Shown here: one piece after another, positions 1 to 58,285 of the stretch
Layout of the letters: every line of letters begins with the position of its first letter
Numbering within the stretch: the first letter of the stretch is position 1
Assembly (NCBI GenBank): GCA_003695915.1
Contig: RFGF01000034.1
Coordinates: 1 to 58,285 of the forward strand
Reading direction: 5' to 3'
Origin: Nitrospirota bacterium
Lineage (GTDB): Bacteria; Nitrospirota; Nitrospiria; Nitrospirales; UBA8639
Length of the DNA stretch: 58,285 bases
Notes under the pieces: model-generated
Told to the model about the DNA's origin: nothing
Databases searched by the model: none
What the model saw: only the letters and a program-made list of their open reading frames with translations
Program-made: the position numbers and the translations under genes

Positions 1-674
1 ATTTGGACGAGGCGGTCCTCGGCGTGTTGGTAAGCGCCACGGGTTTTCAAGGGCAGAAATGTTCGGCCTGTTCGCGGGCAATTGTGCTAGCACCGGTATA
101 TCGCACGTTCATCGATCGATTGACCGAGGCGGCACTGAGTCTTCACATCGGTCCTCCGATTGACCCGGGCAATCGGATGGGACCGCTCATCGATGCGCGG
201 GCGTTGGCCACTGTGCGCCAGTACATCGAATTGGGCACGCGGGATGGATGCTGTGTGCTCGATCGGCGAATCGAACATCACGGGTATTTTCAAGGACCCG
301 TGATCTTGACGGATCTTCCACCGGAGCATCCTGTGGCGCAAGAGGAAATCTTCGGACCCGTTCTGACGGTGTTTCGAGTATCGTCGATCGATCAGGCTCT
401 TGCGCTGGCCAATCATTCATCTTATGCACTCACCGGCGGAATCTATTCGCGAAGTCCGGCCAATATCGAGCAAGCCAGGGAAGCCTTCGATGTGGGGAAC
501 TTGTACATCAATCGCCCGATCACCGGGTCGTTGGTCGGCCGACAACCGTTTGGTGGACACCGACTTTCAGGGATTGGCAAAAAGGCGGGAGGGGAACACT
601 ATCTGGAACAATTCATGGTCGAGCGTGTGATTTGCGAAAATACGATGCGCCGGGGATTTGCGCCCAGCGAGTGA
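1..674 (+). CDS. 1-pyrroline-5-carboxylate dehydrogenase, C-terminal part
   Basis: Oxidises glutamate semialdehyde/P5C to glutamate with NAD(P)+, the second step of proline breakdown. The window starts inside the gene; 223 codons remain. The aldehyde dehydrogenase catalytic cysteine lies in GQKCSACSR near the start of the visible part. EEIFGPVLTV and the family-specific tail VGRQPFGG...SG.GKKAGG follow, which separate P5C dehydrogenases from general aldehyde dehydrogenases. It could be a stand-alone enzyme (RocA type) or the C-terminal half of a bifunctional PutA; the missing 5' part decides. Its last 108 bases overlap the tail of the convergent gene on the other strand. Confidence 0.9.
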   Translation, partial: LDEAVLGVLVSATGFQGQKCSACSRAIVLAPVYRTFIDRLTEAALSLHIGPPIDPGNRMGPLIDARALATVRQYIELGTRDGCCVLDRRIEHHGYFQGPVILTDLPPEHPVAQEEIFGPVLTVFRVSSIDQALALANHSSYALTGGIYSRSPANIEQAREAFDVGNLYINRPITGSLVGRQPFGGHRLSGIGKKAGGEHYLEQFMVERVICENTMRRGFAPSE

Positions 675-1481
675 AGCGGTTTGCTCCTGAATCGTCGCGT
701 GTTCCAATTCTTCGGTGATCTGAATGATTTTGGTCCGTTCACCAGTCGAACGAATGGAGGGGAGGGTCTGTCGCTCGATGTATTTCAATAATCCCACGCC
801 CCGTGCGAACCAGGCCGTCATCACGTCTGTGCCACGGATGGTCTGTTTTCGCTCTGAAAGGTGAACGTCCATGGTCATTTTGGCTTCCAAGCGCACCGCG
901 TCCGGATAGGTTCCCGCAGGAACGGTGACGGTGTCTATGCCGAGAACCGAGACGACCGCAGAGACGTCCACGCGCTCGGTTTGCCCATCGCGATCGAGGT
1001 CGAGGCCGAGGTCGAGATTTTCACGATCGAGCTGCTGAAAGGAGCTGGGGATTTCCAACGGAAATCGGACGATCTGGTAAGGAACGAGTTGTCGTTCCAG
1101 CGCCGTGCCCGGCTCAGAACCGTAATAACGAATCCCCGCAGCATCACGATAGTAAAAACTATCTGTGGGGCCTTGATCTCCCGGATTGGTATCGTGAAAC
1201 ACGGTCAATTCCAGCCCATTTTTGGTTCGTTGTCCAACCACGGTCGACACGTTGACGAATGATTTTTCCTTGATCATGACGGCCCCACTTTCGAGCAAGA
1301 GGCCACGATACGTCCACTCATTTCCAGGAGTATCGGGAAAGTATTGCTCAGAATGTTGAATGACGATGGGCTTGGCTGCCAGTGGTGAGCACAAGACGAA
1401 CGTACACCATATCACCATGATGACGAAACAGACTCTGGGTCTTGTGTAGTGGGAGCCGAGCGGCATGGGTCTTTCTCTCAT
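567..1481 (-). CDS. Secreted protein of unknown function
   Basis: Not recognised as a named family. The first 35 residues form a signal peptide (hydrophobic CFVIMVIWCTFVLCSPLAA), so the mature protein is probably periplasmic. It has alternating beta-type segments, with motifs such as FPDTPGNEWTY near residue 50, TVPAGTYPDAVRL near 190 and WFARGVGLLKYIE near 225. This pattern recalls lipoprotein/DUF-type outer-envelope proteins that begin with 'G..W.Y'. The start may be the ATG at 1481 or the one at 1466. The last 36 codons lie antisense to the P5C dehydrogenase tail, so the C-terminus may be an extension gained by loss of an earlier stop. It is divergent from the SDR gene. Confidence 0.65.
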   Translation of the reverse strand: MRERPMPLGSHYTRPRVCFVIMVIWCTFVLCSPLAAKPIVIQHSEQYFPDTPGNEWTYRGLLLESGAVMIKEKSFVNVSTVVGQRTKNGLELTVFHDTNPGDQGPTDSFYYRDAAGIRYYGSEPGTALERQLVPYQIVRFPLEIPSSFQQLDRENLDLGLDLDRDGQTERVDVSAVVSVLGIDTVTVPAGTYPDAVRLEAKMTMDVHLSERKQTIRGTDVMTAWFARGVGLLKYIERQTLPSIRSTGERTKIIQITEELEHATIQEQTASLAGRKSPAHRIFANHTLDHELFQIVFPSRLFANP

Positions 1482-1553
1482 GATGCAACCGCTGAACCTA
1501 GCATATCATTTGACAGGGCAGCAAGATCACGGCAGCATCGCATTAAGCATAAG

Positions 1554-2366
1554 ATGAGCGGGTATCATTACGAAAACTGGGAGCAATGGATAATGGACGA
1601 GGATGGTCATCGTGGGTCATGGGTTTCCTCGCCGCCGGTGAATCGTACGTCGCCGGCGGTCGTATTGGTCACGGGAGGCTCAGGTGTCATCGGTGGCGCC
1701 GTGTGTCGGCGGTTTGGTTCGGCCGGATGTGCCGTGGCCGTTCATTATTGCCAACGGGTGGAACGAGCGGAACTGGTGGCCCGTGACATTCGAGATCGAG
1801 GAGCGGCGATCACGGTTCAGGCTGATCTTCGTGAAGCGGTTTCCGTCTCGCACATGATCGAGACCGTGCTCGATCGGTTTGGCAGGCTCGATGTCCTCGT
1901 GTGTGCGGCCGGACGGTCCATATCGCAGCTTGTGCTCCGCACTTCTCTCGAAGTTTGGCACGATCTGTTGGGACTGAACTTGACCGGTACGTTTTATACG
2001 CTGCGGGCGGTGACTCCATATTTTCAAATGCAGCGCAACGGAGCCGCGATTTTGATTGGTTCGTTTTCCGGACAGCACGGTCGTGCTGGGCAAGCCGCGT
2101 ATGCCACCTCGAAAGCAGGGCTGCTGGGATTGATGCGCGCGACGGCGAAGGAATGGGGACCGTATCGAGCACGGATCAATATGGTCTTTCCCGGTTGGCA
2201 GCGGTCGTCATTGACAGCAACCTTCATGCCTGATGAGTCGGAACTCGATGACCATGTGCTCAGGAGGACTCCTGCGCTGCACGAAGTGGTCGATCTCGTT
2301 TACGCTTTGGCATGGATGAAAGATGTCTCGGGGCAGGTGTGGAACTTCGATAGTCGGATCGGATAA
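1554..2366 (+). CDS. SDR-family oxidoreductase (FabG-like)
   Basis: Short-chain dehydrogenase/reductase with the full set of family landmarks: nucleotide-binding TGGSGVIGG at residues 40-48, CAAG in place of NNAG, a catalytic serine in IGSFSG, and the YATSK dyad (YxxxK). Closest in style to 3-oxoacyl-ACP reductases, so the likely reaction is NAD(P)H reduction of a beta-keto acyl group; the true substrate is unknown. The ATG at 1554 is preferred because the longer ORF from 1449 would run into the divergent gene; 1593 is another option. It lies 33 bp upstream of bioD, so a role in making the pimeloyl precursor of biotin is possible, but this is inference from position. Confidence 0.8.
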   Translation: MSGYHYENWEQWIMDEDGHRGSWVSSPPVNRTSPAVVLVTGGSGVIGGAVCRRFGSAGCAVAVHYCQRVERAELVARDIRDRGAAITVQADLREAVSVSHMIETVLDRFGRLDVLVCAAGRSISQLVLRTSLEVWHDLLGLNLTGTFYTLRAVTPYFQMQRNGAAILIGSFSGQHGRAGQAAYATSKAGLLGLMRATAKEWGPYRARINMVFPGWQRSSLTATFMPDESELDDHVLRRTPALHEVVDLVYALAWMKDVSGQVWNFDSRIG

Positions 2367-2399
2367 CCCCGACTCGATCAACATGGAGACAACGAGAAG

Positions 2400-3152
2400 A
2401 TGGTTAGCTCGCGACCAAAGGGGTATTGGATCGTAGGAACGGATACCGGCGTGGGGAAAACCGTTGTCGTCGGCGCGATCTCGGTGGCATTCCAGGCTCA
2501 GGGCCTCATTCCGGCCATGGCCAAGCCGATTGAAACAGGGGTGTCTGCCGACGAAAAGCATAAGTCCGACGCCGCGCGGTTGGCGAGCCTCCTTCCGCCG
2601 GCTGCCGGAATGTCGTGTCTCTGTTTGTACCAATTCGAGATGCCCCTGGCTCCGCTAGCCGCTGCACGGAAAGCCGGCATGGCCATGGATCTCTCTTATA
2701 TCGAGACCATGTGCCGATCGCTGGTTGTGCAAGCGTCGATGACGTTGCTCGAAGGCGTCGGCGGCGTGAAAGTTCCACTCACAGAGCACGAAGATTGGCT
2801 GGATCTGATGGTGCGGTTACCGCTTCCTTGTGTCGTTGTCGGGCGGGCGATGCTGGGAGGGATCAATCACATGTTGCTCACCTGCGAGGCGATTCTGCGC
2901 CGTCATCTCGACATCGCCGCGGTGGTGCTCAATGAGTGGCCCGGACCTGCTCTCTCGGAGACGGAGCGAGAGCAAATGGCCTCGACGAGCGCATTGGTTC
3001 GAGAGCGGCTTTCGATCCCGGTCTATGGGCCACTTCCGTTCCTTGCGACGTTGAGCGGATGCTGGCGAGCCGGTGTTCACCAATTGGCGACGCTCCCCGA
3101 TCTTCAGCGCTTGGTCTCTCAGCTCAAGAACACGGTCGTACCAACGCGTTGA
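2400..3152 (+). CDS. bioD: Dethiobiotin synthetase
   Basis: ATP-dependent carboxylation and ring closure of 7,8-diaminopelargonate to dethiobiotin, the penultimate step of biotin synthesis, in the cytosol. The P-loop GTDTGVGKT spans residues 13-21. KPIETG (about 41-46) matches the diamine-binding KPVxTG, and EGVGGVKVP (about 117-125) matches the EGAGG motif. The 250 residues are slightly above the usual 220-240. It probably forms a two-gene unit with the SDR gene just upstream. The 3' end overlaps the convergent thiE by 29 bases. Its product ultimately supplies the cofactor for AccB, encoded 2 kb away. Confidence 0.92.
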   Translation: MVSSRPKGYWIVGTDTGVGKTVVVGAISVAFQAQGLIPAMAKPIETGVSADEKHKSDAARLASLLPPAAGMSCLCLYQFEMPLAPLAAARKAGMAMDLSYIETMCRSLVVQASMTLLEGVGGVKVPLTEHEDWLDLMVRLPLPCVVVGRAMLGGINHMLLTCEAILRRHLDIAAVVLNEWPGPALSETEREQMASTSALVRERLSIPVYGPLPFLATLSGCWRAGVHQLATLPDLQRLVSQLKNTVVPTR

Positions 3153-3759
3153 CCGCTCGTGGGGTGTCAGGGGCATCCAAGATGGCCGAGGTCACGGCTA
3201 TGCCGTTCGCACCTGCGTCTATCACGTCGGCCGCGGTGGCTTCTGTGATTCCGCCGATCGCGAAGATGGGGAGCGGTGTGAGCGTGCGAATCTGACGTAG
3301 TCCGGCCAGTCCCACGACCGGCTCATGGTCAGGTTTCGTCGCGGTCGGAAAAATCGGGCCAAATCCGATGTAATCGGCTCCTCCTTTGGTCGCCGTGTGG
3401 ACTTCTTCCGGGCAGTGGGTCGAGATACCGATGAGGCGTTCGGGCCCCATGAGCTTCCTGGCGAGTTCAAGAGGAAGGTCCGATTGTCCCAGGTGGACGC
3501 CATCGGCGTCCACCGCCAGCGCGATATCACAGCGGTCATTGATGAGAAAGCGGACACCGAGAGCGGCCGCGAGCTCACGAAGTGGCCGCGCTTTTTCATA
3601 GACCAGGCGGGGCGGGTCGATTTTATTTCGATATTGCACCATGGTGATTCCGAAGGCGGCTTGCTCCAGGACTTGAGACAGGGATCGAGCGCATTCCCAC
3701 CGTGCATCGAGGATCAAGTAAAGTCCATGCAAAGGTCGATCGGATGATCGGGCAAACAC
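3124..3759 (-). CDS. thiE: Thiamine-phosphate synthase
   Basis: Couples the pyrimidine and thiazole halves of thiamine to give thiamine phosphate. Family landmarks in order: QYRNK (pyrophosphate binding), INDRCDIALAVDADGVHLGQ, a GISTHCPEEV segment, ADYIGFGPIFPTATK (the GPIFPTxTK signature) and FAIGGI near the C-terminus. I prefer the GTG at 3759, which follows the accC stop codon by one base and gives 211 residues, the normal family size; an ATG at 3834 would add 25 residues inside accC. Last gene of the aroQ-efp-accB-accC-thiE run. No TPP riboswitch was seen nearby. Confidence 0.9.
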   Translation of the reverse strand: MFARSSDRPLHGLYLILDARWECARSLSQVLEQAAFGITMVQYRNKIDPPRLVYEKARPLRELAAALGVRFLINDRCDIALAVDADGVHLGQSDLPLELARKLMGPERLIGISTHCPEEVHTATKGGADYIGFGPIFPTATKPDHEPVVGLAGLRQIRTLTPLPIFAIGGITEATAADVIDAGANGIAVTSAILDAPDTPRAVNALVRPCS

Positions 3760-3760
3760 G

Positions 3761-5113
3761 TTAGGATTTGACCGTGGCGCTGAGTAACCGTTCGAGGAAC
3801 CGCGTCGAGACTTGTCCCTTACGGAAATCGGCATGATCGAGGATGGTTCGGTGAAGCGGAATGGTGGTTTTTATTCCCTCAATGACCAGTTCATCGAGCG
3901 CGCGCCGGACTCGCAGCACCGCTTCTTCTCTGGTTCGACCGTGCCCGATCAGTTTCGCGATCAACGAGTCGTAGTACGGGTGTACGGCTCCAGCGCCGTC
4001 GAGGGCGGAGTCGACGCGGATGCCGGGGCCGCCCGGCAAGTGAAAGGCTGTCACCATTCCGGGATGCGGGGTGAATCGCTCCGGACATTCAGCATTGATC
4101 CGACATTCGATGGCGTGTCCGTTGAGCCGGATCTCACGCTGGCGGACGGAAAGCGGAAGACCGGCTGCGACGCGGATTTGTTCTTTGACCAGGTCGATCC
4201 CCGTGACCATTTCCGTGACCGGATGTTCAACTTGGATTCGCGTGTTCATTTCCATGAAGTAAAAACGGCCGTCCTGGTCCAATAAAAATTCGACGGTTCC
4301 GGCGTTTCGATACTTGACCGATTTGGCGACTTTCACCGCTGTCCGTCCTAATTCTTCGCGGAGACGTTCGCTGACGACCGGGGAAGGAGATTCTTCGAGC
4401 AGCTTTTGATAGCGCCGCTGAATGGAGCAATCGCGCTCGGGAAAATAGACGGTATGGCCATGATGATCGGCGATAATTTGAATTTCCACGTGACGCGGGT
4501 CTTGGAAAAACCGTTCCAAATACACGCCCGGATGGCCAAACGAAGACTCGGCTTCTTTTTGTGCAGCTTGGAACGCACGCGGCAGATCGTCTTCTCTCGT
4601 CACGACGCGCATCCCTCGACCGCCGCCTCCCGCCGAGGCTTTGACGATGACCGGAAAGCCTAGTCGCTGGGCAACGGCCAGACATTCTTGCTCGCTGTGC
4701 AGTTCGCCGTCGCTCCCGGGTAGCACGGGAATCCCTTCCCGCATCATCAGTTCGCGGGCTTTGGATTTATCGCCCAATAGGGCAATATGTTCGGAAGTCG
4801 GACCGATGAACGCGAGTCCGATGGATTCGCAAACTTCAGCAAAATGGGCGTTTTCTGCCAAAAATCCATAGCCGGGGTGTATGGCGTCCACGCCCGTGAT
4901 CTCGGCGGCGCTCAGCACGTTGGGAATGTTCCGGTAACTCAAGGCGTCTTCAGCCGGACCGACGCAGATATGTTCATCGGCATAGCGCACGTGCAGGGAA
5001 TGGGCGTCGCATTCCGAGTACACGGCGACGGTTCGAATGCCCAACTCCCGGCAGGCTCTAATGATCCGGACGGCAATCTCTCCGCGGTTGGCAATGAGGA
5101 TTTTTTTGAACAC
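3761..5113 (-). CDS. accC: Acetyl-CoA carboxylase, biotin carboxylase subunit
   Basis: ATP-dependent carboxylation of the biotin on AccB, the first half-reaction of malonyl-CoA formation for fatty acid synthesis. It opens with [19 protein letters not shown] and has the ATP-grasp glycine loop [11 protein letters not shown] near residue 160. [16 protein letters not shown] (about 285-300) carries the catalytic Glu and Arg residues. The 450-residue length is standard. The start codon is GTG. It follows accB by 35 bp and immediately precedes thiE. The carboxyltransferase genes accA and accD are not in the window. Confidence 0.95.
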
Positions 5114-5148
5114 GGGCGTCGCGTCGCTGAATGAATCTCGCGAACCGG

Positions 5149-5625
5149 TCAGGCCGAGACCGTTGGATCAATGAGAAACAAGGGTTGTCCGTATTCCACC
5201 GGTGTAGAACTTTCTACGAGGATTTTCACGATTTTTCCATCGGTTTCCGATTCGATTTCGTTCATCAGCTTCATGGCTTCGACGATACAGAGAACTTGGC
5301 CTTTTTTGACAATGTCTCCCTCTTCGACATACGGATCGGCATCCGGCGACGGCGAGCGGTAGAACGTGCCCACGATCGGAGAAGTGACGGTGACCAATCG
5401 GGACTGGTCCGCTTCTGCAATCGGGGAAGCCAGCGATGAGGTCCGTTCTTCCATGCGGGACAGATGGACACTGGCCATCGATGGTTGCGGTTGAGGCAGC
5501 GGAGCGGGATCTCGTCTCACCCGAATGCGGACGCCGTTCTTTTCCACTTCCAACTCGGTCAAGGCATGTTGGGTGAGAATATCGACCAGGATTTCGATCT
5601 TGCGTCGCTCGGTATCCTCGTTCAT
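5149..5625 (-). CDS. accB: Acetyl-CoA carboxylase, biotin carboxyl carrier protein
   Basis: Carries biotin between the biotin carboxylase and carboxyltransferase of acetyl-CoA carboxylase. The C-terminal biotinyl domain ends with [10 protein letters not shown], where the lysine is the biotinylation site, and a [18 protein letters not shown] thumb-type region lies before it. The N-terminal part is helical with a charged/proline linker (about residues 45-85). The ATG at 5625 gives the expected 158 residues; an upstream in-frame ATG at 5676 would add a low-complexity tail and is less likely. It is co-transcribed with accC, the conserved bacterial order. Confidence 0.94.
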
Positions 5626-5706
5626 GGTCAACTTAGAATGCTGGGTGCGCGCGAGGGGGTCACGACCTCGCCCCATGATGGCTTGTGCAACAACATGCGA
5701 ATGCGC

Positions 5707-6270
5707 CTATGAGCGGGCGCGTTCGACGTATTGACGGGTCCGGGTATCTACTTTAATCACTTCTCCTGCTTCGAGATACAGCGGAACTTTGATGACCGCC
5801 CCGGTTTCAACGACGGCGGGTTTTGTGCCTCCGGTTGCGGTATCGCCACGAATGCCGGGATCGGTCTCCACGACCTTCAATTCCATGAAGGTGGGCAGTT
5901 CCATCGCAATCGGTTGGCCATGATATAACAGAATTTTGACCACGGTGTTTTCTTTCAGGAGATCGACGTTTTCGCCGAGTTGGCTTTTCGGAAAGGTGAA
6001 CTGTTCGTAATTCGACATGTCCATGAATGTATAGTCTTCACCGGTACTGTACAGGAACTGCATTTCGCGTTCTTCGAGGTTCGGCTCCTCGAACTTTTCC
6101 CCAGACCGAAATGTCCGATCGATGACATTGCCGGTTCTGTAAGATTTGAGCTTGGTTCGCACGAAGGCTCCGCCCTTCCCAGGTTTCACATGCTGAAATT
6201 CGACGATGTAATAGGGTTCGCCGTCGATCTCCAGCCGTGCACCGCTCCGAAATTCAGAAGTCGATATCAC
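5707..6270 (-). CDS. efp: Translation elongation factor P
   Basis: Binds stalled ribosomes between P and E sites and promotes peptide bonds at polyproline stretches. The three-domain, 187-residue length is typical. The loop [14 protein letters not shown] puts a lysine (residue 32) at the position that is modified in many bacteria; no modification enzyme is in the window. The start is GTG and overlaps the aroQ stop as GTGA, implying translational coupling. The aroQ-efp-accB-accC order is shared with many bacteria. Confidence 0.95.
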
Positions 6271-6758
6271 CGTTGCTCCTCTCTATCATGCTCGCGGATC
6301 TGGGACGAACGCTGCGTGTCGCTCCGCGAGAGGTGATCAAGAAGGGCCCGAAGGCCCAATTCATAACTGAACGCACCGAATCCGCAGATTTGCCCAATGG
6401 CGACCGGGGCGATGAGCGAACGGCGCCGAAATGCTTCTCGCCGGTACACATTGGAAAGATGCACCTCGACCGTCGGAAGACCGACGGCAAGGATGGCATC
6501 GCGAATGGCGACACTCGTGTGTGTGTAACCGGCTGGATTGATGATCAGTCCGTCGAACGTCTTGTGTGCATGTTGAATCCAGGTCACCAAATCGCCTTCA
6601 GCGTTAGACTGATGAATGGCCAGATCCACATTGTGATCTTTGGCCAGCCTGGTCAGCGTTTGGTTGATCTCATCCAACGTCACGGCTCCATAGATCGCCT
6701 GTTCGCGCAAGCCGAGGAGATTTAAATTGGGACCATGGAGCACTAACACGCGCAGCAT
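6267..6758 (-). CDS. aroQ: 3-dehydroquinate dehydratase, type II
   Basis: Converts 3-dehydroquinate to 3-dehydroshikimate in the shikimate pathway. [17 protein letters not shown] at residues 8-24 contains the catalytic Tyr and the lid-loop Arg. Later motifs are [25 protein letters not shown] and VEVHLSN, all type II signatures. The 163 residues are slightly long, with an Arg/Ser-rich C-terminal tail of about 15 residues. First gene of the leftward run; the upstream spacer (6759-7096) separates it from divergent sdhA and should hold the promoter of both. Confidence 0.94.
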
Positions 6759-7096
6759 GCCATACTGTTTGATGAATGAAGGTCAGCGCAGGGCGTCCTG
6801 AAAATTTGTGCCTGTGAAGGAAATGGGAATCTAACGAAATTGTTTACGGTTACCACTGTGTGCAATCGATTCTAGCAAGGGGGTTCTCCAGAATCAATGA
6901 AAAGGCCATCGCCAGGTAAGCCATGAACCGATACATGGAGCAGAAGCGTGGAACGTCGCTTTGAGTCCGACCCCTCGAACCATGCCCATGCCATCCTTGA
7001 ATTTTTTGGACCAAGTCATCAATCATGGATGTGGTCTCTTTCTAGCGGTTTGGGCCGGTTGCGTTGATCGTGGATCTCCTGGCATTGTTTGTGTAG
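6759..7096. other. Gene-free divergent spacer, aroQ / sdhA
   Basis: 338 bases between divergent aroQ and sdhA. I see no credible ORF, tRNA or strong hairpin. Promoters for both operons are expected here, but no clear -35/-10 pair stands out by eye. Confidence 0.5.
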
Positions 7097-8815
7097 ATGG
7101 CGACAGAAATTAAAACATACGATGTGGTGATTATTGGTGCAGGCCTTGCCGGATTGCGCGCGGCACTGGCAGCGCATGAGGAGGGGGTGTCCGTTGCCGT
7201 GCTCACCAAAGTCTACCCCGTTCGAAGCCATTCCAATGCGGCACAGGGGGGCATCAATGCTGCGTTGACGGATCGGGGCGATAGTTGGGAAGAACATGCC
7301 TTCGAGACCGTCAAAGGCGGCGACTATTTGAGCGATCAAGATGCCGTTGAGATCCTTGCGCAGGAAGCTGGTCGTGACATTATTGCACTCGAACACATGG
7401 GGGTCATTTTTAGTCGCAACGAAGAAGGCCGACTGGGGACTCGTCGATTCGGTGGCCAACAACGAGCCCGGACGTTTTTTGTTTCGGATTTTACGGGCCA
7501 GGCCATGTTGCATGTGCTCTACGAACAAATACTGCGGGCCAAGATCCCGGTCTACGATGAATGGTTTGTGACCTCGTTGGTGCACGATGAGGATGGAGCG
7601 TGCGCTGGGGCAGTCGCCATGGACATCAAAACCGGGCGCTTAGGTACCTTTGCGGCCAAAGCGACGATTATGGCCACTGGAGGACTCGGTCGAGTCTATG
7701 AACCCAGCACGAATGCACTCATATGTACCGGCGACGGAATGGCACTGGCGTATCGAGCCGGAGCCCCGCTTATGGATATGGAGATGGTGCAATATCATCC
7801 CACGACGCTCAAAGGCAAAGGCCTGCTGATCACCGAGGCGGCTCGAGGAGAAGGCGCCTATCTTTTGAACAGCGAGGGCGAGCGGTTTATGGCTCGTTAT
7901 GCACCGACTATGATGGAGTTGGCCTCCCGCGATGTGGTATCCCGAGCCGAGCAAACCGAGATTCTGGAAGGCCGTGGGGTCAATGGGTGTGTCTTGTTGG
8001 ATTGTCGGCACCTGGGGAAGGCCTTTATTCTCGACCGTTTGCGGCAGATTTACGAAGAAGCCAAAACATTCGCCAATATCGACTTGACGGAAGAGCCGAT
8101 TCCAGTTCGACCGGGAATGCACTATCAAATGGGAGGGATCAAGGCGGATGTCGATGGCCGATGTTGGGATCCCGAAGGGCAATGGAAGGGGCTTGTTGGC
8201 TTATTTGCAGCGGGTGAAACGGCTTGTGTCAGTCTTCATGGGGGGAATCGGCTTGGAGCCAATTCCTTGTTGGATACCATCGTGTTCGGACGGCGCGCAG
8301 GGCAATGTGCCGCCGAATTCGCGCGAACGCGTTTAGCGCCGCGCCTCTCGCCTGCGATGGCGGAACAGGATCATCGCCTCATTCAATCGATCATCGCTCG
8401 CGAAGGAACCGGAGAGACTGTCGCTGGGCTTCGGTACACGATGGGAACCACGATGAATCGCTATCTCTCGGTCTTTCGCGACGAAGAGGGCATCGAGACC
8501 GCTCGGCGGGTGATCCACGAACTCAAGGAGCGGTGGAACGGTGTGGCGATCAAAGACAAGGGTCGGATTTTTAATACGGGAGTCATTGCCGTTCTGGAGC
8601 TCAGCATGATGTTGGACTGTGCCGAGGCTATTATCCACAGCGCTTCGATCCGGAAAGAAAGTCGCGGGGCTCATTTCCGCACGGATTATTTGGAGCGTGA
8701 CGACGAGGGATGGCTCAAACATATTTTGCTGTACTATCGTCCCGATGGCCCGCCGGAGGTCGCATATCTCCCTGTTCGCATCACTCGGTGGCAACCCCAA
8801 GCTCGGGTCTATTGA
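7097..8815 (+). CDS. sdhA: Succinate dehydrogenase / fumarate reductase flavoprotein
   Basis: Oxidises succinate to fumarate (or the reverse) with covalent FAD. The FAD dinucleotide site is [15 protein letters not shown] (residues 10-24), and [10 protein letters not shown] carries the histidine (His45) that binds FAD covalently. The active-site region [26 protein letters not shown], an HYQMGGI segment and LGANSLLD are all present. At 572 residues it is full length. First of a three-gene unit with sdhB (15 bp gap) and a CCG-domain subunit. The TCA-cycle direction is assumed; sequence alone does not separate it from fumarate reductase. Confidence 0.94.
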
Positions 8816-8830
8816 TTTGATTATTTAACG

Positions 8831-9790
8831 ATGCACACCATCTTGCGCGTTCGTCGGTTCAATCCGGAAAGCCCGAATCCGGCCCCTTATGATCAGGAGT
8901 ACGTCCTTGATCTCGAACCGTCGGAGACGGTGTTGGATGGGCTACTCAAAATTCGGGAGACCGTAGACGACTCCTTAACGCTGCGCTGTTCTTGCCGAGG
9001 CGCCATTTGTGGATCGTGTGGGATGCGCATCAATGGACATGCCATGTTGGCGTGCAAGACGAAAATCGTGACGGTAGCGCCGCACGGAGGTCTGATTCGT
9101 GTCGAACCGATGAGCAATATGCCGGTCATCAAGGATCTGGTGACGGATATGGAGCCGTTCTGGCAAAAAATTCGGCAGGTCGAGCCTTGGTTGCAACCGG
9201 AGGGTCCGCCTCCCGAGACGGAATATGTCGTGCCTCAGGCAGCGATGCAACATCTCACCGGTGTCATGGCCTGTATCATGTGCGGGGTATGCGTGTCGGA
9301 CTGTACGGTATGGGAAGTGGATTCCACATTTCTTGGGCCGGCAGCCTTAGCCAAAGCCTATCGATTTGTTGCCGATCCGCGTGACGCGGCAACCATGCGG
9401 CGCTTGCTCGCACTCAATCAACCCACAGGCATGTGGGATTGCACGCGGTGTATGGAATGCGTGGAGGTGTGCCCGAAGCATGTGGCTCCGATGGACCGAA
9501 TTATGGCTTTGCGGGCCAAAGGGATGAGTGCTCGTGTTCCGTCCACCTGCGGCTCTCGTCATGCCGAAGTGTTCACGGACATAATCCGGCAAAAAGGACG
9601 ATTGGATGAGCCTCTGCTGGCCGTCAAAACTCTGGGTCTTCGCAATTGGGGGCGATTGCTCTCCATGCTTCCGTTGGCGATTCAATCGTTCATTCATCGG
9701 AAGCTGCCGCCATCTGGGCCATTGCATCGTGCGATTCCCGGCATCCGTTCTATTCGACGAATTTTTGCTCGCGTGGAGAAACGCTCATGA
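8831..9790 (+). CDS. sdhB: Succinate dehydrogenase iron-sulfur subunit
   Basis: Passes electrons from SdhA to the quinone side. The [2Fe-2S] cluster is bound by CSCRGAICGSCGM plus a later LACKTK cysteine (about residues 56-79). Two further clusters are bound by CIMCGVCVSDC (about 154-164) and CTRCMECVEVCPKH (about 203-216). The 319 residues exceed the usual 230-260 because of a C-terminal extension, as seen in complexes that pair with a CCG-domain subunit. Its TGA overlaps the next gene's ATG (ATGA), indicating tight coupling. Confidence 0.92.
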   Translation: MHTILRVRRFNPESPNPAPYDQEYVLDLEPSETVLDGLLKIRETVDDSLTLRCSCRGAICGSCGMRINGHAMLACKTKIVTVAPHGGLIRVEPMSNMPVIKDLVTDMEPFWQKIRQVEPWLQPEGPPPETEYVVPQAAMQHLTGVMACIMCGVCVSDCTVWEVDSTFLGPAALAKAYRFVADPRDAATMRRLLALNQPTGMWDCTRCMECVEVCPKHVAPMDRIMALRAKGMSARVPSTCGSRHAEVFTDIIRQKGRLDEPLLAVKTLGLRNWGRLLSMLPLAIQSFIHRKLPPSGPLHRAIPGIRSIRRIFARVEKRS

Positions 9791-10671
9791 AATACGCCTT
9801 TTTCCCGGGATGCGTGGCCAAGGGCGCCTGTCCCGAGCTGTATCAATCGATGATGGCCGTTTACCCCCGATTGGGCATCGAGTTGGAAGAAATGCATACG
9901 GCTTCATGTACTGGAGCGGGAGTGCTTCAGGAAAAAAATGTACAGTTAGGCGATGTGCTCAATGCCCGCACGTTTGCATTAGCCGAACAACGAGGCCTGC
10001 CGATCATGACGATCTGCAGCACCTGCCAAGGCGTGATGAGTCAAGCGAATGCTCGACTCACGGCGGACGCCAGATATTTAGACGAGGTCAATCACATTTT
10101 GGCGGAGGAAGGATTGACGTATAGCGGATCGGTCCAAGTCAAACACTTCCTGTGGATCTTGCTGGAAGATTTTGGTGAAGACCGACTCCGATCTGCGCTC
10201 ACCCAGCCGCTTCAAGGTTTGCGAGCCGCGCCATTTTATGGGTGCTATCTACAGAGGCCGACGGAGGCGCTGCAGTTCGATCGCTACCCCGGGCGGGCAG
10301 CGGCGCTCGAGCGCGTGATGGAAATCGTGGGCGTCGACGTCGTAGATTTTCCTGGGAAAACTCGATGTTGCGGCTTTCCCATTTTGACCATCAATGAGCG
10401 CAATTCCATGTCGATGGTAGCCATGCACACGAGCGAGGCCAAACGGCATGGTGCGGATATCATGGTGACGCCGTGCCCATTGTGCCACCTCAATCTCGAT
10501 GGCATGCAACGCCGAGCCGCCCATCAGCAGAAGACCAAGATCGATCTTCCCATTCTCCACCTACCGCAGCTTCTGGGATTGGCCATGGGGCTGAGTCCGC
10601 GTGCCCTAGGTCTGACTCGCAATATCGTCTCGCCGGATTCCGCACTCGCCAAACTCGGCATCACCGTGTAG
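9787..10671 (+). CDS. CCG-domain (HdrB/SdhE-like) subunit of complex II
   Basis: Cysteine-rich subunit that replaces the cytochrome-type membrane anchor in non-classical succinate:quinone reductases; related to heterodisulfide reductase subunit B. It starts MKYAFFPGCVAKGACPE. A first cysteine set includes CTGAGV and CSTCQGV. A second is a full CCG motif: FYGCYLQ, then RCCGFPI, then CPLCHLN. No transmembrane stretch is evident, so membrane contact would be peripheral. The ATG at 9787 overlaps the sdhB stop; longer in-frame starts lie inside sdhB. It should not be confused with the unrelated SdhE flavinylation factor. Confidence 0.9.
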   Translation: MKYAFFPGCVAKGACPELYQSMMAVYPRLGIELEEMHTASCTGAGVLQEKNVQLGDVLNARTFALAEQRGLPIMTICSTCQGVMSQANARLTADARYLDEVNHILAEEGLTYSGSVQVKHFLWILLEDFGEDRLRSALTQPLQGLRAAPFYGCYLQRPTEALQFDRYPGRAAALERVMEIVGVDVVDFPGKTRCCGFPILTINERNSMSMVAMHTSEAKRHGADIMVTPCPLCHLNLDGMQRRAAHQQKTKIDLPILHLPQLLGLAMGLSPRALGLTRNIVSPDSALAKLGITV

Positions 10672-10755
10672 CGGACAAGGTCCCTGAAACGGTCATCGGG
10701 CTGAGGAGTGGCAGGGCGTCACAGGCCTCGCCGTGCTGAGTCTGGAACGGATGTC

Positions 10756-11145
10756 TCATTCGAACTTGTTCGGCATGGTCTTGAAGTACGACAGCAAATC
10801 CCGAACGGAGATCACGCCTACGATTTTCCCTCCGTCAGTGACGGCCAGATGGCGAATCCGGCGATCAGCCATCAGATCTCGGGCATAGTGCGGCGACAGG
10901 TGTTGGTCGACGGTGATAATGGGGCTAGACATCAGACGGCCGACTTTGAGTTGAGCCAGATCCTGTTGTTCCGCGACGGCCTGGACGACGTCGGTCTCCG
11001 TGATGATGCCGCAGTATTCACCAGCCTTTTCGACGAGGAGTGAACCGATCCGTTTTTGTTGCATCAGATGTGCGGCCTCTTGCACGCTGGCTTCTTCGGG
11101 AATCACGCTGAGCTCTTTCGACATTAATTGGGCAAGGATCGCCAT
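10756..11145 (-). CDS. CBS-domain pair protein
   Basis: Stand-alone tandem CBS protein of 129 residues, likely a sensor of adenosine nucleotides. CBS1 runs over MSKELSVIPEEASVQEAAHL to ITETDVVQAV; CBS2 over LMSSPIITVDQHLSP to ISVRDLLSYF. Each has the canonical GI(I/V)(T/S)..D ending. The ATG at 11145 is chosen because AGGAGGTGG precedes it by about 6 bases; the longer ORF lacks this. No fused effector domain. It is convergent with the sdh operon and divergent from the ArsR-pst operon; target unknown. Confidence 0.85.
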   Translation of the reverse strand: MAILAQLMSKELSVIPEEASVQEAAHLMQQKRIGSLLVEKAGEYCGIITETDVVQAVAEQQDLAQLKVGRLMSSPIITVDQHLSPHYARDLMADRRIRHLAVTDGGKIVGVISVRDLLSYFKTMPNKFE

Positions 11146-11232
11146 CGCTCCACCTCCTATCGAATGCCTGTAACGAATTGCTGAATTGTGGAACAAATCC
11201 TTAGATGGCGTCTAGATCTGCGCGGAGGTTGG

Positions 11233-11283
11233 TTGACTTGGCTCTTAATTATTTGAATAATCATTCATATGAATAAATATTCA
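11233..11283 (+). promoter_or_regulatory. Promoter with overlapping ArsR-type palindromes
   Basis: TTGACT (11233-11238), a 17-base spacer and AATAAT (11256-11261) form a good sigma-70-type promoter. Overlapping and just past the -10 lie three nested inverted repeats: TGAAT-AATC-ATTCA (11254-11267), ATTCATATGAAT (11263-11274) and TGAATA-AA-TATTCA (11270-11283). AT-rich imperfect 'TGAAT..ATTCA' dyads at the -10 are the normal binding sites of ArsR/SmtB repressors. The regulator is encoded 43 bases downstream, so autoregulation is likely. Confidence 0.7.
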
Positions 11284-11325
11284 TGAACTTAGCTGATCAT
11301 CAACCGACATCGATCGAATCCCCTG

Positions 11326-11622
11326 ATGATGAAATCGACTGATCCTTCCTGTGCGACCAAGTTAAAGGTGCTGGCTGATGCGACGAGGTTGGGCGTGTTG
11401 GAATCGTTGCTACACGGCCCCAAGACTGTGAGCGAACTGTTAGCCGCGATGGAGGTCGAGCAAAGCTTGCTTTCTCATCATTTGGCCGTGCTTCGGGAGA
11501 CAGGATTGGTCGAAGCTCGGCGTTTGGGCAAGCAGATGGTCTATCAGTTGAGTCCGCCCGTGGTCGACGCGACAACAGGGAATGCCATTAACCTAGGCTG
11601 CTGTATGATTTGTTTTCGTTGA
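11326..11622 (+). CDS. ArsR/SmtB-family transcriptional regulator
   Basis: Winged helix-turn-helix repressor of 98 residues. KVLADATRLGVLESL, then the recognition helix region EVEQSLLSHHLAVLRETGLVEARRLGK and the wing GKQMVYQL define the family. The classical ELCVCDL metal site in helix 3 is absent (here KTVSELLA), but the C-terminus carries two adjacent cysteines plus a third (LGCCMICF), a possible arsenite, metal or thiol-sensing site. The start may be either of two adjacent ATGs (11326/11329). The stop overlaps the next ATG (TGATG), so it heads the pst-like operon and probably represses it. Confidence 0.88.
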   Translation: MMKSTDPSCATKLKVLADATRLGVLESLLHGPKTVSELLAAMEVEQSLLSHHLAVLRETGLVEARRLGKQMVYQLSPPVVDATTGNAINLGCCMICFR

Positions 11623-12482
11623 TGCTTATGCGGCGAACGGAGAGATCGAAGAGGACGATCCTGTGGCTATGCGTATGCGGCTTGATTTCTGGTATGTCGA
11701 TAGGGTGTCCGGTCAGCCTTTGTGCGGCAGAAGCGCTCACCGGAAAATTGGTGATTACCGGATCGAGCACCATGGCACCGTTAGTGGCCGAAATGGGCAA
11801 ACGGTTTGAAAGCCGACATCCAGCTGTGCGCATCGATGTGCAAACCGGTGGTTCTTCACGGGGAATTGCGGACATCCGGTTCGGCCTCGCCGATATCGGG
11901 ATGGTCTCTCGATCGCTGCATGTTCATGAGCGTGACCTCTATGAAACGCCCATTGCGTACGATGGCGTGACCATAATCCTTCATCAGACCAACCCTGTTC
12001 ACTCGCTCACGAACGATCAGATCGTGGCGATCTACACTGGAGCGATTCGCAATTGGCGTGCGGTTGGTGGAAAGGATGCACCGATTACCGTACTCACGAA
12101 AGCCGAGGGGCGAGGGACGCTGGAATTGTTTCTCCGTTACTTCGGGCTCAAGAGCCGAGAGATTCGGGCTCATGTCGTCATTGGCGACAATGAACAAGGA
12201 GTGAAAACCGTTGCGGGAAACCCACATGCTATCGGGTATGTCTCGATCGGCACCGCGCAATACGATGCCGAGAGAGGCGTAGCGGTCAAATTGTTGCCCA
12301 TCCAAGGCATTGCGCCCACGATGGAAAATGTCCGGCGCGGCGTGTTTCCATTGATGCGCCCCCTCATGCTGGTCACCAACGGAGTCCCAGAGGGTTTGCC
12401 TAGGCGATTCATCGATTTTGCCCGGTCTTCGGAGGTTACGGATCTTGTTCTCAATCAATACTTTGTCCCCCTCTCGGAGTGA
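11622..12482 (+). CDS. pstS: Phosphate/oxyanion ABC transporter substrate-binding protein
   Basis: Periplasmic PstS-type binding protein of about 286 residues. An N-terminal signal (ILWLCVCGLISGMSIG..) is followed by LVITGSSTMAPL and QTGGSSRGIADI, the two serine-rich loops that bind phosphate in PstS. LAIYTGAIRNW-type and AEGRGTLELF segments also match. The ATG at 11622 overlaps the arsR stop; 11628 is an alternative. The ArsR-type regulator in front suggests it could bind another oxyanion, or serve phosphate uptake under arsenic control; specificity cannot be read from sequence. Confidence 0.88.
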   Translation: MLMRRTERSKRTILWLCVCGLISGMSIGCPVSLCAAEALTGKLVITGSSTMAPLVAEMGKRFESRHPAVRIDVQTGGSSRGIADIRFGLADIGMVSRSLHVHERDLYETPIAYDGVTIILHQTNPVHSLTNDQIVAIYTGAIRNWRAVGGKDAPITVLTKAEGRGTLELFLRYFGLKSREIRAHVVIGDNEQGVKTVAGNPHAIGYVSIGTAQYDAERGVAVKLLPIQGIAPTMENVRRGVFPLMRPLMLVTNGVPEGLPRRFIDFARSSEVTDLVLNQYFVPLSE

Positions 12483-13320
12483 CTACCTCCTGGCAACCGT
12501 GCTTCGACTGTGTGCCGTACTGTCCGGCGTCGTGTTGCTGCTCGTTGTGGTCTTCCTCGTTCAAGAAGCGTTTCCAGCCTTGCGACATGTCGGACTCGTG
12601 CGGCTTTTTACGGACGACTCGTGGCATCCCACGGAAGGACTGTATAACCTTCTGCCGATGTTGTGGGGGACCATGTTGGTCACGATCGGCGCAGTATCGT
12701 TGGCAGCTCCCCTCGCGATATTGTCAGCGATGTTTTGCCAATTTTATGCCCCTGTGTCTCTGGCTCGATGGTATCGCCGACTGATTGAATTGCTAGCAGG
12801 GATTCCCTCTGTGGTTTATGGTTTCTGGGGATTAGTCGTGTTAGTGCCGATGATAGGAAATCTCCATCCACCAGGGCCGAGCCTGTTAGCGGGAATGGTG
12901 GTCCTTGCCATTATGATTTTGCCAACGATCGCGTTGTTGATGGAGGCCAGCTTGGCGGCAGTTCCCCAAGAGTATCTTCATGGAGCTTTGGCATTAGGGT
13001 TGAGACGGTGGACGATGATCCGCAACATAGTCTTGCCTGCAGCTCGGTCGGGTCTTTTTGCGAGTGCGGTGTTAGGTGTCGGGCGGGCTTTAGGGGAAAC
13101 CATGGCAGTCCTGATGGTCTGTGGCAATGTGGTGCAGATTCCGCACAGCGTCTTTGCGCCTGTTCGGACGCTCACCGCGAATATCGCGTTGGAAATTGCG
13201 TATGCATTCGGGACCCATCGATCGGCTTTGTTCGCCAGTGGGATATTGTTGTTGCTGATCGTTCTAGGGATTGTCGTCGTTGCGGACGCGGTGAAACCAA
13301 GATGGACATATGGTGAATAA
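12445..13320 (+). CDS. pstC: Phosphate ABC transporter permease PstC
   Basis: Inner-membrane permease with about six transmembrane segments and the EAA-type loop EYLHGALALGLRRWTMIRNIVLP near residue 180, which docks on PstB. Motifs AGIPSVVYGFWGL and GRALGETMAVLMVCGN are shared by PstC/PstA. No ATG is suitable. I chose TTG at 12445 because GGAGG lies at 12431-12435, nine bases upstream; an upstream TTG at 12418 is possible. The start lies inside the end of pstS, so translation is probably coupled. Confidence 0.87.
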   Translation: MFSINTLSPSRSDYLLATVLRLCAVLSGVVLLLVVVFLVQEAFPALRHVGLVRLFTDDSWHPTEGLYNLLPMLWGTMLVTIGAVSLAAPLAILSAMFCQFYAPVSLARWYRRLIELLAGIPSVVYGFWGLVVLVPMIGNLHPPGPSLLAGMVVLAIMILPTIALLMEASLAAVPQEYLHGALALGLRRWTMIRNIVLPAARSGLFASAVLGVGRALGETMAVLMVCGNVVQIPHSVFAPVRTLTANIALEIAYAFGTHRSALFASGILLLLIVLGIVVVADAVKPRWTYGE

Positions 13321-14173
13321 ACGGTCATCTCCTTGGCTTCCTCTTTTCCAAGAGCGATGCGTTGCTCTGGTCGTTTGGCTTGCGGTAGGCCTGGTGACAA
13401 CTCTGTTCCTATGGCTTGTCAGCGAGATTGTCCTGCAGGGAATCGGTGTGGTGTCTTGGGAGTTCATTCTGTCAGCCCCGCAGAATGCAGGTAGAGACGG
13501 AGGCATTGGTCCGATGTTGGTGGCAACGGCCTTGATCGTGGGGGTGTGTCTGGGAGTGTCGGTGCCTCTTGGATTAGGCACGGCGATTGTCTTAGCCGAA
13601 TACACTAACGAAAATCGTCGGTTGAGCCAGTGGGTGCGTCGAAGTCTCGACGTGTTGGCTGGTGTGCCTTCCATCGTATTCGGTCTCTTTGGTCATGCGT
13701 TCTTTTGTCTGTTTCTCGGCTTAGGATTTTCCCTATTATCGGGAGGGATGACGCTAGCATGCATGGTGCTTCCTCTCTTGATTCGTTCAACGGAAGAGAG
13801 TTTGCGGGCCATTCCCCGAGAGTATCGGTTATCCGCGGCGGCCCTCGGGCTCTCGCGATGGACGACCGTGACGCGCTTGCTGATTCCGCTGGCTCTTCCT
13901 GGATTCGCAGCAGGATTGATTCTAGGAGTAGGACGAGCCATGGCTGAAACGGCTGCGTTGCTGTTTACCAGTGGATATGTCGATCGGTTCCCGACGTCGC
14001 TTTTGGACTCTGGCCGTGCCCTATCTGTCCATATTTGGGATTTGGCGATGAATGTCCCGGGCGGCAATTCCCATGCCTATGCGTCAGCCTTGGTGTTAGT
14101 AGGACTTTTGTTCGCGATTAACCTGACGTCGTCATTCATAGCTGATCAATGGAAAAAGCACGCGTTGACCTGA
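13310..14173 (+). CDS. pstA: Phosphate ABC transporter permease PstA
   Basis: Second inner-membrane permease of the importer, 287 residues with about six transmembrane segments. Typical PstA motifs are DVLAGVPSIVFGLFG near residue 120, the EAA loop EYRLSAAALGLSRW near 170, and GRAMAETAALLFTSG near 205. The ATG overlaps the pstC stop by 11 bases. It would pair with PstC to form the channel and with PstB for energy. Confidence 0.9.
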   Translation: MVNKRSSPWLPLFQERCVALVVWLAVGLVTTLFLWLVSEIVLQGIGVVSWEFILSAPQNAGRDGGIGPMLVATALIVGVCLGVSVPLGLGTAIVLAEYTNENRRLSQWVRRSLDVLAGVPSIVFGLFGHAFFCLFLGLGFSLLSGGMTLACMVLPLLIRSTEESLRAIPREYRLSAAALGLSRWTTVTRLLIPLALPGFAAGLILGVGRAMAETAALLFTSGYVDRFPTSLLDSGRALSVHIWDLAMNVPGGNSHAYASALVLVGLLFAINLTSSFIADQWKKHALT

Positions 14174-15015
14174 TGAAAGTCGGGTTAGTTCAAGAAGAGG
14201 GTCGGACCTGGAGTTCGTACACAACTTCCTCTCTCCCGTCGGATACACGCGATGCTCATATTTGCGCAGCACAGTTGAATGTTTGGTATGGGGACAAGTT
14301 GGCCTTGCACGATGTCACGCTAGCAGTCGACCGCGGAACGATTGCTGCGGTTGTTGGGCCGTCTGGCTGTGGAAAGACCAGCTTTCTCATGTGCATCAAT
14401 CGTTTGACCGACATGATCCCTCGGTGCCGGGTTAGTGGTGCATTGCATCTTGATCATCTTAATCTCATGTCCCCGACGATCGATGTTCTGGCCTTGCGGC
14501 GCCGCGTGGGCATGGTATTTCAAAAGCCCAATCCCTTTCCGCTCTCCGTTTGGGACAATTTAGCCCTGCCTCTCAAAGAACACGGTGTACGCAAGCGCGA
14601 TGAATTGCGTCAGCGGATCGAAACCGTCTTGCGCGAGGTCGGTTTATGGAATGACGTTAAGGATCGCTTGGGTCATTCAGCTCTGGCGCTTTCTGGAGGC
14701 CAGCAACAGCGAGTATGTTTGGCGCGGGCCTTGGTGTTGTCTCCTGAAGTCTTGTTGTTAGATGAGCCCTGTAGCTCGCTTGATCCCCTGTCGAGCGGGA
14801 TGATCGAGGATTTGATCGTATCGTTGCGCGGGCGATTGACGATCGTGATAGTCACCCATCATCTCGCACAAGCTCGCCGCATCGCCGATTCCGTCGCGGT
14901 CTTTTGGGCTCAAGCCGGAGCGGGGTGGCTTGTGGAATCCGGTCCAACCCAACAAATTTTTGATTCACCCCAACACCCTATTACCGCGGCCTATATTCAA
15001 GGTCACCGCGGCTGA
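14149..15015 (+). CDS. pstB: Phosphate ABC transporter ATP-binding protein
   Basis: Cytoplasmic ATPase of the importer. Walker A GPSGCGKT at residues 70-77; Q-loop in VFQKPNPFPLSVWDN (a PstB-specific stretch); signature LSGGQQQR near 183; Walker B VLLLDEP; H-loop IVTHH. The N-terminal 35 residues before AAQLNVWYGDK are longer than in E. coli PstB, so the true start may be internal. It overlaps pstA by 25 bases. No phoU gene follows, unlike many pst operons. Confidence 0.92.
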   Translation: MEKARVDLMKVGLVQEEGRTWSSYTTSSLPSDTRDAHICAAQLNVWYGDKLALHDVTLAVDRGTIAAVVGPSGCGKTSFLMCINRLTDMIPRCRVSGALHLDHLNLMSPTIDVLALRRRVGMVFQKPNPFPLSVWDNLALPLKEHGVRKRDELRQRIETVLREVGLWNDVKDRLGHSALALSGGQQQRVCLARALVLSPEVLLLDEPCSSLDPLSSGMIEDLIVSLRGRLTIVIVTHHLAQARRIADSVAVFWAQAGAGWLVESGPTQQIFDSPQHPITAAYIQGHRG

Positions 15016-15203
15016 GCCCTTCTGTATCATTACCCAAAGGGATAAGAAGGACTGCCACACATATATGGTTTCGATTTGTCTGTGGGGGAGGACAATGGCC
15101 AAGGATGTTGTGTGAGCCAATTGTTCAAAACGGTCGTTTTAAGGTAAGCACGACTCTCCTGCGTATGCTGAAAGCGTGTTGCTAAGGATTCGCGTCGCTA
15201 CGA

Positions 15204-15620
15204 TTAAAGTGGCGGAGAAGAGTCGTGCGAGGCACGAAATTCTGTCTCTCCCATGGTAAGTTGCCCTGTCACCCTCACGCCCTCTTCGATGAAAAACCGC
15301 ATCGTATGAATGGAGCCTTCTAGCGTTGCAGGCGCTCGGAGCTCTACGACCTTTCGGGCCACGATATCTCCGCGGATAGGGGCTTGTGCGCTCAGATTTT
15401 CTGCTTGAATTGATGCCACGATTACAGCATCCTTGCCGAGATGAATATCGCCATCAGCTTCAATAGCGCCTTCGACATATCCATCAATCCGAGCCGTCCC
15501 TCGTACTCGAAACGTTCCTTGGATATGGGCGCCTTTCCCGATGTAGAGTTCAATCGCCGACCGATCACGCTCAGTTTTTTTGACTTCTCTCGCGGAGGCG
15601 AACGGAAATTTGTGCCGCAT
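15204..15620 (-). CDS. Bactofilin
   Basis: Small cytoskeletal polymer-forming protein (138 residues) built on a right-handed beta-helix. The core from about residue 25 to 125 shows the repeating pattern GKGAHIQGTFRVRGTARIDG, VEGAIEADGDIHLG, APIRGDIVARK and LEGSIHT. These are the bactofilin (DUF583) repeats that place small polar residues at turns. Short charged tails flank the core. Bactofilins anchor cell-wall or polar machinery; partner genes are not obvious nearby. It is convergent with the pst operon. Confidence 0.9.
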   Translation of the reverse strand: MRHKFPFASAREVKKTERDRSAIELYIGKGAHIQGTFRVRGTARIDGYVEGAIEADGDIHLGKDAVIVASIQAENLSAQAPIRGDIVARKVVELRAPATLEGSIHTMRFFIEEGVRVTGQLTMGETEFRASHDSSPPL

Positions 15621-15896
15621 AGCCTCTGTTTCCCTTCGTTACGATTGCATGATGCCGTGCGCGAGGCGCGCCTATGCATTTAGAGAAGGACTCTAGGCAA
15701 CTAGGCTTTGACGGAACAATTCCTCATTCTAGGGGGAGCAAGGAGTGCTTGATGTGAGGATGAATGAAATATTCAAGTAGGGATGAAGTACAATGGCGCT
15801 GGTGTTCGTGATAGGTAAAGTCCGGTTGTCGAAACATAGGCGATCAAGCCAGCTTATGAGATGGATGCCAGATGACCAACCAGAAAGGGGGACAGC

Positions 15897-15986
15897 ATGG
15901 GGTTGGAGTTCTTAGGGATTTTGGCGATTGTGATCGGGGTGATAGGGTTGGTGTTATTGGTGCAGGGCAGAAAAAAGCCACGGTGA
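15897..15986 (+). CDS. Possible 29-residue single-pass membrane protein
   Basis: An ORF of 29 codons too short for routine calling. Residues 2-22 (LEFLGILAIVIGVIGLVLLV) form one hydrophobic helix, followed by a positively charged end (QGRKKPR), as expected for an N-out, C-in mini membrane protein. GGGG lies six bases before the ATG. It ends ten bases before the stop of the convergent HisN-like gene. Function unknown; it could also be a chance ORF, but the helix-plus-charge pattern and ribosome site argue for a real gene. Confidence 0.5.
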   Translation: MGLEFLGILAIVIGVIGLVLLVQGRKKPR

Positions 15987-15995
15987 GTTTTCTGC

Positions 15996-16835
15996 TTAAA
16001 AACCCAGAGAAGATGCGAGCTCATGAACGAGAGCAGGATTTCCAAAGAGGGCGTCGATTCTGCCTGGTATGGCTGAGGGACGAAGGAGGACGCATCCTCC
16101 AGCTTCTTCCACCAATACCTGGGTGGCCAGCACATCCCAGGGGTTGAGAGAGGGATCCATCATCACATCGACAGATCCGCATGCGACGAGCGCATGCCCG
16201 AAGCAATCGGTGTACCCCCGCAGGCATTGGCAGTGGTCCCACAGGTATTGAGAAGCAGCTCGGCAGTTGGCTGCGGAAAATTGGAGCGGGTCGCCAATGG
16301 CGACGATAGCCTCCTGCCATGTTGAGCCAGAAGCGACGGTGATGGGCTTGCCGTTGCAGGTGCTGCCCAGTCCTCTGGCTCCGGCATAGGTCGCTTGCAA
16401 CATTGGTAGATAAATAACACCCACGAGTGACCGATGAGTGACCGTATCCTCAAGGGCCACGATGGTGCCGAAAAGAGGAATGCCGCGCACGAACGACCGA
16501 GTTCCATCAATTGGATCTACGACCCATCGATACCGTGTGCCCTCCCCACTCAGTCCGTGTTCTTCGCCGAGAATGTCATAAGGCTTCGGCGATAATCGCG
16601 CCAAACGATCACGAATAATCCGTTCGGCTTCCCGATCCGCCTCAGTGACTGGAGAGCCGTCGCGTTTGTTTTCCTTCGCAAGGCGACCTCGTGTGAAATA
16701 GTCCACAAGAAGGGGTGCTGGCGCTTGGGCGGCTTGGACCGCGACGGCCAGCCATTCCGCTAAGGGGAGGGGCTCTTCGTCGCTTGTTGGATCAGGCATC
16801 GTCATCCAGATACTATCCTTCGTCATCGAGAGCAT
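15996..16835 (-). CDS. Inositol monophosphatase-family phosphatase (HisN-like)
   Basis: Mg2+-dependent phosphatase of the IMPase fold. GEEHG (metal-binding Glu), WVVDPIDGTRSFVRGIPLFGT (DPIDGT metal site) and DPSLNPWDVLA (the second metal Asp) are all intact. The RSFVRG segment after DGT matches histidinol-phosphatase HisN better than inositol or CysQ enzymes, so histidine synthesis is the best guess. Start uncertain among several nearby Met codons (16835, 16823, 16802, 16796). No his genes are adjacent. Confidence 0.8.
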   Translation of the reverse strand: MLSMTKDSIWMTMPDPTSDEEPLPLAEWLAVAVQAAQAPAPLLVDYFTRGRLAKENKRDGSPVTEADREAERIIRDRLARLSPKPYDILGEEHGLSGEGTRYRWVVDPIDGTRSFVRGIPLFGTIVALEDTVTHRSLVGVIYLPMLQATYAGARGLGSTCNGKPITVASGSTWQEAIVAIGDPLQFSAANCRAASQYLWDHCQCLRGYTDCFGHALVACGSVDVMMDPSLNPWDVLATQVLVEEAGGCVLLRPSAIPGRIDALFGNPALVHELASSLGF

Positions 16836-17191
16836 TGGGCCAAGGGCACTTGCCCGCTATGTAAGGCAAACGCCGAGCGGTTCGCATGGGAAAAGACTGT
16901 CTGTCCATGCGAGACTTGTTACCCTACCAGAGCCTCGATCTGAAGGACTAGTCCTGCAAGGATGCAGGAATGCTCCTGCAGTGTACGCAATCCATGTACC
17001 GCCGATATTGCAAGAAGAAGGAATCTATCACATTGAATATGCAGGAAAAAGAAAGCCACAGTTGGTCAGGAATGTACTTTGCAGATTTTCTTTTGTGAGC
17101 GATGGAGCAACCGAGAAAAAACTCGGTGCCTTCATGCCTGAGAAGTAGAGGAATTCTCAAAGCTTATCAATCTTTTGCAAGGAGGAATGTG
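16836..17191. other. Divergent spacer with nested hairpins
   Basis: 356 bases between the HisN-like gene and the secreted-protein gene. A 70-codon ORF on the minus strand shows no family features and is not called. The notable content is the alternating 7-mer repeat described separately. Confidence 0.5.
16952..16980. repeat. Alternating 7-mer inverted repeat (two competing hairpins)
   Basis: TCCTGCA (16952-16958), four bases, TGCAGGA (16963-16969), four bases, TCCTGCA (16974-16980). The central copy can pair with either flank, giving two mutually exclusive 7-bp hairpins with 4-base loops. No T-run follows, so it is not a plain terminator; it may be a protein-binding site or an RNA switch in the divergent spacer. 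Confidence 0.6.
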
Positions 17192-17509
17192 ATGAAACGG
17201 ATTCTGAGTATGGTGTTCTGTGCGATAGCCTTGGGTTTCGGGATGGCCGGGATTAGTGGGGCTGAAAAGCCAGTAGGAACGATACCCGGAAAGGCACTGG
17301 AAGCGAAGCCTGGTTCTCAGGCATTTCAGATCATCGAAGGCAAGCTCAAGGCCATCGATGGGGAGTTCTATGTGGTCGAAGATTCTGCAGGGAAACAGCA
17401 TCGCTTGCATGTCTCTCAAGACACATTGATGGTCAATGGAGCGAAAAAACCCGGAGATTCTCTGCGAGCGGATATCACCAAGAGCGGCCATGCCATTTCG
17501 ATTCAATAG
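17192..17509 (+). CDS. Small secreted protein of unknown function
   Basis: 105 residues with a clear signal peptide (KRILSMVFCAIALGFGMAG, cleavage near ISGAEKP). The mature part has a beta-rich segment, GKLKAIDGEFYVVEDSAGK then HRLHVSQDTLMV, like small OB-fold or DUF5666-type periplasmic domains. GGAGG at 17181-17185 fixes the ATG at 17192; the upstream extension is not coding-like. No partner is evident. A GC-rich hairpin follows at 17536-17573. Confidence 0.75.
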   Translation: MKRILSMVFCAIALGFGMAGISGAEKPVGTIPGKALEAKPGSQAFQIIEGKLKAIDGEFYVVEDSAGKQHRLHVSQDTLMVNGAKKPGDSLRADITKSGHAISIQ

Positions 17510-17535
17510 CGTTGCCGCGCTCTCGTCGTCGCTTC

Positions 17536-17573
17536 GGTGTCTGACGCGTTCCAAGGAGGACGCGTCGGATACC
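17536..17573 (+). terminator. Candidate transcription stop hairpin
   Basis: Arms 17536-17548 and 17561-17573 pair over 13 bp (two G-U pairs) around a 12-base loop, 27 bases after the preceding stop codon. No T-run follows, so it may be a factor-dependent stop or an mRNA 3'-end stabiliser rather than a classical terminator. Confidence 0.45.
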
Positions 17574-17650
17574 GGGCATCATAAATTAATTCTTATCCCC
17601 GATGTTTGACGAAATGCCCCATGTGTCGTCATCAAACAAGATAGGAGGAC

Positions 17651-17860
17651 ATGATGATGCCCTCGAGCGTGATGCTTGCTAGTGCGTTTGATGTGTCAGA
17701 GGCTTTTCATATTATGTGCAAGATTGCGGTCGATGCCGGACTGTCACGCCGTGAAATGGAATCGGCTGTCGATGCCGCGTGGCACATGCGGAGCCAGCTC
17801 GAAACCATGCCCTTGCCCGACCTGATCGAGGCGACCGTCGGAGCGGAAGTCCATCCCTAG
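17651..17860 (+). CDS. Hypothetical small protein
   Basis: 69 residues, mainly helical (VSEAFHIMCKIAVDAGLSRREMESAVDAAW). The ATG run at 17651 is preceded by TAGGAGGACA, a strong ribosome site. No recognised domain, signal or membrane segment. It stands alone between a secreted-protein gene and convergent VanZ. Confidence 0.6.
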   Translation: MMMPSSVMLASAFDVSEAFHIMCKIAVDAGLSRREMESAVDAAWHMRSQLETMPLPDLIEATVGAEVHP

Positions 17861-18075
17861 TGAGCGGGGGATCGGCACATCATCTACAAAGCATTGGCCT
17901 TCCAAAGCCTATGGAGGGCGAAGGATGCTCTGAGGCAGCAAGGTTGCGCCTTGCTCGCGATGCCCGGTCTTCTCAGAGGAATGTGATCCTTTTGCTCTTC
18001 CCTTCTGCATGCCCGCTGGCATTCAATCATCGTCCATCATTGGGAGATGACCGAAGCGCGACACCGGACATCCGT

Positions 18076-18546
18076 TCAAGGCGGAGGTTGCCGAGAGTGA
18101 GGTATCGAGGGTGTCGTTATCACTCTTGGAAGAGAACGGTGTCGCGCGCTTTTCTTCCATATCCAACTTCCGATTCCTGCCCCCAGCGCATTAAACGCGA
18201 TATCCATCGCTGAGGGATAGCGTCCAGGCACCCATATCTGGATGACTTCCATGAGCATGCCGTAACTCATCGCGGTGGCCATGCCCGCGATCATGGAGAG
18301 GTTGGGCGATGAGCCCCGTCTGTTCGCCGCCTCACAAATCAACCATGCAAGCAGACCGTAGGCAGGAATGTGGAGTGCGTTTTGAAGCGTAGGAGAAATG
18401 AATGTCAACAGATTTTGAAAAGGATCGCCAGTTTGTCGGGTATCTGGAAGGATGGATGCAACAAGAAGAAGGGCGGCATAGCTGATGAGAATCAGCCACC
18501 TCCGTCTTTCCTCGAATTTCGCATATAATAAGAAGTTCATCAGCAT
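18076..18546 (-). CDS. VanZ-like membrane protein
   Basis: 156 residues with four predicted transmembrane segments: about 19-34, 58-74, 85-101 and 112-127. Residues match the VanZ family: an N-terminal LISYAALLLVASILPD, a QNALHIPAYGLLAWLI helix (HxxxYxxL) and SYGMLMEVIQIWVPGRYPS..DI..N..G. VanZ itself is a teicoplanin-resistance accessory, but most homologues have unknown envelope roles. The C-terminal 20 residues are Ser/Pro/Arg-rich. Confidence 0.82.
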   Translation of the reverse strand: MLMNFLLYAKFEERRRWLILISYAALLLVASILPDTRQTGDPFQNLLTFISPTLQNALHIPAYGLLAWLICEAANRRGSSPNLSMIAGMATAMSYGMLMEVIQIWVPGRYPSAMDIAFNALGAGIGSWIWKKSARHRSLPRVITTPSIPHSRQPPP

Positions 18547-18738
18547 GCGATTCTTTAGAGATTCATAGGATCTGTGATCGGCTGATGGCAGTCACGACTC
18601 GATGCCCATGCGGGCGACGAAAATGGATAAAGAGGATCTGGCTTCTCCTGCAATCGATGTTGAGACCGTTCGATGATTTGTTAGAGTAGCAAAGGCAGCA
18701 AGGAGGTACATAGACCAAGCCAACGATTCGAGGAAAGG

Positions 18739-20442
18739 ATGGAGCGTATGAGTGCTGAGGGCTTATCATCGTCAAGTGATTTTATTCGAGCCATCATTAC
18801 AGAAGATGTGCGAGCCGGAAAATTTGGCGGACGCGTGCATACGCGATTCCCGCCGGAGCCGAATGGGCATCTTCACATTGGCCACGCCAAGTCGATGTGT
18901 TTGAATTTTGGAGTCGCTGAAGAGTTTCATGGTCTGTGCAATCTCCGATTCGACGACACGAATCCGACGACGGAGCACATGGATTACGTGCGATCCATTC
19001 AAGAGGATGTCCGATGGTTAGGATTCGATTGGGGAGATCGATTATTTTACGCTTCGGATTATTTCGAGCAGTTGTACCAGTATGCCGTCAAACTTATTCG
19101 AAAGGGCAAAGCTTATGTCGATAGTTTGAGCGCTGAGGAAATCCGTGCCTTTCGGGGGACACTGACCGAGCCCGGTAAGGAAAGTCCCTACCGGACGCGG
19201 TCGATCGAAGAAAATCTGGATTTATTTGCGCGGATGCGGGCTGGGGAATTTCCTGATGGCGCACATGTCCTTCGGGCCAAGATCGATATGGCCTCGCCGA
19301 ATATCAATCTTCGCGATCCCACGCTCTATCGGATCCGCCATGTCTCGCATTATCGCACAGGTGCAGCATGGTGCATTTATCCCACCTATGATTTTGCACA
19401 TCCTCTTTCGGATTCGATCGAGGGGATTACCCATTCCCTTTGCACGTTGGAGTTCGAAGACCACCGTCCTTTATATGATTGGATCCTCGATGAGTGCGAA
19501 GTGGCGTGTCACTCGCGACAGATCGAATTTGCGCGGTTGAACCTCAGTTATACGGTCATGAGCAAACGCAAGTTGATCCAATTGGTGGACGGGGGCTACG
19601 TGCGCGGGTGGGATGACCCGAGGCTTCCAACCTTGAAAGGGCTGCGGCGTCGGGGATATACGCCGGAGGCGATTCGGGCATTCTGTGATCGGATTGGGGT
19701 GGCTAAACGGGACAGCATAATCGAAATGGCTCAACTCGAACATGCTATTCGTGAAGATTTAAATCAGCGGGCTCCCCGAGCCATGGCGGTGCTTCGCCCA
19801 TTACGGTTGGTCATCGAAAATTACCCAGAAGATCGGGTCGAAGAACTCGAAGCTGTCAATAATCCCGAAGATCCTAAAATGGGCGTTCGTCCTATCCCAT
19901 TTTCACGGGTGTTGTATATTGAACAAGATGATTTTCGTGAGGTTCCGCCACCCAAATTTTTTCGTCTTTCTCCTGGGAAGGAAGTCCGGTTGCGGTACGC
20001 CTATATCGTGAAATGCGTGGATGTAATCAAAGACCCCCATACCGGGAACCCGGTAGAAGTGCGATGTACGTACGATCCCGAAACACGAAGTGGCTTGCCT
20101 CAGGCGAATCGCAAAGTCAAAGCCACGATCCATTGGGTTTCGGCAGCACATGCTGTGCCCGCCGAAATCCGTCTCTACGGTCCTTTGTTCACCAAGGCGA
20201 ATCCTGCCGAAGATGACGACAAGGATTTTCTGAAATGGCTTAACCCTCGGTCTTTAGAAATTGTCAATTCGGCGAGAATAGAACCTCGATTAGCGCAAGC
20301 TCAACCAGGTTCGCGTTATCAATTCGAGCGGCTAGGATACTTTTTTGTTGACCCCGACTCTACCGATGAGCGTGTGGTTTTCAATCAAACGGTAGCCCTA
20401 CGCGATGCCTGGGCCAAAATCGAGAAAAGCCCAAATAAATGA
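18739..20442 (+). CDS. glnS: Glutaminyl-tRNA synthetase
   Basis: Charges tRNA-Gln with glutamine. A class I synthetase of 567 residues: the HIGH motif is at residues 46-49 within [15 protein letters not shown], and the KMSKS equivalent is VMSKRKL near 273-279. The catalytic domain continues with EFDRLNL-type and [18 protein letters not shown] segments, followed by the two beta-barrel anticodon domains (LYIEQDDF to the end). The start could be the ATG at 18739 or 18748. Having GlnS means the transamidation route for Gln-tRNA is not strictly required. Confidence 0.96.
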
Positions 20443-21044
20443 CATCATGGAACGATCATTTCAACCAGGGTCTACCGTTGATCGCCAACGATGAACACGG
20501 AGATTCGTAAGATCGTGCGCGAGCCATTCCTTGTCTCCCGAGTTGCTTCCACGCTGAACGGTGATGAACCGAGGTCAAAACTCGCGTGCAGCGGCAGCGA
20601 TTCTAAGCGGCGGAAGCCGAGCGTTTTTTCCTTGTGGAAATGGAAATTGTTCCGCATATTGATTTTATGGAGCAAACAAGAGCGAAGCGTCGCGTCCGAT
20701 TGTATCAGGGGTGCGCTCGTGAGCTGGATGACATGGAGAGCACAAGAAGGATCCATGCTTCCCACACGAACCCCCTTTTCCGATGGCGTACAAATCGAGA
20801 TCTCTCGCGTGTGCAACGCGATGTCGTCGATGGCGGTCAATTCGTTTGTAGGCCCTACGTGTCTCGACCTCTCCATCGTTATGTCGCAACGGAAACGGAA
20901 GATCGTCGGGATGGCTTAGAAGTGAACGCTTGAACTTTAACCGTATTCGAACACGATCAACAAGGATGATCATCGAGAAACTTCTCCAACAGTTCATCAG
21001 CGACTCATCCGACTGAAATGAGAACATGGAGAGAATTGTTTGTG
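20443..21044. other. Long spacer with unsupported ORFs
   Basis: 602 bases between glnS and the lipoprotein gene. A 142-codon plus-strand ORF (20491-20919) and a 134-codon minus-strand ORF (20472-20876) overlap almost fully. Neither shows a recognisable domain, a convincing ribosome site or protein-like composition. One could be real, or both relics; I do not call either. Confidence 0.4.
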
Positions 21045-21305
21045 TTATCGTGGCTCACGGCTCCTTGATGGTCGAGAAGTCTCTTCCCAGCCTTTCGCTC
21101 GCAAACACCGAGTAATGTCGGTATGGCCTCCGAGCGGCAAAGGCGCTTGGAGGCGTTCACATGCTCGTCGGTCGCGCTCAAATTCTCCGAGTGTGGCATG
21201 GGGTTTTGTCCAATAGATTGTGGTAGTGCAGCCTGGCAAGAGGATGGAGCCGATAGAAAACACGATAGCAACGATGGAGATACACTCTTTTACAAACGAT
21301 GCCAT
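21045..21305 (-). CDS. Small lipoprotein
   Basis: 86 residues beginning with a lipoprotein signal (ECISIVAIVFSIGSILLPGC); the cysteine of LLPGC is the probable lipidation site. The mature part reads WTKPHATLGEFERDRRACER and then CLRAKGWEE, a pattern of spaced cysteines and 'GW' seen in small envelope lipoproteins of unknown role. The ATG at 21305 gives the signal at the very N-terminus; a longer ORF to 21353 is less likely. Confidence 0.7.
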   Translation of the reverse strand: MASFVKECISIVAIVFSIGSILLPGCTTTIYWTKPHATLGEFERDRRACERLQAPLPLGGHTDITRCLRAKGWEETSRPSRSREPR

Positions 21306-21743
21306 ATGCTGAACAACGGAATTGGGTCGCCTGTGGATGGTTTTGCTTGACACGTGGTGTTTCGTTGTCGCTGTTTTCGGAATCTAAACCGCTGTGATGA
21401 AGGTTCATATTTTGACAAGCGAAACAATCAACTTTGTCTTTGTAAAAGCAACAGTTTCAATATGATGAGCGTTTGATGTTGGAAATCAGCAATCCCCTGA
21501 ATCTGTGGATAACTCTGTGAACTCGGTCTTTTTGTCAAAGCTTCATTTTTTAGTGATGCGGAATTTGACAAAGTGCTTAATTTTTAAGCATTGTAGTGTT
21601 GAAAATTCCGACTACTAAATATGCGGTGCGGAAAACGCTCAAGTGAGAACACGTATTTTGATGCATTCAAGGAAGAATCAAAACACGAACATCTCTTCTC
21701 GGGCCAGGGTATAGATTGTTTACAGCTGAGCGGTTGATGAGCG
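21306..21743. other. AT-rich gene-free island with DnaA-type box
   Basis: 438 bases, visibly richer in A/T than the neighbours. It holds a perfect DnaA box (TTATCCACA on the minus strand, 21504-21512); TTTGACAA at 21411-21418 and 21564-21571 with an inverted copy at 21532-21539; and the dyad TGCTTAA-TTT-TTAAGCA (21574-21590). It probably contains promoters for the flanking response-regulator and lipoprotein genes. Confidence 0.6.
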
Positions 21744-22178
21744 ATGAAAAAGCGACAGGAAAAAGCTGCAAGCGGTGATCATCCTTCATCGCTCTGTGTT
21801 GCCAAGCGAATCCTAATTGTAGATGACGATCCCCTTGTGCGTCGGACTGTCCGCACCGTGTTGGAATCACAAGGGTATCACTGTATCGAAGCCGAACACG
21901 GTGGTGCAGCGCTTCATTGGTTGAATCGAGAGAACGTGGATTTAGTGATTTCCGATAGTCATATGCCGGTCCTGGGTGGGCTAAAATTCCTCCAAACGCT
22001 TCTGAAGCATGCTGAGAATCGAATTCCCGTGATCATTTTAAGTGGAACGTTGGATCTGATGGATCGACAAAAAGTGTTGCAAAGTGGAGCATATGCCGTG
22101 CTTGAAAAGCCGTGCAATTTTCGCGAATTGGTGTTGACCGTGGCACAAGCTGTCCATCCTCAATCGCGCAGCCTCTAG
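21744..22178 (+). CDS. CheY-like response regulator (receiver domain only)
   Basis: 144 residues: a 20-residue basic leader and one receiver domain with no output domain. Acidic triad DDD at 27-29, phospho-acceptor Asp71 in VISDSHMP, switch Ser100 (IILSG) and Lys122 (EKP) are all present, so it should be phosphorylated. It probably signals by protein contact. No histidine kinase is encoded in the window. It lies just after the AT-rich island. Confidence 0.9.
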   Translation: MKKRQEKAASGDHPSSLCVAKRILIVDDDPLVRRTVRTVLESQGYHCIEAEHGGAALHWLNRENVDLVISDSHMPVLGGLKFLQTLLKHAENRIPVIILSGTLDLMDRQKVLQSGAYAVLEKPCNFRELVLTVAQAVHPQSRSL

Positions 22179-22404
22179 AGTGCCCTCGGTTGAAGAATAT
22201 GTATCGGCGAGGGTTGAGGTCGAGGGCGACAGAAAGAACATCTCACGTGCGACAGCCTCCTGTGCTAATGTGCCTCTCTCAGCAATCATCTGAAAAAATG
22301 CCGACTTCTGTATGTGCCACCGTTCCATATTCAAGCCCTCGACGCGGCAATCCGAAACAAGAGGAAAGTGCTCGCCGAGCAATCGAGATTCGGGAGTTGA
22401 GGTG

Positions 22405-22533
22405 ATGTTAGGAAAAATCGGTTTTGTCGGGTTTGTCTTCCTTCTTGGATGTATCGTCGCGGTATTGACGCTCATCGGATGGGTTCAAGGGTATCCTTGG
22501 TGTCATCGGAAAGACCTTCGAGCGCGACGGTAA
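22405..22533 (+). CDS. Possible 42-residue membrane protein
   Basis: MLGKIGFVGFVFLLGCIVAV followed by LTLIGWVQGYPW and a basic tail (CHRKDLRARR). One transmembrane helix at about residues 5-28, cytosolic positive end. GGGAGTTGAGG lies just before the ATG. No family recognised; the short length makes it uncertain. Confidence 0.45.
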   Translation: MLGKIGFVGFVFLLGCIVAVLTLIGWVQGYPWCHRKDLRARR

Positions 22534-22919
22534 CTCGTTCGAAGCAAAGGCCCATGCGTTTCCGTATTCAGTTGTTGCTCGCCTGTTCGCTCACCAGCGA
22601 ATGTTCTGTTTTGTGCACCTTTTCAAGCTAGCGAACGCTACGATTCTCCCGCTGAAACAAAGTGAGCCGAATCGATTCCGATATGGGAATCAAGTCGGGT
22701 TCTGAGTATCTGCTACCTATCGCAATTGCCTAATGCGAATGGCTGACGTTTGACGCCTTCTCGGCCAGCAAAAGGTATCGGTAGCCGCTTCCGTGCGTGG
22801 AAGGAAAAGCACCGTTCGCGCCAAATGTGTCTTGACTCGATGGTACGCCTATGGTCGAATCACGGGATCATGATCATCGTGTGGCATTTGTGGTCCGATG
22901 AGTTGGCCCAATCACCAAG
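22534..22919. other. Gene-free stretch before kdsD
   Basis: 386 bases. Only short ORFs without features (for example 25 codons from 22554). I see no RNA gene or clear promoter, although the kdsD promoter must lie here. Confidence 0.4.
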
Positions 22920-23894
22920 ATGGACAAAATGAACGTCTTTGAAGAGCTCAAGCGAGTGATCGAACTGGAATGCAAAACAATTGCAGCCTTATATCAACGG
23001 TTGAGCCCCGCTGCTGAAAAGGCGGTGTATATGCTCCACACCTGTACAGGAAAAGTCATTGTCACTGGTGTTGGGAAGTCCGGTTTAATCGCTCAGAAAA
23101 TCGCCGCCACGCTTGTTTCGACCGGAACGCCCGCCGTATTCCTCCATGCGGGAGAGGGTATGCATGGGGATATCGGTATCGTCGCACAAGGTGATGTCGT
23201 GATCGCTGTGGGGAAATCTGGCGAAAGCGAAGAACTCCTCACCATCCTGCCCTTTGTTCGGAAAATGGGGGCTCATATAATCGCCATTACCGCACGGCCC
23301 GAATCCACGATGGCTCAACTTTCCGATTTGGTCTTGATGACGCCGGTCGAGGAAGAAGCCTGTCCTTTGAATATGGCCCCGACGTGCAGCACGACGGCCG
23401 CCTTGGTATTAGGTGATGCGTTGGCGGTTGCGTTAATGCGCCTTAAAAACTTTCAGCCGGCTGATTTTGCACTCAATCATCCTGGTGGCCAGCTTGGCAA
23501 ACGTCTGCTGTTCACTGTAGGTGACGTGATGCGAAGGGGAGCCGCCAATCCGATGATCCATGTCTCCGCGACTCCGAAAGCGATGCTGATGGAAATGACG
23601 AACAAGCGAGCTGGCGCGGTGTCTGTGGTCGACGATGAGCAGCGCTTAGTGGGGCTCGTGACGGATTACGATGTTCGGCAAGTTTTGGAAGCCGAGAAAA
23701 ATCTTTTTGACATGACGGTCCGAGAGATTATGAATCCTCATCCGGAACGTGTGCGCCTCCATGAAAATGCTTACCGAGTCCTAGAAATGATGGAAAAACG
23801 AGAAAAGCCTATTTCTGTGCTTCCGGTCATTGATGACCAAGAGCGCGTGGTAGGCATGATCCATTTGCACGATCTTATTGCTCGTGGGCTGTAA
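22920..23894 (+). CDS. kdsD: Arabinose-5-phosphate isomerase (KdsD/KpsF/GutQ)
   Basis: Interconverts ribulose-5-phosphate and arabinose-5-phosphate, the first committed step to KDO for lipopolysaccharide. Residues 35-180 form a SIS domain: VTGVGKSGLIAQKIAATL, FLHAGEGMHGDIG, and GKSGESEEL near 100. NHPGGQLGKRL joins it to two CBS domains (about 205-324). The 324-residue length is standard. It supports an outer membrane with KDO-containing lipid A. A terminator hairpin begins at the stop codon. Confidence 0.93.
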   Translation: MDKMNVFEELKRVIELECKTIAALYQRLSPAAEKAVYMLHTCTGKVIVTGVGKSGLIAQKIAATLVSTGTPAVFLHAGEGMHGDIGIVAQGDVVIAVGKSGESEELLTILPFVRKMGAHIIAITARPESTMAQLSDLVLMTPVEEEACPLNMAPTCSTTAALVLGDALAVALMRLKNFQPADFALNHPGGQLGKRLLFTVGDVMRRGAANPMIHVSATPKAMLMEMTNKRAGAVSVVDDEQRLVGLVTDYDVRQVLEAEKNLFDMTVREIMNPHPERVRLHENAYRVLEMMEKREKPISVLPVIDDQERVVGMIHLHDLIARGL

Positions 23895-23921
23895 CAGACG
23901 TGCGACGCCGTCTGTTTTATT
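23894..23921 (+). terminator. Rho-independent terminator of kdsD
   Basis: ACAGACG (23894-23900), an 8-base loop and CGTCTGT (23909-23915) form a hairpin directly followed by TTTATTAT. The left arm begins at the last base of the kdsD stop codon. Confidence 0.65.
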
Positions 23922-24043
23922 ATCGAAACGCTCAACTTGAGGAGGATATCGGGGAACATGTGCGAACAACGACTCGCAACACCAAGAAGGAGGCGCCCTA
24001 GTTTCTTTTGGCAGAAAGCCAGGCTCGAACTGACGCGGCAACC

Positions 24044-24589
24044 TTACTTATGAAGTTCTGCTACAATGTGTCCGATTTCTGGCAAAATTAGCTGCTGCAT
24101 GGCTAATTTTACCGCAGATTCGGAACCAGGGAGGGAGAACACGACCCGTCCACGATACAGTCCCGCTGTCGCCCGACTCAACATAGCAGCCGAACCGATT
24201 TCTTTGTAACTCAGATACCGAAAGAGCTCACCGAAACCATCTAACCGTTTCTCCAATACGGCGTCGATCGCTTCGAATGTCGAATCTCTGCGCGAAATTC
24301 CCGTTCCTCCATTGATAATCAGCGCATCGACAGCTGCATTGCTCGTTTCGTTCTCCAGGACGCGCCGAATCTCTGTCGGTTCATCCTTGAGAAGGTAATA
24401 GGCGATCACGTTATGGCCATGCTCCTCGAGTAAGCGACGAATCAGCGCGCCGCTCGTGTCTGTTTCCGGTGAGCGAGTATCGCTGCAAGTAATCACTACA
24501 CATCCGATAGCCTTATCTGCATGATGGCGATGATGGAGAGAGACAGCGTGTTTCTGACGATCTGGATGACTGCTCCTGTGCTCGGTCAT
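24044..24589 (-). CDS. moaB: Molybdenum cofactor biosynthesis protein MoaB/MogA
   Basis: MPT adenylyltransferase-type protein that activates molybdopterin for molybdenum insertion. VVITCSDTRSPETDTSG near residue 32 and INGGTGISRRDSTFEAI near 91 are the MoaB/MogA signatures, and FSLPGSESAVKLAM closes the active site. The N-terminal 28 residues are His/Arg-rich (HRSSHPDRQKHAV..HHRHHAD), unusual for the family and possibly metal binding, or the true start is internal. Confidence 0.9.
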   Translation of the reverse strand: MTEHRSSHPDRQKHAVSLHHRHHADKAIGCVVITCSDTRSPETDTSGALIRRLLEEHGHNVIAYYLLKDEPTEIRRVLENETSNAAVDALIINGGTGISRRDSTFEAIDAVLEKRLDGFGELFRYLSYKEIGSAAMLSRATAGLYRGRVVFSLPGSESAVKLAMQQLILPEIGHIVAELHK

Positions 24590-24652
24590 CGTAATGGGAA
24601 AGTTAGATGAGGGCGAACGGAGTCCCCGAGGATTCTCAGGCAGTGATTGCGG

Positions 24653-24979
24653 CTAGCTCCAAACGGCATCGGGATTCAGGTGGGCCGGCGGCTGACCTTT
24701 TTGAATGTGTTCATCGAGAATAGTCGCGACATCGGATTCTTTGACCTTTGAATACCAAACGCCGTCGGGGTATACCACGACGGTGGGGCCCTGCTCGCAT
24801 GGACCAAGGCATGTCGATCCGGTCACGAGCACTTCGCCGGGCTGCACTCCGCGTTCCATGAGTCCCATATTGAATGCCATGAGGATGTTCTGTGAACCTG
24901 CGGCACCGCAAGAGGGCTTAGGATGGCCAGGGGGACGAGAATTCGTGCACACGATGATATGATATTTCGGCTTGGGCAT
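24653..24979 (-). CDS. Thioredoxin-like [2Fe-2S] ferredoxin
   Basis: 108-residue electron carrier of the Shethna/NuoE-like fold. The cluster cysteines are Cys11, Cys24 (PSCGAAGS), then TCLGPCEQGP near 58-62. VVYPDGVWYSKV and the C-terminal helix follow, as in the family. AGGAGGAGCACTT precedes the ATG. Its redox partner is not evident. It lies next to moaB in the same direction; the 63-base gap suggests separate or loose co-transcription. Confidence 0.9.
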   Translation of the reverse strand: MPKPKYHIIVCTNSRPPGHPKPSCGAAGSQNILMAFNMGLMERGVQPGEVLVTGSTCLGPCEQGPTVVVYPDGVWYSKVKESDVATILDEHIQKGQPPAHLNPDAVWS

Positions 24980-25086
24980 AAGTGCTCCTCCTGTTCAGAA
25001 TAAAGGGATAATCACTTTCGGACAATGACGGATGACAGAAGAAAACGGGATTGTGAGAACCGAAACGGGCCTGGAATAGCTACGCC

Positions 25087-25530
25087 TTAGCGAGGGCGAA
25101 ACATTTGCCACATTTCTAAGCATTCTTCGGGTAATTTCCAATGGCGCACTCCGGCAATGATCCAATCCAAGTAATTGTCTTTTGGCTTGAATTTGCCGAT
25201 CGGTTGAGCGGAATGGGTCAGAACGAGTTCTTTTGAACCATCGTCCTTATGGACGGTCACTTCTAGATGACGAAACGCTCCTTCTGGAACGTCGCCCTCG
25301 AACTTATCCAACTCCTTAAGGTCCTCCTCTGTGATCTCAAAGACGCATCCCCAGACACGCTCGCCTAGGGAGGGACTGATCGTAGCCAACCCACACCGCC
25401 ATTGAGAGGACCAACGACCGAAGACAATCGTATGGTCGGGCAAATACGCTTGGTACAAGAAAGAGTGTTCGGGAGCTCGTCGTTTCAATTGTGTCGGATT
25501 CAGATTGTCCGCGTACGCAAAATATTTCAT
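25087..25530 (-). CDS. Gamma-glutamylcyclotransferase-like (AIG2-type) protein
   Basis: 147 residues starting MKYFAYADNLNPTQL, which matches the YFAYGSNL substrate loop of the GGCT fold, with Gly-Ser replaced by Ala-Asp. VWGCVFEITEEDLKELDKFEG carries the conserved VxGxxxxI..dl..LD..EG with the catalytic Glu. A C-terminal 'YLDWIIAGVRHWKLP' also fits. The likely activity is gamma-glutamyl or related amine cyclotransfer; the altered loop may change the substrate. An ATG at 25530 is used; a GTG at 25539 is possible. Confidence 0.82.
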   Translation of the reverse strand: MKYFAYADNLNPTQLKRRAPEHSFLYQAYLPDHTIVFGRWSSQWRCGLATISPSLGERVWGCVFEITEEDLKELDKFEGDVPEGAFRHLEVTVHKDDGSKELVLTHSAQPIGKFKPKDNYLDWIIAGVRHWKLPEECLEMWQMFRPR

Positions 25531-25577
25531 AAATTGCACAAACTATTGTTTCAAATACACGAAAATCTGGTGTTACT

Positions 25578-25606
25578 TGTATCACACCGGTTTCTGGGAT
25601 TGTCAA
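25578..25606 (-). promoter_or_regulatory. Promoter of the GGCT-like gene
   Basis: On the minus strand: TTGACA (25606-25601), a 17-base spacer and GATACA (25583-25578), with TG just upstream of the -10 (extended -10 type). It sits about 50 bases before the ATG at 25530. Confidence 0.55.
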
Positions 25607-25684
25607 GAATGACTGACCAGATGATGTGGCAGTTCGAATCGGCAAAGAAGAAACGAAAGAGCTGTGGAAGTTGAAGGGAAAAGA

Positions 25685-26251
25685 TCAAGGAGGCGACAAG
25701 ATGAGGCGATGGTGCCGAGAGTCAATGCGCCACGTATAAGTTTTGAGGATATCTCCGCCGAGTAACCCATCGATTCCATGTTGAGTCAGGTTGGACAATT
25801 CCACGATGGCGACCGAGAGGTGTGGGACATGGATTGCACCGATTGCGAGCGATCGAATCGTGGCCAGCCACGCTCGAGTCGTTCCATTAACCGTTTCGAT
25901 GGGAATTGTTGGGCTGGAGGGCTGCCGGTGCAAGCCGAGTTCGAAAGCAAAATCCTCCGAAAGCGTCGTTATTGTGGCACCGCTATCGATAATGAGTTCG
26001 GCTTCATAGAAATCGTTGATGAGCACGGATACTACCCAGATGCCTGCTTTGCGTTCGAGGGGAATTGCGAGCTCTTGCTCCGAAAGGGGATTCTCGGATT
26101 GTTTCTCAGTGATCAAGGCTGTCGGGATTCTGTTCACCGCTTGCAGATCCAGCCTCTGAAATATATCGCGAGAAAGGTGGGTGAACAGCCACTGTGGCAT
26201 AAGGACTGCCACGACAATCGCCAAGGCCCATTTAAGATAGGGGATACGCAT
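25685..26251 (-). CDS. Membrane-anchored retropepsin-like aspartic protease
   Basis: 188 residues. The N-terminal WALAIVVAVLMPQWLF is a membrane anchor; the rest should be periplasmic. AELIIDSGATITTLS near residue 86-100 is the single-copy aspartic protease motif DSGA/T, followed by the flap-type TVNGTTRAWLA and GIDGLLGGDILK, the hydrophobic-Gly element before the C-terminus. Family members (TIGR02281 type) form dimers; substrates are unknown. Confidence 0.85.
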   Translation of the reverse strand: MRIPYLKWALAIVVAVLMPQWLFTHLSRDIFQRLDLQAVNRIPTALITEKQSENPLSEQELAIPLERKAGIWVVSVLINDFYEAELIIDSGATITTLSEDFAFELGLHRQPSSPTIPIETVNGTTRAWLATIRSLAIGAIHVPHLSVAIVELSNLTQHGIDGLLGGDILKTYTWRIDSRHHRLILSPP

Positions 26252-26807
26252 TGGAGGCCGTTATGCGGTGCAGAATTGCCACGCAAGCCGTAGGTCATTT
26301 TCGGCGTATGGATGCGCATCCTTGATTGCCAGTTTGGGCCGTTGCAAACGTGTTCATCGAGGGACTGAACAGGATTGCCAGGGTGCGAAACCCATATTCC
26401 AGCCTGCTGCATTGCTCCGACGTATTGCCTTCGGGAATGTCTGTCTGGCGCTGCCAGCAGAATCCCTCGCCCAATCGTCCAGCGCACCTGCAATGATGTG
26501 ATCATGCCTTGAATCTTTCTTCGAATGGCCTCGGAGGCGAGAGACCTGTTTCCTGTGAGAAACAAGCTCGACGAGGCGGTTCTCGCGGACTTTCCAGCGG
26601 ACTCAAGCGGTGCACTCCATACCCTGCGATCGGTGGTATCCATAGTTGAGGGGGAGCTGTCCCCCATTCGAGGACCAAGCGATTGTGACGACCAGAAACC
26701 GTGGGAAAAGCCCTGAACGCGCTGCTCGCTGAAAAGCTGCCAGAGTTGTATTCGACAGTCCTCGCCAACAAGAGCGAGAGAGGAGATGAAGGAATAGATG
26801 AGAAGAA
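26252..26807. other. Gene-poor stretch
   Basis: 556 bases with overlapping ORFs on both strands (largest 177 codons on the minus strand, overlapping the protease gene) that look like chance frames. No domain, signal or ribosome site supports any. Possibly a decayed gene. Confidence 0.4.
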
Positions 26808-27368
26808 TTAATTCAGCGAGGGATCGAGCGGCATATCGGCATAAATCGAGAACTTTTCATCGATGGTTTTCAAGATATCCGCCCATAGGCGAGAAGGGTC
26901 TTTCTCGAAAATGAGAACCGGATCAGCCGGCTTGGTGAACCACGACCCCATTTCGATTTCATTTTCCAATTGCCCAGGCGCCCATCCGGAATATCCCATA
27001 AAGGCTCGAAACGTTTCGTTGGGAGAGGGTTGTTTGAGAACACGGTCGAGGGTTTCCATATCTCCTCCGAGGTATACGCCGTCGATCACGTGGTGGGTAT
27101 CCGGAGGTTTGTGTTCCAAACGGAACAAAATCAATAAATTGTTGCGTTGAACGGGCCCGCCGGCAAATACCCTGTGGCATTGGCTTTCCAGGACCGGTGC
27201 TTGGGGGAGGACTTCGCTGATGCTGATTTCCGTAGGACGATTCACGATCACCCCCAGTGCCCCCTGCTCGCCGTATTCGCACAAGAGGACCACGGTTTGC
27301 CGAAAATTCGGGTCGCGGAGACCGGGTGTGGCAATGAGGAATATCCCTTTCGACAGCGGTGTCGTCAT
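26808..27368 (-). CDS. YqgE/AlgH family protein
   Basis: 186 residues from the ATG at 27368. SKGIFLIATPGLRDPNF at the N-terminus, then ALGVIVNRPTEISISEVL, FAGGPVQRNNLLILFR and FMGYSGWAPGQLENEI are the diagnostic UPF0301 segments. The fold is known but the function is not; AlgH influences alginate production in Pseudomonas. In many genomes it sits near ruvX/YqgF, not here. Confidence 0.92.
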   Translation of the reverse strand: MTTPLSKGIFLIATPGLRDPNFRQTVVLLCEYGEQGALGVIVNRPTEISISEVLPQAPVLESQCHRVFAGGPVQRNNLLILFRLEHKPPDTHHVIDGVYLGGDMETLDRVLKQPSPNETFRAFMGYSGWAPGQLENEIEMGSWFTKPADPVLIFEKDPSRLWADILKTIDEKFSIYADMPLDPSLN

Positions 27369-27578
27369 GAACTCAATCGTATCGCTGCTCGTGCATTGTC
27401 GCAAGAGGAGAAGTACGTGAACGATAGCGGGTACGTGCGAGCAGAGCCGGACTCGTTCGTGTTGCAGGGCGCCGCAAACAAGCTGGCAAGCTCCGGTCGC
27501 TCATACGCTCGCGGTTATGGTCGCTTAGCAATCACTAAGGATCGATGCACGGATGTGAACAGGCAGGGACTCCAAATC

Positions 27579-27851
27579 TTAATGTCGATAATCTTTGAAT
27601 TCTGCTGTGGCATCTGGAAGCTTGAAGAATGCACGCATTTGTTGCTTGAGCGTGTTACGGGCATTTTCGTCGCCGAGATTGAGACGATATTCATTGATCA
27701 CCATCGTTTTCACCCCGCCTGGGCGATTCCATTCGTTCCAACATTCTTGACACACGTGATCTTTGATTTCTTCCTCCATTTTTCCGAGAAACAAATTCTC
27801 TGTCATCCGTTCGGCCGTCTTGCCGCACCGCAAGCAATGAATCTCGGGCAT
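27579..27851 (-). CDS. YggX-like Fe(II)-trafficking protein
   Basis: 90 residues. It aligns in style with YggX: IHCLRCGKTAERM at the N-terminus, HVCQECWNEW in the middle, then MVINEYRLNLGDENARNTLKQQM, the conserved 'INE..LN......L..xM..F' helix pair. Unlike E. coli YggX, it has two CxxC pairs (CLRC, CQEC), which suggests bound zinc or iron. AAGGAGGTGGCC precedes the ATG at 27851. A role in protecting Fe-S clusters is inferred from the family. Confidence 0.8.
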   Translation of the reverse strand: MPEIHCLRCGKTAERMTENLFLGKMEEEIKDHVCQECWNEWNRPGGVKTMVINEYRLNLGDENARNTLKQQMRAFFKLPDATAEFKDYRH

Positions 27852-28073
27852 GGCCACCTCCTTGTCGTTATCAAGCCCTCAATTTGGTACATTTCCGAAA
27901 TGTATGCGAGCCTTGGCGATACGGCCGCCATCCTATCACAGGTTCACCGGGAGGGAAAAGACGTGCGCATCCCTCGTCGCGGTAGGTCTGCTTCGATCGG
28001 ATTGAGATCCTCGCCGTGTCGAATGTCCGATAATGTCTAATATTGGAGAACAGCGGTAAGCTTACAGTTATCG

Positions 28074-29066
28074 ATGTCTCTTGATGAAACGGAACAGACT
28101 CGCATGAGGGAACGTTTAGTTGTTGGCATTGATATCGGAACTCTCACGTGTCGATTGCTAGTGGCTACCGTAACATCCAATGGCGAGATCATCCCTGTTC
28201 AGACTGACCGACGGATCCTTCGCTTGGGCGAAGGAGTGGATAAGAGCAAGCGACTGACCCTGTCGGCAATGGCCAGAGTGATCGAGACGCTTCGAGCCTG
28301 GCGCAACGACTTGGCTCGATACCCCGTGGTGGCGACGATGGTTGTCGCGACCAGTGCAGTGCGAGAGGCCGAGAATCAGCACGAATTTTTGGAGTTGGTG
28401 CGAAAGGCCACCGATTTTGAAATAGAGGTGTTAACGGGAGCGAAGGAAGCTGAATATACGTTAAGGGGAATCCGTGCAGGTTTGCCTGTGGAGGTGAAAC
28501 AGTTTATCGGACTGGATATCGGAGGTGGGAGCACAGAATTCATGCGCGCTTGCGACCATGAAAGGCCCAGCCTGTGCTCAATCGACGTCGGGGTCGTCAG
28601 AATGACCGAGCGGTTTTTGCAGTCCGATCCGCCCACGAAAGCGGCCATTGGGCAACTAGAGCATCTCGTTCGAAAAGAAGTGGAACGCATTGGGGGTGAT
28701 TTTTGCTGGACTCCGGAGACTACGCTGGTAGGGACCGCGGGCACCATTACCACGTTGGCGGCATTGGTTCAACGATTAACCGATTATGATCCTTCCAAAA
28801 TCCACAGCTTTGTCCTCGACCTTGCCACGGTCCGAGAATGGGACCAGCGTCTCCGTACGAGCACCCGATCGAGCAGACGGGCGCTTCCGGGACTAGAAGC
28901 CGGACGCGAGGATGTGATTGTCACAGGGACGATTCTTCTTCGCGTCATAATGGAACAGCTTGGATTCGATCGATGCGTGGTCAGTGAATACGGCCTGCGG
29001 GAAGGAATCGTATGGGAAGCCGCTCGACGAGTTCGCGAGAACGGAGAGCAGCAAGAATTTACTTGA
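28074..29066 (+). CDS. Ppx/GppA family phosphatase
   Basis: Exopolyphosphatase / guanosine pentaphosphate phosphatase type, 330 residues, actin-like ATPase fold. Phosphate-binding loops VGIDIGTLTCRLLVA (about 16-30) and FIGLDIGGGSTEFM (about 143-156), then VGTAGTITTLAAL near 220 and YGLREGIVWEA near the end. It lacks the C-terminal HD domain, so it is the short form. It likely degrades polyphosphate or pppGpp. It faces the opposite way from the YggX-like gene. Confidence 0.9.
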   Translation: MSLDETEQTRMRERLVVGIDIGTLTCRLLVATVTSNGEIIPVQTDRRILRLGEGVDKSKRLTLSAMARVIETLRAWRNDLARYPVVATMVVATSAVREAENQHEFLELVRKATDFEIEVLTGAKEAEYTLRGIRAGLPVEVKQFIGLDIGGGSTEFMRACDHERPSLCSIDVGVVRMTERFLQSDPPTKAAIGQLEHLVRKEVERIGGDFCWTPETTLVGTAGTITTLAALVQRLTDYDPSKIHSFVLDLATVREWDQRLRTSTRSSRRALPGLEAGREDVIVTGTILLRVIMEQLGFDRCVVSEYGLREGIVWEAARRVRENGEQQEFT

Positions 29067-29100
29067 ACCGCCTCACGCTCAATCTTGATGACGAGTTGCT

Positions 29101-30612
29101 CTATCGTTGTTGGTACCAGCGAAATCCCTTCGTTTCACGATACACTGGTCGTTGAATCATGCCGCCCGGTTTTTCGAGCATCAAGACTTTGAAGTCCCAT
29201 AAGCCGAACCATGCCGGATCGAGAACGCGATGGTAATGGAGGCCAGTGAGCTTGGGAAGCATGGTGCCCAGTGCCTCCTGGAGTTCATCGTGTGTGTAGG
29301 CACGCACGGAAAATGGGGTATCGAGAGCCTCGCAAAATCGTCGGATGGCATATGCGGCACCGGTGCAGAGAACCTGCATGTCCCCGCGAATAGCGAGCAG
29401 TTGAGGAAGCGCGCAATATTGCTCTCGGAATCCCAACCATCGGGCTGCATGCCGAAGATGACTGAATTGCACTTCATATTCGGTGTGCCCGGGCAATTTC
29501 ACCGGGGCCGGCCAGCCTGTTTCGATGCCGAACTCAATCAGCAGTGCCTTGCCGCCTGGTTTGAGCACGCGCCAAATTTCCATGAGGAATCGCAAGGCCC
29601 CTTCGTTGAGTATCACCGTTTCGGGAACGGGGGTGTCGAGCGGCAGCCGAAGATGGCGGATCAAGTCTAAAGCCCGTTGATGCCGAGCCTGTTGGCTAGT
29701 GCCCGAAGTCAGTTCTTCAACCGTGAGATGAACGGGCGTCATGTCGGCGAGATTTTCATTGTCGATCAGGAGATCGACCGAGGCATCGGCCAGAGGAAGC
29801 TCTTCGGCATTGGCCTGAATCGCCGTGGCTGCCCAGCCGGCTTCTCGAGCCAGTCGCGTTTGCGACTCTAAAAAGGGCCCAGTAATGTCGAGAAACGTAT
29901 AGGCAATGGCACGGCGTTCTTGAGGAGAAAATTCCTGGGCCAGTTCTTTCGACACGTACCCTAAGCCGCCCCCGACTTCGACAATCCGTTTTGGTCTGGG
30001 ATGAAACCAGCCCATCTCGCGCAACGCTTTGCCCAACATGCGTCCGTACGTCAGACCATGAAGGGCCGCACTCGGCTCTCGAAAGAGATGGGAAACGGTG
30101 GTTTCGATGATTTCGAAATGCCCGTGTTGTTCATGGATGCCATGGAGGTGAAAGTCCGAGAGGTGGCGTTCGTGTTCTTGCGGCGCGTTTTGATGCCAAC
30201 GTTCGCGAATACGTTGGAGCAAGAGATCCCATCGGGCTTCCGCACTATGCCCGGTTGGCGGTTCTGTCCCGTAATAGCAGAGGGAATAGGATGGCAGAGC
30301 CCAATGCTCCAAATGCCATCGACCCGTTTCCCCAGTAGGGCTGCACACCCATTTGCCAAATTGACTCATCAGCGCGCCAACCGTTTTCGTTCCGTCCATT
30401 GCGGCGAGCAAGGCGGCACCCATGCGATTGAGTTTAATGATGGGAAGCTCCTCGTCTAACGGACAAACCCACCATTCCTCTGACCCATGCTGATACACCA
30501 CCAAATCGGGCATGCGCCAGGCTCGACAGTTCAAGACTTCCCCTTCGAGGCTCAGAGGAGCTGAGTTGTCGGGGAGCGAGGTAAGAAATGTCGACGGGGA
30601 TGACTCAGCCAT
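29101..30612 (-). CDS. PqqD-like domain fused to MidA-like methyltransferase
   Basis: 503 residues. Residues about 30-75 (IKLNRMGAALLAAMDGTKTV) match the PqqD pattern 'LN..G..il...dG..Tv'. Residues about 205-480 form a class I SAM methyltransferase: IVEVGGGLGYVSKELA (motif I), LIDNENLAD, GKALLIEFG and HTEYEVQFSHLRHAARWLGF. The last resembles the 'TA..DF..L...A...G' element of MidA/NDUFAF7 arginine methyltransferases. The central 120 residues are unassigned. The substrate is unknown; a protein or peptide substrate is plausible. Confidence 0.65.
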   Translation of the reverse strand: MAESSPSTFLTSLPDNSAPLSLEGEVLNCRAWRMPDLVVYQHGSEEWWVCPLDEELPIIKLNRMGAALLAAMDGTKTVGALMSQFGKWVCSPTGETGRWHLEHWALPSYSLCYYGTEPPTGHSAEARWDLLLQRIRERWHQNAPQEHERHLSDFHLHGIHEQHGHFEIIETTVSHLFREPSAALHGLTYGRMLGKALREMGWFHPRPKRIVEVGGGLGYVSKELAQEFSPQERRAIAYTFLDITGPFLESQTRLAREAGWAATAIQANAEELPLADASVDLLIDNENLADMTPVHLTVEELTSGTSQQARHQRALDLIRHLRLPLDTPVPETVILNEGALRFLMEIWRVLKPGGKALLIEFGIETGWPAPVKLPGHTEYEVQFSHLRHAARWLGFREQYCALPQLLAIRGDMQVLCTGAAYAIRRFCEALDTPFSVRAYTHDELQEALGTMLPKLTGLHYHRVLDPAWFGLWDFKVLMLEKPGGMIQRPVYRETKGFRWYQQR

Positions 30613-30807
30613 GCAATTCGGTCAAGAAGATAATGGGCGAGAACGGGCGGGTCGCTGCATGATATCTCATAATAGAGAGCGAAATCTAAGTTCAAAGATT
30701 ATCGCAAATTGAAAAAGCCGTGCAACGCTCTTGAGGGAGCTCCATGTTTTGCTCCCAGAGCGCTTGGTTCGGTGAAGGTGCGATAGACCGGATGTGATGG
30801 CTTCTGC

Positions 30808-31551
30808 TTATCCGGGTTTTTGGGCGAGGATGCTAGCATACACAGCCTGCCCGTCATCGACGAGCTGATAGCGCAGGATGACGAAATCGTCGAACCATTT
30901 GAGCAGCTCATTGGGCTTGAGCAAATAGTCTTGCGGAAACCGGGGTCGATATTTGTGATGGTCCTGTGTATAGGTTTCCATGACGATCATGCCCCCTGGC
31001 TTGAGCGCCGCTTTCATTTTGGGAATCAAATCGCGCTGCAAATAATACGTACAGACAATCACGTCATAGGTCTTGGCTGGAAGGCGATAGCTTTCCAAAT
31101 CTGCCGCAATCGTTTTGATGCTGACTCCTCGTTCTCTAGCCAGCGCTTTGGCTTTTTTCAGACCCTCTTCCGAAATGTCGATGGCCGTGATGTCCAACCC
31201 CAGTGTGGCTAAAAATACCGCATTTCGTCCTTCTCCGGCGGCAAGATCGAGTGCCTGTCCTCGTTTAGGCAACAGATCCGATACTTCTTTTAAAAAAGGG
31301 ATCGGGTCTTTGCCAAAGATGTAGTCTTCCGTTTGATATTTCCGGTCCCATCGCGCTTTATCCTGCGGTGCCGCCTCGGCGACTGGCGCAGGGAGAAGCG
31401 CCGCCACGCCTAGAAGAAAAATGATAAGGACAAGCCCAGACTGGCGATTCCGAGGCAGGATATGGGAAGGGCCGGAACGATGGTGGGGGAATCGGCTCAT
31501 GGATAAAAGCTTCAATTTAGACATACTTTTGACGCCCCGATATAGACCCAT
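30808..31551 (-). CDS. Methyltransferase with N-terminal signal or anchor
   Basis: 247 residues. Residues about 39-62 (SGLVLIIFLLGVAALLPAPVA) followed by AEAA form a signal peptide or N-terminal anchor. The rest is a complete class I SAM methyltransferase of the TehB/thiopurine type: WDRKYQTEDYIFGKDP, ALDLAAGEGRNAVFLA (motif I), ITAIDISEEGLKKAKALA, VIVCTYYLQRDLI and LKPGGMIVMETYT. Start uncertain (31551, 31524, 31500), but all keep the hydrophobic segment. SAM is cytosolic, so an exported enzyme would be odd; a membrane-anchored cytosolic enzyme is also possible. Confidence 0.75.
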   Translation of the reverse strand: MGLYRGVKSMSKLKLLSMSRFPHHRSGPSHILPRNRQSGLVLIIFLLGVAALLPAPVAEAAPQDKARWDRKYQTEDYIFGKDPIPFLKEVSDLLPKRGQALDLAAGEGRNAVFLATLGLDITAIDISEEGLKKAKALARERGVSIKTIAADLESYRLPAKTYDVIVCTYYLQRDLIPKMKAALKPGGMIVMETYTQDHHKYRPRFPQDYLLKPNELLKWFDDFVILRYQLVDDGQAVYASILAQKPG

Positions 31552-31917
31552 GTTGCAGTTGAACGCAATTCTTTTCGCATGATTTCACATGATGCTCCTT
31601 TTTGCACAGGGTTGTCGAGACTCGATCATCGTAAAAGAGTCCGACACTGAGCTATTCCGCCGAGTTCACCTTATCCCTTATTTGTTCAATAGGTTAGGTA
31701 ATTAGCTTCACAAATACCCTGCGAACGTCGAGATATTTTACATTTTTCTTCCTTTACGATGGCCGAGCTCGATACAGAATCGAGGATCGTTGATGTTGGT
31801 TGTTTTCCCATGCTGCTCGTTATTTTCCCACATTCGCCTGGCCTGGGCTTTGCTTTCTTGGAGAATGACTCTCGACCATCGTCGGTTATGAATTACTTCA
31901 ACAAGGAGGAATTAGTC
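31552..31917. other. Divergent spacer with sigma-54-like promoter
   Basis: 366 bases between the anchored methyltransferase and the PEP-CTERM gene. No gene is seen; in-frame codons upstream of 31918 look non-coding. It contains the sigma-54-type element given separately. Confidence 0.5.
31839..31854 (+). promoter_or_regulatory. Sigma-54-type -24/-12 promoter
   Basis: TGGCCTGGGCTTTGCT matches the sigma-54 consensus TGGCAC-N5-TTGCW at 9 of 11 fixed positions, with the invariant GG and GC at the correct spacing. It lies 64 bases before the PEP-CTERM gene's ATG. Sigma-54/PrsR control of PEP-CTERM genes is known in other bacteria. Confidence 0.6.
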
Positions 31918-32631
31918 ATGAATGGTCAAAGAAGAACGAACAGGCAATCGAAATGGTTGGCAGTGGGAGCCTGTGCTGCCCTGATCTTTTTAGGGCTCCA
32001 CACGAGCGCCCATGCGCTGTCGATCAAAATTAGCGACGGTATAGCAACTCCTATTGAAGTGACAGATGGAGGGGTCGGAGACATCATGAGTCAAACCGGC
32101 GCTGTGGGTTGGAGCGGGAGTATTGGGGTGTTCACCCTCAACGTGACAGTTGGGCAATCGGATCCTCTTCTTGGTGCCGTCGATGCGCCGGCCTTGCACT
32201 TGACGTCGGTTCACACGTCGTCGGCTCCTGGATCGTTAACGATTATGTTGACCGATACCGATTTTACGCTGCCTTTGGCTGCGGGACTCGATTCATTCGT
32301 TTCAGCCATTGGAGGGACGGGAGGAACGGTCACATCGTTTAAGACCTATTTCGATACCAGCAATACACCATTCGGAACTGGAACGTTGTTGGCAGATTTG
32401 GGGCCCTATGCCGGTGCCAGCTTTGCCGGACAAAGCTCAATAGGGCTCTTGCCGCCTAGCTCTCCGTATTCCTTGACGATGATAGCCAGCATTTCGCATA
32501 GCGGAATCAGCACGACGAGTGTCGATGCGCAATTGGCTGCTGTCCCTGAGCCGTCTACGGTGCTGTTGTTGGGCTCAGGGTTGGCTGGCTTGGCCTGGTG
32601 GCGCCATCGCAAAGCTCAGGCTGTGCAATAA
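31918..32631 (+). CDS. PEP-CTERM-sorted extracellular protein
   Basis: 237 residues, exported and then anchored or processed by an exosortase. Signal peptide at residues 1-35 (WLAVGACAALIFLGLHTSAHA). The mature part is Ser/Thr/Gly-rich beta structure. The C-terminus has the full sorting signal: VPEPSTVLLLGSGLAGLAWW, then RHRKAQ. AAGGAGGAATTAGTC fixes the ATG at 31918. No exosortase is in the window. A strong terminator follows, so it is monocistronic. PEP-CTERM proteins generally act in extracellular matrix or floc formation. Confidence 0.92.
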   Translation: MNGQRRTNRQSKWLAVGACAALIFLGLHTSAHALSIKISDGIATPIEVTDGGVGDIMSQTGAVGWSGSIGVFTLNVTVGQSDPLLGAVDAPALHLTSVHTSSAPGSLTIMLTDTDFTLPLAAGLDSFVSAIGGTGGTVTSFKTYFDTSNTPFGTGTLLADLGPYAGASFAGQSSIGLLPPSSPYSLTMIASISHSGISTTSVDAQLAAVPEPSTVLLLGSGLAGLAWWRHRKAQAVQ

Positions 32632-32660
32632 CTTCGAGGTCCGACAACTCTTGCTGAAGC

Positions 32661-32705
32661 AAGGCCGACCCGGCATGGCGCCGGGTCGGCCTTGTTGCAT
32701 TTCTT
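32661..32705 (+). terminator. Terminator of the PEP-CTERM gene
   Basis: A perfect 14-bp stem (32661-32674 with 32680-32693), a 5-base loop and a following T-rich run (TTGTTGCATTTCTTT). It starts 29 bases after the stop codon. Confidence 0.85.
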
Positions 32706-32839
32706 TCCCTGTCTTCCTCTGGGCATTGCTTTCTCATTTGCTGTAACATTTTGGACCGAGTCCGGACTTTGAGGCATGATCTCGAAGACGACCTTGTTGA
32801 GAGCGATGTCCATCATTCACGAACCACTGAGGGGAAGCT

Positions 32840-34042
32840 ATGGAGAATAATCAGATTACGCAGGCTGTCCGTGAGCGATATGCCAAAGCCGTGACAACGG
32901 GAGAGGCCATGTGCTGTCCGAGCGGCTACGACTTCGACGAACTCCGCACGTTTATTCCAGATGAGGTCCTTCAGGTGTCATATGGGTGCGGGACTCCGGT
33001 GGGGCTCACGACTGTTCAACCTGGCGAAACGGTTCTGGATATCGGCTCGGGAGGCGGGATCGACTGCTTTGAGGCTTCCCGCCGAGTGGGACCGACCGGA
33101 CGGGTGATCGGGATCGACATGACGGACGAAATGCTGGCGCTGGCCCGGGCCCAGGCTCCAACAGTGGCGAAAAACCTTGGGTACCCGCAGCCCAACGTGG
33201 AATTTCGAAAAGGCTACGCCGATGCGATGCCCGTGGAAGATGAGAGCGTGGACTTGATCATTTCCAATTGCGTGATCAACTTGGCGCCGGACAAGCTAGC
33301 CGTCTTCCGAGAAATGTATCGGGTGCTGCGTCCCGGGGGGCGGTTTACCGTTTCCGATATTGTGGCCGATCAACCCGTGCCCAAATATTTGATCCACGAT
33401 CCCGTCAAGTGGGGTGATTGTTTGTCCGGCTCGCTTCCTATTGGCGATTATTGGCAGGGACTCAGGACCGCTGGCTTTCGGGGTGTTCATCAGGTGAATG
33501 CCGTTCCCTGGCGGGTCATCGACGGGATCCATTTTTTCTCGATCACGGTGGCGGGATACAAATGTTCTTCCGATTCGTCACCCATGGAGGATGCTGCCCA
33601 TCTGTCGCGGTACGCGACTTTGGTTGGCCCTTTTAGCCAAGTCGTGGCTGAGGACGGTCACCAGTTCGTCCGCGGCGTGCCGACGGCTATCGACAGTAGA
33701 ACCGCTGTCTTGTTCCAACGCGAATGTTATCGTCGACATTTTCTCCTTACCGAGGATCCTTGTGCGCTCTCTCCCGACGATCCGCAATGGTCGGCGATCC
33801 TGCCCGAGCCGGGGCCCTGTTTGTGGAAGGGAGACTTTGCCGTGTTCACGGGGCCATTTTTCGAAGCGATGGATGATGACGATCATGTGTTTCGCTCTGG
33901 AGAACCGGTGGAAATTTGTTCAAAGACCAGGAATGTCCTGAGCCATGAGGGGTATCGCGATGGGTTTCTCATTTTCAATCGTGCCGGAGACAGAGCTTCG
34001 GTCACTGAAGCGTCTTGCAATTCCAATGGACAGTGCTGTTGA
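32840..34042 (+). CDS. arsM: Arsenite methyltransferase (ArsM-like) with C-terminal extension
   Basis: SAM-dependent methylation of trivalent arsenic. Conserved cysteines are all present: Cys25-Cys26 (CCPSG), Cys50 (YGCGTP), Cys144 (ISNCVINL) and Cys194 (GDCLSG); the last two match the As(III)-binding pair of characterised ArsM proteins. SAM motif [12 protein letters not shown] at 65-76. After about residue 240 an extra 160-residue domain follows, rich in Cys and ending NSNGQCC; its role is unknown. It is followed by arsS, so the product probably feeds arsenosugar synthesis. A palindrome (AGTCCGGACT, 32759-32768) lies upstream. Confidence 0.88.
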
Positions 34043-34061
34043 AAAGTCGTGATCATGCGGG

Positions 34062-35144
34062 ATGGTGTATGTTGATGCTCGTATGTCGCCAGACGACGAA
34101 AGGCAATGTGTTGTCATGAAACCGTTACCCATGACTCCGCTCGCGGTTTCCGCGCATCACACATCGCGCGCAGATGGGCGATGGCAAGGATTTTCTGATA
34201 CCTTGCTCCGCCACGGGCTTGACCCACTCATCGCTGAGTCGATTCGCATTCTTCAGGTCAATGTCGGCAAAGTGTGCAATCAGACCTGCGTACATTGTCA
34301 TGTAGATGCTGGGCCGCACCGGTCGGAACTGATGAGTTGGGAGACGATGACGCTGGTCCTCGACGCGATTCGCCGGACGCCTTCGATCACCACGGTGGAT
34401 ATTACTGGTGGTGCTCCCGAAATGAATCCCCATTTCGAAAAACTGGTGCGCGCATGCCGCGACTTGGGTCGCCATGTCATCGATCGATGCAATTTGACGG
34501 TCTTTTTTGTGAAGGGCAAGGAGCATGTGCCGCAATTTTTGGCCGAACATCGCGTGGAGATTGTCGCCTCGCTTCCTTGTTATCTCGAAGAAAATGTGGA
34601 TGAACAGCGTGGGCGCGGAGTCTTCAAACGGAGCCTGCTGGCCCTGGAGCAGTTGAACAGGCTAGGGTATGGTATAGAAGGGACAGGATTAATCCTTAAT
34701 CTCGTCTATAACCCGATCGGTCCACGTCTGCCGCCGGATCAAACGACCCTGGAAGAAGAGTACAAAGCTGAATTATGGACTCGATATGGCATTCTGTTTA
34801 ATCGTCTCTACACGATCACGAACATGCCCATTAACCGCTTTCTGGACGAGCTGGTCTCTTCGAATCGACTCGGGGCCTACATGAACGAGCTCGTCAATAG
34901 CTTCAATCCTGCGGCGGTGGCAGGTGTGATGTGTCGTTCGTTAGTGAACGTAGGATGGGATGGTCGTCTGTATGACTGCGATTTCAACCAAATGCTCGAT
35001 TTGCCGCTCGCTGCTCCGTCTCCGCAGACGATTGCCGAGTTTGATGCATCCGGACTTGCTTCCCGTCGAATTCGGACGGGCGAGCATTGCTTGGGATGTA
35101 CGGCGGGGTCCGGTTCCTCTTGCCAAGGGGCTCTTGCCTTCTAG
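34062..35144 (+). CDS. arsS: Arsenosugar biosynthesis radical SAM protein ArsS
   Basis: Radical SAM enzyme predicted to transfer an adenosyl group to dimethylarsenite. The [4Fe-4S] motif CNQTCVHCHVDAGP (CxxxCxxC) is near residue 72 of the longest frame. ITGGAPEMNP follows, and the DUF3641-type C-terminal half ends with CDFNQMLDLPL and then EHCLGCTAGSGSSCQGAL, the cysteine-rich tail diagnostic of ArsS. Start uncertain: 34062, 34083 or 34116 (the last gives 342 residues). The gap to arsM is 19 bases, so the two form an operon. Confidence 0.9.
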   Translation: MVYVDARMSPDDERQCVVMKPLPMTPLAVSAHHTSRADGRWQGFSDTLLRHGLDPLIAESIRILQVNVGKVCNQTCVHCHVDAGPHRSELMSWETMTLVLDAIRRTPSITTVDITGGAPEMNPHFEKLVRACRDLGRHVIDRCNLTVFFVKGKEHVPQFLAEHRVEIVASLPCYLEENVDEQRGRGVFKRSLLALEQLNRLGYGIEGTGLILNLVYNPIGPRLPPDQTTLEEEYKAELWTRYGILFNRLYTITNMPINRFLDELVSSNRLGAYMNELVNSFNPAAVAGVMCRSLVNVGWDGRLYDCDFNQMLDLPLAAPSPQTIAEFDASGLASRRIRTGEHCLGCTAGSGSSCQGALAF

Positions 35145-35179
35145 TTTCAGGTTTCGGACGGCACTGCCTCGTACTCGAT

Positions 35180-35434
35180 TCATCGGGCTCGAGACGATTC
35201 TTGCTCGAACGCACGGGCGCACTCCTCGCTGCAAAAATAATAGCGTTGCCCTCCGACATGTTCGATCACGGCCGCTCCCACCGGAATATATACTTTGCAC
35301 ACAGGATCCTGAACCATGACGTCCTTCCCCGGCAGGGCACCAGAGGCGTGTTTGAGGCGCCAATCTTGAACGGCCCGTCGAATCATGTAGAACAGGATGA
35401 TGAGAAGGACCAGGATGATAATCAATCGATACAT
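35180..35434 (-). CDS. Membrane-anchored YHS-like metal-binding protein
   Basis: 84 residues. Residues 2-19 (YRLIIILVLLIILFYMIR) are a transmembrane anchor. The soluble part has DPVCKVYIPVGAAV and GQRYYFCSEECARAF, i.e. the DPVC...YYFCSxxC arrangement of the YHS/TRASH-type metal domain, probably binding a transition metal. It is convergent with arsS. Homologues of this layout are annotated PP0621-family; function unknown. Confidence 0.82.
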   Translation of the reverse strand: MYRLIIILVLLIILFYMIRRAVQDWRLKHASGALPGKDVMVQDPVCKVYIPVGAAVIEHVGGQRYYFCSEECARAFEQESSRAR

Positions 35435-35600
35435 AGGGCTTTGTTCCGTTGGACGCTAAGACGCCGTCTCGAGACAGCAATGCGATGGCAGTATAGCGAC
35501 TCGCACCGGGTTTGGCCAACAGCGGCACTGCGTTGCTGGTTCATTTTCTCGCTTGATAGGATCATTGCTCAAACGTTTAAGATGAATCGGAAAAAATCCA

Positions 35601-36404
35601 ATGCGCCTGCTGATCAGTGATCATTGTTCTTGGCTGCTCCCGACTCTTCTCTTCGCGGCCTTCGTCGTCGGATGTGCATCGGGTTCGTCTGCTCTCCCAG
35701 GGACTGTCGTTGATTTAACCTATCCGTTCGATCGACAAACGATTTATTGGCCAGGAAACAAAACGTTTACTTGGGAACGCCAGCATTGGGGCATGATAGC
35801 CGAGGGGTACTGGTATGCCTCGGGAAGCTTCGCTGCCTCCGAACATGGCGGGACGCATCTGGATGCTCCGATTCACTTTGCTCCCTATGGAAGGCGGGTG
35901 CATGAAATTCCCCCGGATCAGTTCATAGGGCCAGCGGTGGTGATCGATGTTCGCCAAAAAGTTCGCGCGAATCCAGATTATGCTGTCCAAGTCAAAGATC
36001 TCGATGAATGGGAGGCGCAATATGGCCGCGTACCGAAAGGCGCGGTGGTGTTGGCTTTGACCGGATGGGGAGCCCGATGGCCGGATCGATCACGTTATTT
36101 GGGGACGACCACTCCGGAAGATCCGGCGACGTTTCATTTTCCTGGATTTTCCCCGGAAGTCGTGGAGAAGCTTGTTCGCCACCGACATATTCATGGAATC
36201 GGCATCGATACAGCCAGCATTGATACCGGACAGGCACAGCGGTTTCCAGTTCATCGGATAATAAGCGAAGCGAATCTCTATGCGCTCGAAAATGTGGCGC
36301 GCATGGAACAGCTTCCGCCACATGGCGCAACGCTGTTGGCCTTGCCGATGCTGATTCGTAATGGAACCGGTGCACCGGTCAGAATCCTCGCGATTGTTCC
36401 CTGA
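35601..36404 (+). CDS. Lipoprotein of the cyclase (kynurenine formamidase-like) family
   Basis: 267 residues. Lipoprotein signal LLFAAFVVGCASG with the lipidated Cys near 25. The catalytic domain has the metal-binding motif EHGGTHLDAPIHF (HxGTHxDxPxH), TGWGARWP, FPGFSPEVVEKL and GIGIDTASIDTG, typical of the cyclase family of Mn/Zn amide or lactone hydrolases. Most family members are cytosolic; this one should work in the periplasm or outer membrane. Substrate unknown. Confidence 0.87.
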   Translation: MRLLISDHCSWLLPTLLFAAFVVGCASGSSALPGTVVDLTYPFDRQTIYWPGNKTFTWERQHWGMIAEGYWYASGSFAASEHGGTHLDAPIHFAPYGRRVHEIPPDQFIGPAVVIDVRQKVRANPDYAVQVKDLDEWEAQYGRVPKGAVVLALTGWGARWPDRSRYLGTTTPEDPATFHFPGFSPEVVEKLVRHRHIHGIGIDTASIDTGQAQRFPVHRIISEANLYALENVARMEQLPPHGATLLALPMLIRNGTGAPVRILAIVP

Positions 36405-36507
36405 ACATCCGACCTGAAGTCTGAGCGAAAAGGGAGAGGCAGTCGAGTCAACATGGAAACACTTGATTAAGAGCGGTCGAAGGAATGGAGAAGGAGGTGT
36501 AACATTC

Positions 36508-36783
36508 ATGGTGACGATCATGCTGATGGGACAGCTAGAGACCAGCGAAGGAGAGCGGACACTCAGTTGCGAAATCACCGAACCCGTTTCCGTGAAAACC
36601 CTGATCCGAAAACAAGGGAAAAAAATGCGCGACGTCTTTCAGTTACTCAAAGAGCAAAAGATCATGGTGACCGTGAACAAGCGCATCGCCAGCGAAGATA
36701 CCCAAGTGTATGACGGAGATATCGTCAACCTTGTGGCGCACGATGGAATGGGAAGAAGCGGGCTTACCCCATCCATGTTTTAA
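36508..36783 (+). CDS. MoaD/ThiS-like ubiquitin-fold protein without the GG tail
   Basis: 91 residues. VTIMLMGQLETSEGERTLSC, a RKQGKKMRDVFQLLKEQ helix, MVTVNKRIASEDTQVYDGDIVNLV: the last part is the MoaD/ThiS 'vNg....d..L.dGD.V.l' strand-turn-strand. Sulfur-carrier members end with GlyGly; this one ends GLTPSMF, so it cannot be thiocarboxylated unless trimmed. AAGGAGG at 36491-36497 supports the ATG at 36508. Neighbours do not reveal a pathway. Confidence 0.75.
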   Translation: MVTIMLMGQLETSEGERTLSCEITEPVSVKTLIRKQGKKMRDVFQLLKEQKIMVTVNKRIASEDTQVYDGDIVNLVAHDGMGRSGLTPSMF

Positions 36784-36942
36784 TCGCTCATGTCCGAATC
36801 AGGATGAGGGCCGCCCTCCACGGGCAGCCCCCCAGATCCATGAATACTGTAAAGGAATAGAGGCGAGGCGTCTTTGCCGTCGGGATAGTCGGGTGGGGGT
36901 CCGCTCACATTCTGACGAGATTGAAGGGATGGTTGCGAATGG

Positions 36943-37233
36943 CTATTTCTTGGTGCCTAAAATGGCATCCTTGGCGGCCTTTGCCACGCGGAATTTCAAC
37001 ACCTTTTTTGCAGGGATTTTGATCTGCTCGCCGGTTTGCGGGTTACGCCCGATTCTGGCTTTCCGCTGAGCCAGCACTAACTTGCCGATGCCAGGCAGGA
37101 CGAAAGAGTTTTTGGCCTCTTTATAGGCGAGTGCCGCTAAGTCGTCTAAGATTTGGACGGCGGTTTTTTTCGTGATGCCGGCCTTACGCGCCAAATGGTC
37201 GGCGATTTGAGATTTTGTCATTGCTTTTGCCAT
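36943..37233 (-). CDS. hup: HU-family DNA-binding protein
   Basis: 96 residues from the ATG at 37233, which has GAGGAGG just upstream. MTKSQIADHLARKAGITKK, FVLPGIGKLVLAQRKARIGRNPQTGEQ with the beta-arm RNPQTG, and IKIPAKKVLKFRVAKAAKDA are typical HU/IHF. It is a nucleoid protein that bends DNA and forms dimers. A sigma-70 promoter is found about 150 bases upstream. A GC-rich hairpin (about 36807-36830) lies between it and the convergent MoaD-like gene. Confidence 0.94.
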   Translation of the reverse strand: MAKAMTKSQIADHLARKAGITKKTAVQILDDLAALAYKEAKNSFVLPGIGKLVLAQRKARIGRNPQTGEQIKIPAKKVLKFRVAKAAKDAILGTKK

Positions 37234-37601
37234 ACAGACCTCCTCGCATGAATAGATGAATAATGCTAGCAGCCGACGACTATTTTGGAGATGGCGGTGT
37301 ATCTCTCGCAGGAAGGATCGCCTCTTCCTCCTCTCAAGAGGCGGGAGCGCTACCATAGCACTCCTACGTAACGGGGCCAGAGTGTACAGAAAGGAAGGTA
37401 CCCTGTCAACAGAAAACCCGCGTATTTTCTCGGTGGCAGGCGCACACTTTCCTTCGAAATTGCACGCGCCGGGTCTTTGTCAGGCGTCCGCTTGCTGAGC
37501 ACAAATCTCATGGGGTAGAGTGGAATGGCGAGAAGCGACCAAACGCACGGAACTATGAACGAGCATGGCCTCGTGGCAACCGATGAATCAAGGAGATGGC
37601 G
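37234..37601. other. Divergent spacer hup / hypothetical gene
   Basis: 368 bases. The leftward part is the roughly 140-base hup leader. The rest holds no ORF of note; the promoter of the rightward gene was not identified. Confidence 0.45.
37381..37409 (-). promoter_or_regulatory. Promoter of hup
   Basis: Minus strand: TTGACA (37409-37404), a 17-base spacer and TACACT (37386-37381). It implies a leader of about 140 bases before the hup ATG. Confidence 0.65.
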
Positions 37602-38189
37602 ATGAGCAAGGAATTACCGATTGTTTCGGCCCCGCAACCCGAGGAAAAGCCGCAATCCGAGCCCGCGTTGTACTCTCGCGTCTTTTGTCTCCGAGAGGAT
37701 AGTCCCCCTCTTCGCTTGCTATTGGATTTCTTGAAGTCCAAAAATCATGTGCCGCTAGTCCCGAAAATGGATCCTGCGGCACTCGATGATTGGGATTGGG
37801 TGCAGATTTCGCTCGGCTACCAACGCGAGCGCAAGCCGATCCAATTGTTTTGCATCCGAGATCGCGGAAGCTACAAAGATGTTTTCGAGGCTGAACAGAC
37901 GGCGTTTTTGAATCGATTGGCCGTCTACGACAATGAAGAAGGCCAAATTGCTCGGGATTTTGTCCGACGGGCTCGGTTTATCGCCACGACACGGATGTTG
38001 AAAAACGACATGACCGAAGAAGGATACGATTTCAACGGATGGATTCTAGAATTCTTTCAAGAAAACTGTAACGGCATCGTTCAAATTGATGAACGAGGAT
38101 TCTTTTCGCCGCGCGGGGAACTAGTCGTGGATATGGAAGAAACGGTGGAGAGCGAAGAGGATGCGATTCCCCATTCTGGAACTTCATAA
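37602..38189 (+). CDS. Hypothetical soluble protein
   Basis: 195 residues, not recognised. No signal peptide or membrane segment; acidic overall, with a WDWVQISLGYQRERKPIQLF strand region near 62-80, a helical middle and an acidic C-terminal tail (MEETVESEEDA). AAGGAG six bases before the ATG supports 37602 over 37596. The 3' end overlaps the convergent amidohydrolase by six bases. Confidence 0.7.
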   Translation: MSKELPIVSAPQPEEKPQSEPALYSRVFCLREDSPPLRLLLDFLKSKNHVPLVPKMDPAALDDWDWVQISLGYQRERKPIQLFCIRDRGSYKDVFEAEQTAFLNRLAVYDNEEGQIARDFVRRARFIATTRMLKNDMTEEGYDFNGWILEFFQENCNGIVQIDERGFFSPRGELVVDMEETVESEEDAIPHSGTS

Positions 38190-39509
38190 CCCTCCTAACC
38201 CGCATCGACGATCGTCGTTCAGCGCCTCGACAACACAACTCCTAAATGTGCGTTGTGGCAGGGCCGCCAGCCCGCCGCGATAGCCGGTCCCGTCTTTGAT
38301 CACCTCGACGAGGGCTCCCTGTCCTAACCGATCGGGGTACTCGATGACGTTCTGGTTGCACACCAAGAGATCTGCTCGTTTCCCTGGCGTAAGAGTTCCT
38401 GCATCGTCTTGGCCGATGTGCGCAGCGGCCAATCCTGTTGCACCATGCCACGCCGCCAAGGGTGGGAGGCCGTCTTTGATCAAAGAGACGAGCTCCATAT
38501 AATTTCGTCCGTGCATACCTGGTAAAACAGGATCTGTTCCGGCTAACAAGGGCAGGCCGCTTCGATACGCAATGTCCACGGCCCGGGAGTGGACCGCTGC
38601 CACTTGGAGCACTTTTTCACGAACGAAGGGATCGAGGTCGGGCGCGTCGACAAGCGCCTGGCTGATCCATGAGGTGGGTGTCACGATACATCCTTTGGCA
38701 TAGGCCTGTTCGGCCAGCGCTTCATCCAGATACGATATGTGTTGAATATCTTTCACCCCATGGGCGATCGCGAGGGCAATGCCTTGGCGGCTGTGGGCGT
38801 GCGCCGCCACATAGAGGCCCCGAGCGGCCGCTTCATCGCAGATCGCATCGAGTTCCGCGGCGGTGAAATCTCGATGTTCCAGTTTGTCGGTGGGGGAGAC
38901 GACACCGGGGCTTGCACAGATTTTGATCAAATCGGCCCCGCAGGCGGCGATCTCTCGGACGCGTTTTCGGCATGCCCATGGTCCATCAACAATGCTCGAA
39001 GGCCGGCCAGGTCCAGGTGGCCACAGGCGCGAAACTTCCCCGCAACAGCGATCGGGACCTCGGAAATCCGCATGCCCTCCGGTGGTCGAAAGCATGCAAA
39101 TGGCCAGCTTGAGGCGAGGCCCGATCATATACCCGGCCTCTACCCAACGTTTGAGCACGTGCGTCGCTCCGCCCACGTCTCGCAGCGTCGTCACCCCACC
39201 GTCGACCAGCGTGGTATGGAGGATTCGTTCGGCATAGAGCAATCCAGCCGGAGCATTCATGCGCTCGAGCTCCTCGCGCCGTATGCCGAAGAGCATGATA
39301 TGGCCGTGGCAATCGATAAGGCCCGGTGTCACCGTATAGTCCGTGCACTCGATCCGACACGTACCGGATTGTGTGGGACGATGCGGATCGTGTGGATGAA
39401 TCGCTTGGATTTTTCCCTGGTCGATCCACACATCGACGTGATGATGGATCGCGGCTTCGGTGGCCGAGGTGCCGTCATATAAGGTCTGAATATTCGAAAG
39501 CACGATCAT
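38184..39509 (-). CDS. Amidohydrolase-family metal-dependent hydrolase
   Basis: 441 residues of the imidazolonepropionase/prolidase-like amidohydrolase group. TPGLIDCHGHIMLFG (HxH metal site) near 60, THVLKRW-type helices, YVAAHAHSRQGIALAI (HxH/second metal His), VKDIQHISYLD and LAGTDPVLPG (final metal Asp). Length and order suit enzymes that cleave amides, imides or Xaa-Pro dipeptides. GGGAGAGG precedes the ATG at 39509; the longer ORF to 39734 would run into the ECF promoter and is rejected. Substrate unknown. Confidence 0.88.
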   Translation of the reverse strand: MIVLSNIQTLYDGTSATEAAIHHHVDVWIDQGKIQAIHPHDPHRPTQSGTCRIECTDYTVTPGLIDCHGHIMLFGIRREELERMNAPAGLLYAERILHTTLVDGGVTTLRDVGGATHVLKRWVEAGYMIGPRLKLAICMLSTTGGHADFRGPDRCCGEVSRLWPPGPGRPSSIVDGPWACRKRVREIAACGADLIKICASPGVVSPTDKLEHRDFTAAELDAICDEAAARGLYVAAHAHSRQGIALAIAHGVKDIQHISYLDEALAEQAYAKGCIVTPTSWISQALVDAPDLDPFVREKVLQVAAVHSRAVDIAYRSGLPLLAGTDPVLPGMHGRNYMELVSLIKDGLPPLAAWHGATGLAAAHIGQDDAGTLTPGKRADLLVCNQNVIEYPDRLGQGALVEVIKDGTGYRGGLAALPQRTFRSCVVEALNDDRRCGLGGL

Positions 39510-39631
39510 GGTAGTGACCTCTCCCTGTTCGTTCTTCGTCGAATACCCGAGGATAGGATGGAATGGATTGACCTGTACCGGAAGTCGGGGGAGTTTGGCA
39601 ACCGGATGGACAACAGACGGACATCTTGTCA

Positions 39632-39659
39632 GGAACCGTGTCAACCTTTTGTGATCTGA
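39632..39659 (+). promoter_or_regulatory. ECF (sigma-E type) promoter
   Basis: GGAAC at 39632-39636 and TCTGA at 39655-39659. Counted as GAACCG, 16 bases, TCTGA, this agrees with the E. coli sigma-E consensus GAACTT-N16-TCTGA at four of six -35 bases and all -10 bases. It gives a leader of about 60 bases to the repeat-protein gene, four genes ahead of DUF3106 and directly upstream of an ECF sigma gene. Confidence 0.6.
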
Positions 39660-39726
39660 TGCGTTTCCATGGACAGTGCGACTGAGGCTCTCGTCGTCTA
39701 ACCGTACACAAAAAAGGAGGCAAACT

Positions 39727-40317
39727 ATGAACACATGTCGTTGGATGCTGGTCAGTGGATTGATGGTGATTCTGGCCGTTCCGGTGTGGGGGGAAGATCC
39801 AGGAGACCGGATTGACCGGCACTTGGATCGCGTTGGGGATCGTATCGACGAGCAGCTTGATCGAGCCGGGGAACGAATTCGGGATCGCCTGGATCAACGT
39901 GGGGATCGCATCGACGAGCGGTTTGATCGGCACGGAGACCGGATGGAAGATCGGTTCGATCGCCAGGGAGCACGGATCAACGAGCGATTGGATCAAAAGG
40001 CTCGACGCGCGGCGGAGGCCGGGAAGGATGACCTGGCTGACCGGCTCGACCGGAAAGGCGACCGGATCGAACATCGATTTGAGCGCAAAGGCGATCGCAT
40101 CGATCGACGGTTGGATCGAAAGGGTGAGAGTATTGATCGTCGATTGGATCGAAAAGGGGCCCAGATCGAACGCCGGCTCGACCGAAAAGGCGATCGGATC
40201 GATGCCCGTCTCGATCGCACAGGCGATCGCATCGAGCGCCGATTGGATCGACATCCCGTCCAGAGTCGGAAGCCGGTTCGTCACCATCGGATCCGGCCCC
40301 ACCGGGGCATGCGTTAA
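39727..40317 (+). CDS. Secreted protein of twelve 11-residue Arg/Asp repeats
   Basis: 196 residues. Signal peptide 1-22 (WMLVSGLMVILAVPVWG). Residues 27-92 are six 11-mers (e.g. DRIDRHLDRVG, DRIDERFDRHG); 93-111 an interruption (RRAAEAGKDDLA, then DRLDRKG); 112-177 six more (DRIDRRLDRKG, AQIERRLDRKG); 178-196 a His/Arg tail. The pattern is [D/E]RI[D/E]xR[L/F]DRxG, hydrophobic at positions 3 and 7, with Gly at 11. This suggests short amphipathic helices or a hendecad coil with extreme alternating charge. AAAAAGGAGG supports the ATG. First gene of the ECF module. Function unknown. Confidence 0.8.
   Translation: MNTCRWMLVSGLMVILAVPVWGEDPGDRIDRHLDRVGDRIDEQLDRAGERIRDRLDQRGDRIDERFDRHGDRMEDRFDRQGARINERLDQKARRAAEAGKDDLADRLDRKGDRIEHRFERKGDRIDRRLDRKGESIDRRLDRKGAQIERRLDRKGDRIDARLDRTGDRIERRLDRHPVQSRKPVRHHRIRPHRGMR
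39805..40257 (+). repeat. 33-bp tandem coding repeats
   Basis: The 11-residue protein repeats correspond to a 33-base period, six units, a 57-base interruption and six units. Because 33 is a multiple of 3 and the units are rich in GATCG-type words, stop codons are suppressed on the opposite strand too. Confidence 0.8.
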
Positions 40318-40412
40318 ATGAATGAACCCGGACCGATGCCCACGTCGCGTCATGGAGGCGAATCCGGTGGGCTGGGTGCAGAGGGAGGCACGGGATTTTC
40401 GATCAGGGCGCA

Positions 40413-40940
40413 ATGGACCGGTTCCTGGCTGGCGTGGAGCGTCGTGCCTTCCGCATGGCCCAACTCGCCGTCCGGAATCGCGATGATGCGCTGGACATTG
40501 TGCAAGAAGCCATGGCTGTACTCGTTCAGCGATATCGGGAGCGAGAGGCTTCCGAGTGGGGACCGCTGTTTTATCGAATTCTTCAAAGCCGTGTCGCCGA
40601 TTGGCATCGACGGCAATGGGTTCGCACGCGGTGGCGAACATGGTTTGCGGGATCGCAAGACGATGATCTCTCATCTCGCGAGGAATCTTGGGAGCAACTC
40701 CCAGATGTGGGCATGCCGGATCCATCTGAAGCGCTTGCCCAGCGACGCGCCGCAGCCGCGATAGAATGTGCGTTGCGGGAATTGCCGCTCCGCCAGCGCC
40801 AAGCCTTCCTCTTGCGCGCCTGGGAAGGCTATGATGTGGCACGAACGGCACAGGCGATGGGCTGTTCAGAAGGCAGCGTCAAAACGCATTATTCAAGGGC
40901 TGTGCAAGCTTTGCGCAAGCGGTTGGCCGACCATGTCTGA
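40413..40940 (+). CDS. ECF-type RNA polymerase sigma factor
   Basis: 175 residues. Region 2 at about 1-60: RMAQLAVRNRDDALDIVQEAMAVLV and PLFYRILQSRVADWHRRQ (the DxxQE and 2.4 helix). A linker, then region 4 at about 110-170: LPLRQRQAFLLRAWEGYDVARTAQAMGCSEGSVKTHYSRAVQAL, a clean helix-turn-helix for the -35. It probably recognises the promoter at 39632. The ATG at 40413 is preceded by AGGGCGCA. Its stop overlaps the next gene's start by eight bases, so the two are translated together. Confidence 0.93.
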   Translation: MDRFLAGVERRAFRMAQLAVRNRDDALDIVQEAMAVLVQRYREREASEWGPLFYRILQSRVADWHRRQWVRTRWRTWFAGSQDDDLSSREESWEQLPDVGMPDPSEALAQRRAAAAIECALRELPLRQRQAFLLRAWEGYDVARTAQAMGCSEGSVKTHYSRAVQALRKRLADHV

Positions 40941-41349
40941 TGATCCCTTGAAGTCGATTTCCTCTCCTGGTGTTCCACCGACTACGTCGCCCAGTGAACA
41001 TGACGACCGTGCACTCGCTGCACATGTAATTCGATATCTCGATCAGAGTGTAGAACGACTCGATCCGACCACGCTGGCACGGTTGCACCGGGCTCGGGCT
41101 GAAGCGGTCAACGTTCGATCTCGAGCAGCAAAGCTCCGCACCAGAGTCTGGTGGGTCCCAGCTTCTGTGGCCACGGCACTGATCGTCGCGGCGCTGACCT
41201 TGTGGGTGTGGAGTCCGAAGGAGCAGCACGATCAAAATCGTGTTCTGCCTTTCGAGGATGTGGACCTCTTAGCCAGTGCCGAGCCGTTCGAGTTCTATGA
41301 AGACCTCGAGTTTTATCACTGGCTGTCGGCAGAAGATCATGCCGGCTAA
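40933..41349 (+). CDS. Single-pass membrane protein (DUF3619-like), candidate anti-sigma
   Basis: 138 residues: an N-terminal cytosolic part with the helix RALAAHVIRYLDQSVERLDP..LARLHRARAEA, one transmembrane segment at about 75-93 (WWVPASVATALIVAALTLWVW), and an acidic periplasmic tail of about 45 residues (ASAEPFEFYEDLEFYHWL). The layout and position after a sigma gene match the DUF3619 proteins of sigma-DUF3619-DUF3106 clusters in proteobacteria. No zinc anti-sigma motif, so anti-sigma function is inference from position and topology. Confidence 0.75.
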   Translation: MSDDPLKSISSPGVPPTTSPSEHDDRALAAHVIRYLDQSVERLDPTTLARLHRARAEAVNVRSRAAKLRTRVWWVPASVATALIVAALTLWVWSPKEQHDQNRVLPFEDVDLLASAEPFEFYEDLEFYHWLSAEDHAG

Positions 41350-41635
41350 TCACTGGGTCATGACTGGACTCTTGCTGCTTTTGGGGACGCCATGGGCTCT
41401 GGCTGACGATGCTTCGCTTACTGGGTCACCGAATTTGGAACTGCTCGAGTTCCTTGGTGCATGGGAGACGGCGGATGGTGAGTGGATCGATCCCCTCGAT
41501 CTGACAGAGATGGAACCGCTGGCGGGACAACGAGGGGCGAGTGAGACGAGCGCGGGACGGGAAAGCCACCAAGGCGAGTTCGATGTCGATCGACGTGAAA
41601 ATGATCATAGTACCTCATACCAAGAAACTGAGTGA
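41339..41635 (+). CDS. Small secreted acidic protein
   Basis: 98 residues from the ATG at 41339, which overlaps the previous stop by 11 bases. Signal peptide 1-23 (WVMTGLLLLLGTPWALA). The short motif LELLEFLGAWETADGEWIDP follows, seen next to sigma/DUF3619 clusters. The remainder is polar, Glu/Asp-rich and probably unstructured. It may be the acidic partner of the two Arg-rich secreted proteins flanking it; this is inference. Confidence 0.7.
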   Translation: MPANHWVMTGLLLLLGTPWALADDASLTGSPNLELLEFLGAWETADGEWIDPLDLTEMEPLAGQRGASETSAGRESHQGEFDVDRRENDHSTSYQETE

Positions 41636-41636
41636 C

Positions 41637-42164
41637 ATGAGTCAACGTCTGCTCATGGCAGTTGTCGGATTCCTCCTTGTTGTCGGAAACGTGGGAGCTG
41701 AGGAGTCGTTGTCCTCGATTCCGTGGCATCATTTAAGTAGCGAAGAACGGCGTCTGCTTGAACCCTTTGTCGATCGGTGGGATCAATTGCCTCCCCAACG
41801 GCAGCACCGCTTGCGCAAGGGAGCCAAGCGATGGCTGGCCTTGACTCCCGAAGAACGAGCGCACATGAAACGACGCTTCGAGCAATGGAAAGCACTGCCT
41901 CCGGGCAAACGTGCACGTATTCGCCGATGGTTTCATGAGTTTCGCCAGCTTCCTCCGGCCGTGCGCAAACAACTGCGCGAAAAACGAGAATGGTTCAACA
42001 CCCTCCCTCCGGAACGGCGAAAAGCGTTGCGTGACCGATGGAACAATTTGCCGCCGGAGAAACGGCGTGAGTTCAGACGACGATTCGGGAACGAGCGATT
42101 GCCGAACCGTCCCCTCGATCGACCGCGTCACCCACGACCTCACCGCATGCCTCGTGGTCGCTAA
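41637..42164 (+). CDS. Secreted Arg-rich DUF3106-like protein
   Basis: 175 residues. Signal peptide 1-22 (LLMAVVGFLLVVGNVGA). The mature part is built of about six 19-20-residue helical repeats that each contain 'L(P/T)P..R' and 'W': LSSEERRLLEPFVDRWDQLP, LTPEERAHMKRRFEQWKALP, LPPAVRKQLREKREWFNTLP, LPPEKRREFRRRF. This is the DUF3106 pattern. The last 25 residues are Arg/Pro/His-rich. It starts two bases after the previous stop. Last gene of the ECF module. Confidence 0.85.
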   Translation: MSQRLLMAVVGFLLVVGNVGAEESLSSIPWHHLSSEERRLLEPFVDRWDQLPPQRQHRLRKGAKRWLALTPEERAHMKRRFEQWKALPPGKRARIRRWFHEFRQLPPAVRKQLREKREWFNTLPPERRKALRDRWNNLPPEKRREFRRRFGNERLPNRPLDRPRHPRPHRMPRGR

Positions 42165-42400
42165 CGAAGCTCTCGATCCGGCCGGATGCTCTGCGGCAGA
42201 AGCTCTCACCCCGCTTTGCACAAACGGTTTCCTCATGATAGGCTGTGCCCCGTCGAGATGTGCGGAATCAACTTGCATGATCGAATACGGGAGCGTCCCG
42301 AGCATGCGAGGAGGCGCTATTTGGATTGCCATGCTAGCCCTATCGGAGCAGCCTTGGACCATAGTCACGCGCAATCGCTTGGCGAAGTGAGGCGTTCATT

Positions 42401-45286
42401 ATGAAGAAAAGCCCTCTGGAAATGCTGTTGCCGCTTGGTGATCGATTCGAATCTCGGCATCTCGGGCCGACCGACGAGGATATCAGCGAGATGCTGGGGA
42501 TCTTGGGATTTTCCTCTCTGGATGATCTGGTTCGGGCAGCCATTCCCGAAGCAATTCGTCTTCGACGACCGTTGGAGATCCCTCCGGCTCGGAGCGAGTA
42601 CGAAGTGCTCACAGAGCTTCGTGCGTTGGCGAATCGGAACCAGACCTGCCGGTCGTTCATCGGCATGGGCTATTACGATTGCCTGACTCCCCCGGTCATT
42701 CTGCGCAATGTGTTGGAAAATCCAGCCTGGTACACCCAATACACGCCCTATCAAGCCGAGATTGCTCAAGGACGCCTGGAAGCCTTGCTCACTTTTCAAA
42801 CCATGGTGGCCGATCTCACGGGGTTGCCCTTAGCGAATGCGTCCTTGCTCGACGAAGCGACAGCGGCGGCTGAAGCGATGCTCATGTGTCGAGCGATCGT
42901 CGGGCGCGAGCGGGACACGTTTGTGGTCGCCACCGACTGTCATCCCCAAACGCTCGCAGTCTTGCAGACCCGAGCTCATGCTTTAGGAGTTCGCATTCGC
43001 GTCGACGAGATCGGGAAGTTGGAAGACGAATTGCCTCGGGCCTTCGGAGCCCTGGTCCAATATCCGACGACCGATGGGCGGATCGACGACTATCAACCGA
43101 TCGCAGACCGGTTACATACGCATGGGGCTTTATGCGTGGTCGCCACCGATTTGCTGGCCTTGACCTTGCTTCGTCCACCGGGTGAGTTCGGTGCGGATAT
43201 CGCTGTGGGTTCCAGTCAACGGTTTGGCGTCCCAATGGGGTTTGGGGGTCCTCATGCGGCTTTCCTGGCGACGCGGGAGGCCTATAAGCGACAGATTCCC
43301 GGACGTCTTGTTGGCGTCTCGCGAGATGCGCGCGGTCGCACGGCCTATCGATTGGCCTTGCAAACTCGCGAGCAGCATATTCGTCGAGATCGTGCCACCA
43401 GCAATATTTGTACGGCTCAAGTGTTGCCTGCCATTCTGGCCGCCATGTATGCGGTGTATCATGGAGGCCAGGGGCTCAAACGCATTGCCGAACGGGTCCA
43501 TGCCTTGACGTGCCTGGTCGCTGAAGGGGTGCGTCGATTGGGCCACGAAGTCAGGGCCGGGCACTTTTTCGATACGGTGCGAATCCGGCCACTGTCCGCG
43601 CCACGGGTGCTCGATCGGGCACGAGCCAAACGCATCAATCTGCGATATTTCGACGACCACACGGTCGGTCTGTCGCTCGACGAGGCGACCACGGTCGACG
43701 AGGTGGTGAGCCTCCTGGAGGTCTTCTGCGAAGAACCTGCTGTGCCGTTTTCCATTGCGGATCTGATCGCCGATTTCTCGTCCAAGATCCCGCCTTCGCT
43801 TGCACGGACCTCTCCGTATCTCACGCACGAGGTGTTTACGCGGTATCACTCGGAACACGAAATGCTGCGCTATCTGTATTCGTTGCAAGCACGAGATTTG
43901 TCGTTGGTGCATTCGATGATACCGCTGGGCTCGTGCACGATGAAGCTCAATGCAACCGTGGAAATGATGCCCGTCACGTGGCCGGAGTTCGCACGGATTC
44001 ATCCGTTTGTCCCCTCTGAACAGACGAAGGGCTATGCCGAGCTGTTCCGTCAACTGGAAACCTGGTTGGCGGAAATCACGGGGTTTGCCGCCGTTTCCCT
44101 GCAGCCCAATGCAGGATCGCAAGGCGAACTCGCGGGGCTTATGGTGATTCGGGCGTATCATGCTTCGCGTGGCGAGGCTCATCGTCGGATCTGCTTGATT
44201 CCCGTTTCTGCGCATGGGACGAATCCGGCGAGCGCGGTGATGGCGGGGCTCACCGTCGTCTCGGTAGCGTGCGACGACAACGGCAACATCGATGTCGGCG
44301 ATTTGCGTGCGAAGGCCAGTCAGTACGCGAGCTCATTGGCCGCGCTGATGGTGACCTATCCTTCCACACATGGCGTGTTCGAACCGACCATCCGCGAAGT
44401 GTGTCAGATCGTGCATGAGTACGGGGGACAGGTGTATTTGGATGGAGCCAACATGAATGCCATGCTGGGGCTCTGTCGTCCAGCCGACATGGGAGCCGAC
44501 GTCTGCCACCTCAATCTGCATAAAACGTTTTGCATTCCCCATGGGGGAGGAGGGCCGGGAATGGGGCCAATCGGCGTGGCCTCTCATTTGGCCCCCTTTT
44601 TGCCTGGGCATCCCATACGAACGGACGTGGGAGGTGCTCAGGCTATCGGACCCGTTGCCGCGGCTCCCTATGGCAGTCCGAGTATTCTACCGATCTCATG
44701 GGCGTTCATCAGACTGATGGGGGCCGCTGGGCTCAAAAAAGCATCCGAAGTCGCTATCTTGAACGCCAATTATATGGCCAAAAAGTTGGACAAATATTAT
44801 ACCGTGCTCTTCCGGGGCGCGAACGGTCTGTCTGCCCACGAGTTCATTTTGGATCTTCGGCCTTTCAAAAAATCGGCCGGCATCGAAGTTGAAGATGTCG
44901 CCAAGCGGTTGATGGATTATGGATTTCATGCCCCGACGATCTCATGGCCGGTACCGGGGACGATGATGATCGAACCCACCGAAAGCGAGTCCAAATCGGA
45001 AATGGATCGCTATTGCGAAGCCTTGATTGCCATTCGCCAAGAGATTGCAGCGGTCGAAGAAGGTCGATGGCCTCGTGACGATAATCCTCTCAAGCACGCC
45101 CCCCATACGATCGAGGCGATCACGGACTCCGACTGGCGCCATCCGTATGCGCGCGAACAAGCCGTGTTTCCGTTGCCGTGGCTGCGCCAGCGAAAGTTTT
45201 GGCCAGCCGTTTCCCGGATCGACAACGCGTACGGCGATCGGCACCTGGTATGTACCTGTGCTCCGGTCGGATTGGATTGCGCCTGA
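42401..45286 (+). CDS. gcvP: Glycine dehydrogenase (decarboxylating), P protein
   Basis: Decarboxylates glycine and loads the aminomethyl group on GcvH. The 961-residue single-chain form with N- and C-terminal aminotransferase-like halves. [14 protein letters not shown] at the N-terminus; [11 protein letters not shown]; the second half has [14 protein letters not shown], and the PLP lysine lies in [18 protein letters not shown] near residue 708. No gcvT or gcvH is adjacent, and no glycine riboswitch was recognised in the 236-base leader (42165-42400). Confidence 0.96.
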
Positions 45287-45478
45287 TCGTTCTCTGGTTG
45301 TTCTGGTCGGCATTCGGCCGCTTCGGTGTGACTGAAGCGCTTTCAGCTTCCCGAGGTTGGTCTATCGTCTTCCCCCATCGTGCAGGATTGACCAGCTCAA
45401 AACATCGCACCCAGCGGATTCAGGCGGAGATTGCTCTTCTCCCAAGCCGAGCGCGATGGTCCGATGAAGGAAAACGGT

Positions 45479-46741
45479 ATGAGACGCAACGATCATGCAT
45501 CGCATCTGCTCCCCGCCATAGCGGTTGGGATCATCTGCGGAGTGATCGTGGGGGGATGGGCGCCGGACATCGGGACAGCTGTCCAATTTCTGGGCGAAGC
45601 GTTCCTCCGAGCCTTGTTTCTCATGGTGGTGCCGCTGGTGATGAGCTCAATCATCGTCGGAGTCAGTAGCTTGGGCGATGTACGGGCGCTTGGAACGTTG
45701 GGCGGACGGACCGTCGCATTTTTCGCGGGAACCACCATGATCGCGGTGATCGTTGGATTGGTTCTGGTGCTCATCGTTCGTCCGGGCGAGACGGCTATCA
45801 TGGGCAAGAGCGTCATTGAGCACGAGAGGAACGATGTGAATGCGCGACTCGATGATCGCCCTCAAACGTTGGGGGCCTTGCTCCGAACCATCGTGCTGGG
45901 ATTGATTCCCGATAACGTGTTTGCGGCAATGGCCAAAGCGGAGGTCTTGCCGCTGATCGTCTTCTCGTTGGTCTTCGGCGGAATCTTGACGACCATGGGT
46001 GAACGGGGCCGGGTCGTGCTCATGTTCGTCGAGGGTGTCAACGAGGCGATCATGGCCATGGTGCATTTGTTGATGTGGACGGCACCCATAGGGATCGGGG
46101 CACTCCTTGCCGGACGATTGGGCGAGGCAGGAGGATTCAGCGGATTTTGGCCCCAAGTGATGCCGCTGAGCGCCTATGTGCTCACGGTTCTTTTCGCGCT
46201 CGGACTTCATGGACTGATCATTCTTCCCTTGCTCCTGCGAGTGGTCGCCCGAGTCAATAGTTGGCGCTATCTCAGAGCGATCGCCCCTGCGTTGCTGACG
46301 GCTTTTTCGACCAGCTCGAGTTCTGCGACGCTTCCGTTGACGATAGAACGGGTCATCGACGGCGGAGGCGTCTCACGACGCGTCGCTGGATTTGTGCTTC
46401 CCTTGGGTGCGACGATCAATATGAACGGCACCGCGCTCTACGAAGCGATCGCCGCTGTCTTCATCGCCCAGACTTATGGAGTGGAAATAGGCCTCGGACA
46501 CGCCGTGGTGATCGCCCTGACAGCCACGCTCGCGGCCATCGGCGCGGCCGGCATTCCCGAGGCGGGATTGGTGACGATGGTGATCGTCCTCAAAGCGGTA
46601 GACCTCCCCATAGAAGGCATTTCGTTGATCCTGATCGTCGATTGGTTGTTAGATCGCTGTCGAACGGCCGTGAATGTGTGGGGCGACGCGGTGGGTGCGG
46701 CGGCGATCGATCGGTTGGAAGGACGCACGGGCAGCGCATGA
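45479..46741 (+). CDS. Dicarboxylate/amino acid:cation symporter
   Basis: DAACS-family secondary transporter (GltP/DctA type), about 420 residues and eight membrane helices plus re-entrant loops. FLRALFLMVVPLVMSSIIVG in helix 2-3; the serine-rich loop TAFSTSSSSATLPLT; the substrate/cation motif GATINMNGTALYEA; and the C-terminal VDWLLDRCRTAVNVWGDA. Likely takes up glutamate, aspartate or C4-dicarboxylates with H+ or Na+. AAGGAAAACGGT supports the ATG at 45479; 45464 is possible. Confidence 0.9.
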   Translation: MRRNDHASHLLPAIAVGIICGVIVGGWAPDIGTAVQFLGEAFLRALFLMVVPLVMSSIIVGVSSLGDVRALGTLGGRTVAFFAGTTMIAVIVGLVLVLIVRPGETAIMGKSVIEHERNDVNARLDDRPQTLGALLRTIVLGLIPDNVFAAMAKAEVLPLIVFSLVFGGILTTMGERGRVVLMFVEGVNEAIMAMVHLLMWTAPIGIGALLAGRLGEAGGFSGFWPQVMPLSAYVLTVLFALGLHGLIILPLLLRVVARVNSWRYLRAIAPALLTAFSTSSSSATLPLTIERVIDGGGVSRRVAGFVLPLGATINMNGTALYEAIAAVFIAQTYGVEIGLGHAVVIALTATLAAIGAAGIPEAGLVTMVIVLKAVDLPIEGISLILIVDWLLDRCRTAVNVWGDAVGAAAIDRLEGRTGSA

Positions 46742-46745
46742 GCTG

Positions 46746-47672
46746 CTAGAGCCCGCCGCGTTCGGCTCTAGGGATCGATAATTTGGCATCGATGAAGTCT
46801 TGGTGGCTGAGCTCGAGTGCTTTGGCGATGAACCGGATGCTTTCAATTTCGTCGCTCGAGGTGCGATCGGTGGTATTGGCCACATGGAACAAGCATCGGA
46901 GAAACGATCGGCGTTCCGGAATCGTGGTGCGGGCACAGAATTCTTTGGCGAGGCGCACGAGATCCAGTCCTTTCATCGCTTGCTGCTGGCTGATACGCGC
47001 CACGATCTGAGCTTCCTCGTTGGAGAGTTGCCACCTTTCCATCAGGATGCGAACGATCGCTGAGCATTCTTCTTCGGAGACATCGGCATCCACCGAAGCC
47101 ACGTGCGCTAACAGACCGGCTGCCAGGCAGAGTTTCCGCGTTTCGTCTTCGTCCTGCATGGACCATGGGAGGCCGCGGGCTTGCCGCTCCATCGCGAGCT
47201 GAAAATAGATGGTCTGTTTGATGAAGTCTTCCAGTCGGCTTTCCCGTCCATCCGAGGGGTAACGGCTCACACGCGAGCCAATTACCCATCGCAGCGGTTT
47301 GGACAGCGTCGCCAAGAGCCCTGTCGGGTGAGCCTCGAGATCTTGACGGATCTGTTGGACCACCATAGTTTCCTGGTCTTGAGGTAGGCCTTCGATGCGC
47401 AGCAACCGTTCCAGGGTCTGAACCACCATGTCCTTGTCATCTTCGCTTCGGATGTCATCCAGAACCCGGGACAACAAGATCCGTCGTTCCTCTTCTGACA
47501 CCGGCGAGGTCATATACAATTCGAGTTCTTGCCATTCTTGTCCGGAGAGGTCCGGGAGAAGAAACAGCAACTCTTTGAGCGCGTTGATTTCTTGCTGGTG
47601 CAGGGTGCCGTCTGCCCAGGCAGTCGCGATCAGGAGTTTGCCAAGATTCAGAATAAAAGCCTTACGCACCAT
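46746..47672 (-). CDS. TerB-like protein (two domains)
   Basis: 308 residues, cytosolic. Two related helical modules, LNLGKLLIATAWADGTLHQQE near 6 and AAGLLAHVASVDADVSEEECSAI near 200, each have the TerB pattern 'a...aDG.i...E' with acidic residues that bind metal in TerB. The middle is helical. The ATG at 47672 overlaps the topoisomerase stop by 11 bases (ATGGTGCGTAA), so it is probably translated with it. Role unknown; tellurite is only the family name. Confidence 0.78.
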   Translation of the reverse strand: MVRKAFILNLGKLLIATAWADGTLHQQEINALKELLFLLPDLSGQEWQELELYMTSPVSEEERRILLSRVLDDIRSEDDKDMVVQTLERLLRIEGLPQDQETMVVQQIRQDLEAHPTGLLATLSKPLRWVIGSRVSRYPSDGRESRLEDFIKQTIYFQLAMERQARGLPWSMQDEDETRKLCLAAGLLAHVASVDADVSEEECSAIVRILMERWQLSNEEAQIVARISQQQAMKGLDLVRLAKEFCARTTIPERRSFLRCLFHVANTTDRTSSDEIESIRFIAKALELSHQDFIDAKLSIPRAERGGL

Positions 47673-50148
47673 TGGTCGAAGCATTCTTCCGAGGTTTGGG
47701 CGGTGCCATTCCAGAAGCCGCCGATCCTCCATTGCGGTCGGTGCCGGTCTTCGTCTCGAACACAGGAAGGCGCAGTTCCGGTGCAACGAGTCCGGTGAGC
47801 ATGCCCCGCTTAAACAGGGTATGACCTTTCCCTCCTCGTCCGACTACCTGGTATGTGTTGGCCGAAATGGCGATCGTCGACCCGTCGTCTTTGCGAACCG
47901 TGAGATGATCATGTGCATGATGCAGTACGCGAAAGCCCAGCACACGGTCCCCTGGCTCCACTTTGATGACAGTGACTCCTCGTCCCGGCCCTGATAACGA
48001 GGCAATCTCCTCAGCGCGGCAGACCAGAACTCGCCCTTTGACGGTTGCCACAGCCACTAGCGCGTGGGAAGGCTGGGCTGCAATGTCGACGCCGACCACC
48101 TCTTCGCCTTCTTTGATCTTCATGAACTTTCGTCCCGAGCGCGTCGAAGGCGCGTAAAACGAAGTCAGATCGAACCGGATTCCTAAGCCGCTCGACGAAA
48201 TGGCTACGGCCTGTGGCGAGCAGCCTGACGACTCGGCCGGCATATCCGCGAATAAAGGGAGATCCGGCGAAGAGTGGCCATCGGACTGGACGAGCGATTG
48301 CCGGGTATCGAAGCAGTGTGCAGCCACAATGCGCTCGCCGTCCTTGAATTTGAAAAATTTTTGTGCAGGATCGCCGTAGCCGCTGCGTGCTGGCGGCAGA
48401 TCGCCGATGCGGATTGTGTACGCGCTTCCATAATTCGTAAAGAAGACGACGGAGTCCAGGGTGCTTCCTCCCAGGATCGTCATCAACGAGTCGCCTTCGC
48501 GAACGCGGGCTTTGCTGAGATCCTTGATCGCCCCCACTCGACGGATCCACCCGTCGGTGGAGATCGTCACTACGGCGTCTTCTTCGACGACATAGGCGCT
48601 GGGATCGAATGCGACTTCTTCGCTCGACCGTCGGCCGATCTTGCTCCGGCGTTTGTCGCCATACTTTTGGGCGAGGTCTTCGAGTTCGCGAACGACGACG
48701 TTCCAAAGCTTGGGTGTCGAGGCCAGCAGTGCGTGCAGTTCCTTGGCCTGTCTCCGTTTTTCTGTCAGCTCATCCAGCAGCTTGCGAATCTCCTTCCGGG
48801 ACAATTTATAAATCGGGGTCTCCAAAATGGCCTCGCTCTGAACCGCGTCGAGTGCGAATCGTCGTTGGAGTTTGACTGCAGAATCGGCTTTTCCGTCGCT
48901 CTGGCGAATGATGCGAAGCGCCTGGTCGAGGTCATCGAAAATGATCTTGAAGCCCGTCAGAAGATGAATGCGGCGTTCCAAGACTTGGAGGTCGTACGTA
49001 TAGCGTCGTTTGACGGTTTCGAATCGAAAGTCGACGAAGTGCTCCAACAGTTGCTTGATGTTCAGGCAAGCCGGTCGCGCTGCGGTGGAATCAGACGACG
49101 GAATCAAGCACGTCAGGTTGACGGCAAAGTTCGTTTGCAGGGGGGTGTGTTTGAACAGATACGCCATCGCGACATCGGGATCCGCGTCTTTCTGGAGCTC
49201 GAGGACAATGCGGATGTCGGTCGTCGATTCGTCTCGGATATCGAGCAATTGCGGAACTTTGCGTGTGGCAATGAGTTCGCCGATCCGTTCGACGAGGACG
49301 GCTTTGTCGACCGCAAAGGGAATGGACGTGATGACGATGTCGGCTTTGCCGTGCGAACGGGGTTCCACGCGATATTCGCCGCGGAGGCGAATCGACCCCT
49401 GTCCCGTTTCGTAGATGGCACGCAGCGCAGCGCGCGTGTTGAGAATTTCTCCGCCGGTCGGAAAGTCCGGTCCTTTGATGTATTTCATGAGCTCACCGAC
49501 CGAGATCTCCCGATTGCGAATCAGCGCGACGGCGGCATGAACGACTTCGCCGAGATTGTGCGGTGGAATATTGGTGGCCATTCCGACCGCGATGCCGGTA
49601 GACCCGTTGACCAACAAGTTCGGAAACCGCGCGGGCAGCACGACGGGTTCATCGCCCTTGCCATCGTAATTGGATTGCAAGGCGACCGTGTCTTTTTGGA
49701 GCTCCGTGAGCAACTCCAGGGCAATAGGTGTGAGCCGAACCTCGGTGTATCGATATGCGGCCGGCGGATCGCCGTCTATGCTTCCGAAATTGCCGTGTCC
49801 ATCGACGAGGGGAGCGCGCAAGGACCATGGCTGAGCCATACGGGCCATAGCGTCGTATACCGCGGCATCACCATGGGGGTGCCATTCGCCGATGACCGAG
49901 CCGACGACTTTGGCGCTTTTGATGGGCGGACGGTCCGGCGTTAATCGGTGATTGTGGAACATGGAAAACAAAATGCGCCGCTGCACCGGTTTGAGCCCAT
50001 CACGCGCGTCCGGCAGGGCGCGCGCCGTAATCACGGAGAGGGCGTAGTTGAGATATCGTTGACGCGCCGTTTCGGCTAAGGGGACAGGTGTCCACGATTC
50101 GGGTGGCATGGAAACGGTCGATGACGAGGTGCGTGAGTGTCGGGGCAT
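47662..50148 (-). CDS. Type IIA DNA topoisomerase subunit A (ParC/GyrA)
   Basis: 828 residues. The catalytic tyrosine is Tyr134 in [23 protein letters not shown] and [19 protein letters not shown] form the DNA gate. The C-terminal pinwheel carries [15 protein letters not shown], a partial GyrA-box (canonical QRRGGKG), so it could be topoisomerase IV or gyrase; the weak box favours ParC. Ala95 replaces the serine (GyrA Ser83) that contacts quinolones. No gyrB/parE is adjacent. Confidence 0.9.
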
Positions 50149-50211
50149 AGGCTATCTATGTCTGTTACAGGTGAATCGCCGAAAGGTTGATGAACAGCAT
50201 CGTTTACGCCC

Positions 50212-51666
50212 TTAGTCTAACGGATGAGGTGCCCGTGCGGGAGGTGGGGGAGCGAGGGCCGGTGCTTCCGGGGGCGGAACCTTTTCGTGTGTTGATGGAG
50301 ATGGCATGAGACCGAGGGGATCCATGATCCGTGTTTTAACCCAGAAGGGGTCCCACCATTCGGTTGGATTGATGTGGTGTCCGTGCAAAATCAGGCTGAA
50401 ATGCACGTGGTCCCCGGCAGCCAATCCGGTGGTTCCGGAGCGCCCGATTTCTTGCCCCTTGACGACTTGATCGCCTTCCTCGACGTGATACGAGGATAAA
50501 TGCGCGTACAACGACTGAAGGCCATAGCCATGATCGATCACGATCGCGTTCCCATAGATGCCCAAATAGCCAGCGAACACCACGATGCCGTCATTGGCGG
50601 CTTGAACGGGGTGATGCTTCGTGACGGCCAGGTCGAAGCCGAGGTGATCCTGTGTGTCGACCACTTTGCCGCGATAGAGGTATTGACGATGGTCGGCAAA
50701 CGCCGCTTCGACCTGGGAGCCCGGCAATTGCTTGAACGGGCCATGCCAGAGAAACTCCGGGCGTGAGCGTTGTGCGAGATCGGCGATAAATTGATTGTTT
50801 CGTTGCCGAAGCGTGCGATTGACGAGCAGAAATTTGCTCAGCAGATCGTTGGCCTCTTCGGCCGCCAATTCGGGAGTCTGAGCGAGAAGGGGCAAGACGG
50901 TCCGCTCGATGAACCGATCGGTGATGCGTATTTGTCGCGTGCGCCAGGTTTTCGGCGTGACCTGGAAGTCTATAGTCATAGTTGCGGTGTTACCTAAGCC
51001 GTCCTCGGCTATCAATCGGAGAGGGGTGCGAGGATCGGCGTTATAGGGAAAAGCGATGAGCGCGAACCACGCCTCGTTGTCTGGCGTGGAATAGCCCGGG
51101 AAAAAGGCCTCACCGATCCGAACGCCATGCCGAACGGCATCGGAAGATACCCGATAGCGAACGACGCCGGATCCGCCTTGGGTCAGCGTGGTAGGCGGAG
51201 CGAGGAGTTCCAGTCGAGGCGGAACGAACTTCGGCGTAAACTCTTGCGTGAGCCGATGGCTATTGCCTTCGAACAAGTTGTGCCATGAATAGTCTCGGGC
51301 GACGACGATCAATTTTGCCTCGCCGTGTTTGTGCGGCAAAGCTTGGTCGCCATACGGCGTCACTTCGAAATCATAGGAGTGACGTGTGCCGCCTTCGAGC
51401 GAGAAAAACCCGTGCGAAGGCAAGGTCTCGTCGGCGAGCGTATAGGTTTCTCGATTGTGCTCGATGCGGACGGTGACGTGACGAAGACCGGTTCCCTTGT
51501 CTTCGATGTGCAGAACGAGTGGCGTAGCCGGGCCGACGCGATCGAAAGGCTTCATGAGCGTGATGACGGGTGGATCGGTATCCCCCCATCGTGCGCTAGC
51601 GACGATCCCAAGATAGATGAGCACGAGGGCGATCGTTCCTGCAATGAACAACGATGTTTTGGACAC
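50212..51666 (-). CDS. M23 family metallopeptidase
   Basis: 484 residues. N-terminal anchor SLFIAGTIALVLIYLGIVA. About 350 periplasmic residues with beta-sandwich-like segments follow (VITLMKPFDRVGPATPLVL, RYRVSSDAVRHGVRIGEAF), then the LytM/M23 domain: HLGFDLAV (zinc His/Asp), YAHLSSYHVEEGDQV, IGRSGTTGLAAGDHVHFSL (HxH). The zinc site is complete, so it is probably an active peptidoglycan endopeptidase. The C-terminal 25 residues are Pro-rich. The start is GTG at 51666 after AAGGAG. Confidence 0.9.
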   Translation of the reverse strand: MSKTSLFIAGTIALVLIYLGIVASARWGDTDPPVITLMKPFDRVGPATPLVLHIEDKGTGLRHVTVRIEHNRETYTLADETLPSHGFFSLEGGTRHSYDFEVTPYGDQALPHKHGEAKLIVVARDYSWHNLFEGNSHRLTQEFTPKFVPPRLELLAPPTTLTQGGSGVVRYRVSSDAVRHGVRIGEAFFPGYSTPDNEAWFALIAFPYNADPRTPLRLIAEDGLGNTATMTIDFQVTPKTWRTRQIRITDRFIERTVLPLLAQTPELAAEEANDLLSKFLLVNRTLRQRNNQFIADLAQRSRPEFLWHGPFKQLPGSQVEAAFADHRQYLYRGKVVDTQDHLGFDLAVTKHHPVQAANDGIVVFAGYLGIYGNAIVIDHGYGLQSLYAHLSSYHVEEGDQVVKGQEIGRSGTTGLAAGDHVHFSLILHGHHINPTEWWDPFWVKTRIMDPLGLMPSPSTHEKVPPPEAPALAPPPPARAPHPLD

Positions 51667-52239
51667 TGGCTATTCGATCTCCTTTTTGACAGCGTGTGTA
51701 CGAAAATGAATGCAATGATGGGAACACGTCGGAGGCGGACGCTTCATTCTGTCTCGTGTCAGCGTGTAGTTATACCATACTGGAGAGAAAGGACAAGCGG
51801 AAGAGAAGCGCTCGCGGAGTGCCAAACGAATCCGGTGAACAAAGTGGAGCGATGACTGCCGCCATCCTGGCGGATCGTGCGGGTGATAGCGGTTTGTTCA
51901 GGGACGCAGGCTTGACACAAGCTGACCGATGCCCTAGCCTGAGCCATCCGTTCCATTGTGTAGGTGGGAAGATCAAGCGTCGTCCTGTCCAATCGATCAT
52001 GTCGCGAGACACTTCCAACGTATCGTGCACATAGAGGTTTGGCCCAAAAGGTCGACCACCAACTCGAGGATGAGCGGGGTTTCATTTGTTCAGAATCGCG
52101 GTATGTTCTTGCGTGTTTCCTCTATTTTCCCCTGTTCTAACCGAAGAAGAAAAGCAGAGCTGCATGCGGATGGAGCACTGCCGACCATGATCGGCCGGTT
52201 TTTCCGGTTTTTATTGTGTGACGAGCTCAAGGAGTAGCT
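51667..52239. other. Divergent spacer M23 / mreB
   Basis: 573 bases. Small ORFs (for example 51956-52237) lack any family feature. CCGGTTTTTCCGGTTTTTATT at 52195-52215 is a short hairpin with T-run or a CCGGTTTTT duplication just before mreB. No gene is called. Confidence 0.45.
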
Positions 52240-53283
52240 GTGGGGATAACTGGAGATATTTTGGGCTGGTTTTCAAGTGATTTAGCGATCGATCTGGGGA
52301 CCGCGACCACCCTGGTGTATGTGCGGGGAAAAGGTATTGTGCTCAGCGAGCCGTCGGTCGTGGCCATCGAAAAGCAATCGAATTCCGTACTTGCTGTCGG
52401 CGCCGAGGCTAAGCGTATGGTCGGGCGCACGCCCGGCAACATTGTCGCTATTCGTCCGATCAAAGAAGGCGTGATCGCCGATTTTGCCATGACGGAACGG
52501 ATGCTCAAATACTTCATCACCAAAGTGCATAATCGGCATTCCTTTGTGCGTCCGCGCTGCATCATCGGCGTGCCCTCCCGCATCACCGAAGTGGAGCAGC
52601 GGGCCGTTCGCGAATCGGCGATGCATGCCGGCGCGCGCGAAGTCTATCTAATCGAAGAGCCGGTAGCCGCGGCGATCGGGGCCGGTCTGCCAATTACGGA
52701 ACCGTCGGGCAACATGGTCGTCGATATCGGTGGCGGGACGACGGACATCGCTGTGATTTCGCTGGGCGGCATCGTCTGTAGCGAATCGGTCAAAATCGCT
52801 GGCGATCAAATGGACGACGCCATTATGAGTTACATCAAGCGCCGGTACAACTTGTTGATCGGCGATCACATGGCCGAACGGATCAAGATCGAAGTCGGGT
52901 CGGCGTATCCGCTCGAACAGGAAAAGACCATGATGGTCAAAGGACGGGATATGATTTCCGGTATCCCGCGCACCGTAGTCGTCAATGACGCAGAGATTCG
53001 GGAGGCTCTGGAAGAACCCATTCATGCCATTGTGAATTCGTTGCGCACCGCACTGGAAAACACGCCGCCGGAACTTGCGGGCGATATCATCGATCGCGGT
53101 GTGGTCATTACGGGTGGAGGCTCGCTCTTGCCCGGTCTCGCGATTCGCTTCCAAGAAGAAACCAACCTTCCCATCATCACGGTCGACGATCCCCTAACAT
53201 CGGTGGTTCTCGGTGTCGGTAAAGTGCTCGACGAGGGTGAACTATTCAACAGCGTGTCGCTGTTGTCGTCCTCCCGGAGCTAG
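52240..53283 (+). CDS. mreB: Rod shape-determining actin homologue MreB
   Basis: 347 residues. Actin-fold phosphate and nucleotide loops: [13 protein letters not shown] at about 16-28, [14 protein letters not shown] near 163 and [12 protein letters not shown] near 287. An N-terminal amphipathic stretch ([10 protein letters not shown]) for membrane binding. It directs lateral wall synthesis, so a rod or helical cell is expected. The start is GTG, preceded by AAGGAG. mreC and mreD do not follow, which is unusual: mreB is separated from its common partners here. Confidence 0.95.
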
Positions 53284-53590
53284 CCGGCTGTTCAATCGCG
53301 AGACACACGTGTCCATGCTCTGTAGGCTGTTCCACGCTCGCGTCTGAGTCGGCGTCATCGCATGATTTCTGGGCCATCGTGCCATTCGGACTATCGTGCC
53401 ACTCCATGATGCAACGTGGAGTTGGCCCCGAACCGGGTTGTCGTAGGGGCGCTCGCGTTCTTGGAATGTGCAACATGGTATCGGCCATGTGCCGGTCGAA
53501 TCATAAATCGATCATCGTTCCCTTCGTTTCACCTTGATAGCAGCAAAAAGCCGTCATCGATGAGACCAGAACGCTCCGACTTCCCAAATC
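53284..53590. other. Gene-free convergent spacer
   Basis: 307 bases between convergent mreB and the sugar dehydrogenase. ATCGTGCCA occurs twice within about 20 bases (around 53385 and 53410). No gene or clear terminator is seen. Confidence 0.4.
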
Positions 53591-54793
53591 TTATGGGTTG
53601 CTGAGTCGTGGCTCCGCGATGCGGTACACAGTTCCAGCGTATCCGAGGACGTAGATTTCTCCGGTTTCATCTTCGCCAAAAGAAGAAATACGAAGATCGG
53701 TGTCTCGGAGGACAGTGTGTCGCTCATCGCGGAATCCGAAAATTTCGCCGGTGCAAAAATCTGCAAATAGATACGTGCCGATCAACGAGGGCATCTGTCG
53801 ACCTCGATACACATAGCCGCCAATAATCGTGCATCGTCCGCGCGTGTGAGCATATTCCGTCACTGGCCGCACGAGGTGAGTCAGTCGTTCACATCCGGTA
53901 GGAGGAACGAAGCAATGGCTTCCCTCCATCAGTCGCCAACCGTAATTTTTCCCTGCCTCGACGATATCGACCTCTTCCCAATCGTCTTGACCGACATCGG
54001 CTGCCCAAAGTCGACCTGACTGTCGATCGAAAGAAAATCGCCAGGGGTTTCTGAATCCGAAGGCAAAGATCTCCGGCCTCGCGGGTGGTTCGAGAAACGG
54101 GTTGGTGGAAGGCACCCCATAGGGCGAACGGCTGTCGACGTCGAGACGCAGGATTTTGCCCAATAACGATTGAAGGTTTTGTGCCCGATTGCCGGGATCA
54201 CCCGCTGCGCCGCCATCGCCGGTGCCGACGTATAGAAAACCGTCCGGGCCGAAGGCGATCATGCCTCCATTGTGATTGGCATAGGGTTGAGGAATCACGA
54301 GAAGCGCTTTGCCCTCGGGATCCGCGCTCGGTGCGGAGGGAGCGGCATGGAACTCGGCGATGACCGTCGCTCCGTCCGGTTCTCGCGTGTAATTTACGAA
54401 CAATCGACCGGTTGTCGCGAATTGGGGATGGAACGCGAGCCCGAGCAAGCCGCGTTCGCCTCCGGACAGAACCCGAGCGCTGATGTCCAGGAAAGGGATC
54501 GGATGAAGGGTTCCCCGAGAGAAAAGACGAATACGCCCCTCTTGCTCGACGATAAAGAGCTGCTCACGGCCGTCACCGGCATGAGTGAGAAAGACCGGAT
54601 GGGTTAGGCCGCTGGTGATGACGGGAACGAGATCAAGTTGTGGAGGAGCGATCACAGGCGAGGGGGAGAGGGGAGCGGCATCGACCGTGCAGCTCAAGAT
54701 CATCCCCAAGGCCAGAATCAGCCCTCGGTGGATTGGAGCCTGGATGCCCGAACGATTCGTGAGAATCGCGTGGAAGGAATGGGGTAGACGCAT
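53591..54793 (-). CDS. PQQ-dependent sugar (aldose) dehydrogenase-like protein
   Basis: 400 residues from the ATG at 54793. Signal peptide (IHRGLILALGMILSCTVDA), then a six-bladed beta-propeller of the soluble glucose dehydrogenase/YliI type: THPVFLTHAGDGREQLFIVEQ, RGLLGLAFHPQF, YANHNGGMIAFGPDGFLYVGTGDGG (the catalytic His region), FGFRNPWRFSFD and WAADVGQDDWEEVD. It is periplasmic; it probably oxidises aldoses using PQQ. No pqq synthesis genes are in the window. Longer starts would overlap the divergent gene. Confidence 0.88.
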   Translation of the reverse strand: MRLPHSFHAILTNRSGIQAPIHRGLILALGMILSCTVDAAPLSPSPVIAPPQLDLVPVITSGLTHPVFLTHAGDGREQLFIVEQEGRIRLFSRGTLHPIPFLDISARVLSGGERGLLGLAFHPQFATTGRLFVNYTREPDGATVIAEFHAAPSAPSADPEGKALLVIPQPYANHNGGMIAFGPDGFLYVGTGDGGAAGDPGNRAQNLQSLLGKILRLDVDSRSPYGVPSTNPFLEPPARPEIFAFGFRNPWRFSFDRQSGRLWAADVGQDDWEEVDIVEAGKNYGWRLMEGSHCFVPPTGCERLTHLVRPVTEYAHTRGRCTIIGGYVYRGRQMPSLIGTYLFADFCTGEIFGFRDERHTVLRDTDLRISSFGEDETGEIYVLGYAGTVYRIAEPRLSNP

Positions 54794-54875
54794 ACGCGAA
54801 AGCCGTTGCACACAAGGGAAGGCCGTTGTTATATGTAGCCTGAATGACTCGTCGGAATGCGGAGGGATGCGAGCC

Positions 54876-55070
54876 ATGATCTTGAAGTACGAATACGATC
54901 CGTTGGATACGGAAGATGCCAGAGGCCATTTTTATCATGTCTGTCAGGGACGTGTCCAAGAAACAGAGCTTCCCATCCCGCCTCCCGATCGACCCTACGA
55001 ATGTCCGCACTGCGGAATCGAGTTGGAGCAAGAAGATTTTCTGTTGGCACAGCAACGGGGCTGGGCGTAA
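54876..55070 (+). CDS. Mini zinc-ribbon-like protein 1
   Basis: 64 residues: MILKYEYDPLDTEDARGHFY, then HVCQGRVQE and YECPHCGIELEQEDFLL. A CPHC knuckle plus one upstream Cys/His pair suggests a bound metal. GGAGGG sits ten bases before the ATG. It is followed after 25 bases by a second Cys-rich small protein in the same direction. Not recognised otherwise. Confidence 0.6.
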   Translation: MILKYEYDPLDTEDARGHFYHVCQGRVQETELPIPPPDRPYECPHCGIELEQEDFLLAQQRGWA

Positions 55071-55095
55071 TGGAGGCTTGAAGGGGGATCATCCG

Positions 55096-55305
55096 ATGAA
55101 CGGAAGCCAAGGGCGAAAAACCGTCAGTGTGATGCGCGGCCTCATGATGTTGTGTCCCACGTGTTACGATGCGGTGCAGGAAGAGGGGCTCGCCGATACG
55201 AAAAATTACGTGACCGACCATGAGGCGCTCTTCGATCTCATTTGTCCAGGATGCGAAGACATAAACCGCCCGTTGATCGATGATATGCTGGGCAGTTCGG
55301 AGTGA
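55096..55305 (+). CDS. Mini zinc-ribbon-like protein 2
   Basis: 69 residues with two CxxC knuckles, LCPTCYDAV and ICPGCEDINRP, spaced about 30 residues, a classic four-cysteine zinc site. The ATG at 55096 follows a GGGGGA ribosome-site-like stretch; longer in-frame starts overlap the previous gene. Function unknown; it may act with the preceding protein. Confidence 0.6.
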   Translation: MNGSQGRKTVSVMRGLMMLCPTCYDAVQEEGLADTKNYVTDHEALFDLICPGCEDINRPLIDDMLGSSE

Positions 55306-55491
55306 AGCCAGCCGCGCGAAAGGCACAGAAACACGCTTCTTCTCCCCGAACCTTGGCTTAATCGATTCTGCACAGCAATCCCGCCTCCTGAGGATCGGCG
55401 TCAATCTAATGTGCTGCTAGAGCATCCATATTGGAACTTGCTATGATGGGAAACAACCCAATTGTTCTTTCTGAACGAGAGGTCTCATTTC

Positions 55492-57834
55492 ATGATGAAT
55501 CGCATATGTTCTCGAGTCCAGGTTGGCGTCATTCTCGGCGCCTGCTTGCTTGCGGGGATAGATGATTCCGGTGGGCCGGTGTGGGCAGAGAGCCGCTCGG
55601 TGCCGCATTCAACCGCCGTGGCTGCAGAGGCGCAGCAAGCAGCACAGCTCGTGCTTCGGTATGTGCGCGCCTTGGTGACTCAGCAAGTCGATGAATGGGC
55701 GCAGCACGATCTAGCGTGTCTCGCACGAACGGAAGAGGCAAGCCAGAATCCGGAAGCGCGTCATCGCGCATGTTGGGAGGCGATGCTGACCGCCCATCGG
55801 AATCTGTTGGCCAATGAGCCAGAACCGGGGATCTTCGAGGCCGTGGGACGGGAAACCGGATTTGGTTTGATTCACGAAAGTCATCGGCATGCGGATTTTT
55901 GGAAAGATTATCCTCCCGCGCTCGCTGTCTCTCCAGTCATCGTGTATCAGGAAAATCCTTCGACTCCCTTGCCTCGAATAGAGTTGGATCGCGTCGAGCC
56001 TTCGCGCCCACTGGGCTTGGTTCTCGAGCCCGGACAGGATCCCGTTCCGGTCACGGCAACGGTTGTGTATGTCACAATCACCTATCCCGATCCACTGACG
56101 GCGCCAATGGCCTTGCGTCCGGGAGAACCGTGGTGGGCCAGCCCTGTGGCGCGTCGATATGGTCCGGTTCGGAAATTGCGCGCTCGTTTTGTCGTGGTGA
56201 GCGGCTTGCGATCCCGGGGATTCCAGATCGACCGGGCAGTGGTCAACGATGCGATACCCGGCGCGCCGCGGTTAGTCGGTCCGACCGTGCCCGGTATCGT
56301 GCCCGACTCTCCGCAATGGTGGGAGCGCGATGACGATCCTGTACGGTTCGAGACCGCCTTTCAGGAGGCGCGCCGACTGCCTTCGCTCGAGGAGCGCGTG
56401 CGACGCTACCGGCGATTGTTGACGATCGACCCTCATGAGCCGCGGGTCAATGCGGTCTATGGAACAGAGCTCTATCAAGCCTTTTTACAAGAAGGATTGA
56501 AAAAAGGCCGCATCGTCGTATCCGACGACTCATTAGCTGTTCCTGTGGCTGAGCTGTATTGGAATCTGCAAGCTCAAACCTGGCGACAAGAGTTTACGGA
56601 AGTGGCAATGGGGCACTCGTTCGCTGCCGACGCGTTTTATGGCGCCATCACTGCGTTCGAACGAGCCTTGGAAGGACGAGCGGGTGACGACGAAATGCGA
56701 CGGCGGTTGGGTGCGCTCTATCGATGGAACAACGATGCGAATTCAGCCTTGGCGCTTCATGAGCCCTTGCTCGAACAAGCGCCGGCGCAAGACCGGGCGC
56801 GTCGAAGCCAATTGCTCGCTGATATCGCCTGGGATCGGGTGCAATGGCTTTCTTGGAACCGACGGTACGACCACCCATGGATGACCCAGGCCCGAGTGGA
56901 AGCTGAACAGGCGCTCGATCTTGCGACCGCGCCCATCGGCAAGGTTGTAGCCGGTGAGGCCTTGCTCGTCCTCGAGGCGTTGACCATTCCGCGAGATCAC
57001 GCGAAACTGCAAGATGTGGTCGATCGTATGAAGGCCTGGCACAATCAGCTGACGGGAGTCACCGGTTTGTGGACACATTTGATCGGGAACGACGTGGTCA
57101 AGTCGCTCATTCCGGAAGGCATGCATGTTAAACTTCCGAGCCCGCAACGATCGGCTGAAGTCATGGATACGGATGTCCATTGGAAGGTGCCCAGCCAGGA
57201 TATCTTCAAAACCTGGCACTTCGACGACGATCGGGCCGGTGCGCCTCCCAAAGGCTTTGAGATGCTCGGGGTGGATGGTCAAGCGCTTCCGTGGCAGGTA
57301 GTGGCCGATGCGCATGCGCCTTCGCATCCCCACGTTGTCGCTCATACCGGACCTTGTTCGACGCCCGGGTGTCTCCGTCTTCTATTGGCCGACACGCGGA
57401 TCTTGGAACTGCCCGATGTAATCGTGCACGTGCGATTTCTCGGTTCGAACGAACAAGGTGAAGCCGGGATTGCCTTGGCGGCAAGGGATGCCGCGAACTT
57501 TTATGCCGTGACCTTGGACGCGCGACTCACGACCGTGCGCATTTATCGCGTCAAAGACGGAATCCTTCGTTTGCTGGGCGAGGCACCCATCGAGCCCAAA
57601 CCCGGCCCTTGGCATGTGTTGCGAGCGCAGGTGGTGAATTCGGCGCACGTGGACCATCCGTTGCTGGAAATTTACCTGGATGGGCGAGAAACCAAGGTGG
57701 AAATGGCCGAGCCGATTCACGGAGGCGGACGCATCGGGCTGGTGACAAAAGATGGGCCGACGGTGCAATTCGATCGGCTCGGCCTCATCGAAATGGTGAC
57801 CAATCGCCCCCTCTCGAAACCGGCGGCCTATTGA
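55492..57834 (+). CDS. Large secreted protein, helical-repeat plus LamG-like domain
   Basis: 780 residues, not a named family. Signal peptide 1-32 (VGVILGACLLAGIDDSGGPVWAES). Residues about 35-290 are mixed; about 290-460 contain TPR-like helices (LEERVRRYRRLLTIDPHEPRVNAVYGTELY, ALYRWNNDANSALALHEPLL). The C-terminal part (about 585-770) looks like a concanavalin/laminin-G sandwich: FKTWHFDDDRAGAPPKGFEM, GIALAARDAANFYAVTLDA, LEIYLDGRETKVEM and GGGRIGLVTKDG. Probably periplasmic or outer-surface, possibly glycan-binding. The start is one of two adjacent ATGs (55492/55495). purE follows after 24 bases. Confidence 0.75.
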   Translation: MMNRICSRVQVGVILGACLLAGIDDSGGPVWAESRSVPHSTAVAAEAQQAAQLVLRYVRALVTQQVDEWAQHDLACLARTEEASQNPEARHRACWEAMLTAHRNLLANEPEPGIFEAVGRETGFGLIHESHRHADFWKDYPPALAVSPVIVYQENPSTPLPRIELDRVEPSRPLGLVLEPGQDPVPVTATVVYVTITYPDPLTAPMALRPGEPWWASPVARRYGPVRKLRARFVVVSGLRSRGFQIDRAVVNDAIPGAPRLVGPTVPGIVPDSPQWWERDDDPVRFETAFQEARRLPSLEERVRRYRRLLTIDPHEPRVNAVYGTELYQAFLQEGLKKGRIVVSDDSLAVPVAELYWNLQAQTWRQEFTEVAMGHSFAADAFYGAITAFERALEGRAGDDEMRRRLGALYRWNNDANSALALHEPLLEQAPAQDRARRSQLLADIAWDRVQWLSWNRRYDHPWMTQARVEAEQALDLATAPIGKVVAGEALLVLEALTIPRDHAKLQDVVDRMKAWHNQLTGVTGLWTHLIGNDVVKSLIPEGMHVKLPSPQRSAEVMDTDVHWKVPSQDIFKTWHFDDDRAGAPPKGFEMLGVDGQALPWQVVADAHAPSHPHVVAHTGPCSTPGCLRLLLADTRILELPDVIVHVRFLGSNEQGEAGIALAARDAANFYAVTLDARLTTVRIYRVKDGILRLLGEAPIEPKPGPWHVLRAQVVNSAHVDHPLLEIYLDGRETKVEMAEPIHGGGRIGLVTKDGPTVQFDRLGLIEMVTNRPLSKPAAY

Positions 57835-57858
57835 ACTGCCTCTTGTCGAGCGGCATAG

Positions 57859-58285
57859 ATGACGCACACGATGCAAGCCCGAGTCGGCCTCATCATGGGG
57901 AGCCGCAGCGACTGGGACACCATGCAGCACGCCAGCGCCACGTTGACCGCGCTGGAGATTCCCCACGAACGGCGGATCGTCTCGGCTCATCGCACGCCTG
58001 ATTGGTTGTTCGACTACGCAGCCGGAGCGGAATCGCGAGGCATTCGCGTGATTATTGCCGGGGCGGGCGGTGCCGCGCATTTACCGGGCATGGCTGCCGC
58101 GAAAACACTCCTTCCTGTGCTCGGCGTCCCAATTCGATCCCGCATCCTTCAGGGGATCGATTCCCTGCTGTCCATTGTGCAAATGCCCAAAGGCATTCCA
58201 GTCGCGACGCATGCCATCGGAGAGGTAGGCGCAGTCAATGCCGCCCTGCAAGCTGCGGCGATTTTGGCTGTCTCAGATCCTGTGG
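57859..58285 (+). CDS. purE: N5-carboxyaminoimidazole ribonucleotide mutase (5' part)
   Basis: Class I PurE, converting N5-CAIR to CAIR in purine synthesis. The gene runs off the right edge, leaving 142 codons. [17 protein letters not shown] near residue 10 (nucleotide/phosphate loop), [12 protein letters not shown] near 42 (catalytic His) and [17 protein letters not shown] near 73 are all present. The start is an ATG at 57859 or 57871. purK would be expected downstream. Confidence 0.93.

Follow-up and report, generated by a model that had tools for sequence, protein, structure and literature searches.

A conserved ECF sigma-factor operon led by an exported hendecad-repeat protein in a Nitrospirota bacterium, and its putative autoregulatory circuit

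Gene Content and Layout of the Locus

The window, the whole stretch of 58,285 nucleotides analysed here, belongs to a Nitrospirota genome of 3.7 Mb that is 99% complete. Five consecutive plus-strand genes located between positions 39727 and 42164 form one operon in it, coding, in this order, for a secreted hendecad-repeat protein, an ECF sigma factor, a DUF3619 protein with a single transmembrane segment, a small acidic exported protein, and a basic exported DUF3106 protein (Table 1). The last four genes are tightly packed, successively joined by an 8-bp overlap, an 11-bp overlap and a 1-bp gap, while the repeat and sigma genes lie 95 bp apart; a sequence-only reading had described all five genes as consecutive and overlapping or near-overlapping, and their succession is confirmed. 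The start of the sigma gene at 40413 is the sole in-frame ATG/GTG/TTG/CTG codon found in a scan begun at 40250.

Table 1. Coordinates of the features described for the module, its neighbours, and related fusion genes (positions in the window, unless a locus is indicated).
Feature	Position	Strand	Basis or remark
Divergent amidohydrolase, left-hand neighbour outside the module	38184-39509	-	same side in G016, G019, G041
Promoter element: TGTCAACC (39639-39646), N14, GCGTT (39661-39665)	39639-39665	+	conserved ahead of repeat/sigma genes in diverse phyla
Secreted hendecad-repeat protein, 196 aa, signal-peptide-like N-terminus, twelve 11-mers	39727-40317	+	homologues ahead of sigma
ECF sigma factor NF006550/PRK09047, 175 aa	40413-40940	+	NF006550 and Sigma70_r4_2 scores
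DUF3619 protein, 138 aa, one TM, probable anti-sigma	40933-41349	+	PF12279 score
Small acidic exported protein, 98 aa	41339-41635	+	conserved core EFLEFLGxWxxxxGEWIDP
Basic exported DUF3106 protein, 175 aa	41637-42164	+	PF11304 score
GcvP glycine dehydrogenase, right-hand neighbour outside the module	42401-45286	+	same side in G019, G041
DUF3619-DUF3106 fusion ORFs	L036:6522-7472, L037:2684-3835, L043:6321-7472, L058:1902-2906		

The amidohydrolase on the left has the Xaa-Pro dipeptidase NF051886 as its nearest family, with 181.8 bits that stay far under the cut-off of 500, and is kept as a neighbour in three other genera. A 458-aa ORF running antisense to the repeat gene (39475-40851, minus strand) was taken, by eye, as a by-product of the repeats.

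Regarding the sigma factor, residues 1-174 match NF006550/PRK09047 with 234.6 bits (curated NCBIfam cut-off 173), and the Sigma70_r4_2 domain is recognized with 62.2 bits (cut-off 25.7). Its closest named match is a sigma factor of Nitrospira sp. (60%), and in the phylogenetic tree the sigma factors of genomes G016, G019, and G041 form a clade (99/88), the rest of the tree being mainly proteobacterial. No mention of DUF3106, DUF3619, or PRK09047 was found in the literature searched; the ECF module is well conserved, yet apparently unstudied.

Conservation of the Module

Within a family of 49 genomes, a close homologue of the sigma factor is present in four genomes only, and those same four carry the repeat gene beside it. 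G016, G019, and G041 contain all five genes, with the repeat homologue directly upstream of sigma, the amidohydrolase to the left, and GcvP to the right where the contig reaches. The survey for conserved order in related genomes that had been proposed on the basis of the sequence alone finds the five genes in a syntenic position, flanked by amidohydrolase and GcvP. In G019, the locus is divided between two contigs: C88 (L164/L189) carries the promoter and the amidohydrolase, C180 (L084/L188) the remainder of the operon, and an IS30-like transposase sits at the contig break, suggesting an insertion element inside the leader gene.

A wider survey turned to other genomes and their 80 nearest sigma loci. 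DUF3106 is encoded in 75 of them, and DUF3619 in 59 when searched with a single sequence, and in nearly all of them with iterated profiles. The repeat protein appears in 22 of these loci, directly upstream of sigma in 21 and elsewhere in the remaining one, and is scattered across the sigma tree, on several of its branches, some relatives being devoid of it. A repeat gene in first position and the acidic protein had both been regarded as making this version of the module unusual; on the contrary, they recur, the former at the head of 21 of the 80 loci and the latter as a small conserved family.

The first-gene slot is itself variable, since in some loci it is taken by exported repeat proteins of other kinds, in which charged residues or glycine abound. 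The same promoter precedes other leader genes at L034:4756-5160, L007:4060-4700, and L029:5150-5930, and the alternative leader types comprise Gly-rich proteins with GRG/GKG repeats, His/Arg-rich proteins, and proteins with MSPEER repeats.

The Exported Repeat Protein

The repeat protein of the window consists of six 11-mers, a turn containing G99, and another six 11-mers. The turn is of the AGK/ANG (AxANG) type, and its glycine is invariant in the 25 aligned members, all of them built from 11-mer units of the LDxKGDRIxxR type and, except for one truncated call, all with a signal-peptide-like start. In nearly every member, GDRI-like units fall at positions -18, -29, -40 and so on before the turn glycine, and at +12, +23, +34 and so on after it, while the lengths of both arms co-vary (rho 0.83, n = 20, the relatedness of members being uncorrected). 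AlphaFold predicts helices at residues 25-97 and 101-175, with a pTM of 0.48 and moderate overall confidence. Considering (i) the turn glycine, (ii) the fixed 11-residue registers, (iii) the co-varying arms, and (iv) the predicted helices, the protein is most likely a helical hairpin, predicted to comprise two antiparallel hendecad helices of ~74 residues, whose length is estimated at ~11 nm for 1.5 angstrom per residue. Three gammaproteobacterial members appear to have two such hairpin units in tandem (L026 and L027, and partly L013). Comparison of the hairpin model with the PDB yielded no significant match, the weak rows to the helical hairpins of PspA and ESCRT-III being set aside.

No Pfam or NCBIfam cut-off is passed by the repeat protein. 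Its score for Apolipoprotein A1/A4/E (PF01442) is 40 bits, below the cut-off of 90, and 20 of the 25 members match this family weakly. Both share an 11-residue amphipathic helical repeat, but the repeat protein, unlike PF01442, has a charged repeat and a single central hairpin turn, and is an exported bacterial protein. The resemblance is likely convergent, a reflection of the 11-mer helix that provides no evidence of membership.

DUF3619, DUF3106, and the Acidic Protein

The DUF3619 protein scores 33.2 bits against PF12279 (gathering cut-off 22.2). Some 70 cytoplasmic residues precede its transmembrane segment, and the alignment of the family displays a conserved cytoplasmic helix of the LDxxTxxRLxxARxxAL type, a single membrane helix, and a periplasmic tail that is acidic and ends in EDLEFYxWL. 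The tail end, [DE]F[YF]xW, is found in 65 of 76 rows, relative to a shuffle rate of 0.002, several of the other rows being truncated. Zinc-binding class I anti-sigma factors (ZAS) are defined by an Hx3Cx2C motif (PMC7406223); the DUF3619 protein contains no cysteine and, hence, lacks this motif, and its comparison with PDB sequences gave no match to a solved anti-sigma factor. Topology, overlap with the sigma gene, position within the operon, and conserved linkage indicate that DUF3619 is a probable anti-sigma factor.

DUF3106 is assigned with 104.2 bits to PF11304 (gathering cut-off 24.3), and its AlphaFold model (mean pLDDT 87) contains about six short helices with a period of ~18 residues. 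The DUF3619 and DUF3106 genes are almost always adjacent, and in four betaproteobacterial loci, from MAGs, both proteins are fused in one polypeptide (Table 1); three of these four fusions were tested against Pfam, each scoring above both cut-offs. Because of these fusions, which constitute the best mechanistic evidence here gathered, DUF3106 more likely belongs on the periplasmic side of DUF3619, as a partner of the membrane anti-sigma factor, than acts as a free polyanion-binding effector. A Foldseek search with DUF3106 at E<=0.001 gave no match, CnrX, Spy, and CpxP not being among its matches. A CnrX/Spy/CpxP fold for DUF3106 is conceivable but at present unsupported, given this lack of a fold match and the detection of Metal_resist in only 2 of 42 members.

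Two other roles can be envisaged for DUF3106. According to the first, it would only be an effector or chaperone, DUF3619 would sense by itself, for example if its tail were cleaved in a regulated manner, and there would be no meaning in the fusions, which would be incidental. The strong conservation of the DUF3619 tail motif in its own right, separate genes being the rule (75 of 80), and the lack of a fold match to CnrX agree with this possibility, which nonetheless appears rather unlikely in view of four fusion loci that match both families over their full length and of the nearly constant adjacency of both genes. According to the second, advanced in the sequence-only reading, DUF3619 would hold the sigma factor, and the Arg-rich exported repeat protein and DUF3106 would be effectors that bind polyanions such as LPS, nucleic acid, or polyphosphate. 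Charge is its one argument: the mature DUF3106 and repeat proteins carry, respectively, net charges of +25 (pI about 11.9) and +12 (pI 10.9), and the other leader genes that share the promoter likewise encode charged exported proteins. On the contrary, the fusions connect DUF3106 with the regulator, the repeat protein alternates between acidic and basic residues so that it has only a modest net charge given its length, and the repeat proteins of relatives contain many LDNKGDRIE units, units that are not Arg-rich. We therefore consider an action on polyanions improbable.

No Pfam or NCBIfam family passes its cut-off for the small acidic protein. The proposal that its FLEFLG core might be homologous to, or a mimic of, the tail motif of DUF3619 was dropped upon a profile-comparison probability below 1%.

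Promoter Element and Its Occurrence in Genomes

When the regions preceding the repeat genes of distant bacteria were aligned, a shared element emerged, TGTCAACC-N14-GCGTT. In its strict form, TGTC(A/G)N-N15-17-GCGTT, it is present in 18 of 23 regions upstream of repeat genes (shuffle mean 0.01), and in a relaxed form in 22 of the 23 (shuffle mean 0.27). The GGAAC/TCTGA promoter originally suggested for the window occurs in just one of these 23 regions, the window's own, where it overlaps the conserved element sitting a few bases away, and it was replaced by the latter. Methylophilaceae show the variants TGTCGTC or TGTAGAC, and in relatives without the repeat gene the element can directly precede the sigma gene, while no recognisable promoter site was found in Rhodanobacter/Dyella loci. 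From this conservation we infer that the sigma factor recognises TGTCAACC-N14-GCGTT at its own operon, the transcript presumably starting at ~39671-39675. The literature search on TGTCAACC and sigma factors returned matches that, to judge by their titles and abstracts, concern other systems.

The exact element occurs once in the 3.7-Mb genome of the host, at the operon, and sites with up to two mismatches are there as frequent as for a reversed-pattern control (86 vs. 86), with no excess. Across 22 module-carrying genomes, 24 exact sites are found vs. 1 control site, most of them at the operon. In the 49-genome family, exact matches equal the control (5 vs. 5), so that their total is no measure of specificity and only positions at the operon carry weight; four of the five come from the four carriers of the module, where they are located at the module itself. 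An exact promoter-like site at G036:C123:10862-10888 (L192), in a genome without a close homologue of the sigma factor, is probably due to chance.

Further exact sites were observed in other genomes. One, at L184/L191, is a second TGTCAACC-N14-GCGTT site that precedes a different exported Arg/Glu-rich repeat protein (RQENRAERREDH repeats), and another, at L185/L190, is followed after 91 bases by the gene of a 594-aa lipoprotein that is DUF4382-like by eye. Such extra sites indicate that the regulon is not always a single operon, and weaker sites may exist as well. The extra sites would also fit a sigma factor with a broad envelope-stress regulon, reached through degenerate sites, this operon being merely its strongest target, but such control is unlikely considering that the sole exact site of the host genome is at the operon and that its mismatched sites do not outnumber the control. 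The best reading is that of a mostly single-operon circuit, with the operon's own exported proteins as main outputs.

A Proposed Autoregulatory Circuit

We propose, with a probability of roughly 0.6, that the module is a self-contained, autoregulated ECF operon in which DUF3619 is the anti-sigma factor, DUF3619 has periplasmic partners, and the repeat protein is the likely effector. The sigma factor would transcribe its own operon from TGTCAACC-N14-GCGTT and would be held by the helical cytoplasmic segment of DUF3619, while the basic DUF3106 protein, and perhaps also the small acidic protein, would be periplasmic sensing or modulating partners of DUF3619, as CnrX is for CnrY. A signal would free the sigma factor, and the operon would then make more of its exported proteins, the repeat protein first, which might serve as a rod, as a spacer, or for binding to surfaces, either in the periplasm or in the envelope. 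The gene set and its order, the conserved promoter, the single exact site in the host genome, the fusions, and the symmetry of the hairpin are directly read from sequence; from them we infer the holding of the sigma factor, the periplasmic regulation, the direction of control, and the effector role. A self-activated circuit whose sigma factor is held by a membrane protein had already been put forward in the sequence-only reading, and this core gains from the conserved order, the promoter at the operon head, and the fusions, its exact promoter and its claimed rarity having to be abandoned. Envelope stress is a plausible context for the operon.

The circuit resembles in its logic the CnrYXH system of Cupriavidus metallidurans, which comprises the ECF sigma factor CnrH, the short membrane anti-sigma factor CnrY, of the two-helix class II, whose two helices clamp the sigma factor, and the periplasmic CnrX, which senses metal (PMC4598750, PMC7406223). 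Both combine a clustered ECF sigma factor with a short membrane protein that has one transmembrane segment and a small cytoplasmic portion, and with a helical protein in the periplasm. Unlike CnrYXH, modules of the window type sometimes have their membrane and periplasmic proteins fused (DUF3619-DUF3106), and the window module has additional exported repeat and acidic proteins and appears to target the operon itself instead of an efflux system. Sequence or fold similarity between both systems is not detectable, and the likeness so far is one of logic and layout.

A more general proposal, which we hold only tentatively, is that these modules are ECF circuits of a dedicated kind: the sigma factor would serve essentially one operon, the DUF3619 anti-sigma factor and DUF3106 would be a trans-membrane pair, and the first gene would occupy a swappable slot for exported repeat proteins, whether hendecad hairpin rods, MSPEER-type helical, Gly-rich, or His/Arg-rich repeats. 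The circuit here proposed provides a concrete hypothesis for DUF3619, DUF3106, and the unnamed EFLEFLG protein, namely that they would act together as a single unit of transmembrane signalling under a defined promoter, and the survey would connect an ECF subfamily that is widespread but uncharacterised with one particular class of charged repeat proteins that are exported.

Proteobacterial NF006550/PRK09047-DUF3619-DUF3106 loci share with the window the sigma subfamily and the gene order and, in many cases, the promoter. The window copy differs in belonging to Nitrospirota and in its leading hendecad protein, which is absent from the Rhodanobacter/Dyella loci but is also found in Microbulbifer, Methylophilaceae, and other relatives.
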